NCBI RefSeq assembly: GCF_021044585.1
Contig: NZ_CP087998.1
Coordinates: forward strand, 2,356,001 to 2,420,000
Source: Sulfurimonas sp. HSL-3221
GTDB taxonomy: Bacteria; Campylobacterota; Campylobacteria; Campylobacterales; Sulfurimonadaceae
Direction: 5' to 3'
DNA length: 64,000 nucleotides
In this document: in pieces, positions 1 through 64,000 of the stretch
How the letters are laid out: the number at the start of each line of letters is the position of its first letter
How positions within the stretch are numbered: position 1 is the first letter of the stretch
Position numbers and translations under genes: made by a program
Notes under the pieces: generated by a model
Database searches by the model: none
The model's input: the letters and a program-made list of their open reading frames with translations, nothing else
What the model was told of the DNA's origin: nothing

Positions 1-349
1 TAATTTCGTTCGCGCGAAGTGCATCGGCAAATGCCGCAACGACGCCGTGGTAGACGTAACCGTTACGGTCAAAGAAGATCTCACTGACGCCAGCTGCTTT
101 GAGCTTGCCTGCGAAATCTGCTGCCAGTGCAGCCGCACCCTCTTTGTTCGCTTTCGCACCCAGCGGCTTCGTGTTGGAAGCTGCCAGTGTGACCGCGCTC
201 GCGTCGTCGATTGCCTGGACGCTGAGGTAGCGGTTAGAGCGGAAGATGCTAACGCGCGGCTTCGCTGCCGTACCGTTGATGTTTGCACGGATGCGGCGCT
301 TGCGCTGAACACGTTTTGAAACTTTTGCTTTCAATACTTTTGCATTCAT
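1..349 (-). CDS. rplR: 50S ribosomal protein L18 (3' end cut by window edge)
   Basis: L18 binds 5S rRNA together with L5 and helps place it in the large subunit. The reading frame starts at an ATG at 347-349 with [19 protein letters not shown], an arginine- and lysine-rich N-terminus as usual for bacterial L18, and ends in the window with [20 protein letters not shown], which matches the conserved C-terminal block. About 116 codons are visible, so only the last residues and the stop codon are missing. It follows rplF by 11 bases on the same strand as part of the spc segment. Identification is firm. Confidence 0.95.
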
Positions 350-360
350 CTGCTCACCCC

Positions 361-897
361 TTATTTCTTAGCTGTTTTACCGGCTTTGCGGACAATATGT
401 TCTTCAACATATTTGACACCTTTGCCTTTGTAAGGCTCCGGCGGACGGAAAGCGCGGATCTCGGCAGCCATCTGGCCGAGTTGCTGGTTGTCAACACCCT
501 TGAGTGTGATAACGTTCTTGTCGACAGAAACGTCAACACCCGCAGGGATGTCGTAGTTGATGTCGTGGGAGAAGCCGAGCTGCATGTTCAGGACTTTGCC
601 CTGGACCGCGGCGCGGTAACCGACACCGTTGATCTCGAGCTTGCGTTCGAAACCTTCAGTGAGGCCCTTGACGATGTTCGCGGCGAGGGCACGGTATGTC
701 CCCCAGAATGCGCGGTGCTCGCGTGCATCGGATTTGGATGCAAACGTCAGGGTGTTGCCTTCGATCGTGAAGTCAACGTTGCCTTTCGTGTCGAGGGTAC
801 GCGTGTTGTTGCCTTTTTTGAAAGTGATAACTTCACCGTCAGCCGTTACGTTCACATCGGCCGGGAATGCGACCGGAGCTTTACCAATACGTGACAT
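361..897 (-). CDS. rplF: 50S ribosomal protein L6
   Basis: L6 is a two-domain large-subunit protein that binds 23S rRNA near the factor-binding site. The 178-residue product begins [12 protein letters not shown] and carries the family signature [17 protein letters not shown] near its C-terminus. Length is normal. It lies between rpsH and rplR, the standard spc-operon position, with short spacers on both sides, so it is surely cotranscribed with them. Confidence 0.98.
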
Positions 898-908
898 GCG
901 TTATCTCC

Positions 909-1304
909 TTACCAAACTGTACAAAGTACTTCACCGCCGACGCCGAGCTCGTAAGCTTTATCGTTCGGGATGACACCTTTGGAAGTACTGACGATGATCG
1001 TACCGTAGCCGTTTTTGAAACGCTTGATATCGTCACGGCCCTTGTACACGCGGCGTCCCGGTTTGGAAACGCGCTTCATCTCGTTGATGACGGTTTTACC
1101 CGCTTCATCATACTTCAACACAACGTTGATGCTCTTCTTGTTGCCGTCTTCGACAACGTTAAAGCTATCAATGTAACCCTTCTCTGCGAGAATACCAACG
1201 ACTGCTTCGACGGACTTGGAGTGCATCAGCGTTGTCACGTCGAGGCGACGCATTGCTGCATTCCGGATACGGGTCAAAGAGTCTGCAATAAGATCATTTA
1301 CCAT
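909..1304 (-). CDS. rpsH: 30S ribosomal protein S8
   Basis: S8 binds the central domain of 16S rRNA and is needed for platform assembly; in E. coli it also represses the spc operon by binding its mRNA. The 131-residue product starts [20 protein letters not shown] and ends with the conserved block [19 protein letters not shown] followed by EVLCTVW. It sits between rpsN and rplF. I saw no obvious S8-type autoregulatory hairpin, but that would need a covariance search. Confidence 0.98.
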
Positions 1305-1340
1305 TTTATTTTTCCTTGCTAACAGTCAGGAGTTTCAAGC

Positions 1341-1526
1341 TTACCAGCTTGACTTTCTGACGCCTGGGATCAATCCCTCATTTGCCATTTTTCTGAAGCA
1401 AACACGACAAATACCGAAGTCACGGAGCACAGAGTGCGGGCGGCCGCAGATCTGGCAACGTGTATAAGCACGAACCGCGAATTTCGGTTTGCGCTGCTGT
1501 TTTGCGATCATGGACTTCTTAGCCAT
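1341..1526 (-). CDS. rpsN: 30S ribosomal protein S14, zinc-binding type
   Basis: S14 binds the 3' major domain of 16S rRNA in the small-subunit head. This is the short 61-residue type with a complete zinc ribbon: Cys24, Cys27, Cys40 and Cys43 (CQIC and CRVC pairs). The start codon overlaps the stop of rplE by one base (TAATG), so translation is probably coupled. The zinc form at this locus fits Campylobacterota. Zinc-starved bacteria with a zinc-free paralogue exist, but no paralogue is visible here. Confidence 0.97.
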
Positions 1527-2071
1527 TACTCTCTTCCTTTCGCGAACGGCATACCCATTGCTTCGAGCAGGGTAAATGCCTCTTTGTCACTCTGCGTCGT
1601 TGTGACGATCGTGATGTTCATCCCGTGGATCTGCATGATGGAATCATAGTTGACTTCCGGGAAGATCAGCTGCTCGTTCAGACCGAAGTTGTAGTTACCG
1701 CGACCGTCGAAACCGTTGCGCGGGATACCACGGAAGTCTTTCACGCGCGGCAGAGCGACAGCGATCAGTTTGTCCAGGAAGGTGTACATGTTCTCACCGC
1801 GCAGGGTGACTTTGACACCGACCGGCATCCCTTCGCGGACTTTGAAGCCTGCAACGGATTTACGAGCATCGACGACAGTCGCATGCTGACCGGCGATCAG
1901 GCTGATCGTGTCCTGGATGTTCTGGATCAGTTTGTTGTCTTTCATCGCGAAGCCGGTACCGACAGAGATGATGATCTTCTCGACCGCAGGGATCTGCATC
2001 GGGTTTTTGATCTCCATCTTGCTCTGCAGCTCCGGTTTCATCGCGACATATTTATCTTTCAAACGTGCCAT
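1526..2071 (-). CDS. rplE: 50S ribosomal protein L5
   Basis: L5 contacts 5S rRNA and the P-site tRNA and forms the central protuberance. The product is 181 residues, normal for the family, beginning [19 protein letters not shown] and containing the conserved [13 protein letters not shown] and [17 protein letters not shown] blocks. It overlaps rpsN by one base and follows rplX by three bases, so it is a translationally coupled member of the spc segment. Confidence 0.98.
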
Positions 2072-2074
2072 AAC

Positions 2075-2305
2075 TTACGCCTCCACTTTGCGGACATTGG
2101 ATGCATCGATCGGCATCTCTTTGCTCATGAATCCGCCCTTCGGGTTCTCTTCCGTCGGCTTGACCGCTTTTTTCGCGAGCTTGCAGCCTTTGACGAGGAC
2201 CTTGTTCTCTTTCGGCATGACCATCAGAACTTCTGCCTTGGTGCCTTTGTCGTCACCGGCAATGATCTCGACCATATCGCCTTTTTTGAAGTTAAACTTT
2301 GCCAT
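2075..2305 (-). CDS. rplX: 50S ribosomal protein L24
   Basis: L24 is an early assembly protein that binds the 5' part of 23S rRNA near the exit tunnel. The short 76-residue product starts with a KOW-type motif, FKKGDMVEIIAGDDKGTKAE. It is somewhat shorter than the roughly 100 residues of E. coli L24, which is common in this phylum. It overlaps the rplN stop by one base and is followed closely by rplE. Confidence 0.97.
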   Translation of the reverse strand: MAKFNFKKGDMVEIIAGDDKGTKAEVLMVMPKENKVLVKGCKLAKKAVKPTEENPKGGFMSKEMPIDASNVRKVEA

Positions 2306-2673
2306 TACACAACCTCCGGAGCCAGGGACACGATCTTCATGAAACCTGCGTAGCGTACTTCACGGCTAACAGGACCGAAGATACGGGTACCGATCGGCTC
2401 TTTTTTCGCGTCGAGGATGACGGCAGCGTTGTCATCGAAACGGATCAGAGAACCATTTTCGCGCTGTACTTCTTTTTTCGTACGGACAACGACAGCCTTG
2501 ACGACCTGACCTTTTTTGACTTTTCCGGTCGGGAGCGCTTTCTTGACTGAAGCAACGATAACGTCACCTACAGAAGCGTAACGGCGCTTGGAACCGCCCA
2601 GAACCTTGATACACATGATCTCTTTCGCACCAGTGTTATCTGCAACGTTCAGACGAGTAAAGCTCTGGATCAT
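2305..2673 (-). CDS. rplN: 50S ribosomal protein L14
   Basis: L14 sits at the subunit interface and forms bridges with 16S rRNA. The 122-residue product is full length and strongly conserved, with [20 protein letters not shown] near the start and [18 protein letters not shown] in the middle. It overlaps rpsQ by four bases (ATGA-type junction) and rplX by one base, which implies tight translational coupling. Confidence 0.98.
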
Positions 2674-2921
2674 GACTCTACTCCTGTGGCGACAACGCTT
2701 TTAAGTTCGAAAGACTTTGTCTTGGACATCGGGCGGCACTCAACCGCGATCACTTCGTCACCGACGTTCAGCGTGTTGTTCTCATCGTGGATGAGATATT
2801 TTTTGAAACGCTTGACCGTTTTGTGGTAGCGCGGGTGCATAACGCGGCGCTCGACAACGACCGTCGCCGTTTTGTCACCGGCTTTCTTGACGACTACACC
2901 CTGAATTTCACGTTTAGACAT
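2670..2921 (-). CDS. rpsQ: 30S ribosomal protein S17
   Basis: S17 is a primary 16S rRNA-binding protein with an OB fold. The 83-residue product has the normal length and the conserved features [19 protein letters not shown] and [19 protein letters not shown]. It follows rpmC by 10 bases and overlaps rplN by four bases. Confidence 0.98.
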
Positions 2922-2931
2922 TCGGGTCTCC

Positions 2932-3117
2932 TTACTTCGCTGCGCTGAGCGCAGTGTTGATACGGGCGATATCTTTGCGCACGTTGCGCAGCTCGCTCGT
3001 GTTCTGCAGTTGCATCGTTTTTTGCTTCAGTCTCAGCGTGAAGAGCTCAGTCTTCTTCTCTTTGAGCATTGCGCTCAGTTCCGCTGAAGTCTTCTCTGCC
3101 AAATCAGTATACTTCAT
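2932..3117 (-). CDS. rpmC: 50S ribosomal protein L29
   Basis: L29 is a small helical protein near the polypeptide exit tunnel, where it helps dock trigger factor and SRP. The 61-residue product is two predicted helices with the family pattern [19 protein letters not shown] and a C-terminal [15 protein letters not shown]. Its start lies 14 bases inside the end of rplP, a clear sign of coupled translation. Confidence 0.97.
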
Positions 3118-3529
3118 TGTCCATCTCCGCCGTTACAATTTTCGTTTTGAATGGCAGCTTGTGCATCGCAAGCGTCAGCGCTTCGCGTGCCAGAGACTCT
3201 TCAACGCCACCCATTTCGAAGATGATACGACCCGGTTTAATGTTCATAACCCACTGGTCGATCGCACCTTTACCTTTACCCATACGTACTTCAAGCGGTT
3301 TCGCAGTAAGCGGCTTGTCCGGGAAAACACGGATCCAGATCTTACCCTGGCGCTTGATGTGACGGGTTGCCGCGATACGCGCCGCTTCGATCTGACGGGA
3401 GTTAATACGACCCGCTTCAACCGCTTTGAACGCGATATCGCCGAACGCAAGTTTGTAGCCGCTACGCGCTTTACCGCGGTTGCGACCTTTCATGTACTTG
3501 CGGAATTTCATTCTTTTTGGCATCAACAT
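3104..3529 (-). CDS. rplP: 50S ribosomal protein L16
   Basis: L16 organises the peptidyl-transferase centre and the A-site region of 23S rRNA. The 141-residue product has the normal length, starting [20 protein letters not shown] and containing [20 protein letters not shown]. It follows rpsC by two bases and overlaps rpmC by 14 bases. Confidence 0.98.
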
Positions 3530-3531
3530 GA

Positions 3532-4233
3532 TTAATCCGCCTTTCTCGGAGCACGACCGCGGCGCTCACGCTTATCTTCTTCTTTAGGTTCCGGCTGGAT
3601 ACCTTTGGAGAGGACTTCACCTTTGAAGATCCAGACCTTGATACCGATGATGCCGTAGGTTGTATGCGCTTCGGCAAAACCGTAATCGATCTTGGCACGG
3701 AGCGTATGCAGCGGCACGCGACCTTCGCGGTACCACTCGGTACGTGCCATTTCAGCACCACCGAGGCGGCCTGCGACGGCGATACGGATACCCTTGGCAC
3801 CGGCACGCTGTGCATTCTGCATTACTTTCTTCATCGCACGGCGGAACGCAACACGGCGCTCCAGCTGTGTCGCAACGTTCTCAGCAACAAGCTGCGCCGC
3901 GATCATCGACTTTTTCTCTTCTTTAATGTTGACGGCAATGTCTTTGCCGATCAGGTTCTGAAGCTTTGTTTTGAGCTTCTCGATATCAGCACCTTTTTTA
4001 CCGATGATGATACCCGGGCGTGCTGCGACGATCGTGACGCGCAGACGCTTAACCGTACGCTCGATGATGATGTTGTTCACACCTGCATAGTAGAGTTCCT
4101 TTTTCAGGAAAGTACGGATTTTGTGGTCTTCGCCCAGGTTGGCCGGTGCGTTTTTGAAATTCGGATACCAGCGGGACTCCCAGTTACGGTTGATGCCCAG
4201 ACGGAATCCGATCGGATTGACTTTCTGACCCAT
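3532..4233 (-). CDS. rpsC: 30S ribosomal protein S3
   Basis: S3 lies at the mRNA entry channel of the small-subunit head and contributes to helicase activity. The 233-residue product has a type-II KH domain with the GxxG loop in [17 protein letters not shown], then the S3 C-terminal domain, and a charged tail rich in Lys, Glu and Arg. It sits between rplV and rplP with two-base spacers. Confidence 0.98.
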
Positions 4234-4235
4234 AA

Positions 4236-4553
4236 TTATTTACCCTCTACTTCTACTAAGATGTGTGCCGTCGGTTTGCGGATCCCGCTTGCCATACCGC
4301 GAGCACGCGGACGGAAGCGTTTGAGAACCGGACCGTTGTCAACACGGCAAGAAGTGATCACACAGTCGCTGGCATCGTTGCCGCTGTTCGCGACAGCCGA
4401 TGCGACGACTTTGGAGATGATCTTCGCCGCTTTGTTCGGCGTGAACTCCAGTGCAGCGATCGCTTCTTCAGCGTTCATGCCCTGGATTTCACGTGCGATA
4501 AGGCGAGACTTCGTCGGAGAGACGCGGATAAATTTCAACAGTGCTCTTGCCAT
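4236..4553 (-). CDS. rplV: 50S ribosomal protein L22
   Basis: L22 contacts all 23S rRNA domains and its beta-hairpin lines the exit tunnel, where some macrolide resistance changes map. The 105-residue product includes [18 protein letters not shown] at the N-terminus and the tunnel-hairpin region [20 protein letters not shown] near the end. Length and position, between rpsS and rpsC, are standard. Confidence 0.98.
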
Positions 4554-4556
4554 GCG

Positions 4557-4832
4557 TTACCCTTTTCTCTGTACAGAGCCCTTGTGGCCCTTGAATGTAC
4601 GTGTCGGAGCGAACTCACCGAGCTTGTAGCCGATGTGGTTCTCTGTCACGTAGACCGGTACAAACTGGCGTCCGTTGTGGACGTTGAGTGTCAGACCGAT
4701 CATATCCGGCAGGATCACGCTGCGGCGTGACCATGTCTTGATAGGCTTATTGCTCTTCGCTTCTTTGGCTGCGAGCACTTTTTTCATCAAATGGTCGTCT
4801 ACGAACGGACCTTTTTTTACTGAACGTGCCAT
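4557..4832 (-). CDS. rpsS: 30S ribosomal protein S19
   Basis: S19 forms a complex with S13 in the small-subunit head and contacts the A- and P-site tRNAs. The 91-residue product is full length, with [15 protein letters not shown] near the start and [14 protein letters not shown] near the end. It lies three bases after rplB and three before rplV. Confidence 0.98.
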
Positions 4833-4835
4833 CGA

Positions 4836-5666
4836 TTAACCTTTCTTACGACGAGTGATAATAAGCTTATCGCTCGCTTTTTTACGACGCGTTTTCGCAC
4901 CCTTGGTCGGTTTACCCCACGGAGTAACCGGGTGACGACCGGAGTTTGTTTTACCTTCACCACCACCGTGCGGGTGGTCAATCGGGTTCATCGCGGAACC
5001 GCGCGTCTGCGGGCGGATACCCATGTGGCGTGTACGACCGGCTTTCGCGAAGACGATGTTGCTGTACTCTTCGTTACCGACAGTACCGATCGTCGCCATA
5101 CACTCGCCGAGGACGTAGCGCATTTCACCGGAAGGCAGACGCAGGGAGACGTACTTGCCGTCACGACCCATGATCTGAGCAGATGTACCGGCAGAGCGGA
5201 CCATCTGTGCACCTTTGCCCGGCTTGAGCTCGACATTGTGGACGGTAGTACCGACCGGAATGCTTTTGAGCTTCATCGCGTTGCCCGGCTTGATGTCGAG
5301 GCCTTCGACTGCTGCTGCAACCATGTCACCGACATTCAGGCCCTTCGGCTGAAGGATGTAACGCTTTTCACCGTCTGCATAGTTGATAAGCGCGATACGG
5401 CAGTTACGGTACGGGTCGTACTCGATCGCGGCAACTTTGCCCGGGATACCGAACTTGTTGCGTTTGAAATCGATGATACGATAGAGCTTCTTCGCACCGC
5501 CCTGCTTGTGGCGGGACGTGATGCGTCCGTTGTTGTTACGACCAGCGTGTGCCGGCAGCTTGACCAGCAGAGAGCGGACAGATGCCTTTGCTGTGATGTC
5601 ACCGGAGTCGATGTTCGTATAGAAACGGCGACTCGGGGTAATTGGTCTGTATGTTTTAATTGCCAT
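4836..5666 (-). CDS. rplB: 50S ribosomal protein L2
   Basis: L2 is required for subunit association and peptidyl transfer. The 276-residue product has the usual length and contains the near-universal block [17 protein letters not shown], whose His lies close to the catalytic centre, followed by a basic tail ending [10 protein letters not shown]. It is separated from rplW by two bases. Confidence 0.98.
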
Positions 5667-5668
5667 GA

Positions 5669-5950
5669 TTACACCGCCATCGATTCGATTGCTGCGCCCT
5701 CAGGCAGCTTGACATAAAACTTTTTATAGTCGTTCTGCTTGCCCATGACACCGCGGAAGCGTTTTGTCTTACCGCTTTGGTTCAGTGAGTTGATACGTGT
5801 CGGGATGACACCGAAGTACTCACGGAACACCTCTTTGAGACCGGTTTTGGTCATGCGCGGGGATGTCTGAACAACGACAACACCCTCTTCCTGCAGACCA
5901 AGCGTTTTCTCAGTGTAAACGATTGATTTAATATCTGTAATATCAGCCAT
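5669..5950 (-). CDS. rplW: 50S ribosomal protein L23
   Basis: L23 is at the exit tunnel and is the main docking site for trigger factor and SRP. The 93-residue product includes [20 protein letters not shown] and [20 protein letters not shown]. It follows rplD by one base. Length and order are normal for the S10 operon. Confidence 0.97.
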
Positions 5951-5951
5951 C

Positions 5952-6563
5952 TTAGCTCTCTTTTGTCAGATTTTCCCATACCGCTTTTTCGATAACGACT
6001 GCGCGGTATGCTGATGCCAGGAATGCATTCAGTTCATTCTCTTCAACCAGGTAAGTTGACTGGATGTTACGGAAGGCCAGGAACGTGTTCTCATCAACGA
6101 TGGACTTGACGAGCAGTGCATCGCGGACACCCAGCTTGTCAAACATTGCCTTGGCATCTTTCGTTTTGCCTGACGCGATCTCGATCGAATCAACGATGAA
6201 GAGTTTGCCTTCTGCCGCCAGAGCGTCAAGGGCAAAGTTCAGCGCAAGCTTCTTCTGCTTCTTGTTGACTTTCTGGTCGTAGTTACGGCCTGTGTTCGGC
6301 CCGTGAACGACGGCACCACCGACCCATACCGGGGAACGGCGTGAACCGGCACGCGCACCACCGCGGCCCTTCTGTGCCCACGGCTTCTTACCGCCGCCGC
6401 GCATCTCGGAACGAGTCTTCGCAGAAGCTGTATCAGCACGCAGACCCGCCTGGTATGCTTTCACATACAGGTAGAGGTTGTGCGGGTTGATTCCTGAAAA
6501 GCTTTCCGGCAGTGCAAGCTCGGACGCTTTTTCAAAATTTTCATTCAATACGATAGCGCTCAT
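5952..6563 (-). CDS. rplD: 50S ribosomal protein L4
   Basis: L4 is an assembly-initiating large-subunit protein with a long loop reaching the exit tunnel; in E. coli it autoregulates the S10 operon. The 203-residue product contains the loop region with [19 protein letters not shown] and [20 protein letters not shown]. It overlaps rplC by four bases. Whether L4 regulates this operon cannot be told, since the leader here is short. Confidence 0.97.
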
Positions 6564-7135
6564 TTAACAACCTTTACACGACCCATTGCACCGTTAGCGC
6601 CCGGGATAGAACCCGCGACAACGAGGATGCCGTTTTCTGCGTCGTAAGAAATCACTTCGTTTTTGACGGTGACTTGCGTGTTACCGTACTGACCGGCCAT
6701 TTTGCGGCCCGGCTGGACGCGGCCCGGCCACTCACAGTTACCGATAGAACCCGGACGGCGGTGGAAGCGTGAACCGTGTGCTGCAGGACCCCCTGCAAAG
6801 TTCCAGCGCTTCATAACACCGCTGTAACCGCGACCCTTCGTGTTGAAAGAGGCTTTGACCACTTTCGCTTCACCCAGGGAAGCAGTTTCAAGGTCACCGG
6901 CTTCCGTGTTACTGACAGTCAGTGTCACGAAACGGTTGAACTCTTTCGGCAGGTCGTATTTCTTCTGCTGACCTTCGATTGACTTGTTCATCTTTTTGCC
7001 GTCATTGTATGCAACGATCGCGCGGCCGTTCTCGACTTCGCAGACCTTTGCCTCTTTGACTTTCAGAAGCGTTACCGGAGTGCTCGGAACGCTGATAGTA
7101 CGGCTCATACCGATTTTTTCAACAATATATTCCAT
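6560..7135 (-). CDS. rplC: 50S ribosomal protein L3
   Basis: L3 is one of the first proteins to bind 23S rRNA, with an extension reaching the peptidyl-transferase centre. The 191-residue product carries the signature [20 protein letters not shown]. It is at the shorter end of the family, as is usual in Campylobacterota. It follows rpsJ by 11 bases and overlaps rplD by four. Confidence 0.97.
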
Positions 7136-7146
7136 TGTGCTACTCC

Positions 7147-7458
7147 TTACTTATCCATCGAGCGGACTTCTACGTCCACTTCCGGCGCCAGATCAAGTTT
7201 CATCAGAGAGTCGACCGTGTCCGGCGTAGCGGAGACGATGTCGATCAGACGGGCGTGCATACGGATCTCGAACTGCTCACGGCTGTCTTTGTTGACGTGA
7301 ACGGACTTAAGAACCGTATATTTACGGATTTTTGTCGGAAGCGGAATCGGACCGCGGATTTCCGCGCCCGTACGCTTTACAGCTTCTACAATAGAACTAA
7401 CCGAACGATCCAGTACACGGTGATCGTACGCTCTCAGTTTCAAACGAATCTTTTCCAT
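7147..7458 (-). CDS. rpsJ: 30S ribosomal protein S10 (NusE)
   Basis: S10 is a small-subunit head protein that also serves as NusE, linking NusG and transcription antitermination to translation. The 103-residue product has the hallmark [20 protein letters not shown]. It is the first gene of this ribosomal operon, with a GAGGAAAA ribosome-binding site just before the ATG and a consensus promoter about 60 bases upstream. Confidence 0.98.
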
Positions 7459-7515
7459 AGTTTTTCCTCATAAAGAACTCGTTGGATCTTCTCCAACTAT
7501 TATAAAGGGAGCGGA

Positions 7516-7544
7516 ATTATACTGAGATCACTTTCCAAATTCAA
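7516..7544 (-). promoter_or_regulatory. Sigma70-type promoter of the S10 ribosomal operon
   Basis: On the minus strand TTGAAT (7539-7544) is separated by exactly 17 bases from a perfect TATAAT (7516-7521), about 60 bases upstream of rpsJ. It is the best promoter match in the window and is placed where the operon must begin. A second TATAAT on the same strand at 7499-7504 lacks a good -35 box. Confidence 0.75.
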
Positions 7545-7584
7545 GAGTTTTAGGGGGGTTTGGACGAATTTTATCCAAATTTAT

Positions 7585-7601
7585 TTCCTTTTCAAAAGGA
7601 A
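7585..7601. repeat. Perfect 8-bp inverted repeat between divergent promoters
   Basis: TTCCTTTT, one central base, then AAAAGGAA form a perfect palindrome between the S10-operon promoter and the divergent ATPase gene at 7638. A second inverted pair, TTTGGA (7559-7564) and TCCAAA (7574-7579), lies beside it. Either could be an operator. No regulator is implicated. Confidence 0.4.
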
Positions 7602-7637
7602 GTGATAAAATCATATTGACAAAACAGAGGAGTAACG

Positions 7638-8708
7638 ATGACCGAACTGCTGGAAAAATTCTACCGCCAGGACCTCCATGCCGGCGGATACGTCGAACGC
7701 AAATTCTCCCCGCCGGAGCACTCCTTCTACCTCAGCGGCATCCCCCTCAGCGGCAAGAGCATGCTTATCAAGCACTATCTGCTGCAAAAGAAGAAAGCGT
7801 CCTACCTCTACATCGACTGCAGCGATATCCGCATCGACACGGAGCGCTTCAACGCCCAGATACGCTCGTTTTGCAATACCCACGAGATCGCCACCCTCGT
7901 GCTGGACAACTACCGGCCGGAGCTGCTGCTCCCCTCGGTCGCACAACTGATCCTGATCGGCCGTGAGGCCCCCGAAGCCGAGGGGTTTCCCCACTACCGT
8001 CTCTTCCCCCTCGATTTCGAGGAGTTCCTGGCATTCGAGCGCAAATACGATGAAAGCGCCCTCAATGACTTCTTGCAGCTGGGAGGGCTGCCGGTCATGC
8101 ACAAAACCCCCTCCGAAGAGCGCCACCCCCTGCTGCAGCGCGCCTTCAAGGAGGCCCTGGGCGACATCGGTTTCGACCTGATGCTGCTGGCCGCGCGCCT
8201 GCACACCCTGAAGGTTTCCGCCTTCATGCTCTACGAACGGCTCAAGAGCGAACGCAAAATCTCCAAGGACATGCTCTACCGCCACTATGCCAGCATGCTC
8301 TCCGAGGGGTACCTGCACGCCGTGGCGAAGTTTGACCACCCCCGGGCGACCAAGAAGCTCTATCTCTGCGACATCGCGCTAAAAAACGCCCTGGTGTTCC
8401 AGAAGCACTTCGGGCGCCTGTTCGAGAATATGGTGCTGACCGAACTCGCCAAGCACCACAGCGAGGTGTTTTACGAGGAGCAGATCGATTTCTACCTTCC
8501 CGAAAGCAACCGCGTCATTCTCTGCATGCCCTTCGGGACCAAGGAGATCCTTTTCAAAAAGATCGAGCAGGCCGAAGCTTTCATCGTCACCCACGGCGTG
8601 CAGAGGGTCGAGGTCGTCACAATGAGCAGCGAGTCCTCCCTGCACCACCCCTTCGTCGAGGCGGAGATGATCCCCTTCGCGCAGTGGGCGCTGGGCGAAG
8701 AGGAGTAG
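7638..8708 (+). CDS. P-loop ATPase of the AAA_14/DUF4143 type
   Basis: This is a predicted soluble ATPase of unknown role. The N-terminal half has a Walker A motif, GIPLSGKS, at residues 34-41, and a Walker B-like TLVLDN near residue 95. The C-terminal half looks like a DUF4143-type region and includes a nuclease-fold-like stretch around EEQIDFYLPE, often degenerate in this family. Length, 356 residues, fits. The start is supported by GAGGAG seven bases before the ATG. It stands alone, transcribed away from the ribosomal operon and toward the GGDEF-EAL gene. Family assignment is from motif pattern only; the function is unknown. Confidence 0.7.
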   Translation: MTELLEKFYRQDLHAGGYVERKFSPPEHSFYLSGIPLSGKSMLIKHYLLQKKKASYLYIDCSDIRIDTERFNAQIRSFCNTHEIATLVLDNYRPELLLPSVAQLILIGREAPEAEGFPHYRLFPLDFEEFLAFERKYDESALNDFLQLGGLPVMHKTPSEERHPLLQRAFKEALGDIGFDLMLLAARLHTLKVSAFMLYERLKSERKISKDMLYRHYASMLSEGYLHAVAKFDHPRATKKLYLCDIALKNALVFQKHFGRLFENMVLTELAKHHSEVFYEEQIDFYLPESNRVILCMPFGTKEILFKKIEQAEAFIVTHGVQRVEVVTMSSESSLHHPFVEAEMIPFAQWALGEEE

Positions 8709-8734
8709 GCCCGCCGTTCCATCACGATCTGTTG

Positions 8735-8740
8735 TATAAT
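8735..8740 (+). promoter_or_regulatory. Candidate -10 box of the GGDEF-EAL gene
   Basis: A perfect TATAAT lies 24 bases before the ATG at 8764, followed by an AAGG ribosome-binding site. No convincing -35 hexamer is present at 16-18 bases, as is common in Campylobacterota. Confidence 0.4.
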
Positions 8741-8763
8741 AGACTCAAAAACGAAAGGCAAGG

Positions 8764-11082
8764 ATGAAGGGCATTTCACTTCTGCACCTCTCCAAACATT
8801 TCGACAAAGCCGATGACTTCCGGAGGCGCTTGCTGCGCCTGCTCTATGAAAACCTCTCCGGCGCCGCCATCGTCATCTGGTTCAATGCCTCGCTTTTCAT
8901 CTACATCCTGTGGCCCGTAGCCAACCAGACACAGCTGGCGGTCTGGTACGCCCTCATGACGGGGGTCACACTCCTGCGCTACCTGGACACCCGCCGTTTT
9001 TTCCGCCAGGAAATCCCCCAATACGACACATGGTATCGGCGGCTCTTTATAGGCGTCCTCTTCTCCGCACTCCTCTGGGGGAGCATTCCGCTGCTTTTCT
9101 TCACCGAGGTCACTCCCACTTACCAGATGTTCATCATTATCATCATCATCGGGATGAGTGCCGGGGCGCTCAGCACCCTCGCGGCGGACCTGCGCCTCTC
9201 CTTCATCTATCTGTTCAGTCTGCTGGTCCCGCTGGCCTATCGTCTGCTCGACGAGGGTTCCCCGATCTTTGTCGCCTCATTTGTCCTTCTCCTCGCCTTT
9301 ATCGCCGTCGTGCTGCATACGGCCCAGGAGTTCCACCGCAGCCTTGTCGAAAGCTACCGCACCCTGGAGCTCTACCAGAACACCAAAGACCGGCTCGGCA
9401 AAAGCGAGAAGCGGCTGCAGATGATGTTCGATCAGACGCCGATCGGCATCTTCTACTACGATACGGACCTCTTTATCGTCGACGTCAACCGCGCCCTGTG
9501 CCACTTCCTCCAGGCGCAGCGCAAGGAGCTGATCGGTCTCAGTCTCCGGAATCTTCCCGATCAGCGCCCGCTCCAGGGGGCCTACCGTGACGGCGACTAC
9601 ACACGCCATGCCGTGTATGAGGGTCCCTACCACACCAAACTGCGCGGCCTGGATCTCTGGATCAAAGTGGAATTCATCCCCATCGTCGACGACCGGGGCA
9701 AAATGGTCGGCGGCATGGCGATGTTCACCGACAAGACCCAGGAACAGACGGCGATGAAGCAGGCGAAGTTCCTCTCCCTGCACGATCCGCTCACGCAGCT
9801 GCCCAACCGGGAACTGCTCAAAGAGCGTATCCGGCAGCTGCTCAAAGAGGACCGGCGCCTTGCCCGTTTCTCGGCACTGCTCTTTCTCGACCTGGACCGC
9901 TTCAAACATATCAACGATACGGCCGGGCACCTTGTCGGCGACCGTCTGCTCATCGAATCGGCCAAGCGCCTCGACGAACTGCTGCGCGAAAGCGATACCC
10001 TCAGCCGCCTCGGGGGAGACGAGTTCGTCATCCTGCTGCCGCTGATCGCCACCGATGAGGACGGCACCGTCCGCCATGCGTTTCAGGTCGCCGAAAAAAT
10101 CCATGATGCACTGCGCCGCCCCTTCCATATTGAAGGGCATCAGCTCTACACCTCCTGCAGCATCGGCATCACCACCCTTGAGAGCGCCCCCGAAGATATC
10201 GACGAGGTGCTCAGGCGCGCCGATACGGCGATGTACCAGGCCAAAGCGGACGGACGGGACCGTACCCGCTTCTACGATCCGGAAATGGACCAGAAAGCCC
10301 GCGATTACCTCCGAACGCAGCGGCGGCTCCGGCACGCGATCGAAACGGGCGGCTTCACCCTCGTTTACCAGCCCATCGCCCATATCACGACCGACAACGT
10401 CATTGCCGCCGAAGCCCTGCTGCGGTGGCATGATGAGATTGGTAACGAAATCCCGCCCGCGCACTTCATTCCGGTCGCCGAAGAGTCGGGGCTGATCAAA
10501 GCGATCGGCGAATGGATCATCAACGAGGCGTGCCGGCAGATCAGCGCCTGGCAGAAAGAGGGACTATTCTGCCTCGATTACGTCTCCATCAATATCAGTC
10601 CGCGGCAGCTGATTGAGGGCGACTTCGCCGACCTCGTTGCCGAAAACATCCGGCGCCACGGCATCGCCCCCGAATCACTGCGGCTCGAGATCACGGAGAC
10701 GGCGCTGATCGAGAATTTCGACAAAACGAAAAGACTGATCGACACGCTCAATGCCCAGGGCGTCAAGTTTATCATCGACGACTTCGGCACCGGCTACTCC
10801 TCTCTCTCCTACCTCAAGCAGTTCGCCTTTTCCGCCCTCAAGATCGATCAGAGCTTCATCCGCGATATTCTGCATGACCCCAAGGATGCCACCCTGGTAC
10901 GCGCCATTATCGATATCGCCCGCCAGTTTGACTACCAGGTGATCGCCGAAGGGGTCGAGGAGGATGCACAGCGCAAGATGCTGCGTGAAAACGACGACGC
11001 CATCGCCTACCAGGGTTACCTCTGCAGCCAAGCGGAAACAGCCGGGGTCTTCGAGAAACATCTGCACAGGAAGTGCGGCTAG
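8764..11082 (+). CDS. Membrane PAS-GGDEF-EAL c-di-GMP signalling protein
   Basis: The 772-residue protein should control cyclic di-GMP. Residues about 30-200 contain several hydrophobic helices, including a run of isoleucines (MFIIIIIIGM), and form a MASE-like membrane sensor. A PAS domain follows at about 215-330, then GGDEF at about 345-505 with an intact RLGGDEF and an RESD I-site just before it, then EAL at about 525-765 with AEALLRW, DDFGTGYSS and AEGVEED. Both catalytic signatures look complete, so it may be bifunctional or one domain may dominate. It has its own promoter-like TATAAT. Links to the pili and glycan genes in this window are conjecture. Confidence 0.93.
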   Translation: MKGISLLHLSKHFDKADDFRRRLLRLLYENLSGAAIVIWFNASLFIYILWPVANQTQLAVWYALMTGVTLLRYLDTRRFFRQEIPQYDTWYRRLFIGVLFSALLWGSIPLLFFTEVTPTYQMFIIIIIIGMSAGALSTLAADLRLSFIYLFSLLVPLAYRLLDEGSPIFVASFVLLLAFIAVVLHTAQEFHRSLVESYRTLELYQNTKDRLGKSEKRLQMMFDQTPIGIFYYDTDLFIVDVNRALCHFLQAQRKELIGLSLRNLPDQRPLQGAYRDGDYTRHAVYEGPYHTKLRGLDLWIKVEFIPIVDDRGKMVGGMAMFTDKTQEQTAMKQAKFLSLHDPLTQLPNRELLKERIRQLLKEDRRLARFSALLFLDLDRFKHINDTAGHLVGDRLLIESAKRLDELLRESDTLSRLGGDEFVILLPLIATDEDGTVRHAFQVAEKIHDALRRPFHIEGHQLYTSCSIGITTLESAPEDIDEVLRRADTAMYQAKADGRDRTRFYDPEMDQKARDYLRTQRRLRHAIETGGFTLVYQPIAHITTDNVIAAEALLRWHDEIGNEIPPAHFIPVAEESGLIKAIGEWIINEACRQISAWQKEGLFCLDYVSINISPRQLIEGDFADLVAENIRRHGIAPESLRLEITETALIENFDKTKRLIDTLNAQGVKFIIDDFGTGYSSLSYLKQFAFSALKIDQSFIRDILHDPKDATLVRAIIDIARQFDYQVIAEGVEEDAQRKMLRENDDAIAYQGYLCSQAETAGVFEKHLHRKCG

Positions 11083-11102
11083 CCGAGGGGGCTTCCGATC
11101 AT

Positions 11103-12875
11103 TCAGTGCAGCGGATAACGCTCCATCGTGACGGCCTTGACGCCGGTCGGGGCGCCGATGGCCACTTCCCGGTGCACATTGAGGGCCGGGGCAACATGCG
11201 CATCGCGTCCGTAAATGTAGCTCTGGGCATCAACGATCACCCTGTAGGCCTTGTTCAGCATCAACGCCCGCCCGGGCGTGGGAAGGATCAGCCGTGAGAC
11301 ATCGCTGTGCAGCGCTTCGATCTCGGATAGTTTCAGGCTCCCGTTGGCATCGAAAAAGCGCGCCATCACCTCATCGTTGCCGCGGAATTCGTCCCCGGCA
11401 TGGTTAGCTTCGAGGTAGAGAGTGTACTCATAGCGGCCGTCGGCCAGCATCGGCTCTTTGATATCTTTGAAACCGCGCGCCGACTGTGTCCAGTGGTACC
11501 ATCCCATCTGCTTCGCCCCCGCATCGAATTTACGCGGGAAAACAAAAGTACTGTCGACGACGGCACCGATCCCTGAATGGCAGCCGATACAGAAGAGCGT
11601 CTCCTCGTAGGTCTGAGGCCGCAGGTACCCCTGCTTGTCCTCGATGAACCCCTGATAGACCCAGCCCAGCCCCGTATTGAGTCCCGTCTCTTCATTGCCG
11701 GTAATCGTACGCAGCCGATTGGGAAAGTCATCTTTGTCCTTGATCTCCGCCTGCGCCGCGTTGGAGAGCTGCGGGTAGGTGTTCCAGGCGCTCTTGCGTC
11801 CGTAGCGCAACTCCTTCATCCGCGGAGCCATCCCGATGCTGCCGTTGGCATCCACGTCGATATAGCGCACTGTATGCAGGAACTCCGTCTGCTCTGGGTA
11901 GAGGCCCGGGGCCATGTGCAGCGCGTTGTCGATCTGCGCGTTTTCGGCGCGCCCGACATAGGACATGGCGTAGTTGAAAAAGCGCTTCTTTACAAAATCG
12001 TACGAGGGCGCGGCCCAGCGGTAGACAACCTTGGTCGCGCTGTCCAGGGTCCCGTTTTGGTTCAGGTCCACGCCGAACACCTTCTCGTCCACCGGCTCGA
12101 TCGCAATGTCGCTGCGTTTGATCAGCGCCTCCACGATGGCGAGGTTGACCTTGTAGACCTCTTTGTCAAAGACGCCCTCCTTGTTCTGCCGCATCACGTC
12201 CGGCAGCCGGATCAGCACATCGTCCGTAGAACCGTTCGTCGGCCAAAAGGTACCGAGGAAAGGGTAGTAGGCAAAGGCCCGCCAGCCGGTATAGGCGCCG
12301 TTCGGGTCACGGTCGAACCCCTCCCCGTCGAACGCGAAGTAGCAGTCAGGGGTAAAGCCGCCCCACTTCCCGTCATGGTTGTAATCCCAGGCATCCGGAA
12401 CATGCTTCAGGATCTCGCCGAGCATAATCGTGCCATTGGCGTCGAAATAGTTATCCCCGCGGACATAATCGAGGATCGCCGCGTCGGAGACGGCAGCAAC
12501 GGCATCGGTACGGTCGCTGAAGAGGTTGGTCCACGGGTTCTTATAGGTCGCTTCACTGAACCTGTAGCTCTCCTGCAGCGCCGCATCGTCGATATAGTTG
12601 GGCTCGACCGAATTGGTATGGCAGGTGAAACAGGGGTTGTGCGTGTTCCCGCCGCCATCCTCTGTTTTCGTATAACACTGCGACGTCACATAGGCACCGG
12701 CGCTGTTCTTGACGGTCATCGCCGTCACGTCCGTGAAAAGCTGGTCCGTTTCATAGGCAGTCGCATTCACCTCGGGAAGCGGTGTTGGCGTCGCATTGGC
12801 GTCACCTGCCGGAGTATCGCTGCTGCAGCCTGAAAACAGTAAAACAAATGCCAGAATATAAGAGGGGTATGTCAT
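11103..12875 (-). CDS. Diheme c-type cytochrome lipoprotein, unknown family
   Basis: A 590-residue exported protein with two haem-binding CxxCH motifs, CFTCH at about residue 80 and CIGCH at about 450. The chosen ATG at 12873-12875 gives a lipoprotein signal with lipobox LLFSGC (Cys17) and has AAGGAAAG just upstream; an earlier in-frame start would add 38 residues without signal character. Four DANG or NQNG loops resemble calcium-binding or EF-hand-like turns. Just after the lipid anchor are DANAT and EVNAT, both fitting bacterial N-glycosylation sequons. It is last in the seven-gene envelope operon. I do not recognise the family; a surface or periplasmic redox role is inference. Confidence 0.8.
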   Translation of the reverse strand: MTYPSYILAFVLLFSGCSSDTPAGDANATPTPLPEVNATAYETDQLFTDVTAMTVKNSAGAYVTSQCYTKTEDGGGNTHNPCFTCHTNSVEPNYIDDAALQESYRFSEATYKNPWTNLFSDRTDAVAAVSDAAILDYVRGDNYFDANGTIMLGEILKHVPDAWDYNHDGKWGGFTPDCYFAFDGEGFDRDPNGAYTGWRAFAYYPFLGTFWPTNGSTDDVLIRLPDVMRQNKEGVFDKEVYKVNLAIVEALIKRSDIAIEPVDEKVFGVDLNQNGTLDSATKVVYRWAAPSYDFVKKRFFNYAMSYVGRAENAQIDNALHMAPGLYPEQTEFLHTVRYIDVDANGSIGMAPRMKELRYGRKSAWNTYPQLSNAAQAEIKDKDDFPNRLRTITGNEETGLNTGLGWVYQGFIEDKQGYLRPQTYEETLFCIGCHSGIGAVVDSTFVFPRKFDAGAKQMGWYHWTQSARGFKDIKEPMLADGRYEYTLYLEANHAGDEFRGNDEVMARFFDANGSLKLSEIEALHSDVSRLILPTPGRALMLNKAYRVIVDAQSYIYGRDAHVAPALNVHREVAIGAPTGVKAVTMERYPLH

Positions 12876-12886
12876 ATTTCTTTCCT

Positions 12887-12920
12887 TGCAGACCGTACGG
12901 AGGAGGCGGTACGGTCTGCA
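12887..12920 (-). repeat. Perfect 12-bp hairpin before the cytochrome gene
   Basis: TGCAGACCGTAC and its exact complement enclose a 10-base loop. On the transcript the hairpin ends directly at the AAGGAAAG ribosome-binding site of the diheme lipoprotein gene, and its loop reads CGCCTCCTCC, which resembles anti-Shine-Dalgarno sequence. A second, slightly imperfect GC stem lies at about 12949-12967, overlapping the end of the PhoX-like gene. Neither is followed by a U-run, so they are more likely processing, stabilising or attenuating structures than terminators. Confidence 0.55.
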
Positions 12921-12963
12921 CGAAGAGAAGGCGGAAGGCCCTCCCTGGTCGCCCGGGGGGCGA

Positions 12964-14838
12964 TCAGAACTTGAACGGTCCGACGACACCGACGAAGGAC
13001 TCTTTCTGTGCGTCCGTCGCCTGGCCGACGAGGCCGTACTCTACGTCACCGGTGGAAACTTCACCGAAGGGGTGCTGCGTGACGACGGTGAGGTAGTCAT
13101 ACCCTTTGACGTCGCGCTCCCAGTACGGGGACGTTGTCTCGGAGCCGTACGGCGTGGAGATGATGCGGGTCATCTTTTCGCTGACGACATCGTAAGCCCA
13201 GACGAAGTCATTCGGGTGGTAGCCGGTATCTTCGCCGATCGCCAGGATGTTCTGTCCTGCAAGGTACGTGACGTTATCCGGGTTGGCGATGCCGCTGACC
13301 GCACAAGTGTAGCTCTCATAGGCGGAACCTTCCGGGTAGCTTGCTGGCGCACCTGCGACAACCCCGTACATGTTGCTGACGACGTAGTTACTGTCGATCT
13401 TGCTCTGCACCGTATCATAGGCTGCCTGGCTTTCGCCGTTGATGTTCAGGCCGTAAACCGCGCCGCACTTGTTGTCGCTGAGCTGAACGTCGCCCTCGCC
13501 ATCCGTCATCCCTTTAGTGACCTGGCTCATTGCTACGAACAGGACACCGTGATCAGGGTCAAAGGTGATCCCCTCCTCTTTTCTGAACTCGGTCGTCGCA
13601 CCCTTCATTGCTGCATAACGACGTGTTTCGAGGAATGCTGCTGCTTTGTCCATACCGGTTTTGACCTGCAGACACTCTTTGCCCATCGCCGTGTTGACGT
13701 AGGTATAGCCCGGGTTACATGCATCGGCAACAGGCGCTTCGTAGGCGAAGATGTCGCTGAAGACCGGCTCGCCGGCAACGATCGTGCGGATCTCCGCATC
13801 CGTCGCGTGACCCAGTTTGATCCACATCAGGTCGGCTTTGCCGGCACCTTCGTCGGACGTCTGGATCCACTTGGCCGCGTACAGCGTCCCCGCGCTCAGA
13901 TCCTGCGCCGCATCGGCGATGTACATGTAGAAGCCGACGTTCGTACCGTCATCAGAGAGGTACGCCGTACGCTCGTCCGGCATGACGTAGGCAAGTTCCC
14001 ATGCCGCACGGCCCATGCTGAAGTGTTTTGTATAACCGAAGACCGGTGTCGCGACAGACGCGTCAACCGTGACTTCCGGGATCCAGCCGTAGAAGTACGG
14101 GTTGTTGTCCGCCGTGGCGTTCGCGTTGTTCTCGTCATGCCAGTAGAACTTCGTTACCTCGTTGAAGCGGGAGTTGCCTGTCAGCTTCGTGGAAGGATCA
14201 AGCGTATCCTCGATTTTTTTCGCATCGGGCTCATACTCTTCGGAACCGAGGTGGGATTCCCACGGCGTCGTCATACCGGCACAGTGGACCCAGCCGCCGA
14301 ACTCCGCTTTCTGGCTGATATACTGCATGGAGTCCGGTTTGACGGAGAGCGTACCCTTGTTCTGCTGCAGCTCCATCCCGTACATGCCGCCGATGCCGCA
14401 TTCGAACTGGTTGACCATAAAGATACGGCCATTGGCACGCAGAATGGAGGAGTGGTCCAGACCCGAACCGTCGCCGCTGTTTGTACCGTTACAGATATAC
14501 GGGCTGCCGTCGGTAAAAGAGATCGCCGCGTCCGTATGGTCTTTGAGCAGGCCGAAGGTTTCGCCGTTGTTCACATCGGCCGTCGCCATCAGCTTCGTAA
14601 AGCCGATCGTCTCCGTTTTGCCCGTTTCGAGGTAGGTCACGCTGTCCGTTGCACGGAGCGAAGACTTCTCCTCGTCGAGAACAGGAGCGCTCAGCTCTGA
14701 AAAAGAGAGCAGTGTCGCTTCGTTCGTGTTCGGAGTAATGCCGTCAACGCCGTTGGAGCCGTCTTCGGTACAGCCGCTGAGCATCAGCAGTGCTGCTGCC
14801 GAGGCGGATAACATGATCATTGTTTTATCAAACTTCAT
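12964..14838 (-). CDS. PhoX-like (DUF839) lipoprotein phosphatase candidate
   Basis: The product resembles PhoX-type alkaline phosphatases, which hydrolyse phosphate esters at the envelope using Fe and Ca. Supporting blocks are LETRRYAAMKGATTEFRKEE, GIANPDNVTYL and GEDTGYHPNDFVWAYD. The chosen start (624 residues) gives MKFDKTMIMLSASAAALLM followed by lipobox LSGC. An in-frame ATG at 14946 with a strong GGGAGA site would add 36 residues holding another hydrophobic helix, so the true start is open. PhoX is normally Tat-exported; here no twin-arginine motif is seen. It follows the barrel gene by at most 10 bases if the upstream start is used. Substrate is not known. Confidence 0.78.
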   Translation of the reverse strand: MKFDKTMIMLSASAAALLMLSGCTEDGSNGVDGITPNTNEATLLSFSELSAPVLDEEKSSLRATDSVTYLETGKTETIGFTKLMATADVNNGETFGLLKDHTDAAISFTDGSPYICNGTNSGDGSGLDHSSILRANGRIFMVNQFECGIGGMYGMELQQNKGTLSVKPDSMQYISQKAEFGGWVHCAGMTTPWESHLGSEEYEPDAKKIEDTLDPSTKLTGNSRFNEVTKFYWHDENNANATADNNPYFYGWIPEVTVDASVATPVFGYTKHFSMGRAAWELAYVMPDERTAYLSDDGTNVGFYMYIADAAQDLSAGTLYAAKWIQTSDEGAGKADLMWIKLGHATDAEIRTIVAGEPVFSDIFAYEAPVADACNPGYTYVNTAMGKECLQVKTGMDKAAAFLETRRYAAMKGATTEFRKEEGITFDPDHGVLFVAMSQVTKGMTDGEGDVQLSDNKCGAVYGLNINGESQAAYDTVQSKIDSNYVVSNMYGVVAGAPASYPEGSAYESYTCAVSGIANPDNVTYLAGQNILAIGEDTGYHPNDFVWAYDVVSEKMTRIISTPYGSETTSPYWERDVKGYDYLTVVTQHPFGEVSTGDVEYGLVGQATDAQKESFVGVVGPFKF

Positions 14839-14956
14839 CGTCCAATCCTTGTTTAAAAAAGATGGCGAATTGTAGAAGGCGAATATTACGCCCGCGATGC
14901 CGATTGATATCGCCAGCGTTACGGCAAGGATACGTTTTGAAAACATTCGTTTCTCC

Positions 14957-16093
14957 CTAATAGCTGGCCTGCCACTCCAGGTAAAAGCGCTCGCCGTAGG
15001 GGCCGAACGCGCTGCTGTCGCTGCCGAACCCCAGCAGCATACCGGCCGTGAAGGTGTTGTGATCGTTCAGGGTGTAGGTCAGTGACGGTGCGACGAAACG
15101 GCTGTTCGCCTCGTCGAAGCTCTCTATGTAGAGAAAGGAACCGCTGAAGGCGAGGTTGAAATCATATGCCAACGTCGTCCCGGCGTAAAAAGGGGACTGC
15201 ACCATATTCCCGACCAGTTCATCGGCGTAGTTGTCAAGCAGCTGCGTATAGGTGAAGGTTTCGGAGCTGTAGAGGGCTTCGACAACCCAGGTGATGCCGT
15301 TTTCGAATCCGTAGTCAAACCCGGCGATCCCCTGGAAGAACTCGGTGCCCAGGAGGTCGCTCTTGAAGTACCCCCCTTCGCTCCGCCACTCCGCCCCGGT
15401 ACTGAAAAAGTTCCCTTCGAGCTCATACCCTATCATCAGGGTATCTTCGCTGCGGATAAAGTCGATGCCGACATCGGCAAAGGCCAGGTACCCCTTCCCT
15501 CGTGCGGCATATTTGAACGTGCGGTCGTGGCGGAGGGATGCGACGGCAGTGACGGTACTGAGGTCACTGGGGGCATAGCTGTAGGTCGTCGCCAAAACGC
15601 CGTACACCTCGTCAGGCTCCAGGGCGTAGCTGTTCTTCGCGTTGTAGAGGTCCGTCGGCGTCCAGATCCGCCCCACCCCCATGCTGATCTTCTGGACCCC
15701 GGCGGTGATCCGCTGCACACTGTCCTCATAGCCGCCGTAGAGGCGGTATATCCGCGCATGGGCTACGCCCGGACCGTAATGCTGCGCCTCGGTGCGCACT
15801 TCGAAGGGGATGTCCGGCCGGACCTCGTCAAACAGCGCGAATTCGTCACTGTGCACATACCCTTCTCCCAGATAGTTGACGACGTCACCGATGCCCGTCA
15901 GAAAATAGGCCCCGCTGCGCCAGCCCCCGCTGAGCCGGAGCCGGTCATAGTCATAGGTGTACGCCGTGTCGTCGAGACCGGAGTGCTGCTGCAGCAGGAA
16001 ATTCGTATTTTCGATCGTGAAGGTCGTCTCCGCCGCCCGTAGCGGCATCAGAACCAGCAGTAACGATGCACCAGCGAAACGCCGCAGGGTCAT
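14957..16093 (-). CDS. Outer-membrane beta-barrel protein, unknown substrate
   Basis: A 378-residue predicted barrel. Residues 1-20 form a signal peptide ending LMPLRAAE. The rest alternates hydrophobic and polar residues with many Tyr, Phe and Trp, as in beta-strands, and the chain ends YLEWQASY with a terminal aromatic residue, the usual barrel-assembly signal. The gene overlaps the ABC ATPase gene by four bases (ATGA), so it is coupled to the transporter. I do not recognise a named porin family. The context suggests the outer-membrane part of the adjacent ABC and LolA-like system, which is inference. Confidence 0.75.
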   Translation of the reverse strand: MTLRRFAGASLLLVLMPLRAAETTFTIENTNFLLQQHSGLDDTAYTYDYDRLRLSGGWRSGAYFLTGIGDVVNYLGEGYVHSDEFALFDEVRPDIPFEVRTEAQHYGPGVAHARIYRLYGGYEDSVQRITAGVQKISMGVGRIWTPTDLYNAKNSYALEPDEVYGVLATTYSYAPSDLSTVTAVASLRHDRTFKYAARGKGYLAFADVGIDFIRSEDTLMIGYELEGNFFSTGAEWRSEGGYFKSDLLGTEFFQGIAGFDYGFENGITWVVEALYSSETFTYTQLLDNYADELVGNMVQSPFYAGTTLAYDFNLAFSGSFLYIESFDEANSRFVAPSLTYTLNDHNTFTAGMLLGFGSDSSAFGPYGERFYLEWQASY

Positions 16094-16758
16094 GGCACGA
16101 CTTGCCCGTCGCTGAGCTTGATGATCCGGCGGGCCTGTTCCACGACGTAATCGTCGTGCGAAGAGAAGAGGATCGTGATCTTTTCGACCGCGTTGAGCTG
16201 CTTCATCATCGCCATCAGGTGCTCGGAGTTGCGCGAATCGAGGTTGGCCGTCGGTTCGTCGGCGAGAATGAGTTTCGGTTTCGCCGCCACGGCCCGGGCC
16301 ACGGCGACGCGCTGCTGCTGGCCGCCGCTGATATGGCCCGGCATGGCATCGAGCTTCTCCTCTATTTCCAGCAGTTTTGCCACCTCCGCCACCCGCGTCT
16401 CGATCGCGTCCGGTGCAAAGCCGCGCAGCTTCATGATGAAGCCGATGTTCTCGCGCACCGTGAGGACGGGCACAAGGTTATAGGCCTGGAAGACGAAGCC
16501 GATCTGTTCCAGGCGCAGCCGCGAGCGTGCCCCCTCGTCCAGGCCGGAGAGTTCGGTGCCGTCGATGGTTATGGAGCCGCTGTCGATGGCGTCGAGCGCC
16601 CCGATGGCGTTGAGCAGCGTTGTTTTACCGCAGCCCGAGGGCCCGGTGATCACCCCGTACTCCCCCGTCGCGACGGCGAGGTCGATGTCGCGCAGGGCGT
16701 GCACCTCGCGCTCCGTATCCTTGTAAAAGTATTTGTTCACTCTGCGCAGTTCGATCAT
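16090..16758 (-). CDS. ABC transporter ATPase, LolD/MacB type
   Basis: This 222-residue ATPase powers the two permeases encoded just upstream. It has Walker [10 protein letters not shown] near residue 40, the Q-loop region [17 protein letters not shown], the signature [14 protein letters not shown] and Walker [14 protein letters not shown]. These match the LolD/MacB branch, which works by mechanotransmission across the periplasm rather than by moving substrate through the membrane. The gene overlaps both neighbours by four bases. The substrate is unknown; lipoprotein or lipid extraction is suggested by the LolA-like partner. Confidence 0.95.
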
Positions 16759-17990
16759 ACCTGTATCACCTCGATAAGATTAAGCTTTTTGAGCCTTCGC
16801 AACGGCATCAGCACCGACACGATCGCCGCCGCGATGATGGCCAGGAAGGTGTTGGTGAAGTAGCGGCTCTTGATATCGGCGTAGACGACGGCGTTGTAGC
16901 CGAACGCCTCCAGCCCCGCCGCGTATTCGCGCAGGTCGAGCCCCTGCGTCTGCAGGTACCACAGGGCGGCGTAGCTGGTGAATGCCCCCAGCACAAAACC
17001 GACCACGCCCAGCACCAGCGCCTCCGCGGCGACCTGGGTGCGCAGCTGCGACTGGGGTGTCCCCAGCGCGATGAGGATGCCGAACTCGCGGGTCCGCTCA
17101 AGCACCGAGACGAGCATGACGCCGAAGATGCCGATGAGGACCACAAGCATGACGATGGCAAAGGTAATGGAGTTGAAGATGACCATCATCTCCTGCATCT
17201 GTTGGAGCACCGGGTAGAGCGTCTGCCACGTCTCGACCTCCAGCCCCGGGAAGGCGGCCTGCAGCCGTGCGGCAACCGCTTCCGTCTGCGAAGGTGCCGC
17301 CAGCCGCAGCGCCACCTGGGTCGCGCCGTTCGCACCCAGTCCTGAGAAGGTGCGGCTGCGCGGCAGGGCGACGTAGATCGTCTGGTTGTCGATGAGCAGG
17401 TTCGACGTCTGCACGATCGCCGTCACATAGAGCGAAACGGCGCTGATATCCCCCTGGGCGTTCTGCGACGAGAAGACCAGGCGGTGCCCCACCTCGACGC
17501 CCAGATCTTCCGCCAGTTTCTTGCCGATGGCGCAGCCGTTCTGCCGCCGCCCCCAGTCGATTTTCCCCGTTTTGACAAAGCCGGAGAGCTGCCCGAAGCG
17601 CTCTTCGGCCTCCAGGTCGATGCCGACCAGCCGTCCCATCGCCGACTTGCGCGCGGTCGAGGCCAGGCCGGTCTGCGATAGCCTGACGGAGTAGGCGGCG
17701 ACGGCCGTGTCCGCATCCAGTGCTTCCAGCAGCGGCCGGTCGTCGGCGATGGCGTACTCCAGGCTCTGGTAGAGCCGGAACTTCGGGGCGTAGACGGAGA
17801 TCTCGCCACTGTCGCTGCGGATCGTGCTCTCGCGCATCGTTTTGACCATGCCGTCGTAAAGCCCCTCGATGGCGAGCATCGCCGTCATACTGCCGGCAAT
17901 CATGAGAATGACGAGCCCGGAGCGGCGGGCGCGGCGCCACAGGCTGTGCCATGCCATCTTCAGGGCCAGGGTGAAGGTCGTTTTAGACAT
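16755..17990 (-). CDS. FtsX/MacB-type ABC transporter permease (second)
   Basis: The product has an N-terminal membrane helix near residues 22-42, a large periplasmic domain, and three C-terminal helices including the stretch around IVMLVVLIGIFGVMLVSVLE, the MacB/FtsX layout. The chosen ATG (MSKTTFTLALKMAWHSL) has GGAGG 10 bases upstream and starts inside the last codons of the preceding permease gene with an 8-base overlap; longer in-frame starts read into that gene. About 411 residues. With its paralogue it probably forms a LolC/LolE-like heterodimer. Confidence 0.92.
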   Translation of the reverse strand: MSKTTFTLALKMAWHSLWRRARRSGLVILMIAGSMTAMLAIEGLYDGMVKTMRESTIRSDSGEISVYAPKFRLYQSLEYAIADDRPLLEALDADTAVAAYSVRLSQTGLASTARKSAMGRLVGIDLEAEERFGQLSGFVKTGKIDWGRRQNGCAIGKKLAEDLGVEVGHRLVFSSQNAQGDISAVSLYVTAIVQTSNLLIDNQTIYVALPRSRTFSGLGANGATQVALRLAAPSQTEAVAARLQAAFPGLEVETWQTLYPVLQQMQEMMVIFNSITFAIVMLVVLIGIFGVMLVSVLERTREFGILIALGTPQSQLRTQVAAEALVLGVVGFVLGAFTSYAALWYLQTQGLDLREYAAGLEAFGYNAVVYADIKSRYFTNTFLAIIAAAIVSVLMPLRRLKKLNLIEVIQV

Positions 17991-19203
17991 GGTGCATCGC
18001 CTCCACCGGGGTGTAACGCTTGACGACCGCAATGGGGTAGAGGACGGCCAGCATATTGAGAGCAAAGACAACTCCCGCATTCCAGCCGATGGTGGACCAG
18101 TCGAAACGCATCGGAATCTGGTCGTCGACGATCCCGTAGTCGCGGTACGCCTCCGCGATCCCCTCGATCACCATGGGATGCAACTCGAAATACCAGGCGA
18201 TCGGCGCCCCCACTGCCACGGAGAGCCCAACGGCCGCGAGCGCGATCAGCAGCATCTCCAGCAGCAGCAGTGCGGAGACGTTCCGGGGGGAGAGGCCGAT
18301 GGCGCGCAGCATCCCCAGCTCCCGGGTCCGTCCGACGATGTTGAGGAAACTGAAGATCATGATGACAAAGAAAATAACGACGAAGAAGACCCCCATTGAG
18401 ATGTAGCCGAAGACGCTGTCCACCTCCATCGCCTCCACCTGCGCATGCATCAATACGGTCCACGGCACGGCCTCGAGCCCCTCGGCCAGCCCGGCCTGCA
18501 CCGCGTTGACCGTCTGCGGCAGCGCCGTGAGGTCATCGACGGAAGCGACAATGTACGATGCCATATCCCCGCTCAGCATCAGGGTGTCGTAGTACGCCTT
18601 GTTCACAAATGCGGAGGAGGCGTCAAATTCAAAGAGGCCCGTTTTGAAAATGCCGACGATCCGGAAATTCTCCGCGGCAAAGGAGTCGTCCGTCGCCGTG
18701 CCGATGAGCGCCACGGTATCGCCGACCCCCACCTTCAGCCTCACCGCCAGTTCGCTGCCGATATAAAGCGCGTTGGTGTCGTTATCCTCGAGGTAGCGCC
18801 CTTCACGGCGCGCTTCAGCCATTTTGGAAAGCCGTCGTTCCCCTCCGGGGTTGATGCCTACGACCATCGCCCCCACAGAATCACGGGGGGTGGAGAGCAG
18901 CGCGAAACTCTCCAGGCGCGGCGCGTAGGCCGCGATCCCCGCCGTGCGCGCCAGCAGCGCCTCCTCGGCCGAGACGTCGGTCAGCAGGTAGTCATACCCC
19001 CCCTCTTCACGGTACCCTTTTTTGTAGATATGCAGGGCGTTTTCATAGATGTCGAGGGCGCTTTTGAGCATATGCGCATGCGAACCGTCCATCAGGGCGA
19101 CGTAGACGATAAAGAGCAGGGAGCTGAAAAACGTCAGCGCAAAGGTGACGACGGTCCGCCCTTTGTAATGGAGGATGTTTTTCAACGCCAGTCCGAACAT
19201 CAT
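17983..19203 (-). CDS. FtsX/MacB-type ABC transporter permease (first)
   Basis: A 406-residue permease starting MMFGLALKNILHYKGRTVV, with one N-terminal helix, a periplasmic domain of about 230 residues and three C-terminal helices, for example FFVVIFFVIMIFSFLNIVG followed by GRTRELGMLRAIGLS. This is the typical FtsX end. It starts five bases after the LolA-like gene and overlaps the second permease gene by eight. Two different permeases with one ATPase recall LolCDE, but the sequence alone does not give the substrate. Confidence 0.92.
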   Translation of the reverse strand: MMFGLALKNILHYKGRTVVTFALTFFSSLLFIVYVALMDGSHAHMLKSALDIYENALHIYKKGYREEGGYDYLLTDVSAEEALLARTAGIAAYAPRLESFALLSTPRDSVGAMVVGINPGGERRLSKMAEARREGRYLEDNDTNALYIGSELAVRLKVGVGDTVALIGTATDDSFAAENFRIVGIFKTGLFEFDASSAFVNKAYYDTLMLSGDMASYIVASVDDLTALPQTVNAVQAGLAEGLEAVPWTVLMHAQVEAMEVDSVFGYISMGVFFVVIFFVIMIFSFLNIVGRTRELGMLRAIGLSPRNVSALLLLEMLLIALAAVGLSVAVGAPIAWYFELHPMVIEGIAEAYRDYGIVDDQIPMRFDWSTIGWNAGVVFALNMLAVLYPIAVVKRYTPVEAMHHV

Positions 19204-19208
19204 GATCC

Positions 19209-19940
19209 CTAGCGCGAGTAGCGTTTAAGCGCCTGCTTCGTGAAATAGCTGCCGCTCACGCCCCGGTCGTAGACGACGTCGGAGAGGAGCACCAGCGTCT
19301 CGTTCTTCTCCTTGCCCTTCTCCAGCGGTTTGATCCGCATAACCGTCGGGATATGGTGCGTACCGAAGGTTTTGACGTCACTGTAAAACATCTCCCGCAC
19401 CTTGCTGCCGAAATCGTCGTAAAAGACGTCATGCATCTGGGTATAGGTCCGCCGGTCGATCTGCGAGACAATCCGTCCCCACACGACGGCCGCATCGGGT
19501 TTCGGGGTGAAAGCGATGGTTACCGTCTCCGCCGTCTTTTCGAGGATCTCTGCGTCATAGTCGTCGACCATCGAACTCTCTTTAACCATGTCGTCGTTGG
19601 TGAAATCGCTCCCCATCCAGCTCTGCAGCATCATCGACGGCGGGATCTTGACGATGCGTTCGATCTTCGGCACGTACTGCCATAGCTGCTTGTCGAGTTT
19701 TAAAAAGGTGATGCCGCTGTCTTTGGGCGGGTAGAGTATCTTCATGAAGCTCTTCGTCTTCCCCTCGGCCCAGCTCTCGATCCGCACCGTCCGCTTGTGC
19801 CGCGCCGAGGTGATGACCATCTCCAGCTTCATGTAGACGTCTTTTCCGCGAAGGTTATCCTCCACTTTTTTGACGATCTCGGAAGCCTCCGAACCGAACA
19901 GCAGGAGTGTCATCGAGAGCCAGACCAACAGTAACCGCAT
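19209..19940 (-). CDS. LolA-like outer-membrane lipoprotein-sorting protein
   Basis: The 243-residue periplasmic protein has a signal peptide (MRLLLVWLSMTLLLFGSEA) and the pattern of the LolA-like family that accompanies RND or MacB-type transporters: WAEGKTKSFMKILYPPKDSG, GITFLKLDKQLWQYVPKIER and MLQSWMGSDFTNDDMVKES. Such proteins are thought to carry hydrophobic cargo such as lipids or lipid anchors between membranes. It is the first gene of the seven-gene operon, preceded by GGGGAGGG and a TATAAT. The general housekeeping LolA would be a different gene. Confidence 0.9.
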   Translation of the reverse strand: MRLLLVWLSMTLLLFGSEASEIVKKVEDNLRGKDVYMKLEMVITSARHKRTVRIESWAEGKTKSFMKILYPPKDSGITFLKLDKQLWQYVPKIERIVKIPPSMMLQSWMGSDFTNDDMVKESSMVDDYDAEILEKTAETVTIAFTPKPDAAVVWGRIVSQIDRRTYTQMHDVFYDDFGSKVREMFYSDVKTFGTHHIPTVMRIKPLEKGKEKNETLVLLSDVVYDRGVSGSYFTKQALKRYSR

Positions 19941-19967
19941 TGCGCTTTCCCTCCCCTCGTTTTACCG

Positions 19968-19973
19968 ATTATA
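19968..19973 (-). promoter_or_regulatory. Candidate -10 box of the envelope export operon
   Basis: TATAAT on the minus strand lies 27 bases before the start of the LolA-like gene, leaving a leader of about 20 bases. No clear -35 hexamer was found. Confidence 0.45.
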
Positions 19974-20008
19974 GCTATATTTGGGCCGGAACACCCTAAA
20001 ATATCCGT

Positions 20009-20569
20009 ATGGAAACAGCAGCACCTCTTTGCGGGATCGACGAGGCGGGGCGGGGCCCCATCGCAGGTCCTCTCGTTATGGCGGGCGTCATTTTGCACGC
20101 GCCGCTCGACGGCCTGAACGATTCGAAAAAACTGACGGAGAAAAAGCGCGAAGCGCTTTACGCGCGCATTACGGAAAACGCGGCCTACCACATCGTGCGT
20201 TTTTCCGCGCAACAGATCGACGACGACGGCATCTCCGCCTGCCTCGCAAAAGGGCTCAAAGAGATTATGGAGGTTCTGGGGGAGGCCGACTACCTCTTCG
20301 ACGGCAATTCAACCTTTGGCGTCAAGGGACTGCGCACACAGGTCAAAGCCGACGCCGACGTGCCCGAAGTGAGCGCGGCCTCCATCCTCGCCAAGGTTAC
20401 CCGCGACCGGGAGATGGTCGCCCTGGCCTCAACCTACCCGCAGTACGGCTTTGAAAAACATAAGGGGTACGGTTCGGCGGCACACATCGAGGCGATCCAG
20501 ACCCATGGCTACAGCGCCGTCCATCGCCGGAGCTTCCGCCTGAAGGCCCTGCAGCCTACGCTGTTTTAG
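20009..20569 (+). CDS. rnhB: Ribonuclease HII
   Basis: RNase HII cleaves RNA in RNA-DNA hybrids and removes single ribonucleotides from DNA. The 186-residue product opens with the active-site block CGIDEAGRGPIAGPLVMAG, where Asp and Glu bind metal, and includes VSAASILAKVTRDREM and YGFEKHKGYGSAAHIEAI. Length is normal. It is read toward the acyltransferase gene and their 3' ends overlap by 14 bases, with no terminator between them. Confidence 0.97.
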   Translation: METAAPLCGIDEAGRGPIAGPLVMAGVILHAPLDGLNDSKKLTEKKREALYARITENAAYHIVRFSAQQIDDDGISACLAKGLKEIMEVLGEADYLFDGNSTFGVKGLRTQVKADADVPEVSAASILAKVTRDREMVALASTYPQYGFEKHKGYGSAAHIEAIQTHGYSAVHRRSFRLKALQPTLF

Positions 20570-21272
20570 GGGTGAGCGTTTTCGCAGCGTCCATAAACGC
20601 GCGGTACTGCTCTTCGATGTTTTCCAACGCGAGCGGCTCGCCGATATGGATGTGCACTTCGTAAGGCTGCTTGAACGGGGAAGCCTGGTACACTTTTTCA
20701 AGCTGGTCGTCGATATAGATCGGGACGATCTGCATCTTGTTTGCCTTGGCGATCTTCTCCGCGCCCGGCTGAAACGGCCCGACTCCCTCGCCGCCGAAAC
20801 GCTCCCCCTCGGGGAACATAAAGAGATTAAGGTCCGGCGCCACCTGGAAAATATGCTTAATCTTTTTAAAAAAGGCTAGCATCCCCTTCCCCGCTTTGAG
20901 GTCGACCGCGATACAGCCGCTGTATTCGAAAAATTTCCCGTAGATCTTGTTGTCGAGCAGCGTCTGCTTGGCGATCCACATCCCCGCCTTCTGCTGCGTA
21001 GAGAAGAGGGACTCGATGCTGATAATGTCGAGCAGGCTGCGGTGATTGGCGATATAGAGCACCCGGTTCGCTTCGGGGAGCCCGCCGTGCATCACCGGAA
21101 CGACGTTGAGGTATTCCAGTACGCTGAGCGAATAGTTCTGGCGCTCCTTCGAGAGGGCGTGATAGCGGTCGTGTTCATCCAGCTGCGTGTCTAGATAGAC
21201 ATGGCGGAAGATGGGGATGAACTTCTTCCCGAGCCAGATCATATAGAGGTATTTGCGGAGGTTTTTAAACAT
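20556..21272 (-). CDS. 1-acyl-sn-glycerol-3-phosphate acyltransferase-like protein
   Basis: A PlsC-family acyltransferase that should transfer an acyl chain to lysophosphatidic acid or a related lipid at the inner membrane. It has the catalytic NHRSLLD (NHxxxxD) motif near residue 82 and the substrate motif FPEGER near residue 150. The ATG at 21272 gives MFKNLRKYLYMIWLGKKF; a GTG nine codons upstream is also possible, and neither has a strong ribosome-binding site. A TATAAT lies just upstream on the same strand. It is convergent with rnhB. The specific acceptor cannot be told from sequence. Confidence 0.88.
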   Translation of the reverse strand: MFKNLRKYLYMIWLGKKFIPIFRHVYLDTQLDEHDRYHALSKERQNYSLSVLEYLNVVPVMHGGLPEANRVLYIANHRSLLDIISIESLFSTQQKAGMWIAKQTLLDNKIYGKFFEYSGCIAVDLKAGKGMLAFFKKIKHIFQVAPDLNLFMFPEGERFGGEGVGPFQPGAEKIAKANKMQIVPIYIDDQLEKVYQASPFKQPYEVHIHIGEPLALENIEEQYRAFMDAAKTLTPKTA

Positions 21273-21344
21273 GGCGGGTATTATAGCAGGTAATAACACA
21301 GAGAATCCCCCACCGGCCGGGGCATAAAACTGTCTCGCTTAATG

Positions 21345-21857
21345 TCATCGCAGCAGGATCGGTTTGACCCACTCCGGTTCGGCGTAGTCGACTTCGGAGA
21401 GGGTGTTCAAATGGTTGGTCTGCCCAATCAGTTCTCCGGCACCGGCGGGGGCGAAGAGGTAGATCCCCGCCGATGCGTTCACGGTCTGCATCAGTGTCAA
21501 TCCCTGCGCGGCGGCAAAGGCTTCGGGCTTGACATCTTGATGCAGACGGATCAGTACATTCCCCGTCGCGATAAAGCGGTTGCGTTCGCTCCGGCGCTCT
21601 GACGTGTAAAAGACCCGGCGGTACTCGGATCCGGAAGAGGCCGTCTTCGCCGCCACCTCGGCCGGGGCGGCCTTCACGACCCGCTTGGCCGATGCACCGG
21701 CAGCGCGTAAGAGCGCCATTTCATCCTCTGCGCGGTAAAAAACCATCGAGGATTTTTTCGTCTGCAGCACCTGTTTGGTCATTGCCGGAACCTCGGCCAT
21801 TGCCGCAGCCGCCAGCAACCACCCCGCCATGATTATCATACGTACCATCATACTCAC
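21345..21857 (-). CDS. Secreted stand-alone subtilase prodomain-like protein
   Basis: A 170-residue exported protein with a signal peptide (about residues 1-22, ending AAAAMAE). Its C-terminal 75 residues, from NVLIRLHQDVKPEAFAAAQG to VDYAEPEWVKP, match the pattern of subtilisin-type propeptides, which fold the protease and then inhibit it. The gene starts three bases after the stop of the subtilase gene, so both proteins are made together. This suggests a trans-acting intramolecular-chaperone substitute. The assignment rests on fold pattern and context. Confidence 0.65.
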   Translation of the reverse strand: MSMMVRMIIMAGWLLAAAAMAEVPAMTKQVLQTKKSSMVFYRAEDEMALLRAAGASAKRVVKAAPAEVAAKTASSGSEYRRVFYTSERRSERNRFIATGNVLIRLHQDVKPEAFAAAQGLTLMQTVNASAGIYLFAPAGAGELIGQTNHLNTLSEVDYAEPEWVKPILLR

Positions 21858-21860
21858 CCC

Positions 21861-24281
21861 TTAATGTCCCCGAATCTGCAGCGACCAGCTTTTAAACGTA
21901 CCGGTTGTTCCGGCCCGGAGGTCTTTGACGGTCAGCGTCCATGTTCCGGCCGCATCCTCGTCGAGACAGCGGACGGTGGAGAAGCGCCAGTTGGCGTAGG
22001 AGCCCTCCAGGTAGTAGGCCCCGCCGTATGCCAGATGGCTCTCCGTCCCCGCCGGTGATATCAGCCAAATATCGAGGTCCCCGGGACGGGCATGGTCAAT
22101 GGTCACCCAGACGTCGACATGTTCCACGCTCAGCGTCTGTGCCTCGGTAATCGTGGACGTCACGCCGGTGGCGTTCGCATCGGGAATCGCCGTATCCGCG
22201 ATGTCGTTTGTCAGCTTCGGCAGCACGGTTTCCGTGCCGAGCGACGCAAAACCTTCTGCCTTGGCGACGGCAGCCGCGGCATCCAGCAGCCCGAAGCCGT
22301 AATTGTGGTTGATATGCCACCCGGCGCCGTTGGTCGTCCAGTCGCCGTCACCCTGATCGTTTTTTCTGGCTGTCGTTGCAAGGATATAGCGTATATCGCG
22401 GTAGGTCAGATCCGGGTTCGCACTGAGCATCAAAGCGACGACCCCGCTGACCATGGGTACGGCTGCCGACGTCCCGTTCATATAGTTGGTGTAGTCACCG
22501 TTCTCATTACCCGAAACATCAAAATAGACAGGGAGATTCGTCTTGGGGTCGAGACGGTACGTTTCAACGAAGCCGGTCGATTCAAACCCGTAGTCGTACC
22601 CGGTGTAATCCGTCGTCACGATCGCCGCTCCGTTCACGGCATCATACTGCTCGCCGAACTCGCCGCCCGGCGCCGCGAGCAGAACATTCGCGCCGAAATT
22701 GGCATAGGAGGAGTAACTGCCGTCCTTATCGGTGGCCGTCACGGTCATGACATAGGGGTTGTTCGCGACGCCAGCATTGTTGGCGTTGCCGATATGCAGC
22801 GGGGAGTAATCCGAATTGCTGCGGTCGTTCCCCGCGGCCATGACGTAGACGATCCCCTTCCCGCTGCGCCCCTGCTCCGCCCCTGTCTGCAGACCGTCGA
22901 TCAGCGTCTGGTCGTTATAGAGGAATTCGGAGGGGTCGCCCCAGCTGTTCGAGGAGATGTCTACCGCTTTGGAGAGCGCTTGGATCAGCGTAACGTCCGT
23001 CAGCGGCGACTGCGAGAAAACATTGTACCCCGCCAGCTTGACGAACGGGGCCACCCCTTTGACACCGAGGCTGTTCCACCCCGAAGCGGCGACGAGACCC
23101 GCACAGGCCGTCCCGTGCGCAGAGAGGTAGGGGTCCGTAGCGAGCTGGTCCGCATCGGGCGACGGGTCGTTCGAGCCGTCGGACCAGCGGTAGCTCTTCG
23201 TCAGGTCGAGGTTCGAGACCAGATCGGGGTGGATCGCTTCAATACCTGTATCGACCACGCCCACATAAATATTGCGGCGGCCCGCATAAGACTCCCAGAC
23301 CGAAGCAACATTGATGTCGTTCGGTTCCGTCGCATCCAGATGCCACTGATATTGGGCGAGAGGATCTTCATAAGCCCCGGTATCGCTGCTCATGGGGTCG
23401 GTTCCGGCAAAAAACTCGCCGTAGTCACCCAGCGCATCCCCGTCGCTGTTCGCGGCTGCCGGGTTCGTACCGACCAGCAGCTCAAAATCATCAAAAAGGG
23501 CGTCGTTGTCCGTATCGTGGAAAAGATGGGTCGTTCCCGTAAACAATTCCTGGATCGTTGCCGACGCCACGGCATCCGCATAGGACTGCGCATCAATCAA
23601 GAGGGTCAGATCCTCCATTGCACCGCCCGTGGTCAGTTTTGCCGGGTTAAACGCGCTGAGCGCTGTCGACGGGGAGGCAAAAAGAAATCCGGAAAGGCGG
23701 GCGAGCACCGACTTGATCTCTGTCTCGTCCGTCAGACCCTCCCGGCGGATCCACTCGGCTGCAATGGTGGTGAAGACGTTCACCCGGACATTGTTGTTAA
23801 GCAGATCCGATACCGTCACATAGGCATAGAGGCTTCCCTGGACGGCTTTGACCGCGGCTGCGTCGTACTGTCCATCATCGTTGGGGTCGACATCTTCGCC
23901 CCCTTCAGCCTTCACAAGTAGCAACTGCGTCGATGCCAGACCGGGGAGCGAGACCGTAAATTTTCCGACTGTCTGCTCCGCGTACGGCACCAGTGTCTGG
24001 TTATCATCCATCAGGTCCGTTGCAGCATCGAACGGTGTCGTGACCGTCTGATACTGCTGCTGCCCCGCCAGGTCGCTGATGGTGACCGTTGCCCCGCCGA
24101 TGGGGCCAAGGGCGATACTGTTTGCGACCGTCGGTCCTGGATCAACCGGGGTTTCCGGCGTCGAGGAGCCGCCGCCGGAACCGCAGCCGTGAAACATTAA
24201 TGCCAGCCCGAGAAGCGCTGTCCCTCCGCCTCTCATCACCCGATAAAAACATTTCTGCCTCACGTATCCCCTTTTCGCCAT
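21861..24281 (-). CDS. Surface lipoprotein subtilisin-like serine protease with P-domain
   Basis: A subtilase of about 806 residues. The order is: lipoprotein signal with lipobox LMFHGC; an unassigned region of about 200 residues; Asp-rich calcium-binding-like repeats (DTDNDALFDDFE, NSDGDALGDYGEF); the S8 catalytic domain with Asp in VVDTGIEAIHPDL, His in SAHGTACAGLVA and Ser in NGTSAAVPMVSG; then a proprotein-convertase P-domain with DHARPGDLDIWLISPAG. A DANAT sequon sits in the linker before the P-domain. The protein has no recognisable prodomain of its own; a prodomain-like gene follows. The start at 24281 was preferred to a TTG three codons earlier. Confidence 0.93.
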   Translation of the reverse strand: MAKRGYVRQKCFYRVMRGGGTALLGLALMFHGCGSGGGSSTPETPVDPGPTVANSIALGPIGGATVTISDLAGQQQYQTVTTPFDAATDLMDDNQTLVPYAEQTVGKFTVSLPGLASTQLLLVKAEGGEDVDPNDDGQYDAAAVKAVQGSLYAYVTVSDLLNNNVRVNVFTTIAAEWIRREGLTDETEIKSVLARLSGFLFASPSTALSAFNPAKLTTGGAMEDLTLLIDAQSYADAVASATIQELFTGTTHLFHDTDNDALFDDFELLVGTNPAAANSDGDALGDYGEFFAGTDPMSSDTGAYEDPLAQYQWHLDATEPNDINVASVWESYAGRRNIYVGVVDTGIEAIHPDLVSNLDLTKSYRWSDGSNDPSPDADQLATDPYLSAHGTACAGLVAASGWNSLGVKGVAPFVKLAGYNVFSQSPLTDVTLIQALSKAVDISSNSWGDPSEFLYNDQTLIDGLQTGAEQGRSGKGIVYVMAAGNDRSNSDYSPLHIGNANNAGVANNPYVMTVTATDKDGSYSSYANFGANVLLAAPGGEFGEQYDAVNGAAIVTTDYTGYDYGFESTGFVETYRLDPKTNLPVYFDVSGNENGDYTNYMNGTSAAVPMVSGVVALMLSANPDLTYRDIRYILATTARKNDQGDGDWTTNGAGWHINHNYGFGLLDAAAAVAKAEGFASLGTETVLPKLTNDIADTAIPDANATGVTSTITEAQTLSVEHVDVWVTIDHARPGDLDIWLISPAGTESHLAYGGAYYLEGSYANWRFSTVRCLDEDAAGTWTLTVKDLRAGTTGTFKSWSLQIRGH

Positions 24282-24376
24282 ATTCTTCAACTCAATTATA
24301 CAAGCCTCCCGGCAAACACCGTAACGGCAGCATGCCAGAAGTCAGAATGGTTTTCATGATAGTATATTGTTTTATT

Positions 24377-24441
24377 TATAATAGCTACTTAATGTATGAA
24401 TTACAAGGAGTTATCATATGGAGAGGGTAGCGCGCCGTTGA
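24377..24441 (+). promoter_or_regulatory. Orphan promoter-like site with a seven-codon leader ORF
   Basis: The gap between the subtilase and peroxidase genes holds a TATAAT (24377-24382), a perfect AAGGAG (24405-24410) and, seven bases on, an ATG opening a seven-codon frame (MERVARR) that stops at 24441. No plus-strand gene follows until ilvD. It may be a relic of a lost gene or a small-peptide or leader transcript. Nothing else in 24282-24568 is recognisable. Confidence 0.3.
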
Positions 24442-24568
24442 TCCGGCACCCCTTGTGTCAGGGTACCGACACTGTTTTGGCGCTGCTGCGGCCGTATGGC
24501 GCTGATTGTCTCTTCCGACTTGAAGCCTTCGGCATCAAAAGAGACAGGGTGCGCTTACGGCAGCGGGA

Positions 24569-25789
24569 TCAGGGCTGATAGCCGTCGGAGAGGGTCTTCA
24601 GGAAGACGACGATCGCATCCTCCTGTTCCCCCGTCAGGTGAAGATCGCCAAGCTCTTTCGTATTGATATTCTCAGGAACTTCCGGCGCCGGCCAACACCC
24701 CTGCGCCAAAGCATCCGCTTCGGTGGTCATAGCGTTTTCGCACCGTGGCAGCACGTCGCGCGTGTTGTAGAAGTGGACGATCGATTTCAGGCTTTTGAAG
24801 TAACCGTTGTGGGTATAGGCCTTGACGAAAAGCGCGTCGGGCCGCTTGTCGACGTTGCGCAGCGTCGGCACCTTCTGCTTGCCTTCGTTTGCCGCCGCGA
24901 ACGCCGCGTAATCCAATCGGGTGGCCAGGAACTCTCCGAGACCACGGTCCGTCCATGCGTAGCCCAGCGGGTTGTACTGTGCGTCTTGGGTGTAAAAAGG
25001 ATTCTCCGGGTTGCGGGGCACACCGAGATTGTCAAAGGTATAATCGGTCAGGAGCGGCGGCGTGCCGTCCGCCCCTGCGTTCAGCACGTGGCAGTTCGCG
25101 CATTTGCCTTTGCCCTTGAAAAGATCAAGCCCTTTGCGCTCCTCCTTTGTCAGCTCGGCCATGCCCTGTAGATAGTAATCATATTTCGACGTGAATGCGT
25201 TGACCTCATTCGATGCCTCGTAGGCGGCGATGGAGAGCGCAATGGCGTCAAAGGCGATCTCGACGTTCTCCGGCAGACAGGCACTGACTCCCCATACGGA
25301 CGTGAAAAGATCGGCATAGAAGCCACTGCAGACCCCTGTCACGACATCATCCGGTGTCGCAAGCGCCTGTTCAAGCGGGTTTAAAAAAGGGCCCTGAGCT
25401 TGGTCGGCGGCGGGATTACCCAACTTTTCACCCGTCGCGCGGCCGTTCCAGAAATTGCCGCCTGTGAATACCGCCTGTTTCTGCTGCATGACATAATGCA
25501 GGATCGGACTCAGAGTCGCATACGCCGCGCTCGGCGGTTTCCGATTGCCGAAACGCCCGGCGACCGACCCCTCGTAAACCGCTCCGGAGGCGTTGATGCC
25601 CGAGAGGGGACCGGTGAAGCCCGTTTCGGGCGCGTGACAGCCGGCACAGGAGAGGTTCCCGTTGTATGAGAGGCTTTGATCGAAATAGATCATTTTGCCC
25701 AACGCTTCCTCGGGTGTCAGCGCGCCTGCCGTAAGCGACGCACCCAAACCCACCACTGCCAAACAGGCCACCAGCAATTTACTTTGCAT
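24569..25789 (-). CDS. Diheme cytochrome c peroxidase (CCP/MauG family)
   Basis: A 406-residue periplasmic enzyme expected to reduce hydrogen peroxide with electrons from cytochrome c. It has a signal peptide (residues about 1-24, ending LTAGA) and two haem motifs, CAGCH near residue 50 and CANCH near 235, spaced as in bacterial diheme peroxidases. The start is certain: an AAGGAGGTG ribosome-binding site precedes the ATG. The gene stands alone. It may instead be a MauG-like oxidase; the redox partner is unknown. Confidence 0.92.
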   Translation of the reverse strand: MQSKLLVACLAVVGLGASLTAGALTPEEALGKMIYFDQSLSYNGNLSCAGCHAPETGFTGPLSGINASGAVYEGSVAGRFGNRKPPSAAYATLSPILHYVMQQKQAVFTGGNFWNGRATGEKLGNPAADQAQGPFLNPLEQALATPDDVVTGVCSGFYADLFTSVWGVSACLPENVEIAFDAIALSIAAYEASNEVNAFTSKYDYYLQGMAELTKEERKGLDLFKGKGKCANCHVLNAGADGTPPLLTDYTFDNLGVPRNPENPFYTQDAQYNPLGYAWTDRGLGEFLATRLDYAAFAAANEGKQKVPTLRNVDKRPDALFVKAYTHNGYFKSLKSIVHFYNTRDVLPRCENAMTTEADALAQGCWPAPEVPENINTKELGDLHLTGEQEDAIVVFLKTLSDGYQP

Positions 25790-26129
25790 AACACACCTCC
25801 TTATGGTTTCAGTGTATTATGCTCGCATCAAAATGAAAAAATAATGAAAAAAATCTTTAAATGTTTTTTAACGTTTTATAAAAGCTCTTTAGAACCCATG
25901 CAATACGGCAGACTTGGCGGGTTTTTCATCCGTGTTTTCGGTGTGAGAAACATGCGAGCCCGCGTGTCCAGCCAACGCGCTTACGCAAACCGGTTTCCCG
26001 AACGCTTCTGTCAAATGTAGGGATTGAACCGTTGCGTTTTCCCGGTCAAACTGCGGAACGTCAACAGCATGTCGCTTTTAACGGATAAATACTCGTAGAA
26101 GAATCGTATTCTGAAGGTTAGTGAAGGGG
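25790..26129. other. Non-coding gap between the peroxidase gene and tRNA-Ser
   Basis: This 340-base stretch has an AT-rich part next to the peroxidase start (about 25800-25880) that should contain its promoter; CATAAT on the minus strand near 25815 is a weak candidate. The rest, up to tRNA-Ser, holds only short unsupported frames. No terminator with a U-run was found after tRNA-Ser. Confidence 0.5.
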
Positions 26130-26218
26130 TGGCGGACAGACAGGGATTCGAACCCTGGGAGGTATGACCCTCGCCGGTTTTCAAGACCGGTGCATTCAAC
26201 CAGCTCTGCCATCTGTCC
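26130..26218 (-). tRNA. tRNA-Ser (UGA)
   Basis: The minus strand folds as a class II tRNA: acceptor GGACAGA pairs with TCTGTCC, the anticodon loop is CTTGAAA (anticodon UGA), a variable arm is present, the T-loop is GTTCGAATC, and CCA is encoded at the 3' end. It is last in the Leu-Cys-Ser group. Confidence 0.97.
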
Positions 26219-26241
26219 ATAAATAAAAGTCGGAGTTTTGG

Positions 26242-26315
26242 TGGAGGCGCCACCCGGACTCGAACCGGGGATCAAGGTTTTGCAAACCCATGCCTTACCA
26301 CTTGGCTATGGCGCC
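26242..26315 (-). tRNA. tRNA-Cys (GCA)
   Basis: A 74-base class I tRNA with acceptor GGCGCCA pairing to TGGCGCC, anticodon GCA within GTTTGCAAAAC, T-arm GGTTCGAGTCC and encoded CCA. It lies between tRNA-Leu and tRNA-Ser on the minus strand. Confidence 0.97.
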
Positions 26316-26320
26316 ACCGG

Positions 26321-26408
26321 TGGTGCCCGGAGCCGGGATCGAACCGGCACGATCGCAATGATCGAGGGATTTTAAGTCCCTTGCGTCTACCAATTTCGCC
26401 ATCCGGGC
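26321..26408 (-). tRNA. tRNA-Leu (UAA)
   Basis: An 88-base class II tRNA: acceptor GCCCGGA pairs with TCCGGGC, anticodon loop CTTAAAA gives UAA, a long variable arm (CGATCATTGCGATCG) is present, and CCA is encoded. It is five bases from tRNA-Cys and just after the terminator that follows tRNA-Gly. Confidence 0.97.
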
Positions 26409-26418
26409 TCAAGACACC

Positions 26419-26473
26419 AAAAAAAACCCCAACTCAAACCTCTGCTTTGAAGTCTAAGAAGTTTCAGTTGGGG
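26419..26473 (-). terminator. Rho-independent terminator after tRNA-Gly
   Basis: On the minus strand CCCCAACT-G-AAAC pairs with GTTT-G-AGTTGGGG (13 positions, one mismatch) around a 21-base loop, followed directly by eight T residues. It separates tRNA-Gly from tRNA-Leu, so the two should be separate transcripts or the site acts partially. Confidence 0.8.
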
Positions 26474-26490
26474 TGTTTAAAAATAAAAAA

Positions 26491-26565
26491 TGGAGCGGGA
26501 AACGAGGTTCGAACTCGCGACCCCAACCTTGGCAAGGTTGTGCTCTACCACTGAGCTATTCCCGC
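26491..26565 (-). tRNA. tRNA-Gly (GCC)
   Basis: The minus strand gives GCGGGAATAGCTCAGTGG at the 5' end, anticodon stem-loop AACCTTGCCAAGGTT (anticodon GCC), T-arm GAGTTCGAACCTC and 3' TTCCCGCTCCA with CCA encoded. It closely resembles the E. coli tRNA-Gly(GCC) layout. It is the first tRNA of the group and is followed by a strong terminator. Confidence 0.97.
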
Positions 26566-26645
26566 ATCTGTTGTTGTGGACCGAAATTATAGGCAAATCC
26601 CTTTCTAATGTCAAGGCTTTTTCGAGCTTTTGCCGAAAACTTCGC

Positions 26646-26651
26646 TATAAT
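26646..26651 (+). promoter_or_regulatory. Candidate -10 box of ilvD
   Basis: TATAAT lies 40 bases before the ilvD start, followed by AGAAGGA as ribosome-binding site. No good -35 hexamer is visible. Confidence 0.4.
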
Positions 26652-26691
26652 CTCGAAAATTTGCATATTATATATAGAGAAGGACCAATCT

Positions 26692-28380
26692 ATGCGCAGC
26701 GATACAGTCAAACGCGGCTTCGACCGCACCCCGCACCGGAGTCTTTTCAGAGCGACCGGCCTCAAAGACGAGGATTTTGACAAACCTTTCATCGGGGTTG
26801 CCAACAGCCACATCGACATCATCCCGGGCCACTTCTTCCTGCAGGAGTACGGCCGTATCGTCAAAGAAGCGATCCGCGAAGCGGGTGGGGTCCCGTTCGA
26901 GTTCAACACGATCGGTGTCGACGACGGGATCGCCATGGGCCACGACGGAATGCTCTACTCCCTGCCCAGCCGCGAACTGATCGCCGACAGCATCGAAACC
27001 GTGATGAACGCCCACAAGCTCGACGCACTGATCTGTATCCCCAACTGCGACAAGATCGTTCCGGGGATGATCATGGGTGCCCTGCGCGTCAATGTTCCGA
27101 CGGTCTTCGTCTCCGGCGGCCCGATGGCGGCCGGCCACAAAAAAGACGGCACGCCGATCGACCTGGCTACAGCCTTCGAAGCCGTCGGCCAGCACGCCGA
27201 AGGCAATATGAGCGACGAGGAGCTCTACGAGATCGAATGCGAAGCCTGTCCGTCGGGTGGTTCGTGCTCGGGGATGTTCACCGCAAACTCCATGAACACC
27301 CTTTGCGAAGCGATGGGTATCGCCCTGCCGGGCAACGGTACGGTCCTCGCGATGACGCCGGAGCGGATCGAGATGGTCAAGCAGGCGGCCAAGCGTATCG
27401 TCGACATGGCCAAGGCGGATGATCCGAAGTACAACCTCCGCAACGTCCTCAACGAAAAAGCGATCCACAACGCCTTCGTCGTCGATATGGCGATGGGTGG
27501 TTCAAGCAACACGGTCCTTCATATGCTCGCCATCGCGAAAGAGGCGGAGGTCGATTTCGACATTACCAAGATCAACGAGATCGCAAAGAACGTTTCACAC
27601 ATCGCGAAGATCTCTCCGTCGCTCGGTACCGTCCACATGGAGGACATCGGCCGCGCGGGCGGGGTCAATGCCGTCATGAAAGAGGTCAGCCGCCGCGGCG
27701 GACTGCTGCACCTGGACAACCCGACGGTCACGGGGGAAACGATCGGTGAACGCATCGCCGATGCCGAGATCAAAGATACCGGTGTCATCCACACCAACGA
27801 AAACGCCTACTCCCCGGTCGGCGGGCTTTCCATCCTCTTCGGCAACCTTGCCGAAGAGGGCGCTGTCGTCAAAACGGCCGGTATCGCGCCGAGCATGCGC
27901 CAGTTCAAAGGAACCGCCGTCTGCTTCAACTCCCAGCAGGAGGCGATTGCCGGCATCATCGGCCACAAGGTCAAGCCGGGCAATGTCGTCGTCATCCGCT
28001 ACGAAGGTCCCAAAGGGGGTCCGGGCATGCAGGAGATGCTGGCGCCGACGTCGCTCATCATGGGGATGGGCCTCGGCGAGAGCGTCGCCCTCATCACCGA
28101 CGGCCGCTTCTCGGGGGCGACCCGCGGTGCCTCCATCGGTCACGTCAGCCCCGAAGCGGCCGAGGGCGGCCTCATCGGCCTGATCGAGGACGGCGACGAG
28201 ATCGAACTCGATGTCGATACGCACCTGCTGCAGCTCAACGTCGCCGGGGAAGAGCTCGAACGCCGCCGTCTGCACTTCAAACCGCATAAGAAAGCCATCA
28301 ACTCCAAGTGGCTCAAGCGCTACAGCCTGCTCGTCTCCAATGCCTCCAACGGCGCGGTTCTGAAGACGGAACTGGACTAA
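26692..28380 (+). CDS. ilvD: Dihydroxy-acid dehydratase
   Basis: IlvD dehydrates 2,3-dihydroxy-isovalerate and its methyl homologue to the keto acids in valine, leucine and isoleucine synthesis. The 562-residue product starts [19 protein letters not shown]; an upstream in-frame start is rejected because AGAAGGA precedes this ATG. Iron-sulfur cluster cysteines are visible in [10 protein letters not shown] and [16 protein letters not shown]. Length is normal. It is a single gene; its 3' flank carries three 47-bp tandem repeats. Confidence 0.98.
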
Positions 28381-28396
28381 GCCCAGCCCGGCTTGG

Positions 28397-28531
28397 AATT
28401 TAGTTCCTCGCTTGTATTGCCCTTTAGGGCTTACACGACTCAGGATTTAGTCCTTCGCTTGCGTTGCCTTTTAAGGCTTATACGATTCGCAATTTAGTTG
28501 CTCACATGTATTGCCCTTTAGGGCTTATGAT
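28397..28531. repeat. Three tandem 47-bp repeats with a covarying hairpin
   Basis: Units begin at 28397, 28444 and 28491, each with ATTTAGT, a spacer and a short inverted repeat. The hairpin is GCCCTTTAGGGC in units 1 and 3 and GCCTTTTAAGGC in unit 2, so a C-to-T change is matched by G-to-A and pairing is kept. The third, partial unit runs into the pglF-like gene, supplying its last codons and TAA stop. There are no unique spacers, so this is not CRISPR. It is REP-like and lies between convergent genes. Confidence 0.85.
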
Positions 28532-30296
28532 CAAACTCCGGCACGATCTTTTTCAACGCCGCGACCTTGTCGCTCGCTGCCAGTAGCGCAGCGATATCCT
28601 CTTCCAGTGCTTTGATCGGATAGTCCGTTTTGCCGGCAATGAAGATGGAGCTGTACCGGGTCTTCTCCTCCGTCTCGTCGATCAGCAGCTCTTCGTAGAG
28701 TTTTTCGCCCGGGCGCAGGCCGCACAGTTCGATCCGGATCTCATCCTCCCTGCCGTAAAGCCGGATCATCTGCCGGGCCAGATCGATGATCTTCACCGGT
28801 TCGCCCATGTCAAGGATAAACAGCTCGCCCCCTTTGGCGATGGCAGCCGCCTGCAGCACCAGCTGACACGCCTCGGGGATCAGCATGAAGTAGCGCGTCA
28901 TCTCCGGGTCGGTTACCGTCACAGGCCCGCCCGCTTCAATCTGCCGCTTGAACTTCGGGATAACGCTGCCGCTGGACCCCAGCACGTTGCCGAAACGCAC
29001 GGCGACGATCTCCGTACCGCCGCTCTCGACGTTCCCCGCATAGAGCTCCGTTACCCTTTTGGTCGCCCCCATGACATTGGTCGGGCGCACGGCCTTGTCC
29101 GTCGAAACAATGACCACCTTCTCAACGCCCGCGGCAATGCTGGCATCGATAACGTTTTTCGTCCCCAGGACGTTATTGCGCACCGCCGCAGCCTTGTTGG
29201 CTTCGCACAGTGGGACATGCTTGTAGGCCGCGGCATGGATGACAATGTCGGCTCCGAAGGCCGCCATCTTCTCCTGCAGCATCCAGTCGTCGGTCACGCT
29301 GAACATCTCCAGCGCCGCCGTGGGGATCGCTTCGCCGACCGTATAGAGATTGAACTCGCTGTGGTCGATCAGGGCCAGGGCCGATGCGCCGAAACGGTGG
29401 CACTGACGGGCGATCTCACTCCCGATACTGCCTCCCGCACCCGTGATAAACACGCGCTTCCCTTTCACAAAACCGGCAATCACTTCCTTGTCCAGATCCT
29501 TCGGATGACGGGCGAGGAGGTCTTCGATGGAGAGATCTTCGAGTTTGTCATACTGTCCTCCCAGCAGCCGCACCCGTTTGACTTCATTTACCCCGGCATC
29601 GCTCAGACGCTCGTAGAGCGCCTGAAGCTCATCCTGCGCCAGGTTGCTGGTGACAATCGCCGCGGCGATCCCGCGCTCGTTTATCAGGGATTCAAGTGTC
29701 TCCTCGCCGTAAACGCGGATATTGCTGATATAGGTCCCGACGGCACTGCGGTTCTCCGCGGACAGCACAACGACCGCGGAAGGGTAGTACGGGATATCCC
29801 CCTCCTGCGCACTTTTGATGATCGAAGCCGTTTTGGGGTTGACGCCGAGCAGCAGCACCGGTTGCTGGTGGGAGGAACGCTCCTGCTCCGTCATCAGCCG
29901 TTTGGCGACGCGCAGGACGCCGATAGCGAAGAGGGAGAGAAAAAAGTCGATGATAATGACACTGCGGGGGAAGGGGTCGAAGAGTGCCGGGAAAAGCAGG
30001 TAAAAGCCCGTGAAAACCGCATAGGCCGCCACATGGGCCTTGACAATGTTCTTCGCCTCCGCGAAGCCGACGAAACGCCAGACGATAAAGTAGATCCGAA
30101 AAAGGAAAAACGCAACGATCTTGAAGCCGACCAGATAGAAATAAACCGTGTCAAAGGATGAAAAGAAGCGCAGCGGAATGTCAAAGTTGAAACGCAGGGC
30201 GTAGGCGCCGTACAGCGTTGCGAGAGAAAGCAGCATATCCAGCAGCAGAAAAAAAAGGATCCGCTTGCCGGACGTCGGTCGCAGCAGCCCGCTCAC
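28518..30296 (-). CDS. pglF: PglF-like membrane UDP-sugar 4,6-dehydratase
   Basis: The 592-residue product should convert UDP-GlcNAc to the 4-keto-6-deoxy sugar, the first step to diaminobacillosamine-type sugars. Four N-terminal membrane helices (about residues 15-130) are followed by a Rossmann region and the dehydratase domain with VFITGAGGSIGSEIARQ and VIVSTDKAVRPTNVMGATK. This is the PglF/FlaA1-like long form. It overlaps the aminotransferase gene by four bases and ends in a 47-bp repeat unit. The exact sugar is inferred from family and neighbours. Confidence 0.9.
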   Translation of the reverse strand: MSGLLRPTSGKRILFFLLLDMLLSLATLYGAYALRFNFDIPLRFFSSFDTVYFYLVGFKIVAFFLFRIYFIVWRFVGFAEAKNIVKAHVAAYAVFTGFYLLFPALFDPFPRSVIIIDFFLSLFAIGVLRVAKRLMTEQERSSHQQPVLLLGVNPKTASIIKSAQEGDIPYYPSAVVVLSAENRSAVGTYISNIRVYGEETLESLINERGIAAAIVTSNLAQDELQALYERLSDAGVNEVKRVRLLGGQYDKLEDLSIEDLLARHPKDLDKEVIAGFVKGKRVFITGAGGSIGSEIARQCHRFGASALALIDHSEFNLYTVGEAIPTAALEMFSVTDDWMLQEKMAAFGADIVIHAAAYKHVPLCEANKAAAVRNNVLGTKNVIDASIAAGVEKVVIVSTDKAVRPTNVMGATKRVTELYAGNVESGGTEIVAVRFGNVLGSSGSVIPKFKRQIEAGGPVTVTDPEMTRYFMLIPEACQLVLQAAAIAKGGELFILDMGEPVKIIDLARQMIRLYGREDEIRIELCGLRPGEKLYEELLIDETEEKTRYSSIFIAGKTDYPIKALEEDIAALLAASDKVAALKKIVPEFDHKP

Positions 30297-31399
30297 ACCA
30301 CAACCTTCCGGATAATGTCGGAGACCCTGACAACATCCTCCTGCGTCATCTGCGTCCCGCTGGGCAGGCAGAGACCGCGAGAGAACAATTGTTCACTTGT
30401 CCCATCCTTCACCGCGGCCGCCCCCGAAAACAGGGGCTGAAGGTGCATCGGCTTCCAGAGGGGACGGCTTTCGATATCCCGGGCTTCCAGCGCCGTTCGA
30501 ACCCGCTCGGGGTCGGTATGGCTCAGGGTCAGCGTCGTCAACCAGCGGTTTCCCTGGGCATCCGGCAGCTCCGGCATAAAGGTGATCTCGTCAATCTCCC
30601 CCAACGCTTCTTTGTACCAGCCGAAGATCCGGCGACGCTGTGTGACACGCTCGGAAAGCACCTCCATCTGCGCCACCCCGATAGCGGCCAGTACATTGCT
30701 CATACGGTAGTTGTACCCCAGCTCTTTGTGCTCGTACCAAGGGGTCGGCTCTTTCGCCTGCGTCGCATAGAACATCGCCTTTGCAATCGCCTCTCCACTT
30801 TTAGCGACGAGCATCCCCCCGCCGGAGGTGGAGAGGATCTTGTTCCCGTTAAACGAGTAGACGCCGAAGTCGCCCCAGGTTCCCGTATGGACGCCGTCCA
30901 GAGTCGCCCCGAGACTCTCGGCGGCGTCCTCGATCACGACGATACCGTGCTGCCGGCAGATCGCCATGATCCGCCGCATCTCCGCGCACTGGCCGTAAAG
31001 GTGGGTCACGATCAGGGCCTTCGGCATCTTCGGTGCCTGTGCAATCGCCGTCTCGAGCAGCTCGGGGGAGAGGTTCCAGCTCTTTGCCTCCGCATCGATG
31101 AAAAGCGGTGTCGCCTGCTGGTAAAGAATGGCAGCAACGGAACCGATGAAGGTGAACGACGACGCCAAAACGATATCGCCCTCCCCGATACCGCTCACCC
31201 GCAGCGCCAGGTGCAGCGCCGCCGTCCCGCTGGAAGTGCCTAGCGCGAACGGCGCCTGCGTATAGTCGCAGATTGCCTGCTCGAACCGTGTCACCATCGG
31301 CCCGAGCGGCGCAATGTAGTTACTCTCGAACACTTCGGCGATGTAGCGCTGCTCGTTGCCGGTCATGTGGGGAGGTGAGAGGAAAAGACGTGCCACCAC
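30293..31399 (-). CDS. pglE: PglE-like DegT/DnrJ aminotransferase
   Basis: A 368-residue PLP-dependent sugar aminotransferase that should aminate the 4-keto sugar made by the PglF-like enzyme. It has GTSSGTAALHLALRV near the N-terminus, VIEDAAESLGA for cofactor contact, and SFNGNKILSTSGGGM holding the Schiff-base lysine. It overlaps pglF by four bases and touches the pglC-like gene by one. A PglD acetyltransferase is not seen beside it. The symbol rests on order and family; the specific product is not proven. Confidence 0.85.
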   Translation of the reverse strand: MVARLFLSPPHMTGNEQRYIAEVFESNYIAPLGPMVTRFEQAICDYTQAPFALGTSSGTAALHLALRVSGIGEGDIVLASSFTFIGSVAAILYQQATPLFIDAEAKSWNLSPELLETAIAQAPKMPKALIVTHLYGQCAEMRRIMAICRQHGIVVIEDAAESLGATLDGVHTGTWGDFGVYSFNGNKILSTSGGGMLVAKSGEAIAKAMFYATQAKEPTPWYEHKELGYNYRMSNVLAAIGVAQMEVLSERVTQRRRIFGWYKEALGEIDEITFMPELPDAQGNRWLTTLTLSHTDPERVRTALEARDIESRPLWKPMHLQPLFSGAAAVKDGTSEQLFSRGLCLPSGTQMTQEDVVRVSDIIRKVVV

Positions 31400-32007
31400 T
31401 ATCCTTTAAGGGTCATCCAGATGTATGCCAGATCCTTTTGAAGGGACCACTGCTCGACATAGGCACGGTTGATCCGTACTTTGTCGGGCCAAATCACCAT
31501 ATCATTATAGCGTTGCGGATCCGTCTGTTCGGCCAAGAGGGCCTCCTCGTCCCGGTACTTCAGCGTTGCCGGTCCCGTGATCCCGGGACGGATTCCGAGG
31601 ATCACCCTGTCCTCCCCCTCGAGCCGGTCGGCATAGCCCGCAACGTCGGGACGAGGGCCTACAAAACTCATGTCGCCGATAAGGATGTTGAACAGTTGGG
31701 GCAGTTCGTCAAGCTTGAAACGCCGTAACTGCTTCCCCAGCGGTGTAATCCGGACGTCATTGCGCGTCGTCACCGTCGTATCGACACCGCTGACCGTGCG
31801 CATCGTCCGGATCTTGAAGACCGTGAAAGGGTGCCCGTGGCGCCCAATGCGCTGCTGCGTAAAAAGCCCCGACCTCCGGGTATCGATGCCCGCCGCCACG
31901 ATCAGCAGCAGGATCATCCACCACCCCAGCAGCAACCCCGTCCCCGCCAACAGGATGTCAAAGAGGCGTTTGGCAAAGGCGTCCCGGCGGGAAAGTCCCT
32001 GTATCAT
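31399..32007 (-). CDS. pglC: PglC-like initiating phosphoglycosyl transferase
   Basis: This enzyme should transfer a phospho-sugar from a UDP-sugar to undecaprenyl phosphate, starting the lipid-linked glycan. The start MIQGLSRRDAFAKRLFDI was chosen because it overlaps the pglB stop as ATGA. It has one reentrant or membrane helix (LLAGTGLLLGWWMILLLIV), then the conserved KIRTMR, a DELPQLFNILIGDMSFVGPR block and GITGPATLKYRDEE. About 202 residues, close to C. jejuni PglC. Confidence 0.9.
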   Translation of the reverse strand: MIQGLSRRDAFAKRLFDILLAGTGLLLGWWMILLLIVAAGIDTRRSGLFTQQRIGRHGHPFTVFKIRTMRTVSGVDTTVTTRNDVRITPLGKQLRRFKLDELPQLFNILIGDMSFVGPRPDVAGYADRLEGEDRVILGIRPGITGPATLKYRDEEALLAEQTDPQRYNDMVIWPDKVRINRAYVEQWSLQKDLAYIWMTLKG

Positions 32008-34103
32008 ATCTTCAGGCGGTAGATCTTGGCCCATGGGGAGAGAATGACCGGTTCATAGAGATCGGTATCGTAGTTCTCCAGGACCCCCATCTGGATAAAG
32101 AGGGACTGGTACATCTCCTCGTCAAGCACCAGGAATTTGTTCGCGCTGCGCATGAAAATGACGGAAAGCGTCCCGTCGAAATGCAGCAGATTGACCTGCT
32201 TGCCCACCGGACCGTTCTCGTGCTCTTCAGTCATGACGAAACGGCGCAGCGGAAGGCTCTGCCGGCCGGCCTGCAGTACGCTCTTTTGCAGGTCAAGACG
32301 CAAGCCGTTGCCGAGATCGACAACATTGCCGGACTGTTTGGCATACCCCGTCACGTAGTAGAACGGCATCTTGTACGACTGCCCGCTCTGCAGATCCAGG
32401 TTAGAGAACACTTTGATCGTGCTGAAGATATCGAGCATCCGCAGCGGCAGGTAGAGATAGATATCACGGGTCGGTTCGGGCAGCGTCACATCCCCGACAC
32501 GCAGCTGTTCCAGATACGCCTCGGTATCGACCTGGTCGGGCTGCTTGTTCCTAAAAAGGGTATCGGCGGCAACCCTGTAGCCCGAATCGACATAGGTTTC
32601 CACCGCCAGGCGCGACAGCGACGCCGCCTCTTTCGGGGAATCCGTCGTCAACACGCGCGAAACGATATAGTTGTCATGGCTGTGTTTTCCCCCGTCGATC
32701 AGGGTGTTCATATTGCTGTAATACCAGATGGGATAGCCGTAGTCCCACCAGGTGATGACGTAATCCCGCTCGCCGCCGATGGCTTTCATCTTGTCCAGAA
32801 GCGCTACCTCTTCCTTGGTGAAGACAGTCGGTACTTTATAGCCGATGATATGTTTGATGTTCGGGAAGAGCATCAGTCCCGTCAACAACGCCACCGCAGC
32901 CCAGGAAGCTTTATGATTGGGAATATAGGAGGCCAGCACATAAAAAAGGTAGACGGCCCCGAGCGCAGCGACGGGAACCGCATAGACGGTAAAACGCAGA
33001 CCGCCCCAGAGCGAAAAGACGCCGATGCCGATTAGCGGCAACGCGAGCAGAAAAGGTCTGGAGCGCATCACAAGTAGCAGATAGCCGATCAACGCCGCTA
33101 TCACGCCCGGGACGGAGCCTGAGATCCGGTCCGCCATCACGCTGAAGGGGATCGTCCCCGCCTCCCTTACAGTCTGGCTGACCTTGTAGAAATGAAGGCC
33201 ACTCTCTTCCGTCCCGCGGATCAGATAGCCCGAGAGCTTGTGCCAGATGATGGCGAATCCATTCCCAGTAATCAGAAAGACCAAGAGGGTAACTCCTGCG
33301 GCAATCACAAGATGGCGCAGGGCAAAATTGCCACGTTTCAAACCCAGATGTACACCCACCAACACGAACAGTTTGATCCACAATGTCAATGGCATCAGGG
33401 CGATGGAAATCAGTACAATAGAGTGGTAGGTAAACTTCTCATAGCGGTGAAAGAGCACCATGTAACCAATGTAAAGCAACCCCATAGCGTAGATCAATGA
33501 AAGCCCCTGATCATACAGGAAACGATAGAGGGCGATCGAGAGCGCCGCCAGCAGCGCATTGGTAAAGGTCTCTTTTTCGATCGTCGCCATCAGGAAGTAG
33601 AGGATAAACATTGGCGCCATCGCCGAAAACATGTCCGTATCGTAGTAGCCGACCATCGTCCGGTTATAATAGCTCCAGGCGATCGAACCGATCAAAGCAG
33701 CATAGAATCCCAGCGGTGTAGCATTGTAAAGGCGCCCTATTAAGATGATAGGAATGACGACAAGGCTAGAAATAGCGGCCGGCATGTACAAGAGAACAGT
33801 ATTGAGATCTACCGGCAGCAGTTTGACCGCCATTGTCGTCAAAAACGTGAGTGCCAGACCGGTCCATTCCAATACGCGGGGGTTTTCCCCATGCATTCCT
33901 TCGAGTGCCTGCTGGGCACTGCTGGCAAAGTAGTAGCCGTCATTCGTGTTGATCATCACCTGACCCTGCCAGAAGAAAGCAGGGATATCTGACGCCCACT
34001 GCAGCCAAATCATGCGGATCGCGATGCTGAATGTATACGCCGCCAGCATCAGCAGTATAACTGCGCCTGTAGAGAAACGCTCTTCGGTCTGGTAGGTGTT
34101 CAT
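32004..34103 (-). CDS. pglB: PglB-type STT3 oligosaccharyltransferase
   Basis: PglB transfers a lipid-linked oligosaccharide to Asn in D/E-X-N-X-S/T sequons on the periplasmic side. The roughly 699-residue protein has about 13 membrane helices, MINTNDGYYFA with the metal-binding Asp near residue 55, the catalytic-site motif TWWDYGYP near 446, and TRDIYLYLPLRM as in C. jejuni PglB. The order of these blocks and the C-terminal periplasmic domain ending AKIYRLKI match that enzyme. The start at 34103 overlaps the upstream gene as ATGA. It defines the locus as a protein N-glycosylation locus. Confidence 0.95.
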   Translation of the reverse strand: MNTYQTEERFSTGAVILLMLAAYTFSIAIRMIWLQWASDIPAFFWQGQVMINTNDGYYFASSAQQALEGMHGENPRVLEWTGLALTFLTTMAVKLLPVDLNTVLLYMPAAISSLVVIPIILIGRLYNATPLGFYAALIGSIAWSYYNRTMVGYYDTDMFSAMAPMFILYFLMATIEKETFTNALLAALSIALYRFLYDQGLSLIYAMGLLYIGYMVLFHRYEKFTYHSIVLISIALMPLTLWIKLFVLVGVHLGLKRGNFALRHLVIAAGVTLLVFLITGNGFAIIWHKLSGYLIRGTEESGLHFYKVSQTVREAGTIPFSVMADRISGSVPGVIAALIGYLLLVMRSRPFLLALPLIGIGVFSLWGGLRFTVYAVPVAALGAVYLFYVLASYIPNHKASWAAVALLTGLMLFPNIKHIIGYKVPTVFTKEEVALLDKMKAIGGERDYVITWWDYGYPIWYYSNMNTLIDGGKHSHDNYIVSRVLTTDSPKEAASLSRLAVETYVDSGYRVAADTLFRNKQPDQVDTEAYLEQLRVGDVTLPEPTRDIYLYLPLRMLDIFSTIKVFSNLDLQSGQSYKMPFYYVTGYAKQSGNVVDLGNGLRLDLQKSVLQAGRQSLPLRRFVMTEEHENGPVGKQVNLLHFDGTLSVIFMRSANKFLVLDEEMYQSLFIQMGVLENYDTDLYEPVILSPWAKIYRLKI

Positions 34104-35107
34104 AGTGTCATTAGCCTTTTCAAGCGGGTTTTTAGAACGCTGCACGTCCCGGCGAGCTCACCGAGACCGTAACTAAAATGTAAAACGAAAAACGCAGCAC
34201 ATTGGTATAACAGAGTCGTATTATACTTTATCTGCCATGCACGCAGTAAAACGATTCCTGTGTACAGTAATAAAACGGTAACCGAAAGATAGAGCGCTTG
34301 TGGAAGCAGAGGGGAGAACAACAGGGGCAGCAACAGTACCAGCACAAAAACGAGCGGCACAAAATGCCGTACGCTTAACGACCCGAAAGTACCCGTCAGG
34401 TCGGCCGTAAGAAGGTTCCATTTTCCATTGGCGAAGTTGTTCTTCGCCAATGCCATAAAGGTTTCCCGCGCATAATAGGTACACCGAATATCCGGCACAA
34501 GAAAAATCCTGCCGCCGCCGCGTTTGATCCGCTTGTTCAGTTCAATATCCTGATTGCGGGTCAAGCGGGTATCATAAAGCCCGTAGCGGTCGAAAACCTC
34601 TTTTTTGAAACAGCCGAATGGGACCGTGTCGACCTCCTGCACCGACCGGACACCGGTACGGAACAGTGCATTCCCGACCCCGAAACGATCCCGCAGAACG
34701 TTTTTGATGGCCATGGACTTCGCAGTGGCATGCAGAACGTCCGTCTGCCACAATCCCCCGACGTTATCAGCATCGAGTTTTTGGCTCCAGTGTATCAGTT
34801 TGGAGAGGTAATCTGCAGGGTAACTGCTGTGGGCATCCGCACGGACAATAAAATCCCCGCTCGCCCTGCCAATACCCAGGTTCATCGCATACGGCGCGGT
34901 TCGGTCCCGGTTTTCAAGAAGCGATATCCAGCTATACGTTGCGGCATACCCGGCAACAATCTCCCCGGTCCGGTCGGTACTCATCCCATCGACGACAAAA
35001 AGCTCCAGCTGCGCTTTCGGGTAATCCGATGCGACAAAGGAGTCCAGACACGCGGCGATATAGCGCTCTTCATTGTAGGCGGGGATGATCACGGAGACCC
35101 TAGGCAT
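34100..35107 (-). CDS. Family 2 glycosyltransferase with C-terminal membrane helices
   Basis: A 335-residue GT-A type glycosyltransferase starting MPRVSVIIPAYNEERYIAAC, with VVDGMSTDRT and VRADAHSSYP as nucleotide-sugar and metal-binding segments, and two hydrophobic helices near residues 245-295. The chosen start follows GGAGG and overlaps the sulfotransferase gene by eight bases. It probably adds a sugar to the lipid-linked glycan at the inner membrane. Donor and linkage cannot be read from sequence. Confidence 0.88.
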   Translation of the reverse strand: MPRVSVIIPAYNEERYIAACLDSFVASDYPKAQLELFVVDGMSTDRTGEIVAGYAATYSWISLLENRDRTAPYAMNLGIGRASGDFIVRADAHSSYPADYLSKLIHWSQKLDADNVGGLWQTDVLHATAKSMAIKNVLRDRFGVGNALFRTGVRSVQEVDTVPFGCFKKEVFDRYGLYDTRLTRNQDIELNKRIKRGGGRIFLVPDIRCTYYARETFMALAKNNFANGKWNLLTADLTGTFGSLSVRHFVPLVFVLVLLLPLLFSPLLPQALYLSVTVLLLYTGIVLLRAWQIKYNTTLLYQCAAFFVLHFSYGLGELAGTCSVLKTRLKRLMTL

Positions 35108-36020
35108 GCTCGCCTCCGATAAGTGCTGCGAGCTTCTGCGTATCCGCATTCAGTTCCGCCGCGACACGGCTCACCTCGAAGGGGGCGATGCTTTTGTGCT
35201 GCTGCAGCGCTATGCCCAGTTCCGACGCCTTTTCGGCGATCTGCTTCAAAACCGTGTCGGGCTCCTCGCACAGCGCTTCGTAGGCGATCTGGATCGTGTC
35301 GTTCCCGGAGTCGCGTTCAATGATCCTGTGTATCTGCATGATCTGGTCCACAACGCGTGCATGCGGACCGGCATACTCCCGCTCCCGACAGATCGCCGGA
35401 ACAGTTGATACCATTCCCTGCCCGGAGAGCTTCAGCAGGGAGTAGCTGTTGGAGAGGAGGTCTCTTTTCAGGTGAATGAACAGCACCCTGTCAAAGGTCT
35501 GACGTAGCAGTTCCATACTGAAAGCGTGCCCGAGGTAGCCGGTGATATAGGGTCTGCCGGAGACGCGCTCCAGCCGCCCTTTCAGCCGTGAAAGGGCTTC
35601 AGGGTCCAGGGAAGCCGCATCCTCCATAAGCCCCTGCCCCATCCAGTGGCTCCAGAACTTCAGCCCCTCCGCTTCGCCGCAGATACCGTCGACAAACCCC
35701 ATCTTTGAACGGTACGCCGTTTCATAGCCGGCACACACGCTCTGCTGCAGCAGCAACCCCACTGCCGGTGTCGCGTACAGGAGGTTGGTCAGATTGGCAA
35801 GATGGCTGTTTTCAAAGGCGGCGGTCAATACCTGGTAGGTCAGGGTCGAACCGCTTCTCGGGGGCGCGACGATACAGACGAGCGGCATCGGCTTCCGCTT
35901 CAAAAACGGCAGCACTGCGTCATCCAGAAAACCGAAATGGCGGTACTGGTTCTGAAAAACCCGCCCCAGGCGGACCGCCAGCGAATCTCTACCTTTCAAA
36001 ACTTCTCCTGATCTCCTCAT
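35100..36020 (-). CDS. PAPS-dependent sulfotransferase family protein
   Basis: The product should move sulfate from PAPS to a hydroxyl or amino group. It has a 5'-phosphosulfate loop, APPRSGSTL at residues 52-60, and a 3'-phosphate-binding stretch FIHLKRDLLSNSYSLLKL with the expected Arg and Ser. About 306 residues from the ATG at 36020; a TTG at 35999 preceded by AGGAG is an equally good start. It lies between a FemAB/GNAT-like gene and a glycosyltransferase with overlaps on both sides, so a glycan is the likely acceptor (inference). Confidence 0.85.
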   Translation of the reverse strand: MRRSGEVLKGRDSLAVRLGRVFQNQYRHFGFLDDAVLPFLKRKPMPLVCIVAPPRSGSTLTYQVLTAAFENSHLANLTNLLYATPAVGLLLQQSVCAGYETAYRSKMGFVDGICGEAEGLKFWSHWMGQGLMEDAASLDPEALSRLKGRLERVSGRPYITGYLGHAFSMELLRQTFDRVLFIHLKRDLLSNSYSLLKLSGQGMVSTVPAICREREYAGPHARVVDQIMQIHRIIERDSGNDTIQIAYEALCEEPDTVLKQIAEKASELGIALQQHKSIAPFEVSRVAAELNADTQKLAALIGGEHA

Positions 36021-36825
36021 GCTTCAGGAGCACCCCGATTTTTCCGGCCAAAGGGTGCTTCAGACCGGCAAAGAGTTTCCGGAAAGGGTAGAGCAGCGTC
36101 ACCGCCAGGTGCACTTTCGGGCTGTAGATGATATTAAGCCTGCAGTAGGCCCTACGGAAGTGGAACTTCTGAATGAAGTACTCCTGAATGTTGGTCTCGT
36201 GCGAGATACTCCGCGCCCCGTCGTCGATATAGCGCAGCCCCCGTTCGTTCAGATAGTGGCTGTTCATCGTGAAAAAGAGCGCGTCGCTCGGGTAAAGGCG
36301 CAGGTACTCCGGGTCGAACTTCGTTGTCTTGTAGAGGCAGGCTCCCTCCTGGATCTTGTTCATGCTGTAGGCGATCATCCGCCCTTCATCGTTCCAGACC
36401 CCCCAGAACTCCCACTGCGGATCCACTTTGAGACCGAGAATACTCTGGGCGAAGAGCACCTCGGACTGCGGCTCAATAAAGGTCTCGTACTTTGCAAAGG
36501 CCTTGCTGTAGGCAGCATACCCCTGCGACGCCACTGTTTCCGCATCGGTCTGCCTGATCGTGCAGCGCTTCAGCCCCCGCCGCACATTGTGCCGCGTATT
36601 GCCGCTCAAAGCCTCAAGCCTGCTTTCGCCGTCTTTGATCACGTGCCAGAAGGCGGTCTCGTGCGCGCAGTCAAAGTCGCTGACCCAGCGGATGAAATAG
36701 GCGCCGGTACGCCGGAGCAGATCCCGGGCTTCGGTGTCGGAGAGTTCGACACGGGTATGGGGGGCCGTATCCGGGATCAGCGTCCCCTGGTAGTCGACCC
36801 ATGGGATCCCGTTAAGCATGATCAT
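35989..36825 (-). CDS. FemAB/GNAT-like acyl- or aminoacyl-transferase
   Basis: A 278-residue protein with the look of GNAT/FemAB-like enzymes in polysaccharide loci: LSGNTRHNVRRGLKRC, then FWGVWNDEGRMIAYSMNKIQ and GLRYIDDGARSISHETNIQE. It has no signal peptide, so it acts in the cytoplasm, perhaps adding an acyl group to an amino sugar. It could fill the role of a missing PglD, but this is speculation. Its stop lies inside the start of the sulfotransferase gene. Confidence 0.6.
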   Translation of the reverse strand: MIMLNGIPWVDYQGTLIPDTAPHTRVELSDTEARDLLRRTGAYFIRWVSDFDCAHETAFWHVIKDGESRLEALSGNTRHNVRRGLKRCTIRQTDAETVASQGYAAYSKAFAKYETFIEPQSEVLFAQSILGLKVDPQWEFWGVWNDEGRMIAYSMNKIQEGACLYKTTKFDPEYLRLYPSDALFFTMNSHYLNERGLRYIDDGARSISHETNIQEYFIQKFHFRRAYCRLNIIYSPKVHLAVTLLYPFRKLFAGLKHPLAGKIGVLLKHEEIRRSFER

Positions 36826-36873
36826 GCCCGCCCCTCTTCCGCATCATCTCGGGTGCACTCGGGATCGGTGGTC

Positions 36874-37944
36874 TTACGCATAAAGTTCCTTTGCTCTTTT
36901 CAGTATATTACCCCACTCAAAAACGTTTCGCCGCAGCAGCAGTTTTTTGGCAATATCCGCACTGTGTTCCACACAGAAATCTGCCGCCGACCGGATCTGC
37001 GGCAGACGCTTGGCATCAAACACCAGCATCTCCAGCCCTGCGTCCCGAAGAATGGCCGCATTATCGCCCTGATCGCTGCTGATAAAGATGCGATTGTAAT
37101 ATAAAAAAGTATAGGCGACCCCCGACTGGGTCGCCGATCTGTACGGGAGAATAAAAACAGCATTGCGCCGCATGAGCTGCTGCAGCTCTGTCAGCGTAAG
37201 GAAACGATCCTCAACCTTGGCACCGCACCCTATCAGTTTCTCCTTCAAAGGTGCCAGTTTACTGTCCCATTTGCCGTAGACTTCAAAGCCAAAATCGTCA
37301 AACTGACCCGATTCGCACATGGTAACAAGGGTATCGACCCCCTTATACGCCTTGACGTTTCCCCAGAAAATGATGCTTCGCTCCAACGGCGCCGGTTCAG
37401 GCACCGGGTCATCCGGCAGGAGCGGCAGCAGCCCGTGGTTGAGGCAGTGCGCTTTCGCGGCATCCACCCCGTAGTGCTTCAAAAAGCGCTGCATCGTCGA
37501 CGGGCTGACGAAAAGCGCACGCCTTGCCGTATTATAGATCAACTTGTAGGGGAAGTACGTTGCCGATGGGCATGCGTGGGGGACATCATTATGAAAGGTG
37601 AAAACCAGTTTACGCCTCAGTAGGGCAAACAGAGGGAGCTCCACAGCGGGCAGTACGCTCCAAAAAAAGTGGATGTAGTCGTAGCGGTGCGCCGACAGCA
37701 GCAGGGACACGAGCATGCGAAGGTAGTTGTACCCCCCCTGCAGTCTCCCTGTCCGGCTGCCGGAAACGGAAAAAATCTTCAGGGTGATGTTGTCGCGTTC
37801 GGCAAGCAGATCCAGATAGAGATCGTTGTACGCCGTGCGGGAGCAGTAGAACGTGACCCGGTACCCTTGTGCCAGCAGGGCATCGATGTAGTAGTAGTCG
37901 TATGGCAACGAGAATGAGCCCGTATCGATGATGGCGATCTTCAT
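36874..37944 (-). CDS. Family 4-type glycosyltransferase
   Basis: A GT-B fold glycosyltransferase of about 356 residues. It begins MKIAIIDTGSFSLPYDYYY; the ATG overlaps the upstream stop as ATGA. The C-terminal half has SIIFWGNVKAYKGVDTLV, typical of the donor-binding domain, and LPYRSATQSGVAYTFLYYN. It likely builds the locus glycan on the cytoplasmic face. The canonical EX7E pair is not obvious, so it is a divergent member. Confidence 0.82.
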   Translation of the reverse strand: MKIAIIDTGSFSLPYDYYYIDALLAQGYRVTFYCSRTAYNDLYLDLLAERDNITLKIFSVSGSRTGRLQGGYNYLRMLVSLLLSAHRYDYIHFFWSVLPAVELPLFALLRRKLVFTFHNDVPHACPSATYFPYKLIYNTARRALFVSPSTMQRFLKHYGVDAAKAHCLNHGLLPLLPDDPVPEPAPLERSIIFWGNVKAYKGVDTLVTMCESGQFDDFGFEVYGKWDSKLAPLKEKLIGCGAKVEDRFLTLTELQQLMRRNAVFILPYRSATQSGVAYTFLYYNRIFISSDQGDNAAILRDAGLEMLVFDAKRLPQIRSAADFCVEHSADIAKKLLLRRNVFEWGNILKRAKELYA

Positions 37945-38990
37945 CGTCGCTCCGCCATGTAGGCAAAAAACGCTTGCCACTCCCGCTGCGCAGCTTCCGT
38001 CAATGCCGACCGGACATCCTCAGTCGCTGCCGCAGCATGTTCGACGTCCCGCTCGACCGCCATAATGCGCTCCGCAAATGCTGTGGCGTTACCCGCCGCA
38101 CCGAGTGCCGCACCGTACGCTTCCAGCCCCTCGGCCCCTTTGTCGGTCGTCATAATGGGCAGTCCCTTCCCGATCGCTTCGATCAGTTTCATTTTGATCC
38201 CGCTCCCGCTGACGATGGGAACCATAACGCCCTGCATCTTAGCATAGAACGCGTCCAGATCGGCGATATACCCGTGGCATGAAACCGTATTGCCGTTGAC
38301 CGTGACGGGCGCAAAACGCTCATTATGCTTGCCGACAAAATGAAAATGCCGCGTGTTTGCATCTAGCTTCGGGAGCACTTCGGTGACAAAAAACCTGTAA
38401 CCGTCGAGATTGGGCGGCCAGTCGAAGGAGCCGACGCAGATATAGTTCCGACCCGCATCTGTTGCTGCCACGGGGAGGACCGCATCCGTTTCGGGGAAGG
38501 GAGGGATCGCAAAGATGGGGCGGCGCGTGTAACGGCGCAGCTGCTTTTTGAGCGTCTCGGAGATGGCGATGACGGCCTCCGCCCGCCGGATCGCCAGGAA
38601 CTCCCCGGCAGCAAAGATGGCAAAGTTCATCATGGCGTGGAAATTTCTGCGGTTTTTCAGGAAATGCCACCGCAGCGCCGTCTCGAAATTATGCGAGGAG
38701 TAGATGCAGCGCACCGGCAGAAAGAGCATCAAAAAGATCAATTTCGGTTCTTCGATGACACAGAGATCGGCATCGGAAAGCTGTTTTCTGAGCCGGAAAA
38801 AACGGGCTATCCGTCTGCGTATCCCCTTCACTTTTCCATACGAAAGCAGCTGAGCATCGTAAACGGTGTCGAGCATCCGAAGGTTTTGCATGATCCGTAC
38901 CTTGCCGCCGCTGCTTTCCGCCGCGGCGAACTCCGAACAGAGCAGATAGGCCTTCGGTTTCGCCCCGCTTTGGTTTCCGATCGCTTTCAT
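37941..38990 (-). CDS. Family 4 glycosyltransferase
   Basis: A 349-residue GT-B glycosyltransferase starting MKAIGNQSGAKPKAYLLC, with a GGGGG ribosome-binding site ahead. It has CIYSSHNFETALRWHFL in the acceptor domain and NYICVGSFDWPPNLDGYRF plus VPIVSGSGIKMKLIEAIGKG in the donor domain, the usual GT4 segments. It overlaps the next glycosyltransferase gene by four bases. Sugar specificity is unknown. Confidence 0.88.
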   Translation of the reverse strand: MKAIGNQSGAKPKAYLLCSEFAAAESSGGKVRIMQNLRMLDTVYDAQLLSYGKVKGIRRRIARFFRLRKQLSDADLCVIEEPKLIFLMLFLPVRCIYSSHNFETALRWHFLKNRRNFHAMMNFAIFAAGEFLAIRRAEAVIAISETLKKQLRRYTRRPIFAIPPFPETDAVLPVAATDAGRNYICVGSFDWPPNLDGYRFFVTEVLPKLDANTRHFHFVGKHNERFAPVTVNGNTVSCHGYIADLDAFYAKMQGVMVPIVSGSGIKMKLIEAIGKGLPIMTTDKGAEGLEAYGAALGAAGNATAFAERIMAVERDVEHAAAATEDVRSALTEAAQREWQAFFAYMAERR

Positions 38991-39006
38991 TGCCGTACCC
39001 CCGCCG

Positions 39007-39765
39007 TCATTTGATCCTCCCCATCCGGAAGTAGCGGTAGACATTTCTGAAATTCAGGTGCAGCAGGTTGTCATAGAGGTGCTTGCGGAAATAGCGCTTG
39101 TACCCGCTCCTGGCCCTTGCCGACTGCCCGATCGATCCGCTTTCATGTTTATGATAGAGCGTCAGCACTTTTTTGACAACTCTCACCCCGTACCCCTTCA
39201 TAATAATGCGGGTCCACATGTCCCAGTCCTGGCAGCTTGGCAGTGCTTCATCAAAAAGGCCGGCTTCCAGGATCACCTCTTTTCTGACCATGACGGAGGG
39301 GGAAGGGATGAAACACTCCTGCAGGATCGCCCGCTTCGGCACCCCCTCAATGGTGCTCCGGTAACGGTAGACCACCCGGCCGGACGCATCAACGGCATCC
39401 GTCCAGGTGTAGACAAGCCCTACATGCCCATCACTGCCGGCAAATACCGCCATCTGCTGCTCCAGTTTTTCCGGCAGCCATTCGTCATCGTCATCCACCA
39501 GGGCGATCAGATCATATTTCGCAGCCGCAATCCCCCTGTTTCTGGAATATGGCGCCCCCCTGTTGTTTTCGTTTCGCAAAAATGTGAACTCGGGAAAGAG
39601 CCCCCTGTATTTCTCGATCACCGATGTGTATTCATCGATATTCGGTGAATGGTCATCGACGACGACAATCTCAAAGGCACCGGTACTCTGCTGCGCAATA
39701 CTCTCCAGCAGCCGCTGCAGATAGTCCGGCCGCTTGTAGGTCGGAATAACGATGCTTGCTTTCAT
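39007..39765 (-). CDS. Family 2 glycosyltransferase
   Basis: A 252-residue GT-A enzyme: MKASIVIPTYKRPDYLQRLL at the start, VVVDDHSPN, and a DXD-type ALVDDDDEWLPEKL for metal and nucleotide-sugar binding. It has no membrane helix. Its ATG overlaps the stop of the toroid-like gene as ATGA. It is one of six glycosyltransferases in the locus. Confidence 0.9.
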   Translation of the reverse strand: MKASIVIPTYKRPDYLQRLLESIAQQSTGAFEIVVVDDHSPNIDEYTSVIEKYRGLFPEFTFLRNENNRGAPYSRNRGIAAAKYDLIALVDDDDEWLPEKLEQQMAVFAGSDGHVGLVYTWTDAVDASGRVVYRYRSTIEGVPKRAILQECFIPSPSVMVRKEVILEAGLFDEALPSCQDWDMWTRIIMKGYGVRVVKKVLTLYHKHESGSIGQSARARSGYKRYFRKHLYDNLLHLNFRNVYRYFRMGRIK

Positions 39766-41213
39766 GGGCACACCTCGATTCTCACGCTGCTTTTTATCCC
39801 TTTGGCACTGTATTTGCGCAGTCTACCGGACGCGGAGTATTCATACCCCTCAAACGCCAGCCTCCCAGTGTCCAGCCCCCCCGGCCCGGCATCGTCGAGG
39901 CACAGATAGAGATGCCTGAAGCTGAAGAGAGAGAACACTTTCGTGACAACCGTCACACCGTCATCGTCAAACATAAAATCCCGTTTCATGATCCCCAGCG
40001 GAGAGAGCAGCCATAAGGTATCGTTTTTGAACAGGGACACGGATCGCCATCTCAGGGACTTTCGCAGAAGAGAGCAAAACGGCAGCGGAATCCCCTCGGG
40101 GCCGTAGAGACTCTCCTGGAACTGTTCTCCGCCGTAGCACGGCGTGATATTGCGTCCATAACGCACGATATAGGGCATGGGCTGATCATTCGTCCAGTAG
40201 CCGCCAGTTTTTGAAAGCACTGCTTCATACGCCGGCTTGACGACCTTGATGAAATCCCCGTCCCTGTACTCCGAAGTGGTTCTGCATTCGGGGGCGAAGA
40301 GCTCCGTCCCCTGCAAAACGGCGTGGGCTTTGGCAAGAAAGAAGCCCAGAAACGGCAGGTAGTCAAAATAGTTGTTATAGGGATACCAGCCGGAGAATGC
40401 GGGGTCGTGCATATCGACGACTACCGGAATCGACGTTTCTTGGCCATTGAGCACCAACGGGAAACTGCCGTCTGGGCGCTGGTACTGCTCCAAGTAACCG
40501 AGCACTCTTTCCATATCGCCCAGCAGGGTGTCGTCCCCAGTGAAACTGTACGCCAGCGCCAGGATATAGATCAGGGCCCCGTACCCGAAGGACTGGTTCT
40601 GTCCGCGCCCGATATAGAGCGTTTCCCCGCTGTGCAGGATGAAGTGGCGGATGAACGCCACTCCTTTTTGAAAGCTGTCCAGAAACAGTCTCTCCCCCGT
40701 TTCCCGGGAGATCTCCCCTATCATGGCCATCGAAAAGCAGTGGTACTGGAACGACTTTACACCAGGGTCGTCAAGGATAAGCCCCGAGGGAAGTTGATAG
40801 GCTTCGATCTTCTCTGTTGCCTCTTTCAGCGCCGTCGCACTGTCGATGCCGGCAACCAGCCGTGTATTGCTGCGGAGCAGCGTCCAGTTCGTGCAGGGCG
40901 TATTTTTAAACCGAAGGGGTTCTAAAAGAGAGCCGATTTCCGCGCTTTCGGACTGTTTCCAGAAATCCAGCAGCGCGTAATCATTGAACTCCCAATGGAA
41001 TTCCGGGTCGGTTTTATCAAGCTTCTCGTAAGCGGAAACCAGTTTTTTCTCCGTCACCTCATCAAGCACAGAGGTTCTTTGCAGAAGTGCCAGGGCAAAT
41101 GCCTCCCCGTAGAAAGAGCGGCATTCGAAGCCCTCCCGCTCACGCAGCCACGCCACGATGAAGGCGGCTATCCCTTCGGAGATGCTCCCCAGACGATCAA
41201 TCACGTTTATCAC
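39762..41213 (-). CDS. Toroid-like protein of a glycan locus, unknown function
   Basis: The 483-residue product has no signal peptide. Its middle part has the helical pattern of (alpha/alpha)6 toroid glycan-active proteins, with GRGQNQSFGYGALIYILALA and YLEQYQRPDGSFPLVLNG; the C-terminal 120 residues look beta-rich. Such proteins sit in polysaccharide clusters and resemble glycoside hydrolase or lyase folds, though a cytoplasmic location would be odd for them. The start is a GTG with a weak site, overlapping the acyltransferase gene by 17 bases. I cannot name a family. Confidence 0.6.
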   Translation of the reverse strand: MINVIDRLGSISEGIAAFIVAWLREREGFECRSFYGEAFALALLQRTSVLDEVTEKKLVSAYEKLDKTDPEFHWEFNDYALLDFWKQSESAEIGSLLEPLRFKNTPCTNWTLLRSNTRLVAGIDSATALKEATEKIEAYQLPSGLILDDPGVKSFQYHCFSMAMIGEISRETGERLFLDSFQKGVAFIRHFILHSGETLYIGRGQNQSFGYGALIYILALAYSFTGDDTLLGDMERVLGYLEQYQRPDGSFPLVLNGQETSIPVVVDMHDPAFSGWYPYNNYFDYLPFLGFFLAKAHAVLQGTELFAPECRTTSEYRDGDFIKVVKPAYEAVLSKTGGYWTNDQPMPYIVRYGRNITPCYGGEQFQESLYGPEGIPLPFCSLLRKSLRWRSVSLFKNDTLWLLSPLGIMKRDFMFDDDGVTVVTKVFSLFSFRHLYLCLDDAGPGGLDTGRLAFEGYEYSASGRLRKYSAKGIKSSVRIEVCP

Positions 41214-41826
41214 TTATGACGTTGGCCGGGACACCGCCGATTGTCGTATGTTCCGGGAATGATTTCGTCACAACCGCCCCGGCGGCGACGATACAGTTTT
41301 TGCCGAGCTGAACGCCTCCGAGTACCTGACTGTTTCGGCCCATCCAGACGCCTCTGCCGATAGAGATCTCACCGGCTTTTTTATAACGCTGATGCATGAT
41401 CGGCACTTCGGCATCCTCTGTCCCGTGGTTCCCGCTGTTGATGTGGCAGAAGGGTGCAACGAGGACGAAATCACCTATAACAACTCTGGAAAAAGACTGG
41501 ATATGGGTAAAGGCATTGATCCGGACCCCGTTGCCGAGGAACAGTCCCTCCCCTTCATGGTGCGACTGCAGATATACATACTCGTCGAACTGGCAGTTAT
41601 TACCAATGGATATCCTTTGGGGGTTGGATATCCTGACAGAAGACGGGATGCACAGCCTCAGAGCGTGTTTTCCCCAGCGGACATTTTCCCCATACTGCAT
41701 GAAGCTCTTTTGATAATAGCGCCGTTTGTAACCGTAAAACGCCATCCGGTCGACTACCAGCGAAATCAGGCCTGCAACGCCCCCCCGCATGATGAACTTT
41801 TCAAAATAGGTCACTTTGCCCCCCAT
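41197..41826 (-). CDS. Hexapeptide-repeat (left-handed beta-helix) acyltransferase
   Basis: A 209-residue acyltransferase, probably acetylating a sugar. Hexapeptide repeats run from about residue 75 to the end (ISIGNNCQFDEYVYL, VVIGDFVLVAPFCHI, ISIGRGVWMGRNSQVLGGVQ), with the catalytic-type His in NSGNHGTED and the common end GAVVTKSFPEHTTIGGVPA. It is closer to maltose/serine O-acetyltransferase-type enzymes than to PglD, which has an N-terminal Rossmann part. It overlaps the flippase gene by 16 bases. Confidence 0.88.
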   Translation of the reverse strand: MGGKVTYFEKFIMRGGVAGLISLVVDRMAFYGYKRRYYQKSFMQYGENVRWGKHALRLCIPSSVRISNPQRISIGNNCQFDEYVYLQSHHEGEGLFLGNGVRINAFTHIQSFSRVVIGDFVLVAPFCHINSGNHGTEDAEVPIMHQRYKKAGEISIGRGVWMGRNSQVLGGVQLGKNCIVAAGAVVTKSFPEHTTIGGVPANVISDKRD

Positions 41827-43082
41827 AAAAGCTTCTTGATAAAATGATTTTCCATGGTTTCAAGATAAACACCCAGCAATAATAACCACACAGAGGCTAC
41901 CAGAAGATTGGCGACTGCGACCCCCTGTGTCTGAAAATAGGCGGCACTGATGAAGTAGGCCGTCATAGTCACCAGTGCCATCGGCAGCGAGACCTGAATC
42001 ACCATCTTCTGTATTGATCCGTGAATCGCGATATATGAGACCAGAGGGGACGCAAATGTTTTCACGAGAACCAATCCTCCTACAATACACATCATATAAA
42101 AAAAGATTTGATTGTTCTCATACGTACCGGTAACGATATAGAGATAATATTCCCCCAGACCGTAAAAGCCCGCCAGTGTTATAGCACCGATCAACAGCGA
42201 GAGACGGAGGAAAGCATTCGATAGCTTTAGCGCATGGGCTTTGTCCCGTGCGTGCGACAGGGCAACACTGTTCTGATACCCGATGATCATCGGCAGTATA
42301 TTGGCGATATTGGCACTGTTCAGCGCGATATTGTAATCTCCCACCATTGCCAAACTGACGAAGAGCGAAAGGAAAAACGTATCGGATTTGTAGATAAAGC
42401 TAGTGACGATCCCGTTGAGGTGCGTCCAAAAGGAGTAGGTAAAAAAGATGTGGCCTATAAACGAAAAATCGGGTTTTTCCACCTCAGGTCTGAATCCGAG
42501 TTTGTTGACCGCCAGATAGAACCAGGTCCCGACAAACAGCATGCTGATGATGAGATCCTTCAGTGCCACAAACCATAAATAGGGATACGCAAAGAGTCCG
42601 AGAAGAATAAGCAGGCCGAAAACGGAGCGCAGTACACTGATCTTTGTCACGAGTTTCTGATTGAACTTTGAAGCAAAATAGATGGCAAAGGGTGCCGTCA
42701 GACTGTCCGCGACGGTAATGAGTGTAATGGACCAGATCGCATACACGAAGCCACTGTTGTCATATATCGATGTCAAGAATGCACTCAAACACAGTGCGAC
42801 CATAATGATGAAAGCCGATTTCAGAAGATTGAAACCGAAGAAATCCTGCATCACTTTTTGCAGATCCGAATCGAATTTTTTGTGATCGCGCAGAATGATA
42901 CTTTCCAAAGAGATATTGACGATATTGACAAACGTGAAATATCCCGCAACGATCCCCATGATACCGTAATCATCCCGCGGCAGCATCCGAATAAGAATTA
43001 TCGAGGAGATAAACTGAATCCCTATCACGACGAACTTTTCTACGCCGGATGAAAGGAGATTTGAAATGATCTGCTTTTTCAT
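41811..43082 (-). CDS. Wzx-like polysaccharide flippase (MOP superfamily)
   Basis: A 423-residue membrane protein with about 12 helices, starting MKKQIISNLLSSGVEKFVV. The start overlaps the upstream gene as ATGA; longer frames read through that gene. The layout fits Wzx/RfbX-type flippases that turn undecaprenyl-linked glycans across the inner membrane. In C. jejuni that step uses the ABC protein PglK, which is not seen here, so this gene is the best candidate for the function. Its base composition is clearly more AT-rich than its neighbours. Confidence 0.88.
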   Translation of the reverse strand: MKKQIISNLLSSGVEKFVVIGIQFISSIILIRMLPRDDYGIMGIVAGYFTFVNIVNISLESIILRDHKKFDSDLQKVMQDFFGFNLLKSAFIIMVALCLSAFLTSIYDNSGFVYAIWSITLITVADSLTAPFAIYFASKFNQKLVTKISVLRSVFGLLILLGLFAYPYLWFVALKDLIISMLFVGTWFYLAVNKLGFRPEVEKPDFSFIGHIFFTYSFWTHLNGIVTSFIYKSDTFFLSLFVSLAMVGDYNIALNSANIANILPMIIGYQNSVALSHARDKAHALKLSNAFLRLSLLIGAITLAGFYGLGEYYLYIVTGTYENNQIFFYMMCIVGGLVLVKTFASPLVSYIAIHGSIQKMVIQVSLPMALVTMTAYFISAAYFQTQGVAVANLLVASVWLLLLGVYLETMENHFIKKLLWGAK

Positions 43083-43873
43083 TCGATCTCCATTCTGACA
43101 TGCCACATCAGCCGGCCCGCTTTGGGTACCCTGACCATTGCAAATGCGGCCAGATTCAAAAAGCGCCTGACAAACCTGTTTTTGAACGGTTGCCTTTCGC
43201 CGCGGTACCAAAGGGCTTTTTTGAACTGCTTTCGCGCCAGTAACGGTCTGGAAATCCACTGGGGAAGTGGTCTGGTGCCTGCCCAGGCCGTACAGATTTT
43301 TATGACCTCTTTATCCCACTTTTCCGGAACCATCCGCACATGAACAACCCATTCGTCCCTGTTGTCTCGGACATAGATGACCGGCGTCATCTTCTCGGGG
43401 ACCACTTTGTCCAAAACCGAAATGGTGACAGCAAAAGAGCTCCCTTTCAGGAGGACCCGATCGACGGGGTACTGGTAGTATATATTCGTGTCATTATGGA
43501 AATACCGCTTACCGCCGATCTCGGCATATTCGATAAACGCCTTTTTAAACCGGAAACGCATAACGAAATCCATAAAGACAGAATCCTCCTGCGTTACAGC
43601 CTCTACCCTTCTATCAATGCAGTTCCCGTCGATCCTGTCATCCACGGAGAGGGCCCACAGCCCCTCTTTCATCCGGACCAGCAACTCGGCCCGGTAGTGC
43701 GTATCATCGTATGTATAGGTTTCGGACAGTGTTTTCCCCCGCCAGCCAACCCCCTCTTCGAGCGAAAAGAAAGCACTGCTGTCCGCCGTTTCGAATCCCC
43801 ATGGTTTGATGATGTTCTTGCCGTGGTAGTACAATTCGGAAATAACGTTTTTCCCGATTTTCCAGCTAAGCAT
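43079..43873 (-). CDS. Glycan-locus protein of unknown function
   Basis: A 264-residue protein I do not recognise. The chosen ATG (MLSWKIGKNVISELYYHGK) overlaps the glycosyltransferase stop by eight bases. No signal peptide, membrane helix or nucleotide-binding motif is evident. The middle is rich in charged and beta-prone segments such as TPVIYVRDNRDEWVVHVRM, and the C-terminus is basic. The overlap with genes on both sides makes it a genuine member of the glycan operon. Confidence 0.7.
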   Translation of the reverse strand: MLSWKIGKNVISELYYHGKNIIKPWGFETADSSAFFSLEEGVGWRGKTLSETYTYDDTHYRAELLVRMKEGLWALSVDDRIDGNCIDRRVEAVTQEDSVFMDFVMRFRFKKAFIEYAEIGGKRYFHNDTNIYYQYPVDRVLLKGSSFAVTISVLDKVVPEKMTPVIYVRDNRDEWVVHVRMVPEKWDKEVIKICTAWAGTRPLPQWISRPLLARKQFKKALWYRGERQPFKNRFVRRFLNLAAFAMVRVPKAGRLMWHVRMEIE

Positions 43874-44858
43874 TTGCCACCTTTTCGATGGTCTCGAGCC
43901 ACAGCCGGGCAAAGAGGGCATAGGAGTGATGCGCCTCGACATACTCCCGCGCTTTCTCTGCATACTCGGCATAGTGTGCCTCGATATGCCGGATCTTCTT
44001 ACTATAGTCATCAGGATCATCGCCTTCGACAACGAATTCAGGGAGCACTTTTTTCAGCTCCACCCCTAAGCCGACACTGCCCATCACCACTGGAAGACCG
44101 CAAGCCATCGCTTCCAGCGGCACCAGGCCGATCCCTTCAAAACGACTGGGGAATACCAGCAGCCTATAGCCGTTGTAGAGGGACGGCATTTGCGCATTTG
44201 CCCACCCCTTTACCCATCCCAGCAGCTCTGACGGCCGCTGATTTGTCACGCAGTCAATCGAGAGCCCCCGCGCTGCCAACGCTTCTAGCACATCAAACCC
44301 CTTGGCGTAATAGTGATAGGAACCTACAAAGAGATAGGGCTTTCTGCCACCCTGTGCCAATGGTCTGAACCGATCCGTATCGACACAGTTGGGTATGACC
44401 TGCTGTACTCTGACACCGTCAGACACCAAAATTTGTCTAACAAATTCCGAGACCGTGACAACATACTTCCCTTTGGCGCTTTGGCGCTGGACCCATGCCG
44501 CTTTCGTCAGCATAATGTACTGCTTGGTGGTCACGATCTGACGAAGGTAGTCCCTGTAGCCGCGGTAGCACCCGTGAAAGAGATTGATCACATGCGGATG
44601 GTCTATTCCCCAACCGAATTCGCCGTTGGCGACCACAAGATCATACTGCTGCGCGATCGGCCCGAACCGTTTGGCCGTAATATACGGCAGACCGATGAGC
44701 CGGAGCATCACCCTTTCCCACCCCTTCGCGGCATACCCGTCCGTCGTTATCAGTTCAACGCTGTGGCCTGCTTCCTCGAAAATATCGCTCAGAATACGGT
44801 TGACGCTTTCGACACCGCCCGCATAGTCACGATAGGGGGTAATAATGGCTATTTTCAT
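43866..44858 (-). CDS. Family 4 glycosyltransferase
   Basis: A 330-residue GT-B glycosyltransferase. It begins MKIAIITPYRDYAGGVESVN and has the donor-site segment FPSRFEGIGLVPLEAMACG with the EX7E arrangement, and PYLFVGSYHYYAKGFDVLEA. The ATG overlaps the upstream stop as ATGA. It probably adds a sugar to the lipid-linked glycan. Donor unknown. Confidence 0.92.
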   Translation of the reverse strand: MKIAIITPYRDYAGGVESVNRILSDIFEEAGHSVELITTDGYAAKGWERVMLRLIGLPYITAKRFGPIAQQYDLVVANGEFGWGIDHPHVINLFHGCYRGYRDYLRQIVTTKQYIMLTKAAWVQRQSAKGKYVVTVSEFVRQILVSDGVRVQQVIPNCVDTDRFRPLAQGGRKPYLFVGSYHYYAKGFDVLEALAARGLSIDCVTNQRPSELLGWVKGWANAQMPSLYNGYRLLVFPSRFEGIGLVPLEAMACGLPVVMGSVGLGVELKKVLPEFVVEGDDPDDYSKKIRHIEAHYAEYAEKAREYVEAHHSYALFARLWLETIEKVANA

Positions 44859-45757
44859 CCGAATACTTTTTGCCAGAGGTGTCGGGATCGTCTCCCCAGT
44901 GGGCGTAAAAACAGTATGTAAAACTGTGCCCACGCAAAAAGCAACTTCGCACTGTTTTTGGAGTGACTCAGTGCGAGACGCGGGCGCAACAATTCATAGT
45001 ACTTGTCATACATGTACGACGTATAGTAGACCTTCCAGTAAAACTGGCGGAACCGGTTCGCGCGCTGACCCCCGGAGGGGACATCACTGCCGTGCAGATG
45101 GAAACAGTGTGTATCGTTCGTCACGATGATCTGCGTCCCATGCACAAAAGCATTGATCTGAAAATCCGTCTCTTCCCGGAACCCGTTGCCACGGGCATAA
45201 AACGGGTCGTAGCCATAAGATTCAAGCAGTGCTTTTGTCGTCAGAAAGAGTGCATGGGTAAAAGGGACGGCGAAGTCCCCTTCGAGCCGTGCATGGTGAT
45301 TGAACATAAAGGTGTGCTGATCTAGGTATGGTTTCATTGCAGTCCCGATACCGAAGCGCCGGCCCGCCTCCTGTGCGGTTTCCCCCGGAAGCATGTAGAT
45401 AATCCGTCCGGATACAATGCCGGCTCCGGGATGCTCATCGAACTTCTGCATCAGTTTTTCGGTGTAGTCGGCTGCCAGAAAAGCATCATCCTCCCCGAAA
45501 AGCACATAGTTGTTTGACGCGTTTTCGTAGCCTGTGATGCGTCCTGCCGACGCCCCCCGTCGCGTTTCGTGGCGCAGGTATTTCGTTGTGACATGCTGGT
45601 AGGCCTGCGCAAGGGATTTGACGACGTCACCGGTATCATCCTCGCTGCAGTCATCTACAAAAATGATCTCATTCACACCCTGCTGCCCGTAATAGCTCCA
45701 GGCCACCTTCTGAAGTGTATAGGCACGGTTCCTGGTGGGGATAACAACAGTAATCAT
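44855..45757 (-). CDS. Family 2 glycosyltransferase
   Basis: A 300-residue GT-A enzyme starting MITVVIPTRNRAYTLQKVAW, with IIFVDDCSEDDTGDVVKSL and LFGEDDAFLAADY as donor- and metal-binding parts and GNGFREETDFQINAF as the likely catalytic-base region. The start has AGAGGTGG upstream. It is the first enzyme gene of the locus in transcription order, 109 bases after the regulator gene. Confidence 0.9.
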   Translation of the reverse strand: MITVVIPTRNRAYTLQKVAWSYYGQQGVNEIIFVDDCSEDDTGDVVKSLAQAYQHVTTKYLRHETRRGASAGRITGYENASNNYVLFGEDDAFLAADYTEKLMQKFDEHPGAGIVSGRIIYMLPGETAQEAGRRFGIGTAMKPYLDQHTFMFNHHARLEGDFAVPFTHALFLTTKALLESYGYDPFYARGNGFREETDFQINAFVHGTQIIVTNDTHCFHLHGSDVPSGGQRANRFRQFYWKVYYTSYMYDKYYELLRPRLALSHSKNSAKLLFAWAQFYILFLRPLGRRSRHLWQKVFG

Positions 45758-45866
45758 ACGCACGCCACCTCTGTGCAGACTGTTTTTTGCGCTGCTGACG
45801 CTGCAAAAGAGCACGTCTGTCCGTTCATGCTTCCTCTGCGCGGCGGCAGGCAGTGGCAGGTCTCCG

Positions 45867-46184
45867 TCATCCCAGCCTCTCCAGTTCGGACATCAGCTCT
45901 TCATACTCCCTGCGTTTAATCTCGACAAACAGCTTTGTCAGCCTGAGCTTTTCCGCAATACCCTTTCGTGTCAACAGATACTTGTAGCCCCGTTTATTGT
46001 CACTGCACGCGAATCGTTCGGCTTTGATATACCCTTTTTCGATGAGCGCTTTGACAATATAGTTGACTTTGCCGACACTGTAGCCGAGTTCGTCCGCCAG
46101 CGACTTCTGATCTTCGACCGACTCGATCTTGCGAAGCACGCCAAGATCCGCTTCCTGCTTTGTTTCCAAAAGAGATCCATTCAA
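45867..46184 (-). CDS. MarR-type EPS-associated transcriptional regulator
   Basis: A 105-residue winged-helix protein matching the small EPS-associated MarR family: SLADELGYSVGKVNYIVKAL as the recognition helix region, KGYIKAERFACSDNKRGYKY for the wing, and a C-terminal helix. The start seems to be TTG at 46182-46184. It heads the glycan operon and is divergent from the asparagine synthase gene, with a palindrome between them. It probably controls the locus; the effector is unknown. Confidence 0.85.
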   Translation of the reverse strand: MNGSLLETKQEADLGVLRKIESVEDQKSLADELGYSVGKVNYIVKALIEKGYIKAERFACSDNKRGYKYLLTRKGIAEKLRLTKLFVEIKRREYEELMSELERLG

Positions 46185-46186
46185 AT

Positions 46187-46198
46187 ATTGAATTCAAT
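46187..46198. promoter_or_regulatory. Candidate operator palindrome before the MarR-type gene
   Basis: A perfect 12-base palindrome, ATTGAATTCAAT, lies three bases upstream of the regulator start. A further ATTGAAT half-site occurs at about 46215-46221. The AT-rich 46185-46286 region separates the regulator from the divergent asnB-like gene and is the natural place for autoregulation. Confidence 0.45.
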
Positions 46199-46286
46199 TT
46201 ATGAATCATAGCACAATTGAATAAATGCAGTAAAATGCTGCCATGATTTTTTCGAACACCCTGCTCCCGTTACTGGAGGACATCTA

Positions 46287-48080
46287 ATGTGTGCCGTCTT
46301 CGGGATTCTCGGCGACTATGCTCCCGCAACGGCCCGCAGGGCTCTCGCTGCTCTGGCACACCGCGGACCGGACTACTGCGGGATCGTCGAGGAAGAAAGG
46401 TTCTTCTTTGCCCAGCACCGCCTGAGCATCCGCGACCTGCATGAACGCTCCCACCAGCCGCTGCGGGAGGGGAACGTTCTGCTCAGTTTCAACGGGGAGA
46501 TCTACAACTACCGTGAAATCGCAGAGACGCTGCAGCTCCGGGCGGCCACGGAAGCCGAAACCGTTCTGGCGGCCTACCTGCACTGGGGGATCGACTGCGT
46601 GCACCGCTTCCGCGGCATGTTCGCCCTGGCGATCTACGACGACGGGACCCTCTACCTGCTCCGCGACCGCCTGGGGAAAAAGCCGCTCTTTTTTGCCAAA
46701 CAGAAAGAGCGATTCGTGTTTGCCTCGGAGATCAAGGGGATCCTCCCGTTCCTGCCCAGCGTCAGAATGAACGACGATGCGATGATGGGTTTTCTCTCCT
46801 TCCAGGCGCCTACAGCGCCGCACACCTTCTTCGAAGGCATCGAAAAAATCGCCCCCGGCGAGCTCATAACGGTTGCTAACGGCAGCGTTAGCCGGCGTTC
46901 GTATTACTGTTTGCTCGAACATGCCGACCCGGTGGAAGACAGCAGTGCCCGGCAGCGCATCGAGGCACATATGGAAGAGAGCATCGCGATGCGCCTCGAT
47001 GCCGACGTCCCCGTCGCCGCCCTGCTCAGCGGCGGGATCGACAGTGCCGCCGTCAACGCCTTTGCCAAGAAACTCGGCCGTCCCCTGCAGACCTTCAGCC
47101 TGGGCTACGCGGAGCGCTGGAACTACGACGAGAGCGGGAGTGCCGCCGAAACGGCACGCATCCTGGGGCTCAAGAACACGAAGATCACCATCGGCCAGAA
47201 CGACTTCATCGATGCCATCGACCCGGTGATGGACGCCCTCGACGAGCCCCTGAACGACCCGGCCGCCATCCCGCTCTACCTCCTATTTGGCGCCATCAAA
47301 AAAGAGGGCTACCGCGTCGTACTCAGCGGCGAAGGGGGTGATGAACTCTTTCTGGGCTACCGGCAGTATTTCGACTACCTCGATATCGAGCAGCTGGCCT
47401 CTCTGCAGCGCAAGGCGTGGCTAAAGAAGTTTTTCCACGGCCACTTTTCCATCAACCGCGAGTGGGAGTGGTACAAGCGCGCCTTTGACGAGACCCTGCT
47501 CTTCCGGGGGGCCGGTGAAAAATTCACGGACCTTCAGAAAAACGCCCTGATGCGCCGGAACGTCCGCGACGAGGAGGGGCTGCGTTTTGTACAGCCCGAA
47601 CGTGACCGTTTCGATGCCAGCCGCTGGACACACCCCGCCCACTGGTACAGCTACCTTGACCTTCGGCAGCTCCAGGCCGAGTACTACCTTGCCAAGCTCG
47701 ACCGCGTCTCCATGGCCCACGGCATCGAATCCCGTACCCCGATGCTCGACCACCGCCTGGCGGAGACAGTCTTCGGCACGTCGGCGGAACTCAAGATCGG
47801 AAACGGGCGGCCAAAGGCGCTGCTCAAACAGATCATGCGCCCGTACCTTGGCGATACAATACTGGAACGAAAAAAGAAAGGGTTCGCCTCGCCCTATATG
47901 GAGTACCTGCACGCCTCAGGGAAGATCGACCTCATCACCGAGGTCAACGACCAGACGGGAGTGTTCAAAAAAGAGGTGCTGGAGCGCTACATCGATGCCG
48001 CAGTGCACCGCGGCCGCTTCAAACAGCAGGTCTGGAGCCTCTTCGTGCTCTCACACTGGATGAAAAGACACCTGCTCTGA
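46287..48080 (+). CDS. asnB: Glutamine-hydrolysing asparagine synthase homologue
   Basis: A 597-residue two-domain amidotransferase. The N-terminal nucleophile is Cys2 (MCAVFGILG), with AHRGPDYCG and LLSFNGEIYNYREI of the glutaminase domain; the synthetase domain has the PP-loop LLSGGIDSAAV near residue 250 and SGEGGDELFLGYRQY. It may make asparagine. Since it faces the glycan operon across a shared promoter region, it may instead amidate a uronic acid, as WbpS- and WbtH-type homologues in O-antigen loci are thought to do. Sequence does not decide. Confidence 0.92.
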   Translation: MCAVFGILGDYAPATARRALAALAHRGPDYCGIVEEERFFFAQHRLSIRDLHERSHQPLREGNVLLSFNGEIYNYREIAETLQLRAATEAETVLAAYLHWGIDCVHRFRGMFALAIYDDGTLYLLRDRLGKKPLFFAKQKERFVFASEIKGILPFLPSVRMNDDAMMGFLSFQAPTAPHTFFEGIEKIAPGELITVANGSVSRRSYYCLLEHADPVEDSSARQRIEAHMEESIAMRLDADVPVAALLSGGIDSAAVNAFAKKLGRPLQTFSLGYAERWNYDESGSAAETARILGLKNTKITIGQNDFIDAIDPVMDALDEPLNDPAAIPLYLLFGAIKKEGYRVVLSGEGGDELFLGYRQYFDYLDIEQLASLQRKAWLKKFFHGHFSINREWEWYKRAFDETLLFRGAGEKFTDLQKNALMRRNVRDEEGLRFVQPERDRFDASRWTHPAHWYSYLDLRQLQAEYYLAKLDRVSMAHGIESRTPMLDHRLAETVFGTSAELKIGNGRPKALLKQIMRPYLGDTILERKKKGFASPYMEYLHASGKIDLITEVNDQTGVFKKEVLERYIDAAVHRGRFKQQVWSLFVLSHWMKRHLL

Positions 48081-48081
48081 C

Positions 48082-48927
48082 TCAAAAAGCATACTGATAC
48101 ATCAGCGAGGCCTCGGTTACCTCGGTCGTAAAGGTGGCAGGCAGCGTCATGTAGTGCGGACCGTAATCATAGTAATAGTGCATATCGGCATCGCCTTCGC
48201 TTCGCCGGTATGAGATCCCGGCTTTGACCATGGAAGCGGCATGCCGGAACAACACGGCATCGGCGCCCAGAAGAACCCCTTTCATCCACCCTTCGCTGAG
48301 GGTATAAAACCCTCTTTGCAGATGGTCGTCCCTGTTGTATTGGCGCGCCAGCGATATCCCGCCTCGGAAACGCCACGGCAGTGTGAAGAGGGTTGCATCG
48401 AATACGCCGTACAGATTTACCCCTCCTGAATGCTGGGTAAAACGCACGGTCGTACCGCTCAGGACCGTCTGTGTACCGTCCGTATAGTCGATCTGCCGGG
48501 TATGTGACCAGCTAAGCCGCCACTGTTCATAGAAAACGTCTATCCCCACCGCGAAGTTCGATGACACGGGGTGAAGGAAATCTGCGTGGAAAGCATAACA
48601 CCCGTCCAGCGTCGTATCCGACTGCGAAAAAACAGTCCGGTTCCCGTCTTTCCAGTCCGTGTCGTCACCGGTACGTTTTTGAGAAGCGAAAGCAGATGCA
48701 AATGAGAAGCGGAGCACGCCGGCTGGCAACTCGAGGGCATATCCCAGTTCCCCGACCGCTGCCGTTGCCGGGAAGCGCAGTCGTGCTTCGAGCCCCAGCG
48801 CAGAATCTTTTACCCGGTAAGAGAGTGTGGCATTAACAGCCTTGATCCCGGCAAAGAGTCCGTCACCCGACAGCGGCGCCACCGCCAGGATCATGCCGGC
48901 GACTGCACGATGCAACGTCGCCGTCAA
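48082..48927 (-). CDS. Predicted outer-membrane beta-barrel protein
   Basis: A 281-residue exported barrel candidate. A short signal region (about 25 residues, MILAVAPLSGDGLFA) follows a TTG start that overlaps the lipoprotein gene stop by four bases; an ATG 11 codons later is the alternative. Alternating hydrophobic and polar residues, many aromatic residues and a terminal Phe (LMYQYAF) support a barrel of about ten strands. DGNRT fits a glycosylation sequon. The size recalls omptins, but I cannot see their catalytic residues with confidence. Confidence 0.65.
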   Translation of the reverse strand: MTATLHRAVAGMILAVAPLSGDGLFAGIKAVNATLSYRVKDSALGLEARLRFPATAAVGELGYALELPAGVLRFSFASAFASQKRTGDDTDWKDGNRTVFSQSDTTLDGCYAFHADFLHPVSSNFAVGIDVFYEQWRLSWSHTRQIDYTDGTQTVLSGTTVRFTQHSGGVNLYGVFDATLFTLPWRFRGGISLARQYNRDDHLQRGFYTLSEGWMKGVLLGADAVLFRHAASMVKAGISYRRSEGDADMHYYYDYGPHYMTLPATFTTEVTEASLMYQYAF

Positions 48928-49883
48928 AGTGTGACGTTAATGTCCGTACCGTTCTGATCCGTTACCGTGATCGTATCGGTCGCGGTAACATTCACGTTGA
49001 TATACCCGCCGGCACCGATGAGGCGCATACTGCCGCTCAGCAGGTAGGAATCTTCAAAATAAAATGGATCGTTACAGTTAAGATCGTAGCTCGGATCGAT
49101 ATCGAGGCTTGCGGTCAGATTATTGACATAGATACGGCCGGACTTGTAACAGTAGGTTTCAATCCACGGATAGCTGTAATAATCCTGCGTGAACACCGCC
49201 GTCAGGTCATCGTAACGTCCCATTTCGCCCTCAGTACCCCACTCAACGCTGCTCGTCATCGTACCGGCATAATAATCATTGTTATAGTCATATACGCTGT
49301 AATCCGTCCGCATTTTACTGCCGGCACTTACAAAGAAGGTATACATATTGTCCGTAATGGTGAAATCGGCAGGGAAAGAGATTTCCATGTAGGTCAATGT
49401 CTCGCCGTAATTTGTCCCCCCCATTGCCACGCGCATCTTGCCGTCCATGACATAATTCACATCAAAGGCACAGTTACTGAATGTCACCGTCGCGTCCAAA
49501 TGCGTCGCGGTATAACTCTCCGTGAATGACATCGTCCCACCGTAGTCACATGTATAGGACTCCTTATAGGTCGCATTCAGCGTTTGCGTGTGATACTCCA
49601 GCACCTTGAAAACCGGGCCGTTTTTGTCAAGCATAAAATAAGCAGGGTCAAATCCGGTCGGCTCTACTGCAGAAGCAGAGAAAGGAATAACAATATTACC
49701 GATCGAGCCGGAAAAGATCGCGGCGACCGCTTCCGCACCGTTCACTGCCGTTGCATTCGCCTCCGCTACGTTCAGCGTCGGCAGGCTTGTCGTACCGCCG
49801 CCCCCGCCGCCGCCACAACCGCTAAGGAACAGTGTTCCTGCCGCAACAACAATCAATCCGCTTTTTCGCAATACATTGAACAT
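48924..49883 (-). CDS. Lipoprotein of unknown function
   Basis: A 319-residue lipoprotein starting MFNVLRKSGLIVVAAG, with lipobox LFLSGC (Cys23) followed by a poly-Gly linker. The ATG has AAAAGGAGC upstream. The mature part is beta-rich with many Tyr and Asp and four or more cysteines. Three sequons fit D/E-X-N-X-S/T: EANAT just after the linker, and DQNGT and DINVT at the C-terminus. It is coupled to the barrel gene that follows it. I do not recognise a family; a surface location is inference. Confidence 0.75.
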   Translation of the reverse strand: MFNVLRKSGLIVVAAGTLFLSGCGGGGGGGTTSLPTLNVAEANATAVNGAEAVAAIFSGSIGNIVIPFSASAVEPTGFDPAYFMLDKNGPVFKVLEYHTQTLNATYKESYTCDYGGTMSFTESYTATHLDATVTFSNCAFDVNYVMDGKMRVAMGGTNYGETLTYMEISFPADFTITDNMYTFFVSAGSKMRTDYSVYDYNNDYYAGTMTSSVEWGTEGEMGRYDDLTAVFTQDYYSYPWIETYCYKSGRIYVNNLTASLDIDPSYDLNCNDPFYFEDSYLLSGSMRLIGAGGYINVNVTATDTITVTDQNGTDINVTL

Positions 49884-49976
49884 ACCTGCTCCTTTTATAG
49901 TGTCACTTCCGGACAATATAACACCACTTCTCTTCAACAATACTTATTCATTATCGTTATAGACAAGCGCGGCGGA

Positions 49977-50387
49977 CTACATATCGTTTCGCGCTTCCTC
50001 CATCAGGACCCGGGCGATATCCGTCATGCTGATCACCCCTGTCAAGCGCCCTTCCCATGTCACGGAGAGATGCTTGATCTTCTGGTTGATCATCAACTGC
50101 GCCGCATACCGGATATCGAGGTCCGGCACGATCTGTACCATCGGCTTGCTGGCGACGTCGTAGACGTTGAGCAGGTCCATATCCCCGTCGTTACTGTAAA
50201 TCGCCTCGAGGATGTTGGAGTAGGTGACGATTCCGTAGGCGTCGTTTTCGCTGGTGCGCTCGACGATGACCGAGCGTACGCTCCGCGTGTCCATCAGGTT
50301 GATCAGTTCGCGCACCGACGCATAAGGGGAGATCATCGCAATCTCGTCCGCCGGCGTCATGATATCCCTCACTGTAATCAGTTTCAT
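49977..50387 (-). CDS. CBS-domain protein
   Basis: A 136-residue protein consisting of a pair of CBS motifs, which bind adenosine nucleotides. The repeats are seen in TVRDIMTPADEIAMISPYAS and VYDVASKPMVQIVPDLDIRY, each followed by an I/V-T-G-type turn (GIVTYSNILEAIY, GVISMTDIARVLM). It overlaps the PII-like gene by four bases and ends the DUF1538 operon, so it is likely an energy-sensing regulator of that membrane protein (inference). Confidence 0.9.
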   Translation of the reverse strand: MKLITVRDIMTPADEIAMISPYASVRELINLMDTRSVRSVIVERTSENDAYGIVTYSNILEAIYSNDGDMDLLNVYDVASKPMVQIVPDLDIRYAAQLMINQKIKHLSVTWEGRLTGVISMTDIARVLMEEARNDM

Positions 50388-50737
50388 ACCTCTTTCTCCT
50401 CTTTGAGTCTGTTGGCAAAGGCTTCAATCTGGTTGCTGGCGATCCCCGCGAGATGTTCGATGGGCAGCGACATGACGATCCCTTTGTTCTCCGTTTCAAG
50501 ATGCAGTTCATTCTTGAGCGCCTTCATCACTTTGACGGAGGTCCGTTTCTCAAGAACGAAGAGCAGCACACTCTCGGCACGCTCATACGTCAGGCCGAAA
50601 AACGTCTTCTTTTCATTCAGGCCCGTACCCTTCCCGGTGAGACTCGTCACCCCGCCGGCACCGTTGGCCTTGGCGATATCGATCGCCTCCTCTTCCAGCG
50701 ACTGTTCCACGATCGCTACCAATAATGCAAACCTCAT
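50384..50737 (-). CDS. PII-like signalling protein
   Basis: A 117-residue member of the PII-like family. The N-terminal [20 protein letters not shown] and the region [14 protein letters not shown] followed by [20 protein letters not shown] match the ferredoxin-like PII fold with its T-loop region. It lacks the full GlnB signature, so it is probably a specialised PII relative that senses nucleotides. It overlaps both the DUF1538 gene and the CBS gene by four bases. Confidence 0.82.
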
Positions 50738-52254
50738 TCAAACTCCTCCTTGTGTTGAGTTTTTGTGCGCCCGGCGCTGAGTTCCGTAATCACCCCGTAG
50801 GCCATGACGGTGATCATCGGGAAGAGCGACGCAAAGGCGATCAGCCCGAAGCCGTCAATGAGCGGGCTCCGCCCCTCGATGTTCGTCGCCAGGCCCAGGC
50901 CCAGCGCCGCGACCAGCGGCACGGTGACCGTTGATGTCGTCACCCCGCCGCTATCATAGGCGATCGGGATGATGTAGCGCGGCGCGAAATAGGTCAGGAT
51001 GATGACGACGATGTAGCCCGCGATAATGTAATAGTGTATCGGGTCCCCCGCCACGATACGGTACGCCCCCAGAGCAATACCCACGGCCACCCCTGTGGCG
51101 ACGGCGATCCGCAACACCATCTGCCGGATCTTCCCCGCGGAGATCTCCTCGACCTTGATCGCGATCGCCAGCAGCGCCGGTTCGGCCATGGTCGTCGAAA
51201 AGCCGATCAGAAAGGCGAACAGGTAGATCAGCAGCCGGTTATCCTGCTCCGTGAGCTGCAGCGCCATCGTCTCCCCAATGGGAAAGAGCCCCATCTCCAG
51301 CCCCACGATAAAAGCATACAGTCCGAGGATAACAAGCACGATACCGAAAACGATGCGGCGCAGGTAGGGCACCTGTTTTTTGATGATGGCGTACTGGAAA
51401 AAAAAGATCACGGCGAGGATCGGCATGACATCCTTGATGACATCGAAGAGCTCCAACAGCAGTGCCAGCGCCTGCTGACCTATCGTGCGGCTGTGTTCCA
51501 CGTGCTCTGACACGCTCTGCGCCACGGCGGCGATCGCCTCGCCGTTGCCGGAGGCGTAGACGACGATCCCGTAGACCTGAACGAAGATCATCGGTGTCAG
51601 CGAGGCGAACGCGATCAGCCCGAAACCGTCGATGACCGGGTTCCGTCCGCGGATACTGCTTGCAAGCCCGACGCCGAGCGCCGCGACGAGCGGTACCGTC
51701 ACCGTCGAGGTCGTCACCCCGCCGCTGTCGTAGGCAAGACCGACGATCTCCGGCGGGACAAAAAAGGTCAGCATCACGACAATGATATAGCCGGTGATGA
51801 TATAGAAATGGATGGGATGGCCCGTCAGGATGCGGAAGGTGCCCAGGGCGATGGCGAAGCCGACCGAAAAGGCGACGGTCAGCCGCAGTACCAGGGCGTC
51901 GATCTTGCCGTTACTGATAACGGCGGCCTTATCCGCGATGGCAATCAACGCCGGTTCGGCAATGGTCGTCGAAAAACCGATCAGAAAGGCGAAGAGCAGC
52001 AGCCAGAATGCCGAACCCTTCCGTGCAAACTCCTGCGCGAGGTTCTCGCCGACGGGGAAGATACCGACTTCGAGCCCCTGAATAAAAAGCGCAAGCCCCA
52101 CGGCGACGATGAAAAGCCCCGTCGCGACGGAGAGAAGATTGTCGGGCATTTGCTGCAGGATAAAGATCTGGAAAAAGGCGATGACGGCGATGATGGGGGC
52201 AAGGTCGCCGAAGGAGCCTCTGAGCATGATCCAAAAGAGTCTGAGTTGTTCCAT
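50734..52254 (-). CDS. DUF1538 membrane protein with internal duplication
   Basis: A 506-residue membrane protein made of two similar halves: [18 protein letters not shown] with [20 protein letters not shown] in the first, [17 protein letters not shown] with [20 protein letters not shown] in the second. About 12 helices are predicted, with [20 protein letters not shown] repeated in both halves. The duplicated inverted-repeat-like layout suggests a transporter or channel; no function is established. It is the first gene of an overlapping trio with the PII-like and CBS genes. Confidence 0.88.
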
Positions 52255-52354
52255 TGGGATATTTTACGCATTTTTGTGATTGATGTCATGGCACGCTTCA
52301 TGCAAAGGGGGGCAAATCGGAAAAGCGTTACAATTTCGGAAAAAAGGAGTCTGT

Positions 52355-52711
52355 ATGAGTTCGAAAGTGACCATCTGGCACAACCCCCGCTGCGGCAAAT
52401 CCCGCGATGCGCTGAAACTGTTGGAGGGCGAAGGGATCACCCCGGACATCGTCCGATACCTTGATGACACCCCCAGCGAAGAGGAACTCCGCAGCGTCTT
52501 GAAAATGCTCGGCATCGGCGCCCGCGACCTGATGCGCACGAAAGAGGCCGTCTACAAGGAGCTTGGCCTCAAAGAGGTCACCGACGAAGCTGCCCTGATC
52601 AAGGCCATGACAGAGCATCCGAAGCTCATAGAACGCCCCGTCGTCATCACGGATGGCAAAGCCGTCATCGGCCGTCCGCCGGAAAAAGTCATTGATTTGG
52701 TTAAAGGGTAA
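52355..52711 (+). CDS. arsC: ArsC-family arsenate reductase (glutaredoxin type)
   Basis: A 118-residue protein of the ArsC/Spx family. It has the active-site motif NPRCGKSR near residue 10 with Cys, and RPVVITDGKAVIGRPPEKV at the C-terminus with the conserved arginines. The ATG follows AAAAAAGGAGT. There is no arsenic operon around it, so it may be a related reductase or stress protein. It is convergent with the small YdcH-like gene. Confidence 0.85.
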   Translation: MSSKVTIWHNPRCGKSRDALKLLEGEGITPDIVRYLDDTPSEEELRSVLKMLGIGARDLMRTKEAVYKELGLKEVTDEAALIKAMTEHPKLIERPVVITDGKAVIGRPPEKVIDLVKG

Positions 52712-52716
52712 GGAAA

Positions 52717-52743
52717 ATCGGCCGCCGGGCGGCCGCCGGGCGT
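52717..52743. terminator. GC-rich hairpin between convergent arsC and YdcH-like genes
   Basis: A very stable stem (GGCCGC, short loop, GCGGCC) with an overlapping second GCCGGGCG copy lies between the two 3' ends. On the minus strand it is followed by GATTTTCC, a poor U-run, so terminator activity is uncertain. Confidence 0.4.
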
Positions 52744-52747
52744 CGTC

Positions 52748-52984
52748 TTAGAGGTTGTTATCTTTTTTATATTTGATGATCTCGGCGTACGCCTCGTCTT
52801 TGAGCAGCAGCTTCTCTTTTTTCAGCTTTTCGATCTCAACGTCGTCCATCGGGATCTGGCCGCTCTCACCCTTTTCAATCAGGTCGTCCAGCTCGTTGTG
52901 ACGCTCGAAAATTTTCAGAAAATGCGCGTTAGCGCTTCCGTCTTCCTTCATCTTGGTGATGATTTCACGGTATTCGTGCAGCAT
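52748..52984 (-). CDS. YdcH/DUF465-family small protein
   Basis: A 78-residue helical protein with the YdcH/DUF465 pattern: FLKIFERHNELDDLIEKGES followed by DDVEIEKLKKEKLLLKDEAY. These are coiled-coil-forming proteins of unknown function that are widespread in proteobacteria. It has its own start and is convergent with arsC. Confidence 0.8.
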   Translation of the reverse strand: MLHEYREIITKMKEDGSANAHFLKIFERHNELDDLIEKGESGQIPMDDVEIEKLKKEKLLLKDEAYAEIIKYKKDNNL

Positions 52985-53045
52985 ATGTTGTCCTCGTCTT
53001 TTTTAGGACGCTGCTTCCACGTCCCATAAACACCACTATAGCGTA

Positions 53046-53606
53046 TTACTGTAAAATCCGGGGTAAAGTAATCCCCTCCTGGCCCTGGTATTTTCCGCCC
53101 TTGTCGCCGTAACTCGTTTCGCACATTTCGTCCCCCTGGAGGAAAAGAACCTGGGCGATCCCCTCGTTGGCATAGATCTTCGCCGGCAGCGGCGTGGTGT
53201 TGGAAATCTCGATCGTAATATGGCCTTCGAATTCCGGTTCGAACGGCGTCACGTTGACAATGATCCCGCAGCGCGCGTAGGTGGACTTTCCGAGACAGAT
53301 CGCCAGCACGTCGCGGGGGATTTTGAAATACTCCACGGTCCGCGCTAGCGCAAAAGAGTTCGGCGGAACGATACAGATATCGCCTTTGAAATCCACGACG
53401 TTGGCATCGTCAAAATGTTTCGGGTCGACCACGGTGGAGTTGAGGTTCGTAAAGATCTTGAACTCGTCGCTGACGCGGATGTCATACCCGTAGGAGCTCA
53501 GACCGTAACTGACAACGCCCTTGCCTACCTGATCCTCGCAAAAAGGCGTAATCATGGCGTGTTCAAGCGCCTGTTCCCTGATCCAGCTGTCCGCCTTCAG
53601 TCCCAT
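53046..53606 (-). CDS. dcd: dCTP deaminase
   Basis: Dcd deaminates dCTP to dUTP, the main route to dTMP in many bacteria. The 186-residue product has normal length, with [18 protein letters not shown] near the start, the active-site block [20 protein letters not shown] and [20 protein letters not shown]. It is transcribed away from accB from a shared intergenic region that has a TATAAT on its strand at 53662-53667. Confidence 0.97.
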
Positions 53607-53657
53607 AAAAATCCTTCCCTGCCGCGGGGCGTTTCCCGGGCGGCTTAAATTAAGTTG

Positions 53658-53667
53658 TGCTATTATA
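53658..53667. promoter_or_regulatory. Overlapping divergent -10 boxes of dcd and accB
   Basis: On the minus strand TATAAT (53662-53667) faces dcd; on the plus strand TGCTATTAT (53658-53666) is an extended -10 facing accB. The two overlap, so the polymerases would compete. No -35 box is convincing on either strand. Confidence 0.4.
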
Positions 53668-53685
53668 TCGCATTAAAATTTAGGC

Positions 53686-53730
53686 GGCCCCGATGCGGAA
53701 AACCAAGGGTTTTCACCCATTTCCGGGGCC
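53686..53730 (+). promoter_or_regulatory. Structured leader of accB-accC (nested hairpin)
   Basis: An outer 7-bp stem, GGCCCCG (53686-53692) with CGGGGCC (53724-53730), encloses an inner 7-bp stem, GAAAACC with GGTTTTC (53698-53714). It ends three bases before the AGGAG ribosome-binding region of accB. Such a structure could modulate translation or RNA stability. It matches no riboswitch class I know. Confidence 0.5.
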
Positions 53731-53747
53731 CCCAGGAGCGTTTTGAC

Positions 53748-54200
53748 ATGGATATGAGACAGATCAAGGCATTGATGCAGGAATTTGACGAGAGCGGGCT
53801 TTCCAAACTGAAGATCACCAAAGAGGGATTCGAGATGGAACTGGAAAAAGTTATCGGAGCCGTCGCGGCACCGGTCGCCGCCCCTGCACCGGTCGCAGTA
53901 CCGGCAGCTGCCCCCGCAGCCGCACCGGTCGCTGCTGCGGCGCCGGCCCCTTCTGTCAGCGGTGACGAGATCCTCTCCCCGATGGTCGGTACCTACTATG
54001 CAGCACCGTCGCCGGATTCCGCCCCGTTCGTCAAAGTCGGCGACACCGTGAAAAAAGGCCAGGTCATCGCCATCCTCGAAGCGATGAAGATCATGAACGA
54101 GCTCGAGGCAGAATTCGACTGTAAGGTCCTTGACGTCCTCGTCTCCGACGGCCAGGCGGTCGAATACGATATGCCGCTCTTCGTGGTAGAGAAGCTCTAA
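53748..54200 (+). CDS. accB: Biotin carboxyl carrier protein of acetyl-CoA carboxylase
   Basis: BCCP carries biotin between the carboxylase and carboxyltransferase sites in the first step of fatty-acid synthesis. The 150-residue product has an N-terminal helical region, an Ala/Pro-rich linker (about residues 38-68) and a biotinyl domain with EAMKIMNELEA, where Lys near residue 114 is biotinylated; AMKI replaces the usual AMKM or AMKL. The ATG at 53748 is preceded by AGGAG; an earlier in-frame start is unlikely as it lies inside the leader hairpin. It overlaps accC by one base. Confidence 0.95.
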   Translation: MDMRQIKALMQEFDESGLSKLKITKEGFEMELEKVIGAVAAPVAAPAPVAVPAAAPAAAPVAAAAPAPSVSGDEILSPMVGTYYAAPSPDSAPFVKVGDTVKKGQVIAILEAMKIMNELEAEFDCKVLDVLVSDGQAVEYDMPLFVVEKL

Positions 54201-55540
54201 TGGCAGAGATCAAGCGTATCCTGGTCGCGAACCGCGGCGAGATCGCCCTGCGTGCCATCCGTACCATCAAAGAAATGGGCAAGGAAGCCGTCGCCGTCTA
54301 CTCCAAAGGGGACAAAGGTGCCGCCTACCTTGAACTGGCCGACGCCGCCATCTGTATCGGTGAAGCGCCGAGCAGCGCCAGCTATCTGCATATCCCCGCC
54401 ATCATCTCCGCCGCGGAAGTGAGCGGTTGCGATGCCATCTTCCCCGGCTACGGCTTTCTGAGCGAGAACCAGCACTTCGTCGAGATCTGTGCGCACCACG
54501 GCATCAAGTTCATCGGGCCGACGCCGGAAGTCATGGTGCTGATGTCGGACAAGTCCAAAGCCAAAGACGTCATGATCGCCGCGGGCGTCCCGGTCGTCCC
54601 GGGCAGCGACGGCGCCATCACCGATATCGACGATGCGAAAAAGCGCGCCCGCGAAGTCGGCTACCCGGTCATCCTCAAAGCCGCCCAGGGCGGCGGCGGA
54701 CGCGGGATGCGCGTCGTCGAGGATGAGAGCTACCTTGAAAACGCTTTCCTGGCGGCGGAGTCCGAAGCGGTCACTGCGTTCGGCGACGGCACGATCTACA
54801 TGGAGAAGTTCATCCTGAACCCGCGCCACATCGAGGTGCAGATCATGGCGGACAGCCACGGCAACGTCATCCATGTCGGCGAACGCGACTGCTCCATGCA
54901 GCGCCGCCACCAGAAGCTGATCGAGGAGTCCCCGGCCGTCGCCCTGACGCCGGAAGTCCGCGAACGCCTCCATGCCGCTGCCGTCCGCGCCACGGAGTAC
55001 ATCAACTACGAAGGCGCCGGTACATTCGAGTTCCTGCTCGATGCGAACCTGGATTTCTACTTCATGGAGATGAACACCCGTCTGCAAGTCGAGCACACTG
55101 TCTCCGAAGAGGTGAGCGGCCTTGACCTCATCGAACTGATGATCCGCGTCGCCGAGGGGGAAACACTCCCCAAACAAGAGGAGATCAAGCTCAAAGGCCA
55201 TGCGATCGAGTGCCGCATCACGGCAGAAGACCCGGTCAAGTTCCTCCCGAGCCCGGGCAAGATCCAGGAGTGGATCGCCCCGGGCGGTATCGGCGTGCGT
55301 ATCGACACCCATGCCCACGCGGGCTACATCGTCCCGCCGACCTACGACTCCATGATCGGGAAGCTGATCGTTTACGGCCGTGACCGCGAACATGCGATCA
55401 AACGCATGCACCGGGCGCTCAGTGAATTCACCATCAACGGTATCCGCACGACGATCCCTTTCCATATCAAAATGATGGAGAACGACGACTTCATCTCCAA
55501 CAACTTCGATACGAAGTACCTCGAGAACTACAAGGGGTGA
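54200..55540 (+). CDS. accC: Biotin carboxylase subunit of acetyl-CoA carboxylase
   Basis: AccC carboxylates biotin on BCCP using ATP and bicarbonate. The 446-residue product has the ATP-grasp glycine loop AAQGGGGRGMRVVEDE, the MNTRLQVEHTVSEEVSGLDL active-site region and PSPGKIQEWIAPGG at the C-terminal domain. Its start overlaps the accB stop (TAATG). A strong hairpin covers the stop codon. Confidence 0.98.
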   Translation: MAEIKRILVANRGEIALRAIRTIKEMGKEAVAVYSKGDKGAAYLELADAAICIGEAPSSASYLHIPAIISAAEVSGCDAIFPGYGFLSENQHFVEICAHHGIKFIGPTPEVMVLMSDKSKAKDVMIAAGVPVVPGSDGAITDIDDAKKRAREVGYPVILKAAQGGGGRGMRVVEDESYLENAFLAAESEAVTAFGDGTIYMEKFILNPRHIEVQIMADSHGNVIHVGERDCSMQRRHQKLIEESPAVALTPEVRERLHAAAVRATEYINYEGAGTFEFLLDANLDFYFMEMNTRLQVEHTVSEEVSGLDLIELMIRVAEGETLPKQEEIKLKGHAIECRITAEDPVKFLPSPGKIQEWIAPGGIGVRIDTHAHAGYIVPPTYDSMIGKLIVYGRDREHAIKRMHRALSEFTINGIRTTIPFHIKMMENDDFISNNFDTKYLENYKG

Positions 55541-55552
55541 CATTGTCACCCC
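55534..55552 (+). terminator. Hairpin over the accC stop codon
   Basis: GGGGTGAC, three bases, then GTCACCCC form a perfect 8-bp stem whose left arm contains the accC TGA stop. No U-run follows, so it may serve as a 3'-end stabiliser or a Rho-assisted end rather than a classic terminator. Confidence 0.5.
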
Positions 55553-55906
55553 GATACTCCCCTTAAACACCTCACATTTTGCTTTTTTTGGCTCTCTATA
55601 TATAGAAGCATAGTATCGCCGGCCGTTTACACACCCGACAACCCTCTCGCCTTTCCAACAAATTGCGTAAAAATCGAAAATAATGTGATAGTAATTTCAG
55701 GTTCGCAAGGAGAGATTTTCGGAAAACGAATGTAATATAACAGTTTTATCACAACTTTTATGCCGAAAAATAGGAATAAAGCCATAAAAATTAAGCTTAT
55801 ATTTTTTAAAAACATTTTAAAACGAAATAGAATTTTTTTCTGATTAATATTAAAAGTTCTTATATTGTACTATAATCATACTTATATTTCGCATCAGGAA
55901 ATTTAC
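55553..55906 (+). promoter_or_regulatory. AT-rich gap with promoter of the pilus operon
   Basis: This stretch is much more AT-rich than the genes around it and has no supportable gene. Near its end TATAAT (55871-55876) lies about 30 bases before the first pilus subunit, with no clear -35 box. The long A/T tracts upstream could be an UP element or a site for nucleoid-protein silencing, as is usual before fimbrial operons. Confidence 0.5.
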
Positions 55907-56401
55907 ATGAAAACGAAACCGAGTACATCCCTTCTTAGTTTCTCTGCACTGCTTCTGCTTGCAGGGTCCACCAGTGTTTTGGCCGCTTCTAAAACCAATT
56001 CATTTATCGTCTCGGCGAACGTACCCGCTGTGTGCAACTTTAATAGTGTCAACGATCTCAGCTTCGGTGATTACGATCCCAACACAGGAACAGGGCTGAG
56101 CGCCGAATCAACTTTCAATATCCGCTGTACAAAAAATACAGACTACACGCTTGCACTGGATGCGGGTGGCAACTCCGACAGAACCATGAGCGGCTCGGCA
56201 ACCAACACCGACACGTTGGCGTATGAGCTTTATCAGGACGCTGCACACTCACAGGTATGGGATGCGACGAACACTGTCACCGGCACCGCCACCGGGTTCG
56301 CATCAGACATCACTCAAACAGTTTATGGCAATATTCCTTCTAGTCAGGATGTCCTGCCGGACAGCTACACCGACACGGTGACCATTACCGTCAGTTACTA
56401 A
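55907..56401 (+). CDS. Pilus subunit with spore coat U (SCPU) domain, major subunit candidate
   Basis: A 164-residue exported subunit of an archaic (Csu-type) chaperone-usher pilus. The signal peptide ends near residue 27 (STSVLAAS). The mature protein begins with a donor-strand-like extension, SKTNSFIVSANVPAVC, then LSFGDYDPNTGTGLS, STFNIRCT and a C-terminal strand DTVTITVSY. Two Cys could form a disulfide. An N-terminal extension lets each subunit complete the fold of the next, as in polymerising major subunits. Confidence 0.88.
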   Translation: MKTKPSTSLLSFSALLLLAGSTSVLAASKTNSFIVSANVPAVCNFNSVNDLSFGDYDPNTGTGLSAESTFNIRCTKNTDYTLALDAGGNSDRTMSGSATNTDTLAYELYQDAAHSQVWDATNTVTGTATGFASDITQTVYGNIPSSQDVLPDSYTDTVTITVSY

Positions 56402-56422
56402 ATCATCAAGGAGTGGGCGAGA

Positions 56423-57112
56423 GTGAGTAGAGCGTTGCTTGCAGCATTGCTGATCGGCTATACCAGCCTGTGGGCAGGCTTCCAGGTCTACCCCATACGG
56501 GTTTATCTTGATCCGGAGACGCCGGTGGCAACGGTCAAAGTCACGAACCAATCCGAGGAGAAGCGCTCTTTCGAAGTGGAAACGATGCGCTGGACCCAGG
56601 ATGCCAACGGCAGCGACCGCTACGACAAAGACGCCTCGCTTCTGGCGGTGCCCCTTCTCTTTACACTGGAGGGGAAGGCATCCCAAACGGTACGCATTAC
56701 CGATCTCTCGCCCAGCGGGAAAAAAGCGCAATCGGCCTACCGCCTCTTTATCAGCGAACTCCCCGCGAAGCACGCCGAAGAAACGGGGGGGCTGCATATG
56801 CTTTTTCGCGTTGCCATCCCCGTCTTTATCACGACCGCCGCTTCGACGGAAACGCTCCTCACCCTTGACACCATCGAGAAATCACCGACAACGTTCAACT
56901 GCTGGCTTCGCAACGACTCATCGCATTTTGTCCGAATCAGCAAGCTCTATCTTGTGACAGCAAAAGGGGAGCACGGCGTGCAGGTTGAACCGGCAAAATA
57001 TCTGCTCCCCGGCAGCAAGGCCTCCTTCAACTTTACGCTCGATCCGGGGTTCACCCCATCAGCGCTGCACATTTTCCTAGAAGACGGGCAGCGGATTGAA
57101 CTGGCTATCTAG
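56423..57112 (+). CDS. Periplasmic pilus chaperone (archaic chaperone-usher type)
   Basis: A 229-residue two-domain immunoglobulin-like chaperone that holds subunits until they reach the usher. It starts at GTG (56423) with AAGGAG upstream, has a signal peptide (MSRALLAALLIGYTSLWA), and shows YPIRVYLDPETPVATVKVTN and SAYRLFISELP of the chaperone N-domain. The order subunit, chaperone, usher, subunit fits Csu-like systems. It overlaps the usher gene by 17 bases. Confidence 0.88.
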   Translation: MSRALLAALLIGYTSLWAGFQVYPIRVYLDPETPVATVKVTNQSEEKRSFEVETMRWTQDANGSDRYDKDASLLAVPLLFTLEGKASQTVRITDLSPSGKKAQSAYRLFISELPAKHAEETGGLHMLFRVAIPVFITTAASTETLLTLDTIEKSPTTFNCWLRNDSSHFVRISKLYLVTAKGEHGVQVEPAKYLLPGSKASFNFTLDPGFTPSALHIFLEDGQRIELAI

Positions 57113-59390
57113 ACCGCTTCCACTCCTATTTTTTCACGCGCTTCTGCTGGCCCAGTCCGACTACCACCGGACTATCATGGACATCGAACTCAACGGCGTG
57201 TTGCACGGGAACGTCATCCTGTTTCAGTCCACCGAGGGGCTTTGCCTCCCGATGGAGGCCTTCCCGGAGCTCTCAACCCCGTCGCTTCCCCAAAAAAACG
57301 TCCGCACGATTGACGGTGTCTCCTGTCTCGCCGTCGATACCCTTGAGGGTGGACATACCCGCCTAGACGAGCTGAGCATGCGTGCCCTTGTGACGCTCCC
57401 GACGCAGCTGCTCAAAACGCAGACCCTGTCCGGCGAGCATGAACAGCTTCCGGACGTCATGTCCTCAACGGGGTTCTATACGAACTACAATCTCTTTTAT
57501 CAGCGCGAACCCGACACCTACAGCTACAGCAGCAGCGCCGACGCCCACCTCTTTTCCCCCTACGGGGTCCTGAGCAGCGGCTACTCCTATTTCGGCAGCG
57601 ATACGGAGGAGAGAGGGGTACGCCTCGATACGCTTTATGTCCTGGACCTTCCCGAGACCATCCAGTCACTCCGGGTCGGCGACGTCATCGGTGCGCGCAC
57701 GGAGTGGTCCGGCGGCCTCCGGATAGGCGGGATCCAGTTGGCACGGAACTTTTCAACACGCCCCGACATGCTGACGATGCCGCTGCCAAGCTACACCTCC
57801 TCGGCCACCCTCCCCTCCGCTGTCGACGCCTACGTCAACGGGAACAAGATCTTTCAAGAGAACGTCACGCCCGGTCCGTTTGAGATCACGGCCCTTCCGA
57901 CGATCAACGGCCAGGGGGAGCTGACCGTCGTGCTCAAAGACATTACCGGGGTGCAGCGGAGTATGACCATCCCCTTCTACAGCGACACGAGGCTGCTGCG
58001 CAAAGGGCTGAGCGACTACGCCTTCGAAGCCGGATACCTACGCTACAACTACGGTATCAAAGATTTCGACTACCGCGACTTCGTCACCAGCGGAAGCTAC
58101 CGCTTCGGAATGACGGACCGTCTGACGACGGAGGCGAACGCTCTGACCTTCAACGAACGGGCCGGCCGCATGGGAGCGGGTGCGAGCTATCTGCTCTTTG
58201 ATGCGTTCACGCTAGACGCCGCGGTCGCCGCGTCGATCGACGAGGGCCAAAAAGGGTATTTGGCCAAAACCGGCATCAGCCGCCGCACGCAGCGCTACTC
58301 CTTCTCGGCACAGTCGCAATGGGCGACGGAGGCCTTTCTCCAGCCGGGCATTCTCGGGAATCCGCTCCGACAGCAGACCCTTCTGTTCGCCGGCTACAAC
58401 ACCCCCGCTTTGGGAAGTTTCTCCGCAAGCTATGTCTACCAGAAATACAGCGCCGAGCCCGCGTCGGAAACCGCGTCGCTCAGCTATTCGAAAACCCTCT
58501 ATCGGCGCCTCTTTTTAAACCTGATGGTGTCGCATACGATCGCGCCCCATGCCGACACCAGCGGACAGCTCCTTTTAAGCCTGCCGCTGGGAGAGCGCAC
58601 CACCCTCTCCAATACGGACTTCGTCTCCAAGGAGAGTTCGGAGGTCCGGGTAAGTCTGCAGCAGAACCCGCCGACGTCCGATGGGTTTGGCTATACCCTG
58701 AGCGCTGCGCGCAACACCGCCTACGAGCATCCGTGGTACGGGGAAGCGCGCGGCAGCTATCAAAACCGCTATGCGCGTTTCGGGGCCGGCGTCGCTTCGG
58801 TCAACAACAAAACAGCGTATAGGGCAAGTGCAGAGGGCTCTTTCTCCTACATGGAGGGGCATCTGCATTTCAACCGGTCAACCGACGCGGCATTCGGTGC
58901 GGTCAACGTGGGCAGTGTCAAAGGTGTCCGCGTCTATTACCGCAACCTTCTGGTCGGAGAGACCGACGAGGACGGTTACCTCTTCATCCCGTCGCTGCTG
59001 CCTTATCAGCGCAACAAAATCACCGTTGACCCCCGAGACATCCCCTTTGATTACAGCCTGGGCAGAAACGAGATCCACCTTACCCCCTATCTGCACAGCG
59101 GTGTCAGCTACGCTTTCGACGTCAAAAAAGTGGAGTCGGTCATCCTGCATCTCTTCCGCGCCGGGGGCAAGGCAGTTCCCGTCGGTTCCGAGTGGGTGCT
59201 TGACGACGGTGCGACAGGCATCGTCGGCCAGGCGGGTCTGATCTATTTTGAATCGCTTCCGAGGGGGGAGCACACGCTTCGCATCACAAGCGAACAGGAA
59301 CCCTGCCGGCTGCGCTTCCGTTTTGACGGGGCCCTGCCAAATACGCTACTATCTAATCTTGGAGAATTCACATGCGACGAAGACAACTGA
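57096..59390 (+). CDS. Outer-membrane pilus usher
   Basis: A 764-residue usher: signal peptide, N-terminal periplasmic domain (IELNGVLHGNVILFQ), a long 24-strand-barrel-type region with NGNKIFQENVTPGPFEIT and GQGELTVVLKDITGVQRSMT of the plug and barrel entrance, and C-terminal domains including VGETDEDGYLFIPSLLPYQ. The start seems to be TTG inside the chaperone gene, which has no strong ribosome-binding site, so translation is probably coupled. The end overlaps the last subunit gene by 19 bases. Confidence 0.92.
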   Translation: MNWLSRPLPLLFFHALLLAQSDYHRTIMDIELNGVLHGNVILFQSTEGLCLPMEAFPELSTPSLPQKNVRTIDGVSCLAVDTLEGGHTRLDELSMRALVTLPTQLLKTQTLSGEHEQLPDVMSSTGFYTNYNLFYQREPDTYSYSSSADAHLFSPYGVLSSGYSYFGSDTEERGVRLDTLYVLDLPETIQSLRVGDVIGARTEWSGGLRIGGIQLARNFSTRPDMLTMPLPSYTSSATLPSAVDAYVNGNKIFQENVTPGPFEITALPTINGQGELTVVLKDITGVQRSMTIPFYSDTRLLRKGLSDYAFEAGYLRYNYGIKDFDYRDFVTSGSYRFGMTDRLTTEANALTFNERAGRMGAGASYLLFDAFTLDAAVAASIDEGQKGYLAKTGISRRTQRYSFSAQSQWATEAFLQPGILGNPLRQQTLLFAGYNTPALGSFSASYVYQKYSAEPASETASLSYSKTLYRRLFLNLMVSHTIAPHADTSGQLLLSLPLGERTTLSNTDFVSKESSEVRVSLQQNPPTSDGFGYTLSAARNTAYEHPWYGEARGSYQNRYARFGAGVASVNNKTAYRASAEGSFSYMEGHLHFNRSTDAAFGAVNVGSVKGVRVYYRNLLVGETDEDGYLFIPSLLPYQRNKITVDPRDIPFDYSLGRNEIHLTPYLHSGVSYAFDVKKVESVILHLFRAGGKAVPVGSEWVLDDGATGIVGQAGLIYFESLPRGEHTLRITSEQEPCRLRFRFDGALPNTLLSNLGEFTCDEDN

Positions 59391-59857
59391 ACCCGCTTGG
59401 ACCCATCATCGCGGCCGCCCTCGTATTGACGACCTCTGCCGCGGCCGCCACCTGTTCCGTGAGCTCGACGGGATTGGCGTTCGGATCGTACAACCCCTTC
59501 GACCTCGCCAGCGTCACAACGACCGGGACGATCACGATACAGTGTACGACGCTCAAACTCAACGACCGCGTCCAGGCAACGCTGCTGCTCTCAACGGGCA
59601 GCAGCAACAGCTACAGCGCAAGAACGATGCAGAACGACGCCGCGGAGACCCTCGCCTACAATATCTATACGAGCAGTAACTATGCTTTGGTCTGGGGAGA
59701 TGGAAATAGCGGTACGGAAGTCGTCAGCGACAAATTTTTCGCAAAACTTCTCGCACCCGCCACAAAAAATTACACCATGTACGCGCGCATTCCTGCCGGG
59801 CAGGATGCCGGTGTCGGCACGTACCAGGACGTCATTACCGTCACGGTCGAATATTAG
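59372..59857 (+). CDS. SCPU-domain pilus subunit, tip candidate
   Basis: A 161-residue exported subunit. The signal peptide ends near residue 25 (LTTSAAAA), and the mature chain begins almost at once with CSVSSTGLAFGSYNPFD, so it lacks the N-terminal donor strand of the first subunit. Later segments, TGTITIQCTTLKLND and YQDVITVTVEY, match the SCPU fold. Without a donor strand it cannot fill the groove of another subunit and is best placed at the pilus tip. Known Csu tips have two domains; this one has one. GGAGA precedes the ATG. Confidence 0.85.
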   Translation: MRRRQLNPLGPIIAAALVLTTSAAAATCSVSSTGLAFGSYNPFDLASVTTTGTITIQCTTLKLNDRVQATLLLSTGSSNSYSARTMQNDAAETLAYNIYTSSNYALVWGDGNSGTEVVSDKFFAKLLAPATKNYTMYARIPAGQDAGVGTYQDVITVTVEY

Positions 59858-59859
59858 CC

Positions 59860-60702
59860 TCAGGGATTCGGCAGGCGGATAACGGTGATCTCGGCGTTCA
59901 GGCGGGCACGGTTGAAATAGTCTTTGAGCGTCTGTTCCCGTGCATCGGCCATCATCTCCTCTTGCACCTGCATCTTCACCGTCTCAAACGGCTGCATGAC
60001 CGGGAGACTTTTGTTGCGGATATAAAATGAAACGAACCCCCCTTTCGGGTCGGAAAGCATCGGTGTGTACGCGCCGATCTCCGTTTTGATCAGCAGGGCG
60101 GCGAGCTGAGGCTCGATCTTGGCATAAGGCAGTGAAGCCTCCTGCATCGTTACCTCGGGAAGCATCAGCATCGGGTTGTCCATCTTGCGCTTCAACGCCC
60201 CCTGCGCCGACGCGTGGTAGACCGTGACGTCAAAGGTTTCGGGGTGGGAGAATTTCTCCGAGTGCAGGCGGTAATATTCGCGCATCTCCTCGTCACCCGG
60301 CTCCTCCATATTCGCCATTGCGACGGCGCTGTAGAGCTTCTGGGTCAGCATCGACTGTTTGAGCTTCGCTTCGAAAGCACTGCGGCTGAGATGTTCACTC
60401 TTCCAGACCGCGTCAAAGAGCTGCGCCGTCGTCATGTTGTTCTGCCCTGCGATCTGCTTGATCCGCTCCTGCAGCTCCGTCTCGCTGACGCTGAGATCAC
60501 GCTGCGCGATCTCCTGGCTTTCCAGCTTCTCACGGATCAAGGCATCGACGGCCTGTGCCTGCGTCATCCCGCCCTCCTGCATCTTCTGCGTGATGGCGTA
60601 GAGGGTGATCGGTTCCTCCTTGACGAGGATGGCGACACCGTCGACCATCCGTGCATATAACGCTACGGTAAAAAGTATGAAAAGCAGTACTGTTTTTTGC
60701 AA
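59860..60702 (-). CDS. SurA-like periplasmic chaperone or peptidyl-prolyl isomerase
   Basis: A 280-residue exported protein. The TTG at 60700-60702 was chosen as start because AGGAG lies six bases upstream and a signal peptide (MQKTVLLFILFTVALYA) follows directly. The next part resembles SurA N-domains: VDGVAILVKEEPITLYAITQ, then helices with ESQEIAQRDLSVSETELQER. The C-terminal half could be a degenerate parvulin domain. It may help barrel, usher or lipoprotein folding. It is convergent with the pilus operon. Confidence 0.72.
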   Translation of the reverse strand: MQKTVLLFILFTVALYARMVDGVAILVKEEPITLYAITQKMQEGGMTQAQAVDALIREKLESQEIAQRDLSVSETELQERIKQIAGQNNMTTAQLFDAVWKSEHLSRSAFEAKLKQSMLTQKLYSAVAMANMEEPGDEEMREYYRLHSEKFSHPETFDVTVYHASAQGALKRKMDNPMLMLPEVTMQEASLPYAKIEPQLAALLIKTEIGAYTPMLSDPKGGFVSFYIRNKSLPVMQPFETVKMQVQEEMMADAREQTLKDYFNRARLNAEITVIRLPNP

Positions 60703-60874
60703 AGAGATCTCCTGATTGAAAGGCACCATTTTACCCGTTTTTGTTGAATGGACGCTCTTGGGGCTCTGATGTCGCTGCGGATGCCCCCTCTTCCCGCATC
60801 GCCCCGGCCGATCGCAAAAAGCCGTGAAAGCCCTCAAGGTTCCACGCTTTTCCTACCTCCAAACCGTAATGAGT

Positions 60875-60880
60875 TATAAT
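60875..60880 (+). promoter_or_regulatory. Candidate -10 box of gltX
   Basis: TATAAT lies 25 bases before the gltX ATG at 60906. It supports the choice of that start over an in-frame ATG at 60879, which overlaps the -10 box itself. No strong -35 hexamer. Confidence 0.45.
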
Positions 60881-60905
60881 GGCGCCAAAAAAAGGCTTGC
60901 TTACC

Positions 60906-62294
60906 ATGGTTGTCACCCGCTTCGCCCCCAGTCCGACCGGATACCTGCATATCGGGGGGCTGCGTACCGCGCTCTTCTCCTGGCTCTGGGCCCGCCGCAA
61001 CGGCGGGAAATTCGTTCTGCGCATCGAGGACACCGACCAAAGCCGCAACAACGAGGCTGCGGCCCAGGCGATCGTCGATGCTTTCGAATGGATCGGCCTC
61101 GAACATGACGGCGAGATCCTCTACCAGTCCCAGCGTATGGGTGTCTACCAGATGTATATCGAGCAGCTCCTCCAAGAGGGCAAGGCCTACAAATGCTACA
61201 TGAGCAAAGAGGAACTTGACGCCCTGCGCGAAGCACAGCAAGCACGCAAGGAACGCCCTCGCTATGACGGACGATACCGCGACTTTACCGGCACACCGCC
61301 CGAAGGCGTCGATCCCGTCATCCGTATCAAGGCCCCGACGGAAGGGACTATCACCGTCTATGACGGCATCAAGGGCGAGGTTACCTTCAACGTCGACGAC
61401 ATCCTCGACGACTTCATCATCGCCCGCGCCGACGGATCGCCTACCTACAACTTCGTCGTCGCCGTCGACGACGCGCTCATGGGCATCAACGAGGTCATCC
61501 GCGGGGACGACCACTTCTCCAACACGCCGAAGCAGCTCATCGTCTACGAAGCCCTGGGCTTCAAAGCCCCCGCCTTCTACCATGTCCCGATGATCCACAA
61601 CAGCGAAGGCAAGAAACTCTCCAAGCGCGACGGCGCAACGGACGTGATGGAGTACAAACGCCTCGGCTACCGGCCTGAAGCCCTGCTCAACTTCCTTGTG
61701 CGCCTTGGGTGGAGCCACGGCGACCAGGAGATCTTCTCTATGGAGGAGATGAAAAAACTCTTCGATCCGAATACGATCAACAAGTCGGCCTCCATCTACA
61801 ACACCGAGAAACTCGACTGGCTCAACGCCCACTACATCAAGAACCTCGCCAACGATGCGCTGGCCCACGAGCTGCTCCCCTTCGGCGTCGATCTGAAGGC
61901 CCATGACAAAAAAGAGATCCTGCTCGACGCGCTCAAAGAGCGCGCCAAGACCCTGGTCGAACTCGCTGAAATGGTCAAAGAGGTCCTGACCGCACCGACG
62001 GCCTACGACGAGAAAGCCTTCAAGAAAGCGGTCAAGCCCGACTCGAAAGCCGTCCTGGAAGCCTTTGCCGCCAAAGTCGAAGCCACGTCCGAACTTCACC
62101 TCCCGACCGATTACCACGCCCTGATGGAAACGGTCGTTTCCGAGATGGAGATCGGCTTCGGCAAGATCGGGATGCCGCTGCGCCTGGCGCTGATGGGCAA
62201 ACTCTCCGGCCCCGGTGTCGACACCATCATGGCGTCCATCGGCCGCGAAGAGACGCTCACCCGCATCGCCGGACTGACCGCCCAACTCAACTAA
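60906..62294 (+). CDS. gltX: Glutamyl-tRNA synthetase
   Basis: A 462-residue class I synthetase that charges tRNA-Glu (or tRNA-Gln in organisms that use the amidotransferase route). It has the HIGH-type block APSPTGYLHIGGLRTALF at the start and the KMSKS-type GKKLSKRDGATDVMEY. Campylobacterota often have two GltX proteins with different tRNA preferences; which one this is cannot be told. The ATG at 60906 matches the family's usual N-terminus. The malic enzyme gene follows after 11 bases. Confidence 0.96.
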   Translation: MVVTRFAPSPTGYLHIGGLRTALFSWLWARRNGGKFVLRIEDTDQSRNNEAAAQAIVDAFEWIGLEHDGEILYQSQRMGVYQMYIEQLLQEGKAYKCYMSKEELDALREAQQARKERPRYDGRYRDFTGTPPEGVDPVIRIKAPTEGTITVYDGIKGEVTFNVDDILDDFIIARADGSPTYNFVVAVDDALMGINEVIRGDDHFSNTPKQLIVYEALGFKAPAFYHVPMIHNSEGKKLSKRDGATDVMEYKRLGYRPEALLNFLVRLGWSHGDQEIFSMEEMKKLFDPNTINKSASIYNTEKLDWLNAHYIKNLANDALAHELLPFGVDLKAHDKKEILLDALKERAKTLVELAEMVKEVLTAPTAYDEKAFKKAVKPDSKAVLEAFAAKVEATSELHLPTDYHALMETVVSEMEIGFGKIGMPLRLALMGKLSGPGVDTIMASIGREETLTRIAGLTAQLN

Positions 62295-62305
62295 AGGGAG
62301 CTACC

Positions 62306-63586
62306 ATGGCCACCCCTCTTACCAACGAAGAGGCCCTCGCCTACCACGCCGAACCCACCCCCGGCAAACTCGCCATCGGCGTGACGAAATCCTTTAAAAG
62401 CCAGCACGACCTCTCCCTGGCCTACACGCCCGGGGTCGCCGTCCCCTGTCTCGCCATCGAAAAGAATCCCGAGGATGCCTACCGCTATACGGCCAAGGCG
62501 AACCTGATCGGGGTCGTCTCCAACGGTACCGCGGTCCTCGGTCTGGGCGATATCGGCGCGCAGGCCTCCAAGCCTGTCATGGAGGGCAAAGCGGTCCTCT
62601 TCAAGAAGTTCAGCGACCTCGACGCCTTCGACATCGAAGTCGATACGAAGGATATCGAGCGCTTCTGCAGCGTCGTCGAGGCGATCGCCCCCACCTTCGG
62701 GGGGATCAACCTCGAGGATATCAAGGCGCCTGAGTGCTTTGAGATCGAAAAACGCCTTGCCGCCCGCCTCGACATCCCCGTGATGCACGACGACCAGCAC
62801 GGGACCGCCGTCATCAGCGCCGCGGGCATCATGAACGCCTGCCGCCTGACGGGACGCGACATCAAAAGCCTGCGTATCGTCATCGTCGGGGCCGGGGCCG
62901 CCGCCATCAGCTGCGCCCGCCTCTACCGCTACCTGGGCGTGGAGAACATCATCCTGATCGACTCCAAGGGCGTCGTGCATACGGGACGCAGCGACCTCAA
63001 TGTCTACAAAACGGAGTTCGCCATCAAAGTCCCCGTCAGCCAAAGCGACGCCTTCGACGGGGCCCACGTCGTCGTCGGCCTTTCGCGCCCGGGCACCTTC
63101 ACCACCGAAGACGTCATGCGCATGGCCGAAAACCCGGTGGTCTTTACCCTCGCCAACCCTACCCCGGAGATCATGCCGGAGCTGGTCCGCGAGGCCCGTC
63201 CCGATGCCATCGTCGCCACCGGGCGCAGCGACTTTCCCAACCAGGTCAACAACGTCCTGGGCTTCCCCTTTATCTTCCGCGGGGCCGTCGACGTACGCGC
63301 CAAAGCGATCAATACGGAGATGAAGATCGCCGCCGCCGAGGCCCTGGCGCGCCTGGCCCGCACGGAGGTCCCCGCCTACCTGAACGAACTCTACGGCACC
63401 GAACTCGCCTTCGGCCGCGACTACCTCATCCCCAAACCCTTCGACAAACGCCTGATCGTCGAAATCTCCAGCGCCGTCGCCGCGGCGGCGATCCATACGG
63501 GCGTCGCCCGCGCGGCAGACTTCGATATCGAGGCCTACCGCAAGGCGCTCGCCGAGCGCATCTGCGTCGACTGCCAGCCCGAATAG
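62306..63586 (+). CDS. NAD(P)-dependent malic enzyme
   Basis: Malic enzyme oxidatively decarboxylates malate to pyruvate, yielding NAD(P)H. The 426-residue product is of the short bacterial type: LSLAYTPGVAVPCLAI, LGLGDIGAQASKPVMEGKAV, VMHDDQHGTAVISAAGI and the Rossmann loop IVGAGAAAISCARLYRYLG. AAAGGGAGC precedes the ATG. It forms a probable operon with gltX. Cofactor preference is not visible by eye. Confidence 0.95.
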   Translation: MATPLTNEEALAYHAEPTPGKLAIGVTKSFKSQHDLSLAYTPGVAVPCLAIEKNPEDAYRYTAKANLIGVVSNGTAVLGLGDIGAQASKPVMEGKAVLFKKFSDLDAFDIEVDTKDIERFCSVVEAIAPTFGGINLEDIKAPECFEIEKRLAARLDIPVMHDDQHGTAVISAAGIMNACRLTGRDIKSLRIVIVGAGAAAISCARLYRYLGVENIILIDSKGVVHTGRSDLNVYKTEFAIKVPVSQSDAFDGAHVVVGLSRPGTFTTEDVMRMAENPVVFTLANPTPEIMPELVREARPDAIVATGRSDFPNQVNNVLGFPFIFRGAVDVRAKAINTEMKIAAAEALARLARTEVPAYLNELYGTELAFGRDYLIPKPFDKRLIVEISSAVAAAAIHTGVARAADFDIEAYRKALAERICVDCQPE

Positions 63587-63589
63587 GCG

Positions 63590-64000
63590 CTAGATCACCG
63601 AGGTCATCAGCAGATTGACCAGGAGGGTAACGTCCCGGAGCGAAGGCTTCGGATTCGCCTCCAGCGCCGTGATCGACTCGAGGATATCGGCGAACGCTTC
63701 CTGGTCGTTGGCCAGGAAATTCTCGAACGCCTCCATCGGCGGTTCGTTGATGCGCTGAAAGGCCAGAATCCGGTTCGTATAGTGGACGGCGATGTACTCC
63801 ACGAACTGCAGCAGCTGCCGCCGCAGATTGAGATCCCGTTCGTCTTTGAGGTCAAACGCGTTGAGGATATTGATGATCCGCAGAATCGCGAAACGCTCGA
63901 TGACAAGGTAGAAGAGCGTTGCGACGTCACTGAAAGAGTGTTTGCTCTGCTCTTTGGTAATGATGACCGCGACCGCGAAACGCAGATACTCCAGCACGTC
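63590..64000 (-). CDS. C-terminal part of an unknown protein (5' end beyond window)
   Basis: The frame is open to the right edge, so the start lies outside the window; at least 136 C-terminal codons are visible. The sequence is mostly helical with no motif I recognise: LLQFVEYIAVHYTNRILAFQ and DILESITALEANPKPSLRD. There is no clear membrane helix. Its stop is three bases from the malic enzyme stop on the other strand. Confidence 0.6.
   Translation of the reverse strand, partial: DVLEYLRFAVAVIITKEQSKHSFSDVATLFYLVIERFAILRIINILNAFDLKDERDLNLRRQLLQFVEYIAVHYTNRILAFQRINEPPMEAFENFLANDQEAFADILESITALEANPKPSLRDVTLLVNLLMTSVI

Follow-up and report, generated by a model that had tools for sequence, protein, structure and literature searches.

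The window, by which we mean the whole 64-kb stretch of DNA analysed, carries seven genes on its minus strand between positions 11103 and 19940, at about the places and with the family signals that an earlier note had given them. The genes form two modules: module 1 (14957-19940) encodes a LolA_like carrier, two FtsX permeases, an ATPase and a barrel, and module 2 (11103-14838) encodes a PhoX-like and a diheme lipoprotein. From the highest coordinates to the lowest, the features are:

19209-19940, minus strand: P7, LolA_like periplasmic carrier, 243 aa, with a signal peptide (PF17131; LolA-superfamily relatives in the PDB).
17983-19203, minus strand: P6, FtsX/MacB_PCD-type permease a, 406 aa (PF02687, PF12704).
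16755-17990, minus strand: P5, FtsX/MacB_PCD-type permease b, 411 aa, overlapping P6 by 8 nt (PF02687, PF12704).
16090-16758, minus strand: P4, ABC ATPase, 222 aa, overlapping P5 by 4 nt (PF00005, E 1.8e-32).
14957-16093, minus strand: P3, outer-membrane barrel of 378 aa with 18 strands and an aromatic residue at its C-terminus, overlapping P4 by 4 nt (AlphaFold, hhalign).
14839-14956, minus strand: 118-nt gap between the modules, which probably regulates the PhoX-diheme pair separately (sister-species identity).
12964-14838, minus strand: P2, PhoX-like lipoprotein of 624 aa, belonging to a conserved pair of its own (PF05787, E 1.3e-16).
12876-12963, minus strand: 88-nt gap containing a hairpin whose 12-bp stem is perfect (fold z -4.95).
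11103-12875, minus strand: P1, diheme lipoprotein with two CxxCH motifs and a part resembling P460/cytochrome c'-beta; it is the partner of P2 (weak PF16694).

The start of P5 was placed at 17990 and that of P1 at 12875, not 12989. For P2, position 14838 offers an AAGGA Shine-Dalgarno sequence and a lipobox signal peptide, and a longer reading frame, which would add an extra transmembrane segment, was judged unlikely. With P2 starting there, the gap between the barrel and PhoX-like genes is 118 nt rather than ~10 nt, so the short gaps and overlaps that the earlier note had seen joining all but the last gene are limited to the five exporter genes (a 5-nt gap, then overlaps of 8, 4 and 4 nt). 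All 118 positions of this gap are identical in a sister species (locus L030), in which the third codon positions of the flanking genes are 80-88% identical; at locus L031, 111/118 positions are identical and the changes in the genes are spread over codon positions. The gap has a TACAAT box at 14874-14869 and an AAGGA ahead of the ATG. Its complete identity in the sister species suggests that the PhoX-diheme pair has its own promoter there. The 88-nt gap does hold the hairpin noted earlier, with its perfect stem immediately before the ribosome-binding site of P1; stem and loop are identical in three species and unique in the genome, and no T-run was found at the hairpin.

P2 exceeds the PhoX cut-off (61 bits against 24), and its residues C186, E200, E201 and E422 are invariant across 21 homologues. 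Of these residues, C186 and the Glu pair align with those of solved PhoX. The PF05787 match and the conserved Cys/Glu core place P2 in the PhoX family, with phosphatase activity as a prediction only. PhoX is usually exported via Tat; P2 has a Sec-type lipoprotein signal and no twin arginine at its N-terminus. In P1, both CxxCH motifs are invariant in 17 homologues; several homologues have no lipobox. The Cytochrome_P460 (PF16694) match is slightly under its cut-off, and the structural model is moderate (pLDDT 67), with weak Foldseek matches to cytochrome c'-beta and P460.

The five-gene exporter core is colinear in 61 of the 70 testable loci, which come from Campylobacterota, Desulfobulbaceae and other Proteobacteria, a linkage far beyond chance in relatives. 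The seven-gene set, in contrast, is restricted to three species of one genus, Sulfurimonas, the only place where the PhoX-diheme pair adjoins the exporter. Given the corrected starts and gaps, the single seven-gene operon of the earlier note is not established. The neighbourhood survey which that note had proposed thus tied the barrel to the LolA-like/FtsX set and left the lipoproteins unlinked in relatives: where a barrel locus had at least 4.5 kb of downstream sequence, the lipoproteins lay within 5 kb of the barrel at 2/54 loci, both congeneric. Elsewhere the pair is found on other contigs of exporter-bearing genomes and, in many genomes, by itself; most of the latter have no exporter. Co-occurrence of pair and exporter is weak (9/23 where ~5 would be expected; P 0.03, rising to 0.11 once the genus is collapsed).

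These data bear on the proposal that the PhoX-like and diheme lipoproteins are dedicated clients or partners of the exporter in one seven-gene operon. All the genes do lie on the same strand, and three species of the genus preserve the adjacency. The lack of linkage at the 52 remaining loci whose downstream sequence was long enough, the solitary pairs, the P1 homologues that lack a lipobox and the conserved, regulatory-looking gap between the modules all argue against it. We rejected this arrangement on linkage and regard it as very improbable. P1 and P2 are not required parts of the exporter and probably not its specific clients; they would form a further module that ended up beside the exporter in one genus, probably with its own promoter.

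P3 had no match in Pfam, NCBIfam or the PDB, either as a single sequence or as a profile. Its AlphaFold model (pLDDT 90) has 18 strands, and by structure comparison its fold is an OprD/AlgE-type barrel. The best folds listed were OprD/Occ and AlgE, and Omp85 was absent among the matches listed, which excludes nothing. We read the OprD/AlgE match as barrel type only, because many unrelated porins score in the same range (Z 20 to 23). The P3 family aligned with the DUF1302-like barrels of MMPL cassettes in hhalign (97.4%, E 1.3e-11, 241 columns), against 17% for another porin family and 1.5% for a reversed profile. As P3 had no direct match in Pfam, NCBIfam or the PDB, the assignment came only from profile comparison; at that profile-profile level, P3 is a remote DUF1302 relative.

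The carrier leads to the same cassettes. P7 matches LolA_like (PF17131, E 1.2e-42), and its PDB relatives 4z48, 3bk5, 9tp6 and 3buu belong to the LolA superfamily. Other carriers of this family are encoded in pump-carrier-barrel cassettes with RND/MMPL pumps and DUF1302 barrels. Seven distant genomes supplied 20 LolA_like neighbourhoods, of which 19 had a pump beside the carrier, the remaining one being cut by a contig end, and 19 encoded a barrel-sized protein, nearly all with a final F. All four pumps tested were MMPL (E < 1e-31). Two barrels of the tested MMPL cassettes scored above the DUF1302 cut-off, and several others had no match above it. In the genome that carries the window, a LolA_like protein of an RND cassette also matches DUF1329, the family of the carrier AmeB. 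In a tree of 38 LolA_like carriers, the two pump types separate cleanly, with a single change between them (support 100/97).

Where the context of RND cassettes is known, it concerns hydrophobes. AmeABCD of Castellaniella defragrans is an RND cassette linked to monoterpene tolerance (PMC6394551), and in Thalassolituus oleivorans the MMPL-LolA fusion TOL_3187 and the adjacent porin TOL_3188 are induced by a C28 alkane (PMC6304351). Like AmeABCD, the window unit encodes a LolA-fold periplasmic protein and a DUF1302-type barrel with an inner-membrane pump; homology is remote for both, and for the barrel it holds at the level of a remote homologue only. Unlike AmeABCD, it has two FtsX permeases and an ATPase in place of the RND/MMPL pump, and no AmeC-like second periplasmic protein. 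TOL_3187/TOL_3188 likewise combine pump, LolA-like part and adjacent porin, except that the RND pump is fused to the carrier. The remote kinship of P3 with DUF1302 and the division of carriers by pump indicate that the window unit is, on sequence grounds, the hydrophobe-transport cassette of the AmeABCD kind (RND-LolA-DUF1302) in an ABC-powered form. Because the RND pump is replaced, we describe it as an ABC variant that would work alike, not as a member of that class.

The unit also resembles LolABCDE in having two permeases, an ATPase and a LolA-fold carrier. It differs in its barrel and in its carrier, for which Pfam and NCBIfam profiles gave no match to PF03548 or lolA (TIGR00547). P6 and P5 each carry FtsX (PF02687) and MacB_PCD (PF12704) domains, and both score higher against the lolCE model than against MacB models, though far below the cut-off (103 and 82 bits against 362). 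The genuine LolC/E encoded elsewhere in the same genome reaches 250 bits, so the cut-off is strict, yet the gap to the window permeases is clear. For P4, DevA/LolD/FtsE-like matches were all below cut-off. A canonical LolA (PF03548, 171 bits) is encoded at another locus of this genome; with the genuine LolC/E, it is the reason we count the route as parallel to Lol. The earlier note's grouping of ABC pump, LolA-like carrier and barrel is thus supported as a conserved unit that runs parallel to Lol.

One alternative is a second lipoprotein-sorting route, in which the ABC machine would extract a subset of lipoproteins (not specifically P1/P2) and carrier and barrel would deliver them to the outer membrane or surface. 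The permeases' preference for lolCE over MacB, the LolA superfamily membership of P7 and a similar set in Borrelia speak for it. The Borrelia cluster BBJ23-29 combines a MacB/LolE-like ABC permease, an ATPase, a LolA-like protein and an outer-membrane barrel, as the window does, and its proposed cargo is lipoproteins or some other non-polar ligand (PMC13078400). Its single permease is homodimeric, its barrel belongs to the Omp85 family, and it includes TPR proteins, whereas the window unit lacks TPR proteins and has two permeases and a DUF1302-related barrel of the OprD/AlgE type. A literature search on LolA-like, FtsX and barrel sets, with subscription papers and bioRxiv largely outside its scope, returned nothing beyond it. 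The earlier statement that no described system of such composition was known needs qualifying, since BBJ23-29 (PMC13078400) and the RND-LolA-DUF1302 cassettes (PMC6394551) come close. The low lolCE scores, a carrier of the PF17131 rather than the PF03548 family, carrier and barrel relatives that serve RND pumps tied to hydrophobes, and an 18-strand OprD/AlgE-type barrel that we judge small for lipoprotein passage make lipoprotein sorting unlikely.

The MacB_PCD and FtsX domains also recall MacAB-TolC. A system of that type would expel antibiotics or small peptides through a continuous conduit, in which LolA_like would be the fixed adaptor and the barrel would form the exit duct, and TetR-type regulators do adjoin the cassette in some relatives (Pfam-confirmed at L046, with similar N-termini at L037, L072 and L102). 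Upstream regulators as a whole are mixed (TetR, Crp-like), with no single partner. Unlike MacAB-TolC, the window has a separate ATPase gene, and a LolA_like carrier and a barrel instead of an adaptor and a TolC partner. Neither a MacA adaptor nor a TolC-type channel was a conserved neighbour among 82 loci, the genome has a separate MacB set at about G000:C1:301-304 kb, and the known LolA folds act as soluble carriers. We therefore consider such efflux quite unlikely.

The reading we favour, with somewhat better than even confidence, is that 14957-19940 encodes a five-part trans-envelope transporter for a hydrophobe, the PhoX-diheme pair being a separate module. The five-gene machine probably takes a greasy molecule from the inner membrane to the outer-membrane barrel. 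P4-P6 would extract it from the inner membrane, as type VII ABC machines extract lipid-like substrates, for example YbbAP-TesA (PMC12646458). LolCDE is a further such machine. P7, to judge from its fold family and strict linkage, would receive the cargo and ferry it through the periplasm, and the 18-strand DUF1302-related barrel may take it at the outer membrane and release it into the membrane or outside the cell. A lipid or hydrophobic compound is the likeliest cargo; lolCE as the permeases' best match, though far under cut-off, keeps a lipoprotein cargo in consideration. The neighbourhood survey (82 loci) found no conserved cargo-making neighbour, and the one recurrent downstream neighbour tested was isopropylmalate synthase, a housekeeping gene.

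By homology and linkage, the set is the ATP-powered counterpart of cassettes with an RND/MMPL pump, a LolA-fold carrier and a DUF1302 barrel. More tentatively, and at a little under even odds, LolA-fold carriers with DUF1302-type barrels may form a general class of envelope transporters, fitted with an RND pump in some cases and a two-permease ABC machine in others. The window would then show the ABC form, an ATP-driven line that exports to the outer membrane, separately from Lol, a lipid whose exporter has yet to be found. How lipids and other greasy molecules get to the outer membrane is still poorly understood. Since one conserved five-gene unit encodes pump, carrier and barrel, a single knock-out could test a whole route. 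LolA_like carriers that occur with either of two unrelated pumps, in two clades by pump, offer a natural experiment on carrier-pump docking.

After correction of the start codons (P5 at 17990, P2 at 14838 and P1 at 12875), the following features were placed in this 2.52 Mb, single-contig genome:

19940 to 11103, minus strand: seven genes, encoding in order a carrier (P7), two permeases (P6 and P5), an ATPase (P4), a barrel (P3), a PhoX-like lipoprotein (P2) and a diheme lipoprotein (P1)
14839-14956: 118-nt gap before P2, more conserved than the third codon positions of the adjoining genes
12876-12963: 88-nt gap before P1, with a hairpin (perfect 12-bp stem) directly 5' of the diheme gene's ribosome-binding site

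All seven genes of the joined set claimed in the earlier note are present, but with the corrected starts tight coupling is limited to the first five, which are linked by a 5-nt gap and then overlaps of 8, 4 and 4 nt. Family assignment places P7 in LolA_like and P6 and P5 in FtsX/MacB_PCD, with P4 an ATPase and P2 PhoX-like.

The first five genes are one unit. The P3 barrel is present in 23/299 genomes of the order, and a scan of named genomes yielded 75 barrel loci, with Desulfobulbaceae, other deltaproteobacteria and Pseudomonadota among the hosts. Removing duplicates left 82 loci, 70 with at least 4.5 kb upstream. In 61 of these 70, the order LolA_like, permease a, permease b, ATPase, barrel is kept on one strand, and the short overlaps are mostly the same. 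The nine others lack a carrier or permease nearby, have an altered order (L047) or hold very distant barrels. The gene-neighbourhood survey proposed in the earlier note bears out the linkage of the barrel to the LolA_like/FtsX set but not that of the lipoproteins: a downstream stretch of 4.5 kb or more is available for 54 barrel loci, and only those of the two congeneric species have P1 or P2 no farther than 5 kb away. Insertions of 0.7-4.8 kb separate permease b from the ATPase in four otherwise intact cassettes (L057, L067, L088, L098), and additional permease a copies occur within or beside the cassette in L061, L074, L083 and L116.

P2 and P1 form a second unit, apart from the exporter. 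Of the 299 genomes, 63 have P2 and 51 have P1. Nineteen of the fetched loci (L209-L227) contain both genes, as neighbours in tandem or divergent orientation, and none of them contains the exporter. Three genomes (G256, G163, G089) carry exporter and pair on different contigs, and in L062 a diheme gene is on the other strand, 8.8 kb from the barrel. Pair and exporter share a genome in 9/23 cases vs. ~5 expected (hypergeometric P 0.03, rising to 0.11 when the host genus of the window is counted as one), a weak association confounded by kinship. PhoX-like and P460-like diheme proteins make up a conserved two-gene module across Campylobacterota (window 11103-14838; L209-L227). P2 retains Cys and Glu positions aligning with solved PhoX, but its signal is of the Sec lipoprotein type. 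Both CxxCH motifs of P1 are kept in 17 homologues, and its fold matches, to cytochrome c'-beta and P460, are weak. A phytase-like gene sits between P2 and P1 in L226; some genomes have another heme protein after P1, of CCP/MauG type in L228.

The 118-nt gap is identical at 118/118 positions in the sister species L030, where the flanking genes reach just 80-88% identity at their third codon positions; in L031, 111/118 are identical and the changes fall at all codon positions. From this conservation, the gap is probably the regulatory region of the pair, serving as the PhoX gene's promoter or leader; its TACAAT box (14874-14869) is a consensus match only. The 10-nt loop of the hairpin, which lacks a T-run, is identical in three species, and the hairpin occurs once in the genome.

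The barrel had no match in Pfam, NCBIfam or PDB sequences, and its named relatives are mostly from Sulfurimonas, Sulfurovum and Sulfuricurvum (Campylobacterota). An AlphaFold model built with an alignment of 23 homologues (pLDDT 90, 18 strands) grouped with OprD/Occ and AlgE barrels (Foldseek, VIA-align; Z ~23, rmsd ~3, ~300 residues aligned), a match that shows a barrel and says nothing on function. In profile-profile comparison, its family matched the barrels of RND cassettes at 97.4% (E 1.3e-11, 241 columns); the controls, an unrelated porin family and a reversed profile, gave 17% and 1.5%.

Across 20 LolA_like neighbourhoods from seven distant genomes, one plan recurs: pump, carrier, barrel. 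The pump is either an ABC set or a ~800-aa protein with 9-14 TM segments, MMPL in 4/4 tested; two of the accompanying barrels matched DUF1302 above cut-off and two more touched its motif weakly. The window's own genome has an RND cassette (G000:C1:283-288 kb; L198 4065-8691) in which a HAE3-type pump is accompanied by a LolA_like carrier, also matching DUF1329, and by a barrel-like protein of 459 aa. A divergent gene, TetR-like in look at its N-terminus, adjoins the cassette. The gene of a third LolA_like protein, at L199 6162-8854, converges on one for a protein with 11 TM segments and no Pfam match. One Desulfobulbaceae genome (L194 6463-9540) holds a second ABC form, very divergent, in which just one permease adjoins a LolA_like gene. 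In a tree of 38 carriers, ABC-linked and RND-linked carriers separate by a single change (support 100/97), the placement of two long-branched ABC rows being unsure.

Unlike the window set, the Borrelia BBJ23-29 cluster combines an Omp85 barrel with one permease (PMC13078400), and AmeABCD has an RND pump where the window set has an ABC engine (PMC6394551). Because the RND pump of RND-LolA-DUF1302 cassettes is lacking here, and barrel and permeases differ from the Borrelia set, we file the window set as an ABC variant of its own beside those cassettes, which by analogy would work like them with an ABC engine replacing the pump.

The analysis shows what the genes are, how they are linked, their homologies and the fold of the barrel, and that the genome encodes canonical LolA and LolC/E at other places; the proposed mechanism goes beyond this. 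ATP-driven, LolCDE-like extraction from the inner membrane would hand cargo to the LolA_like carrier, which after transit would transfer it to the barrel. The cargo is possibly a lipoprotein other than P1 and P2. Most likely it is a lipid or hydrophobic compound, since relatives of carrier and barrel are partners of RND pumps in systems linked with monoterpenes (AmeABCD, PMC6394551) and long-chain alkane (PMC6304351), and since type VII ABC machines pull out lipid-like molecules (PMC12646458).
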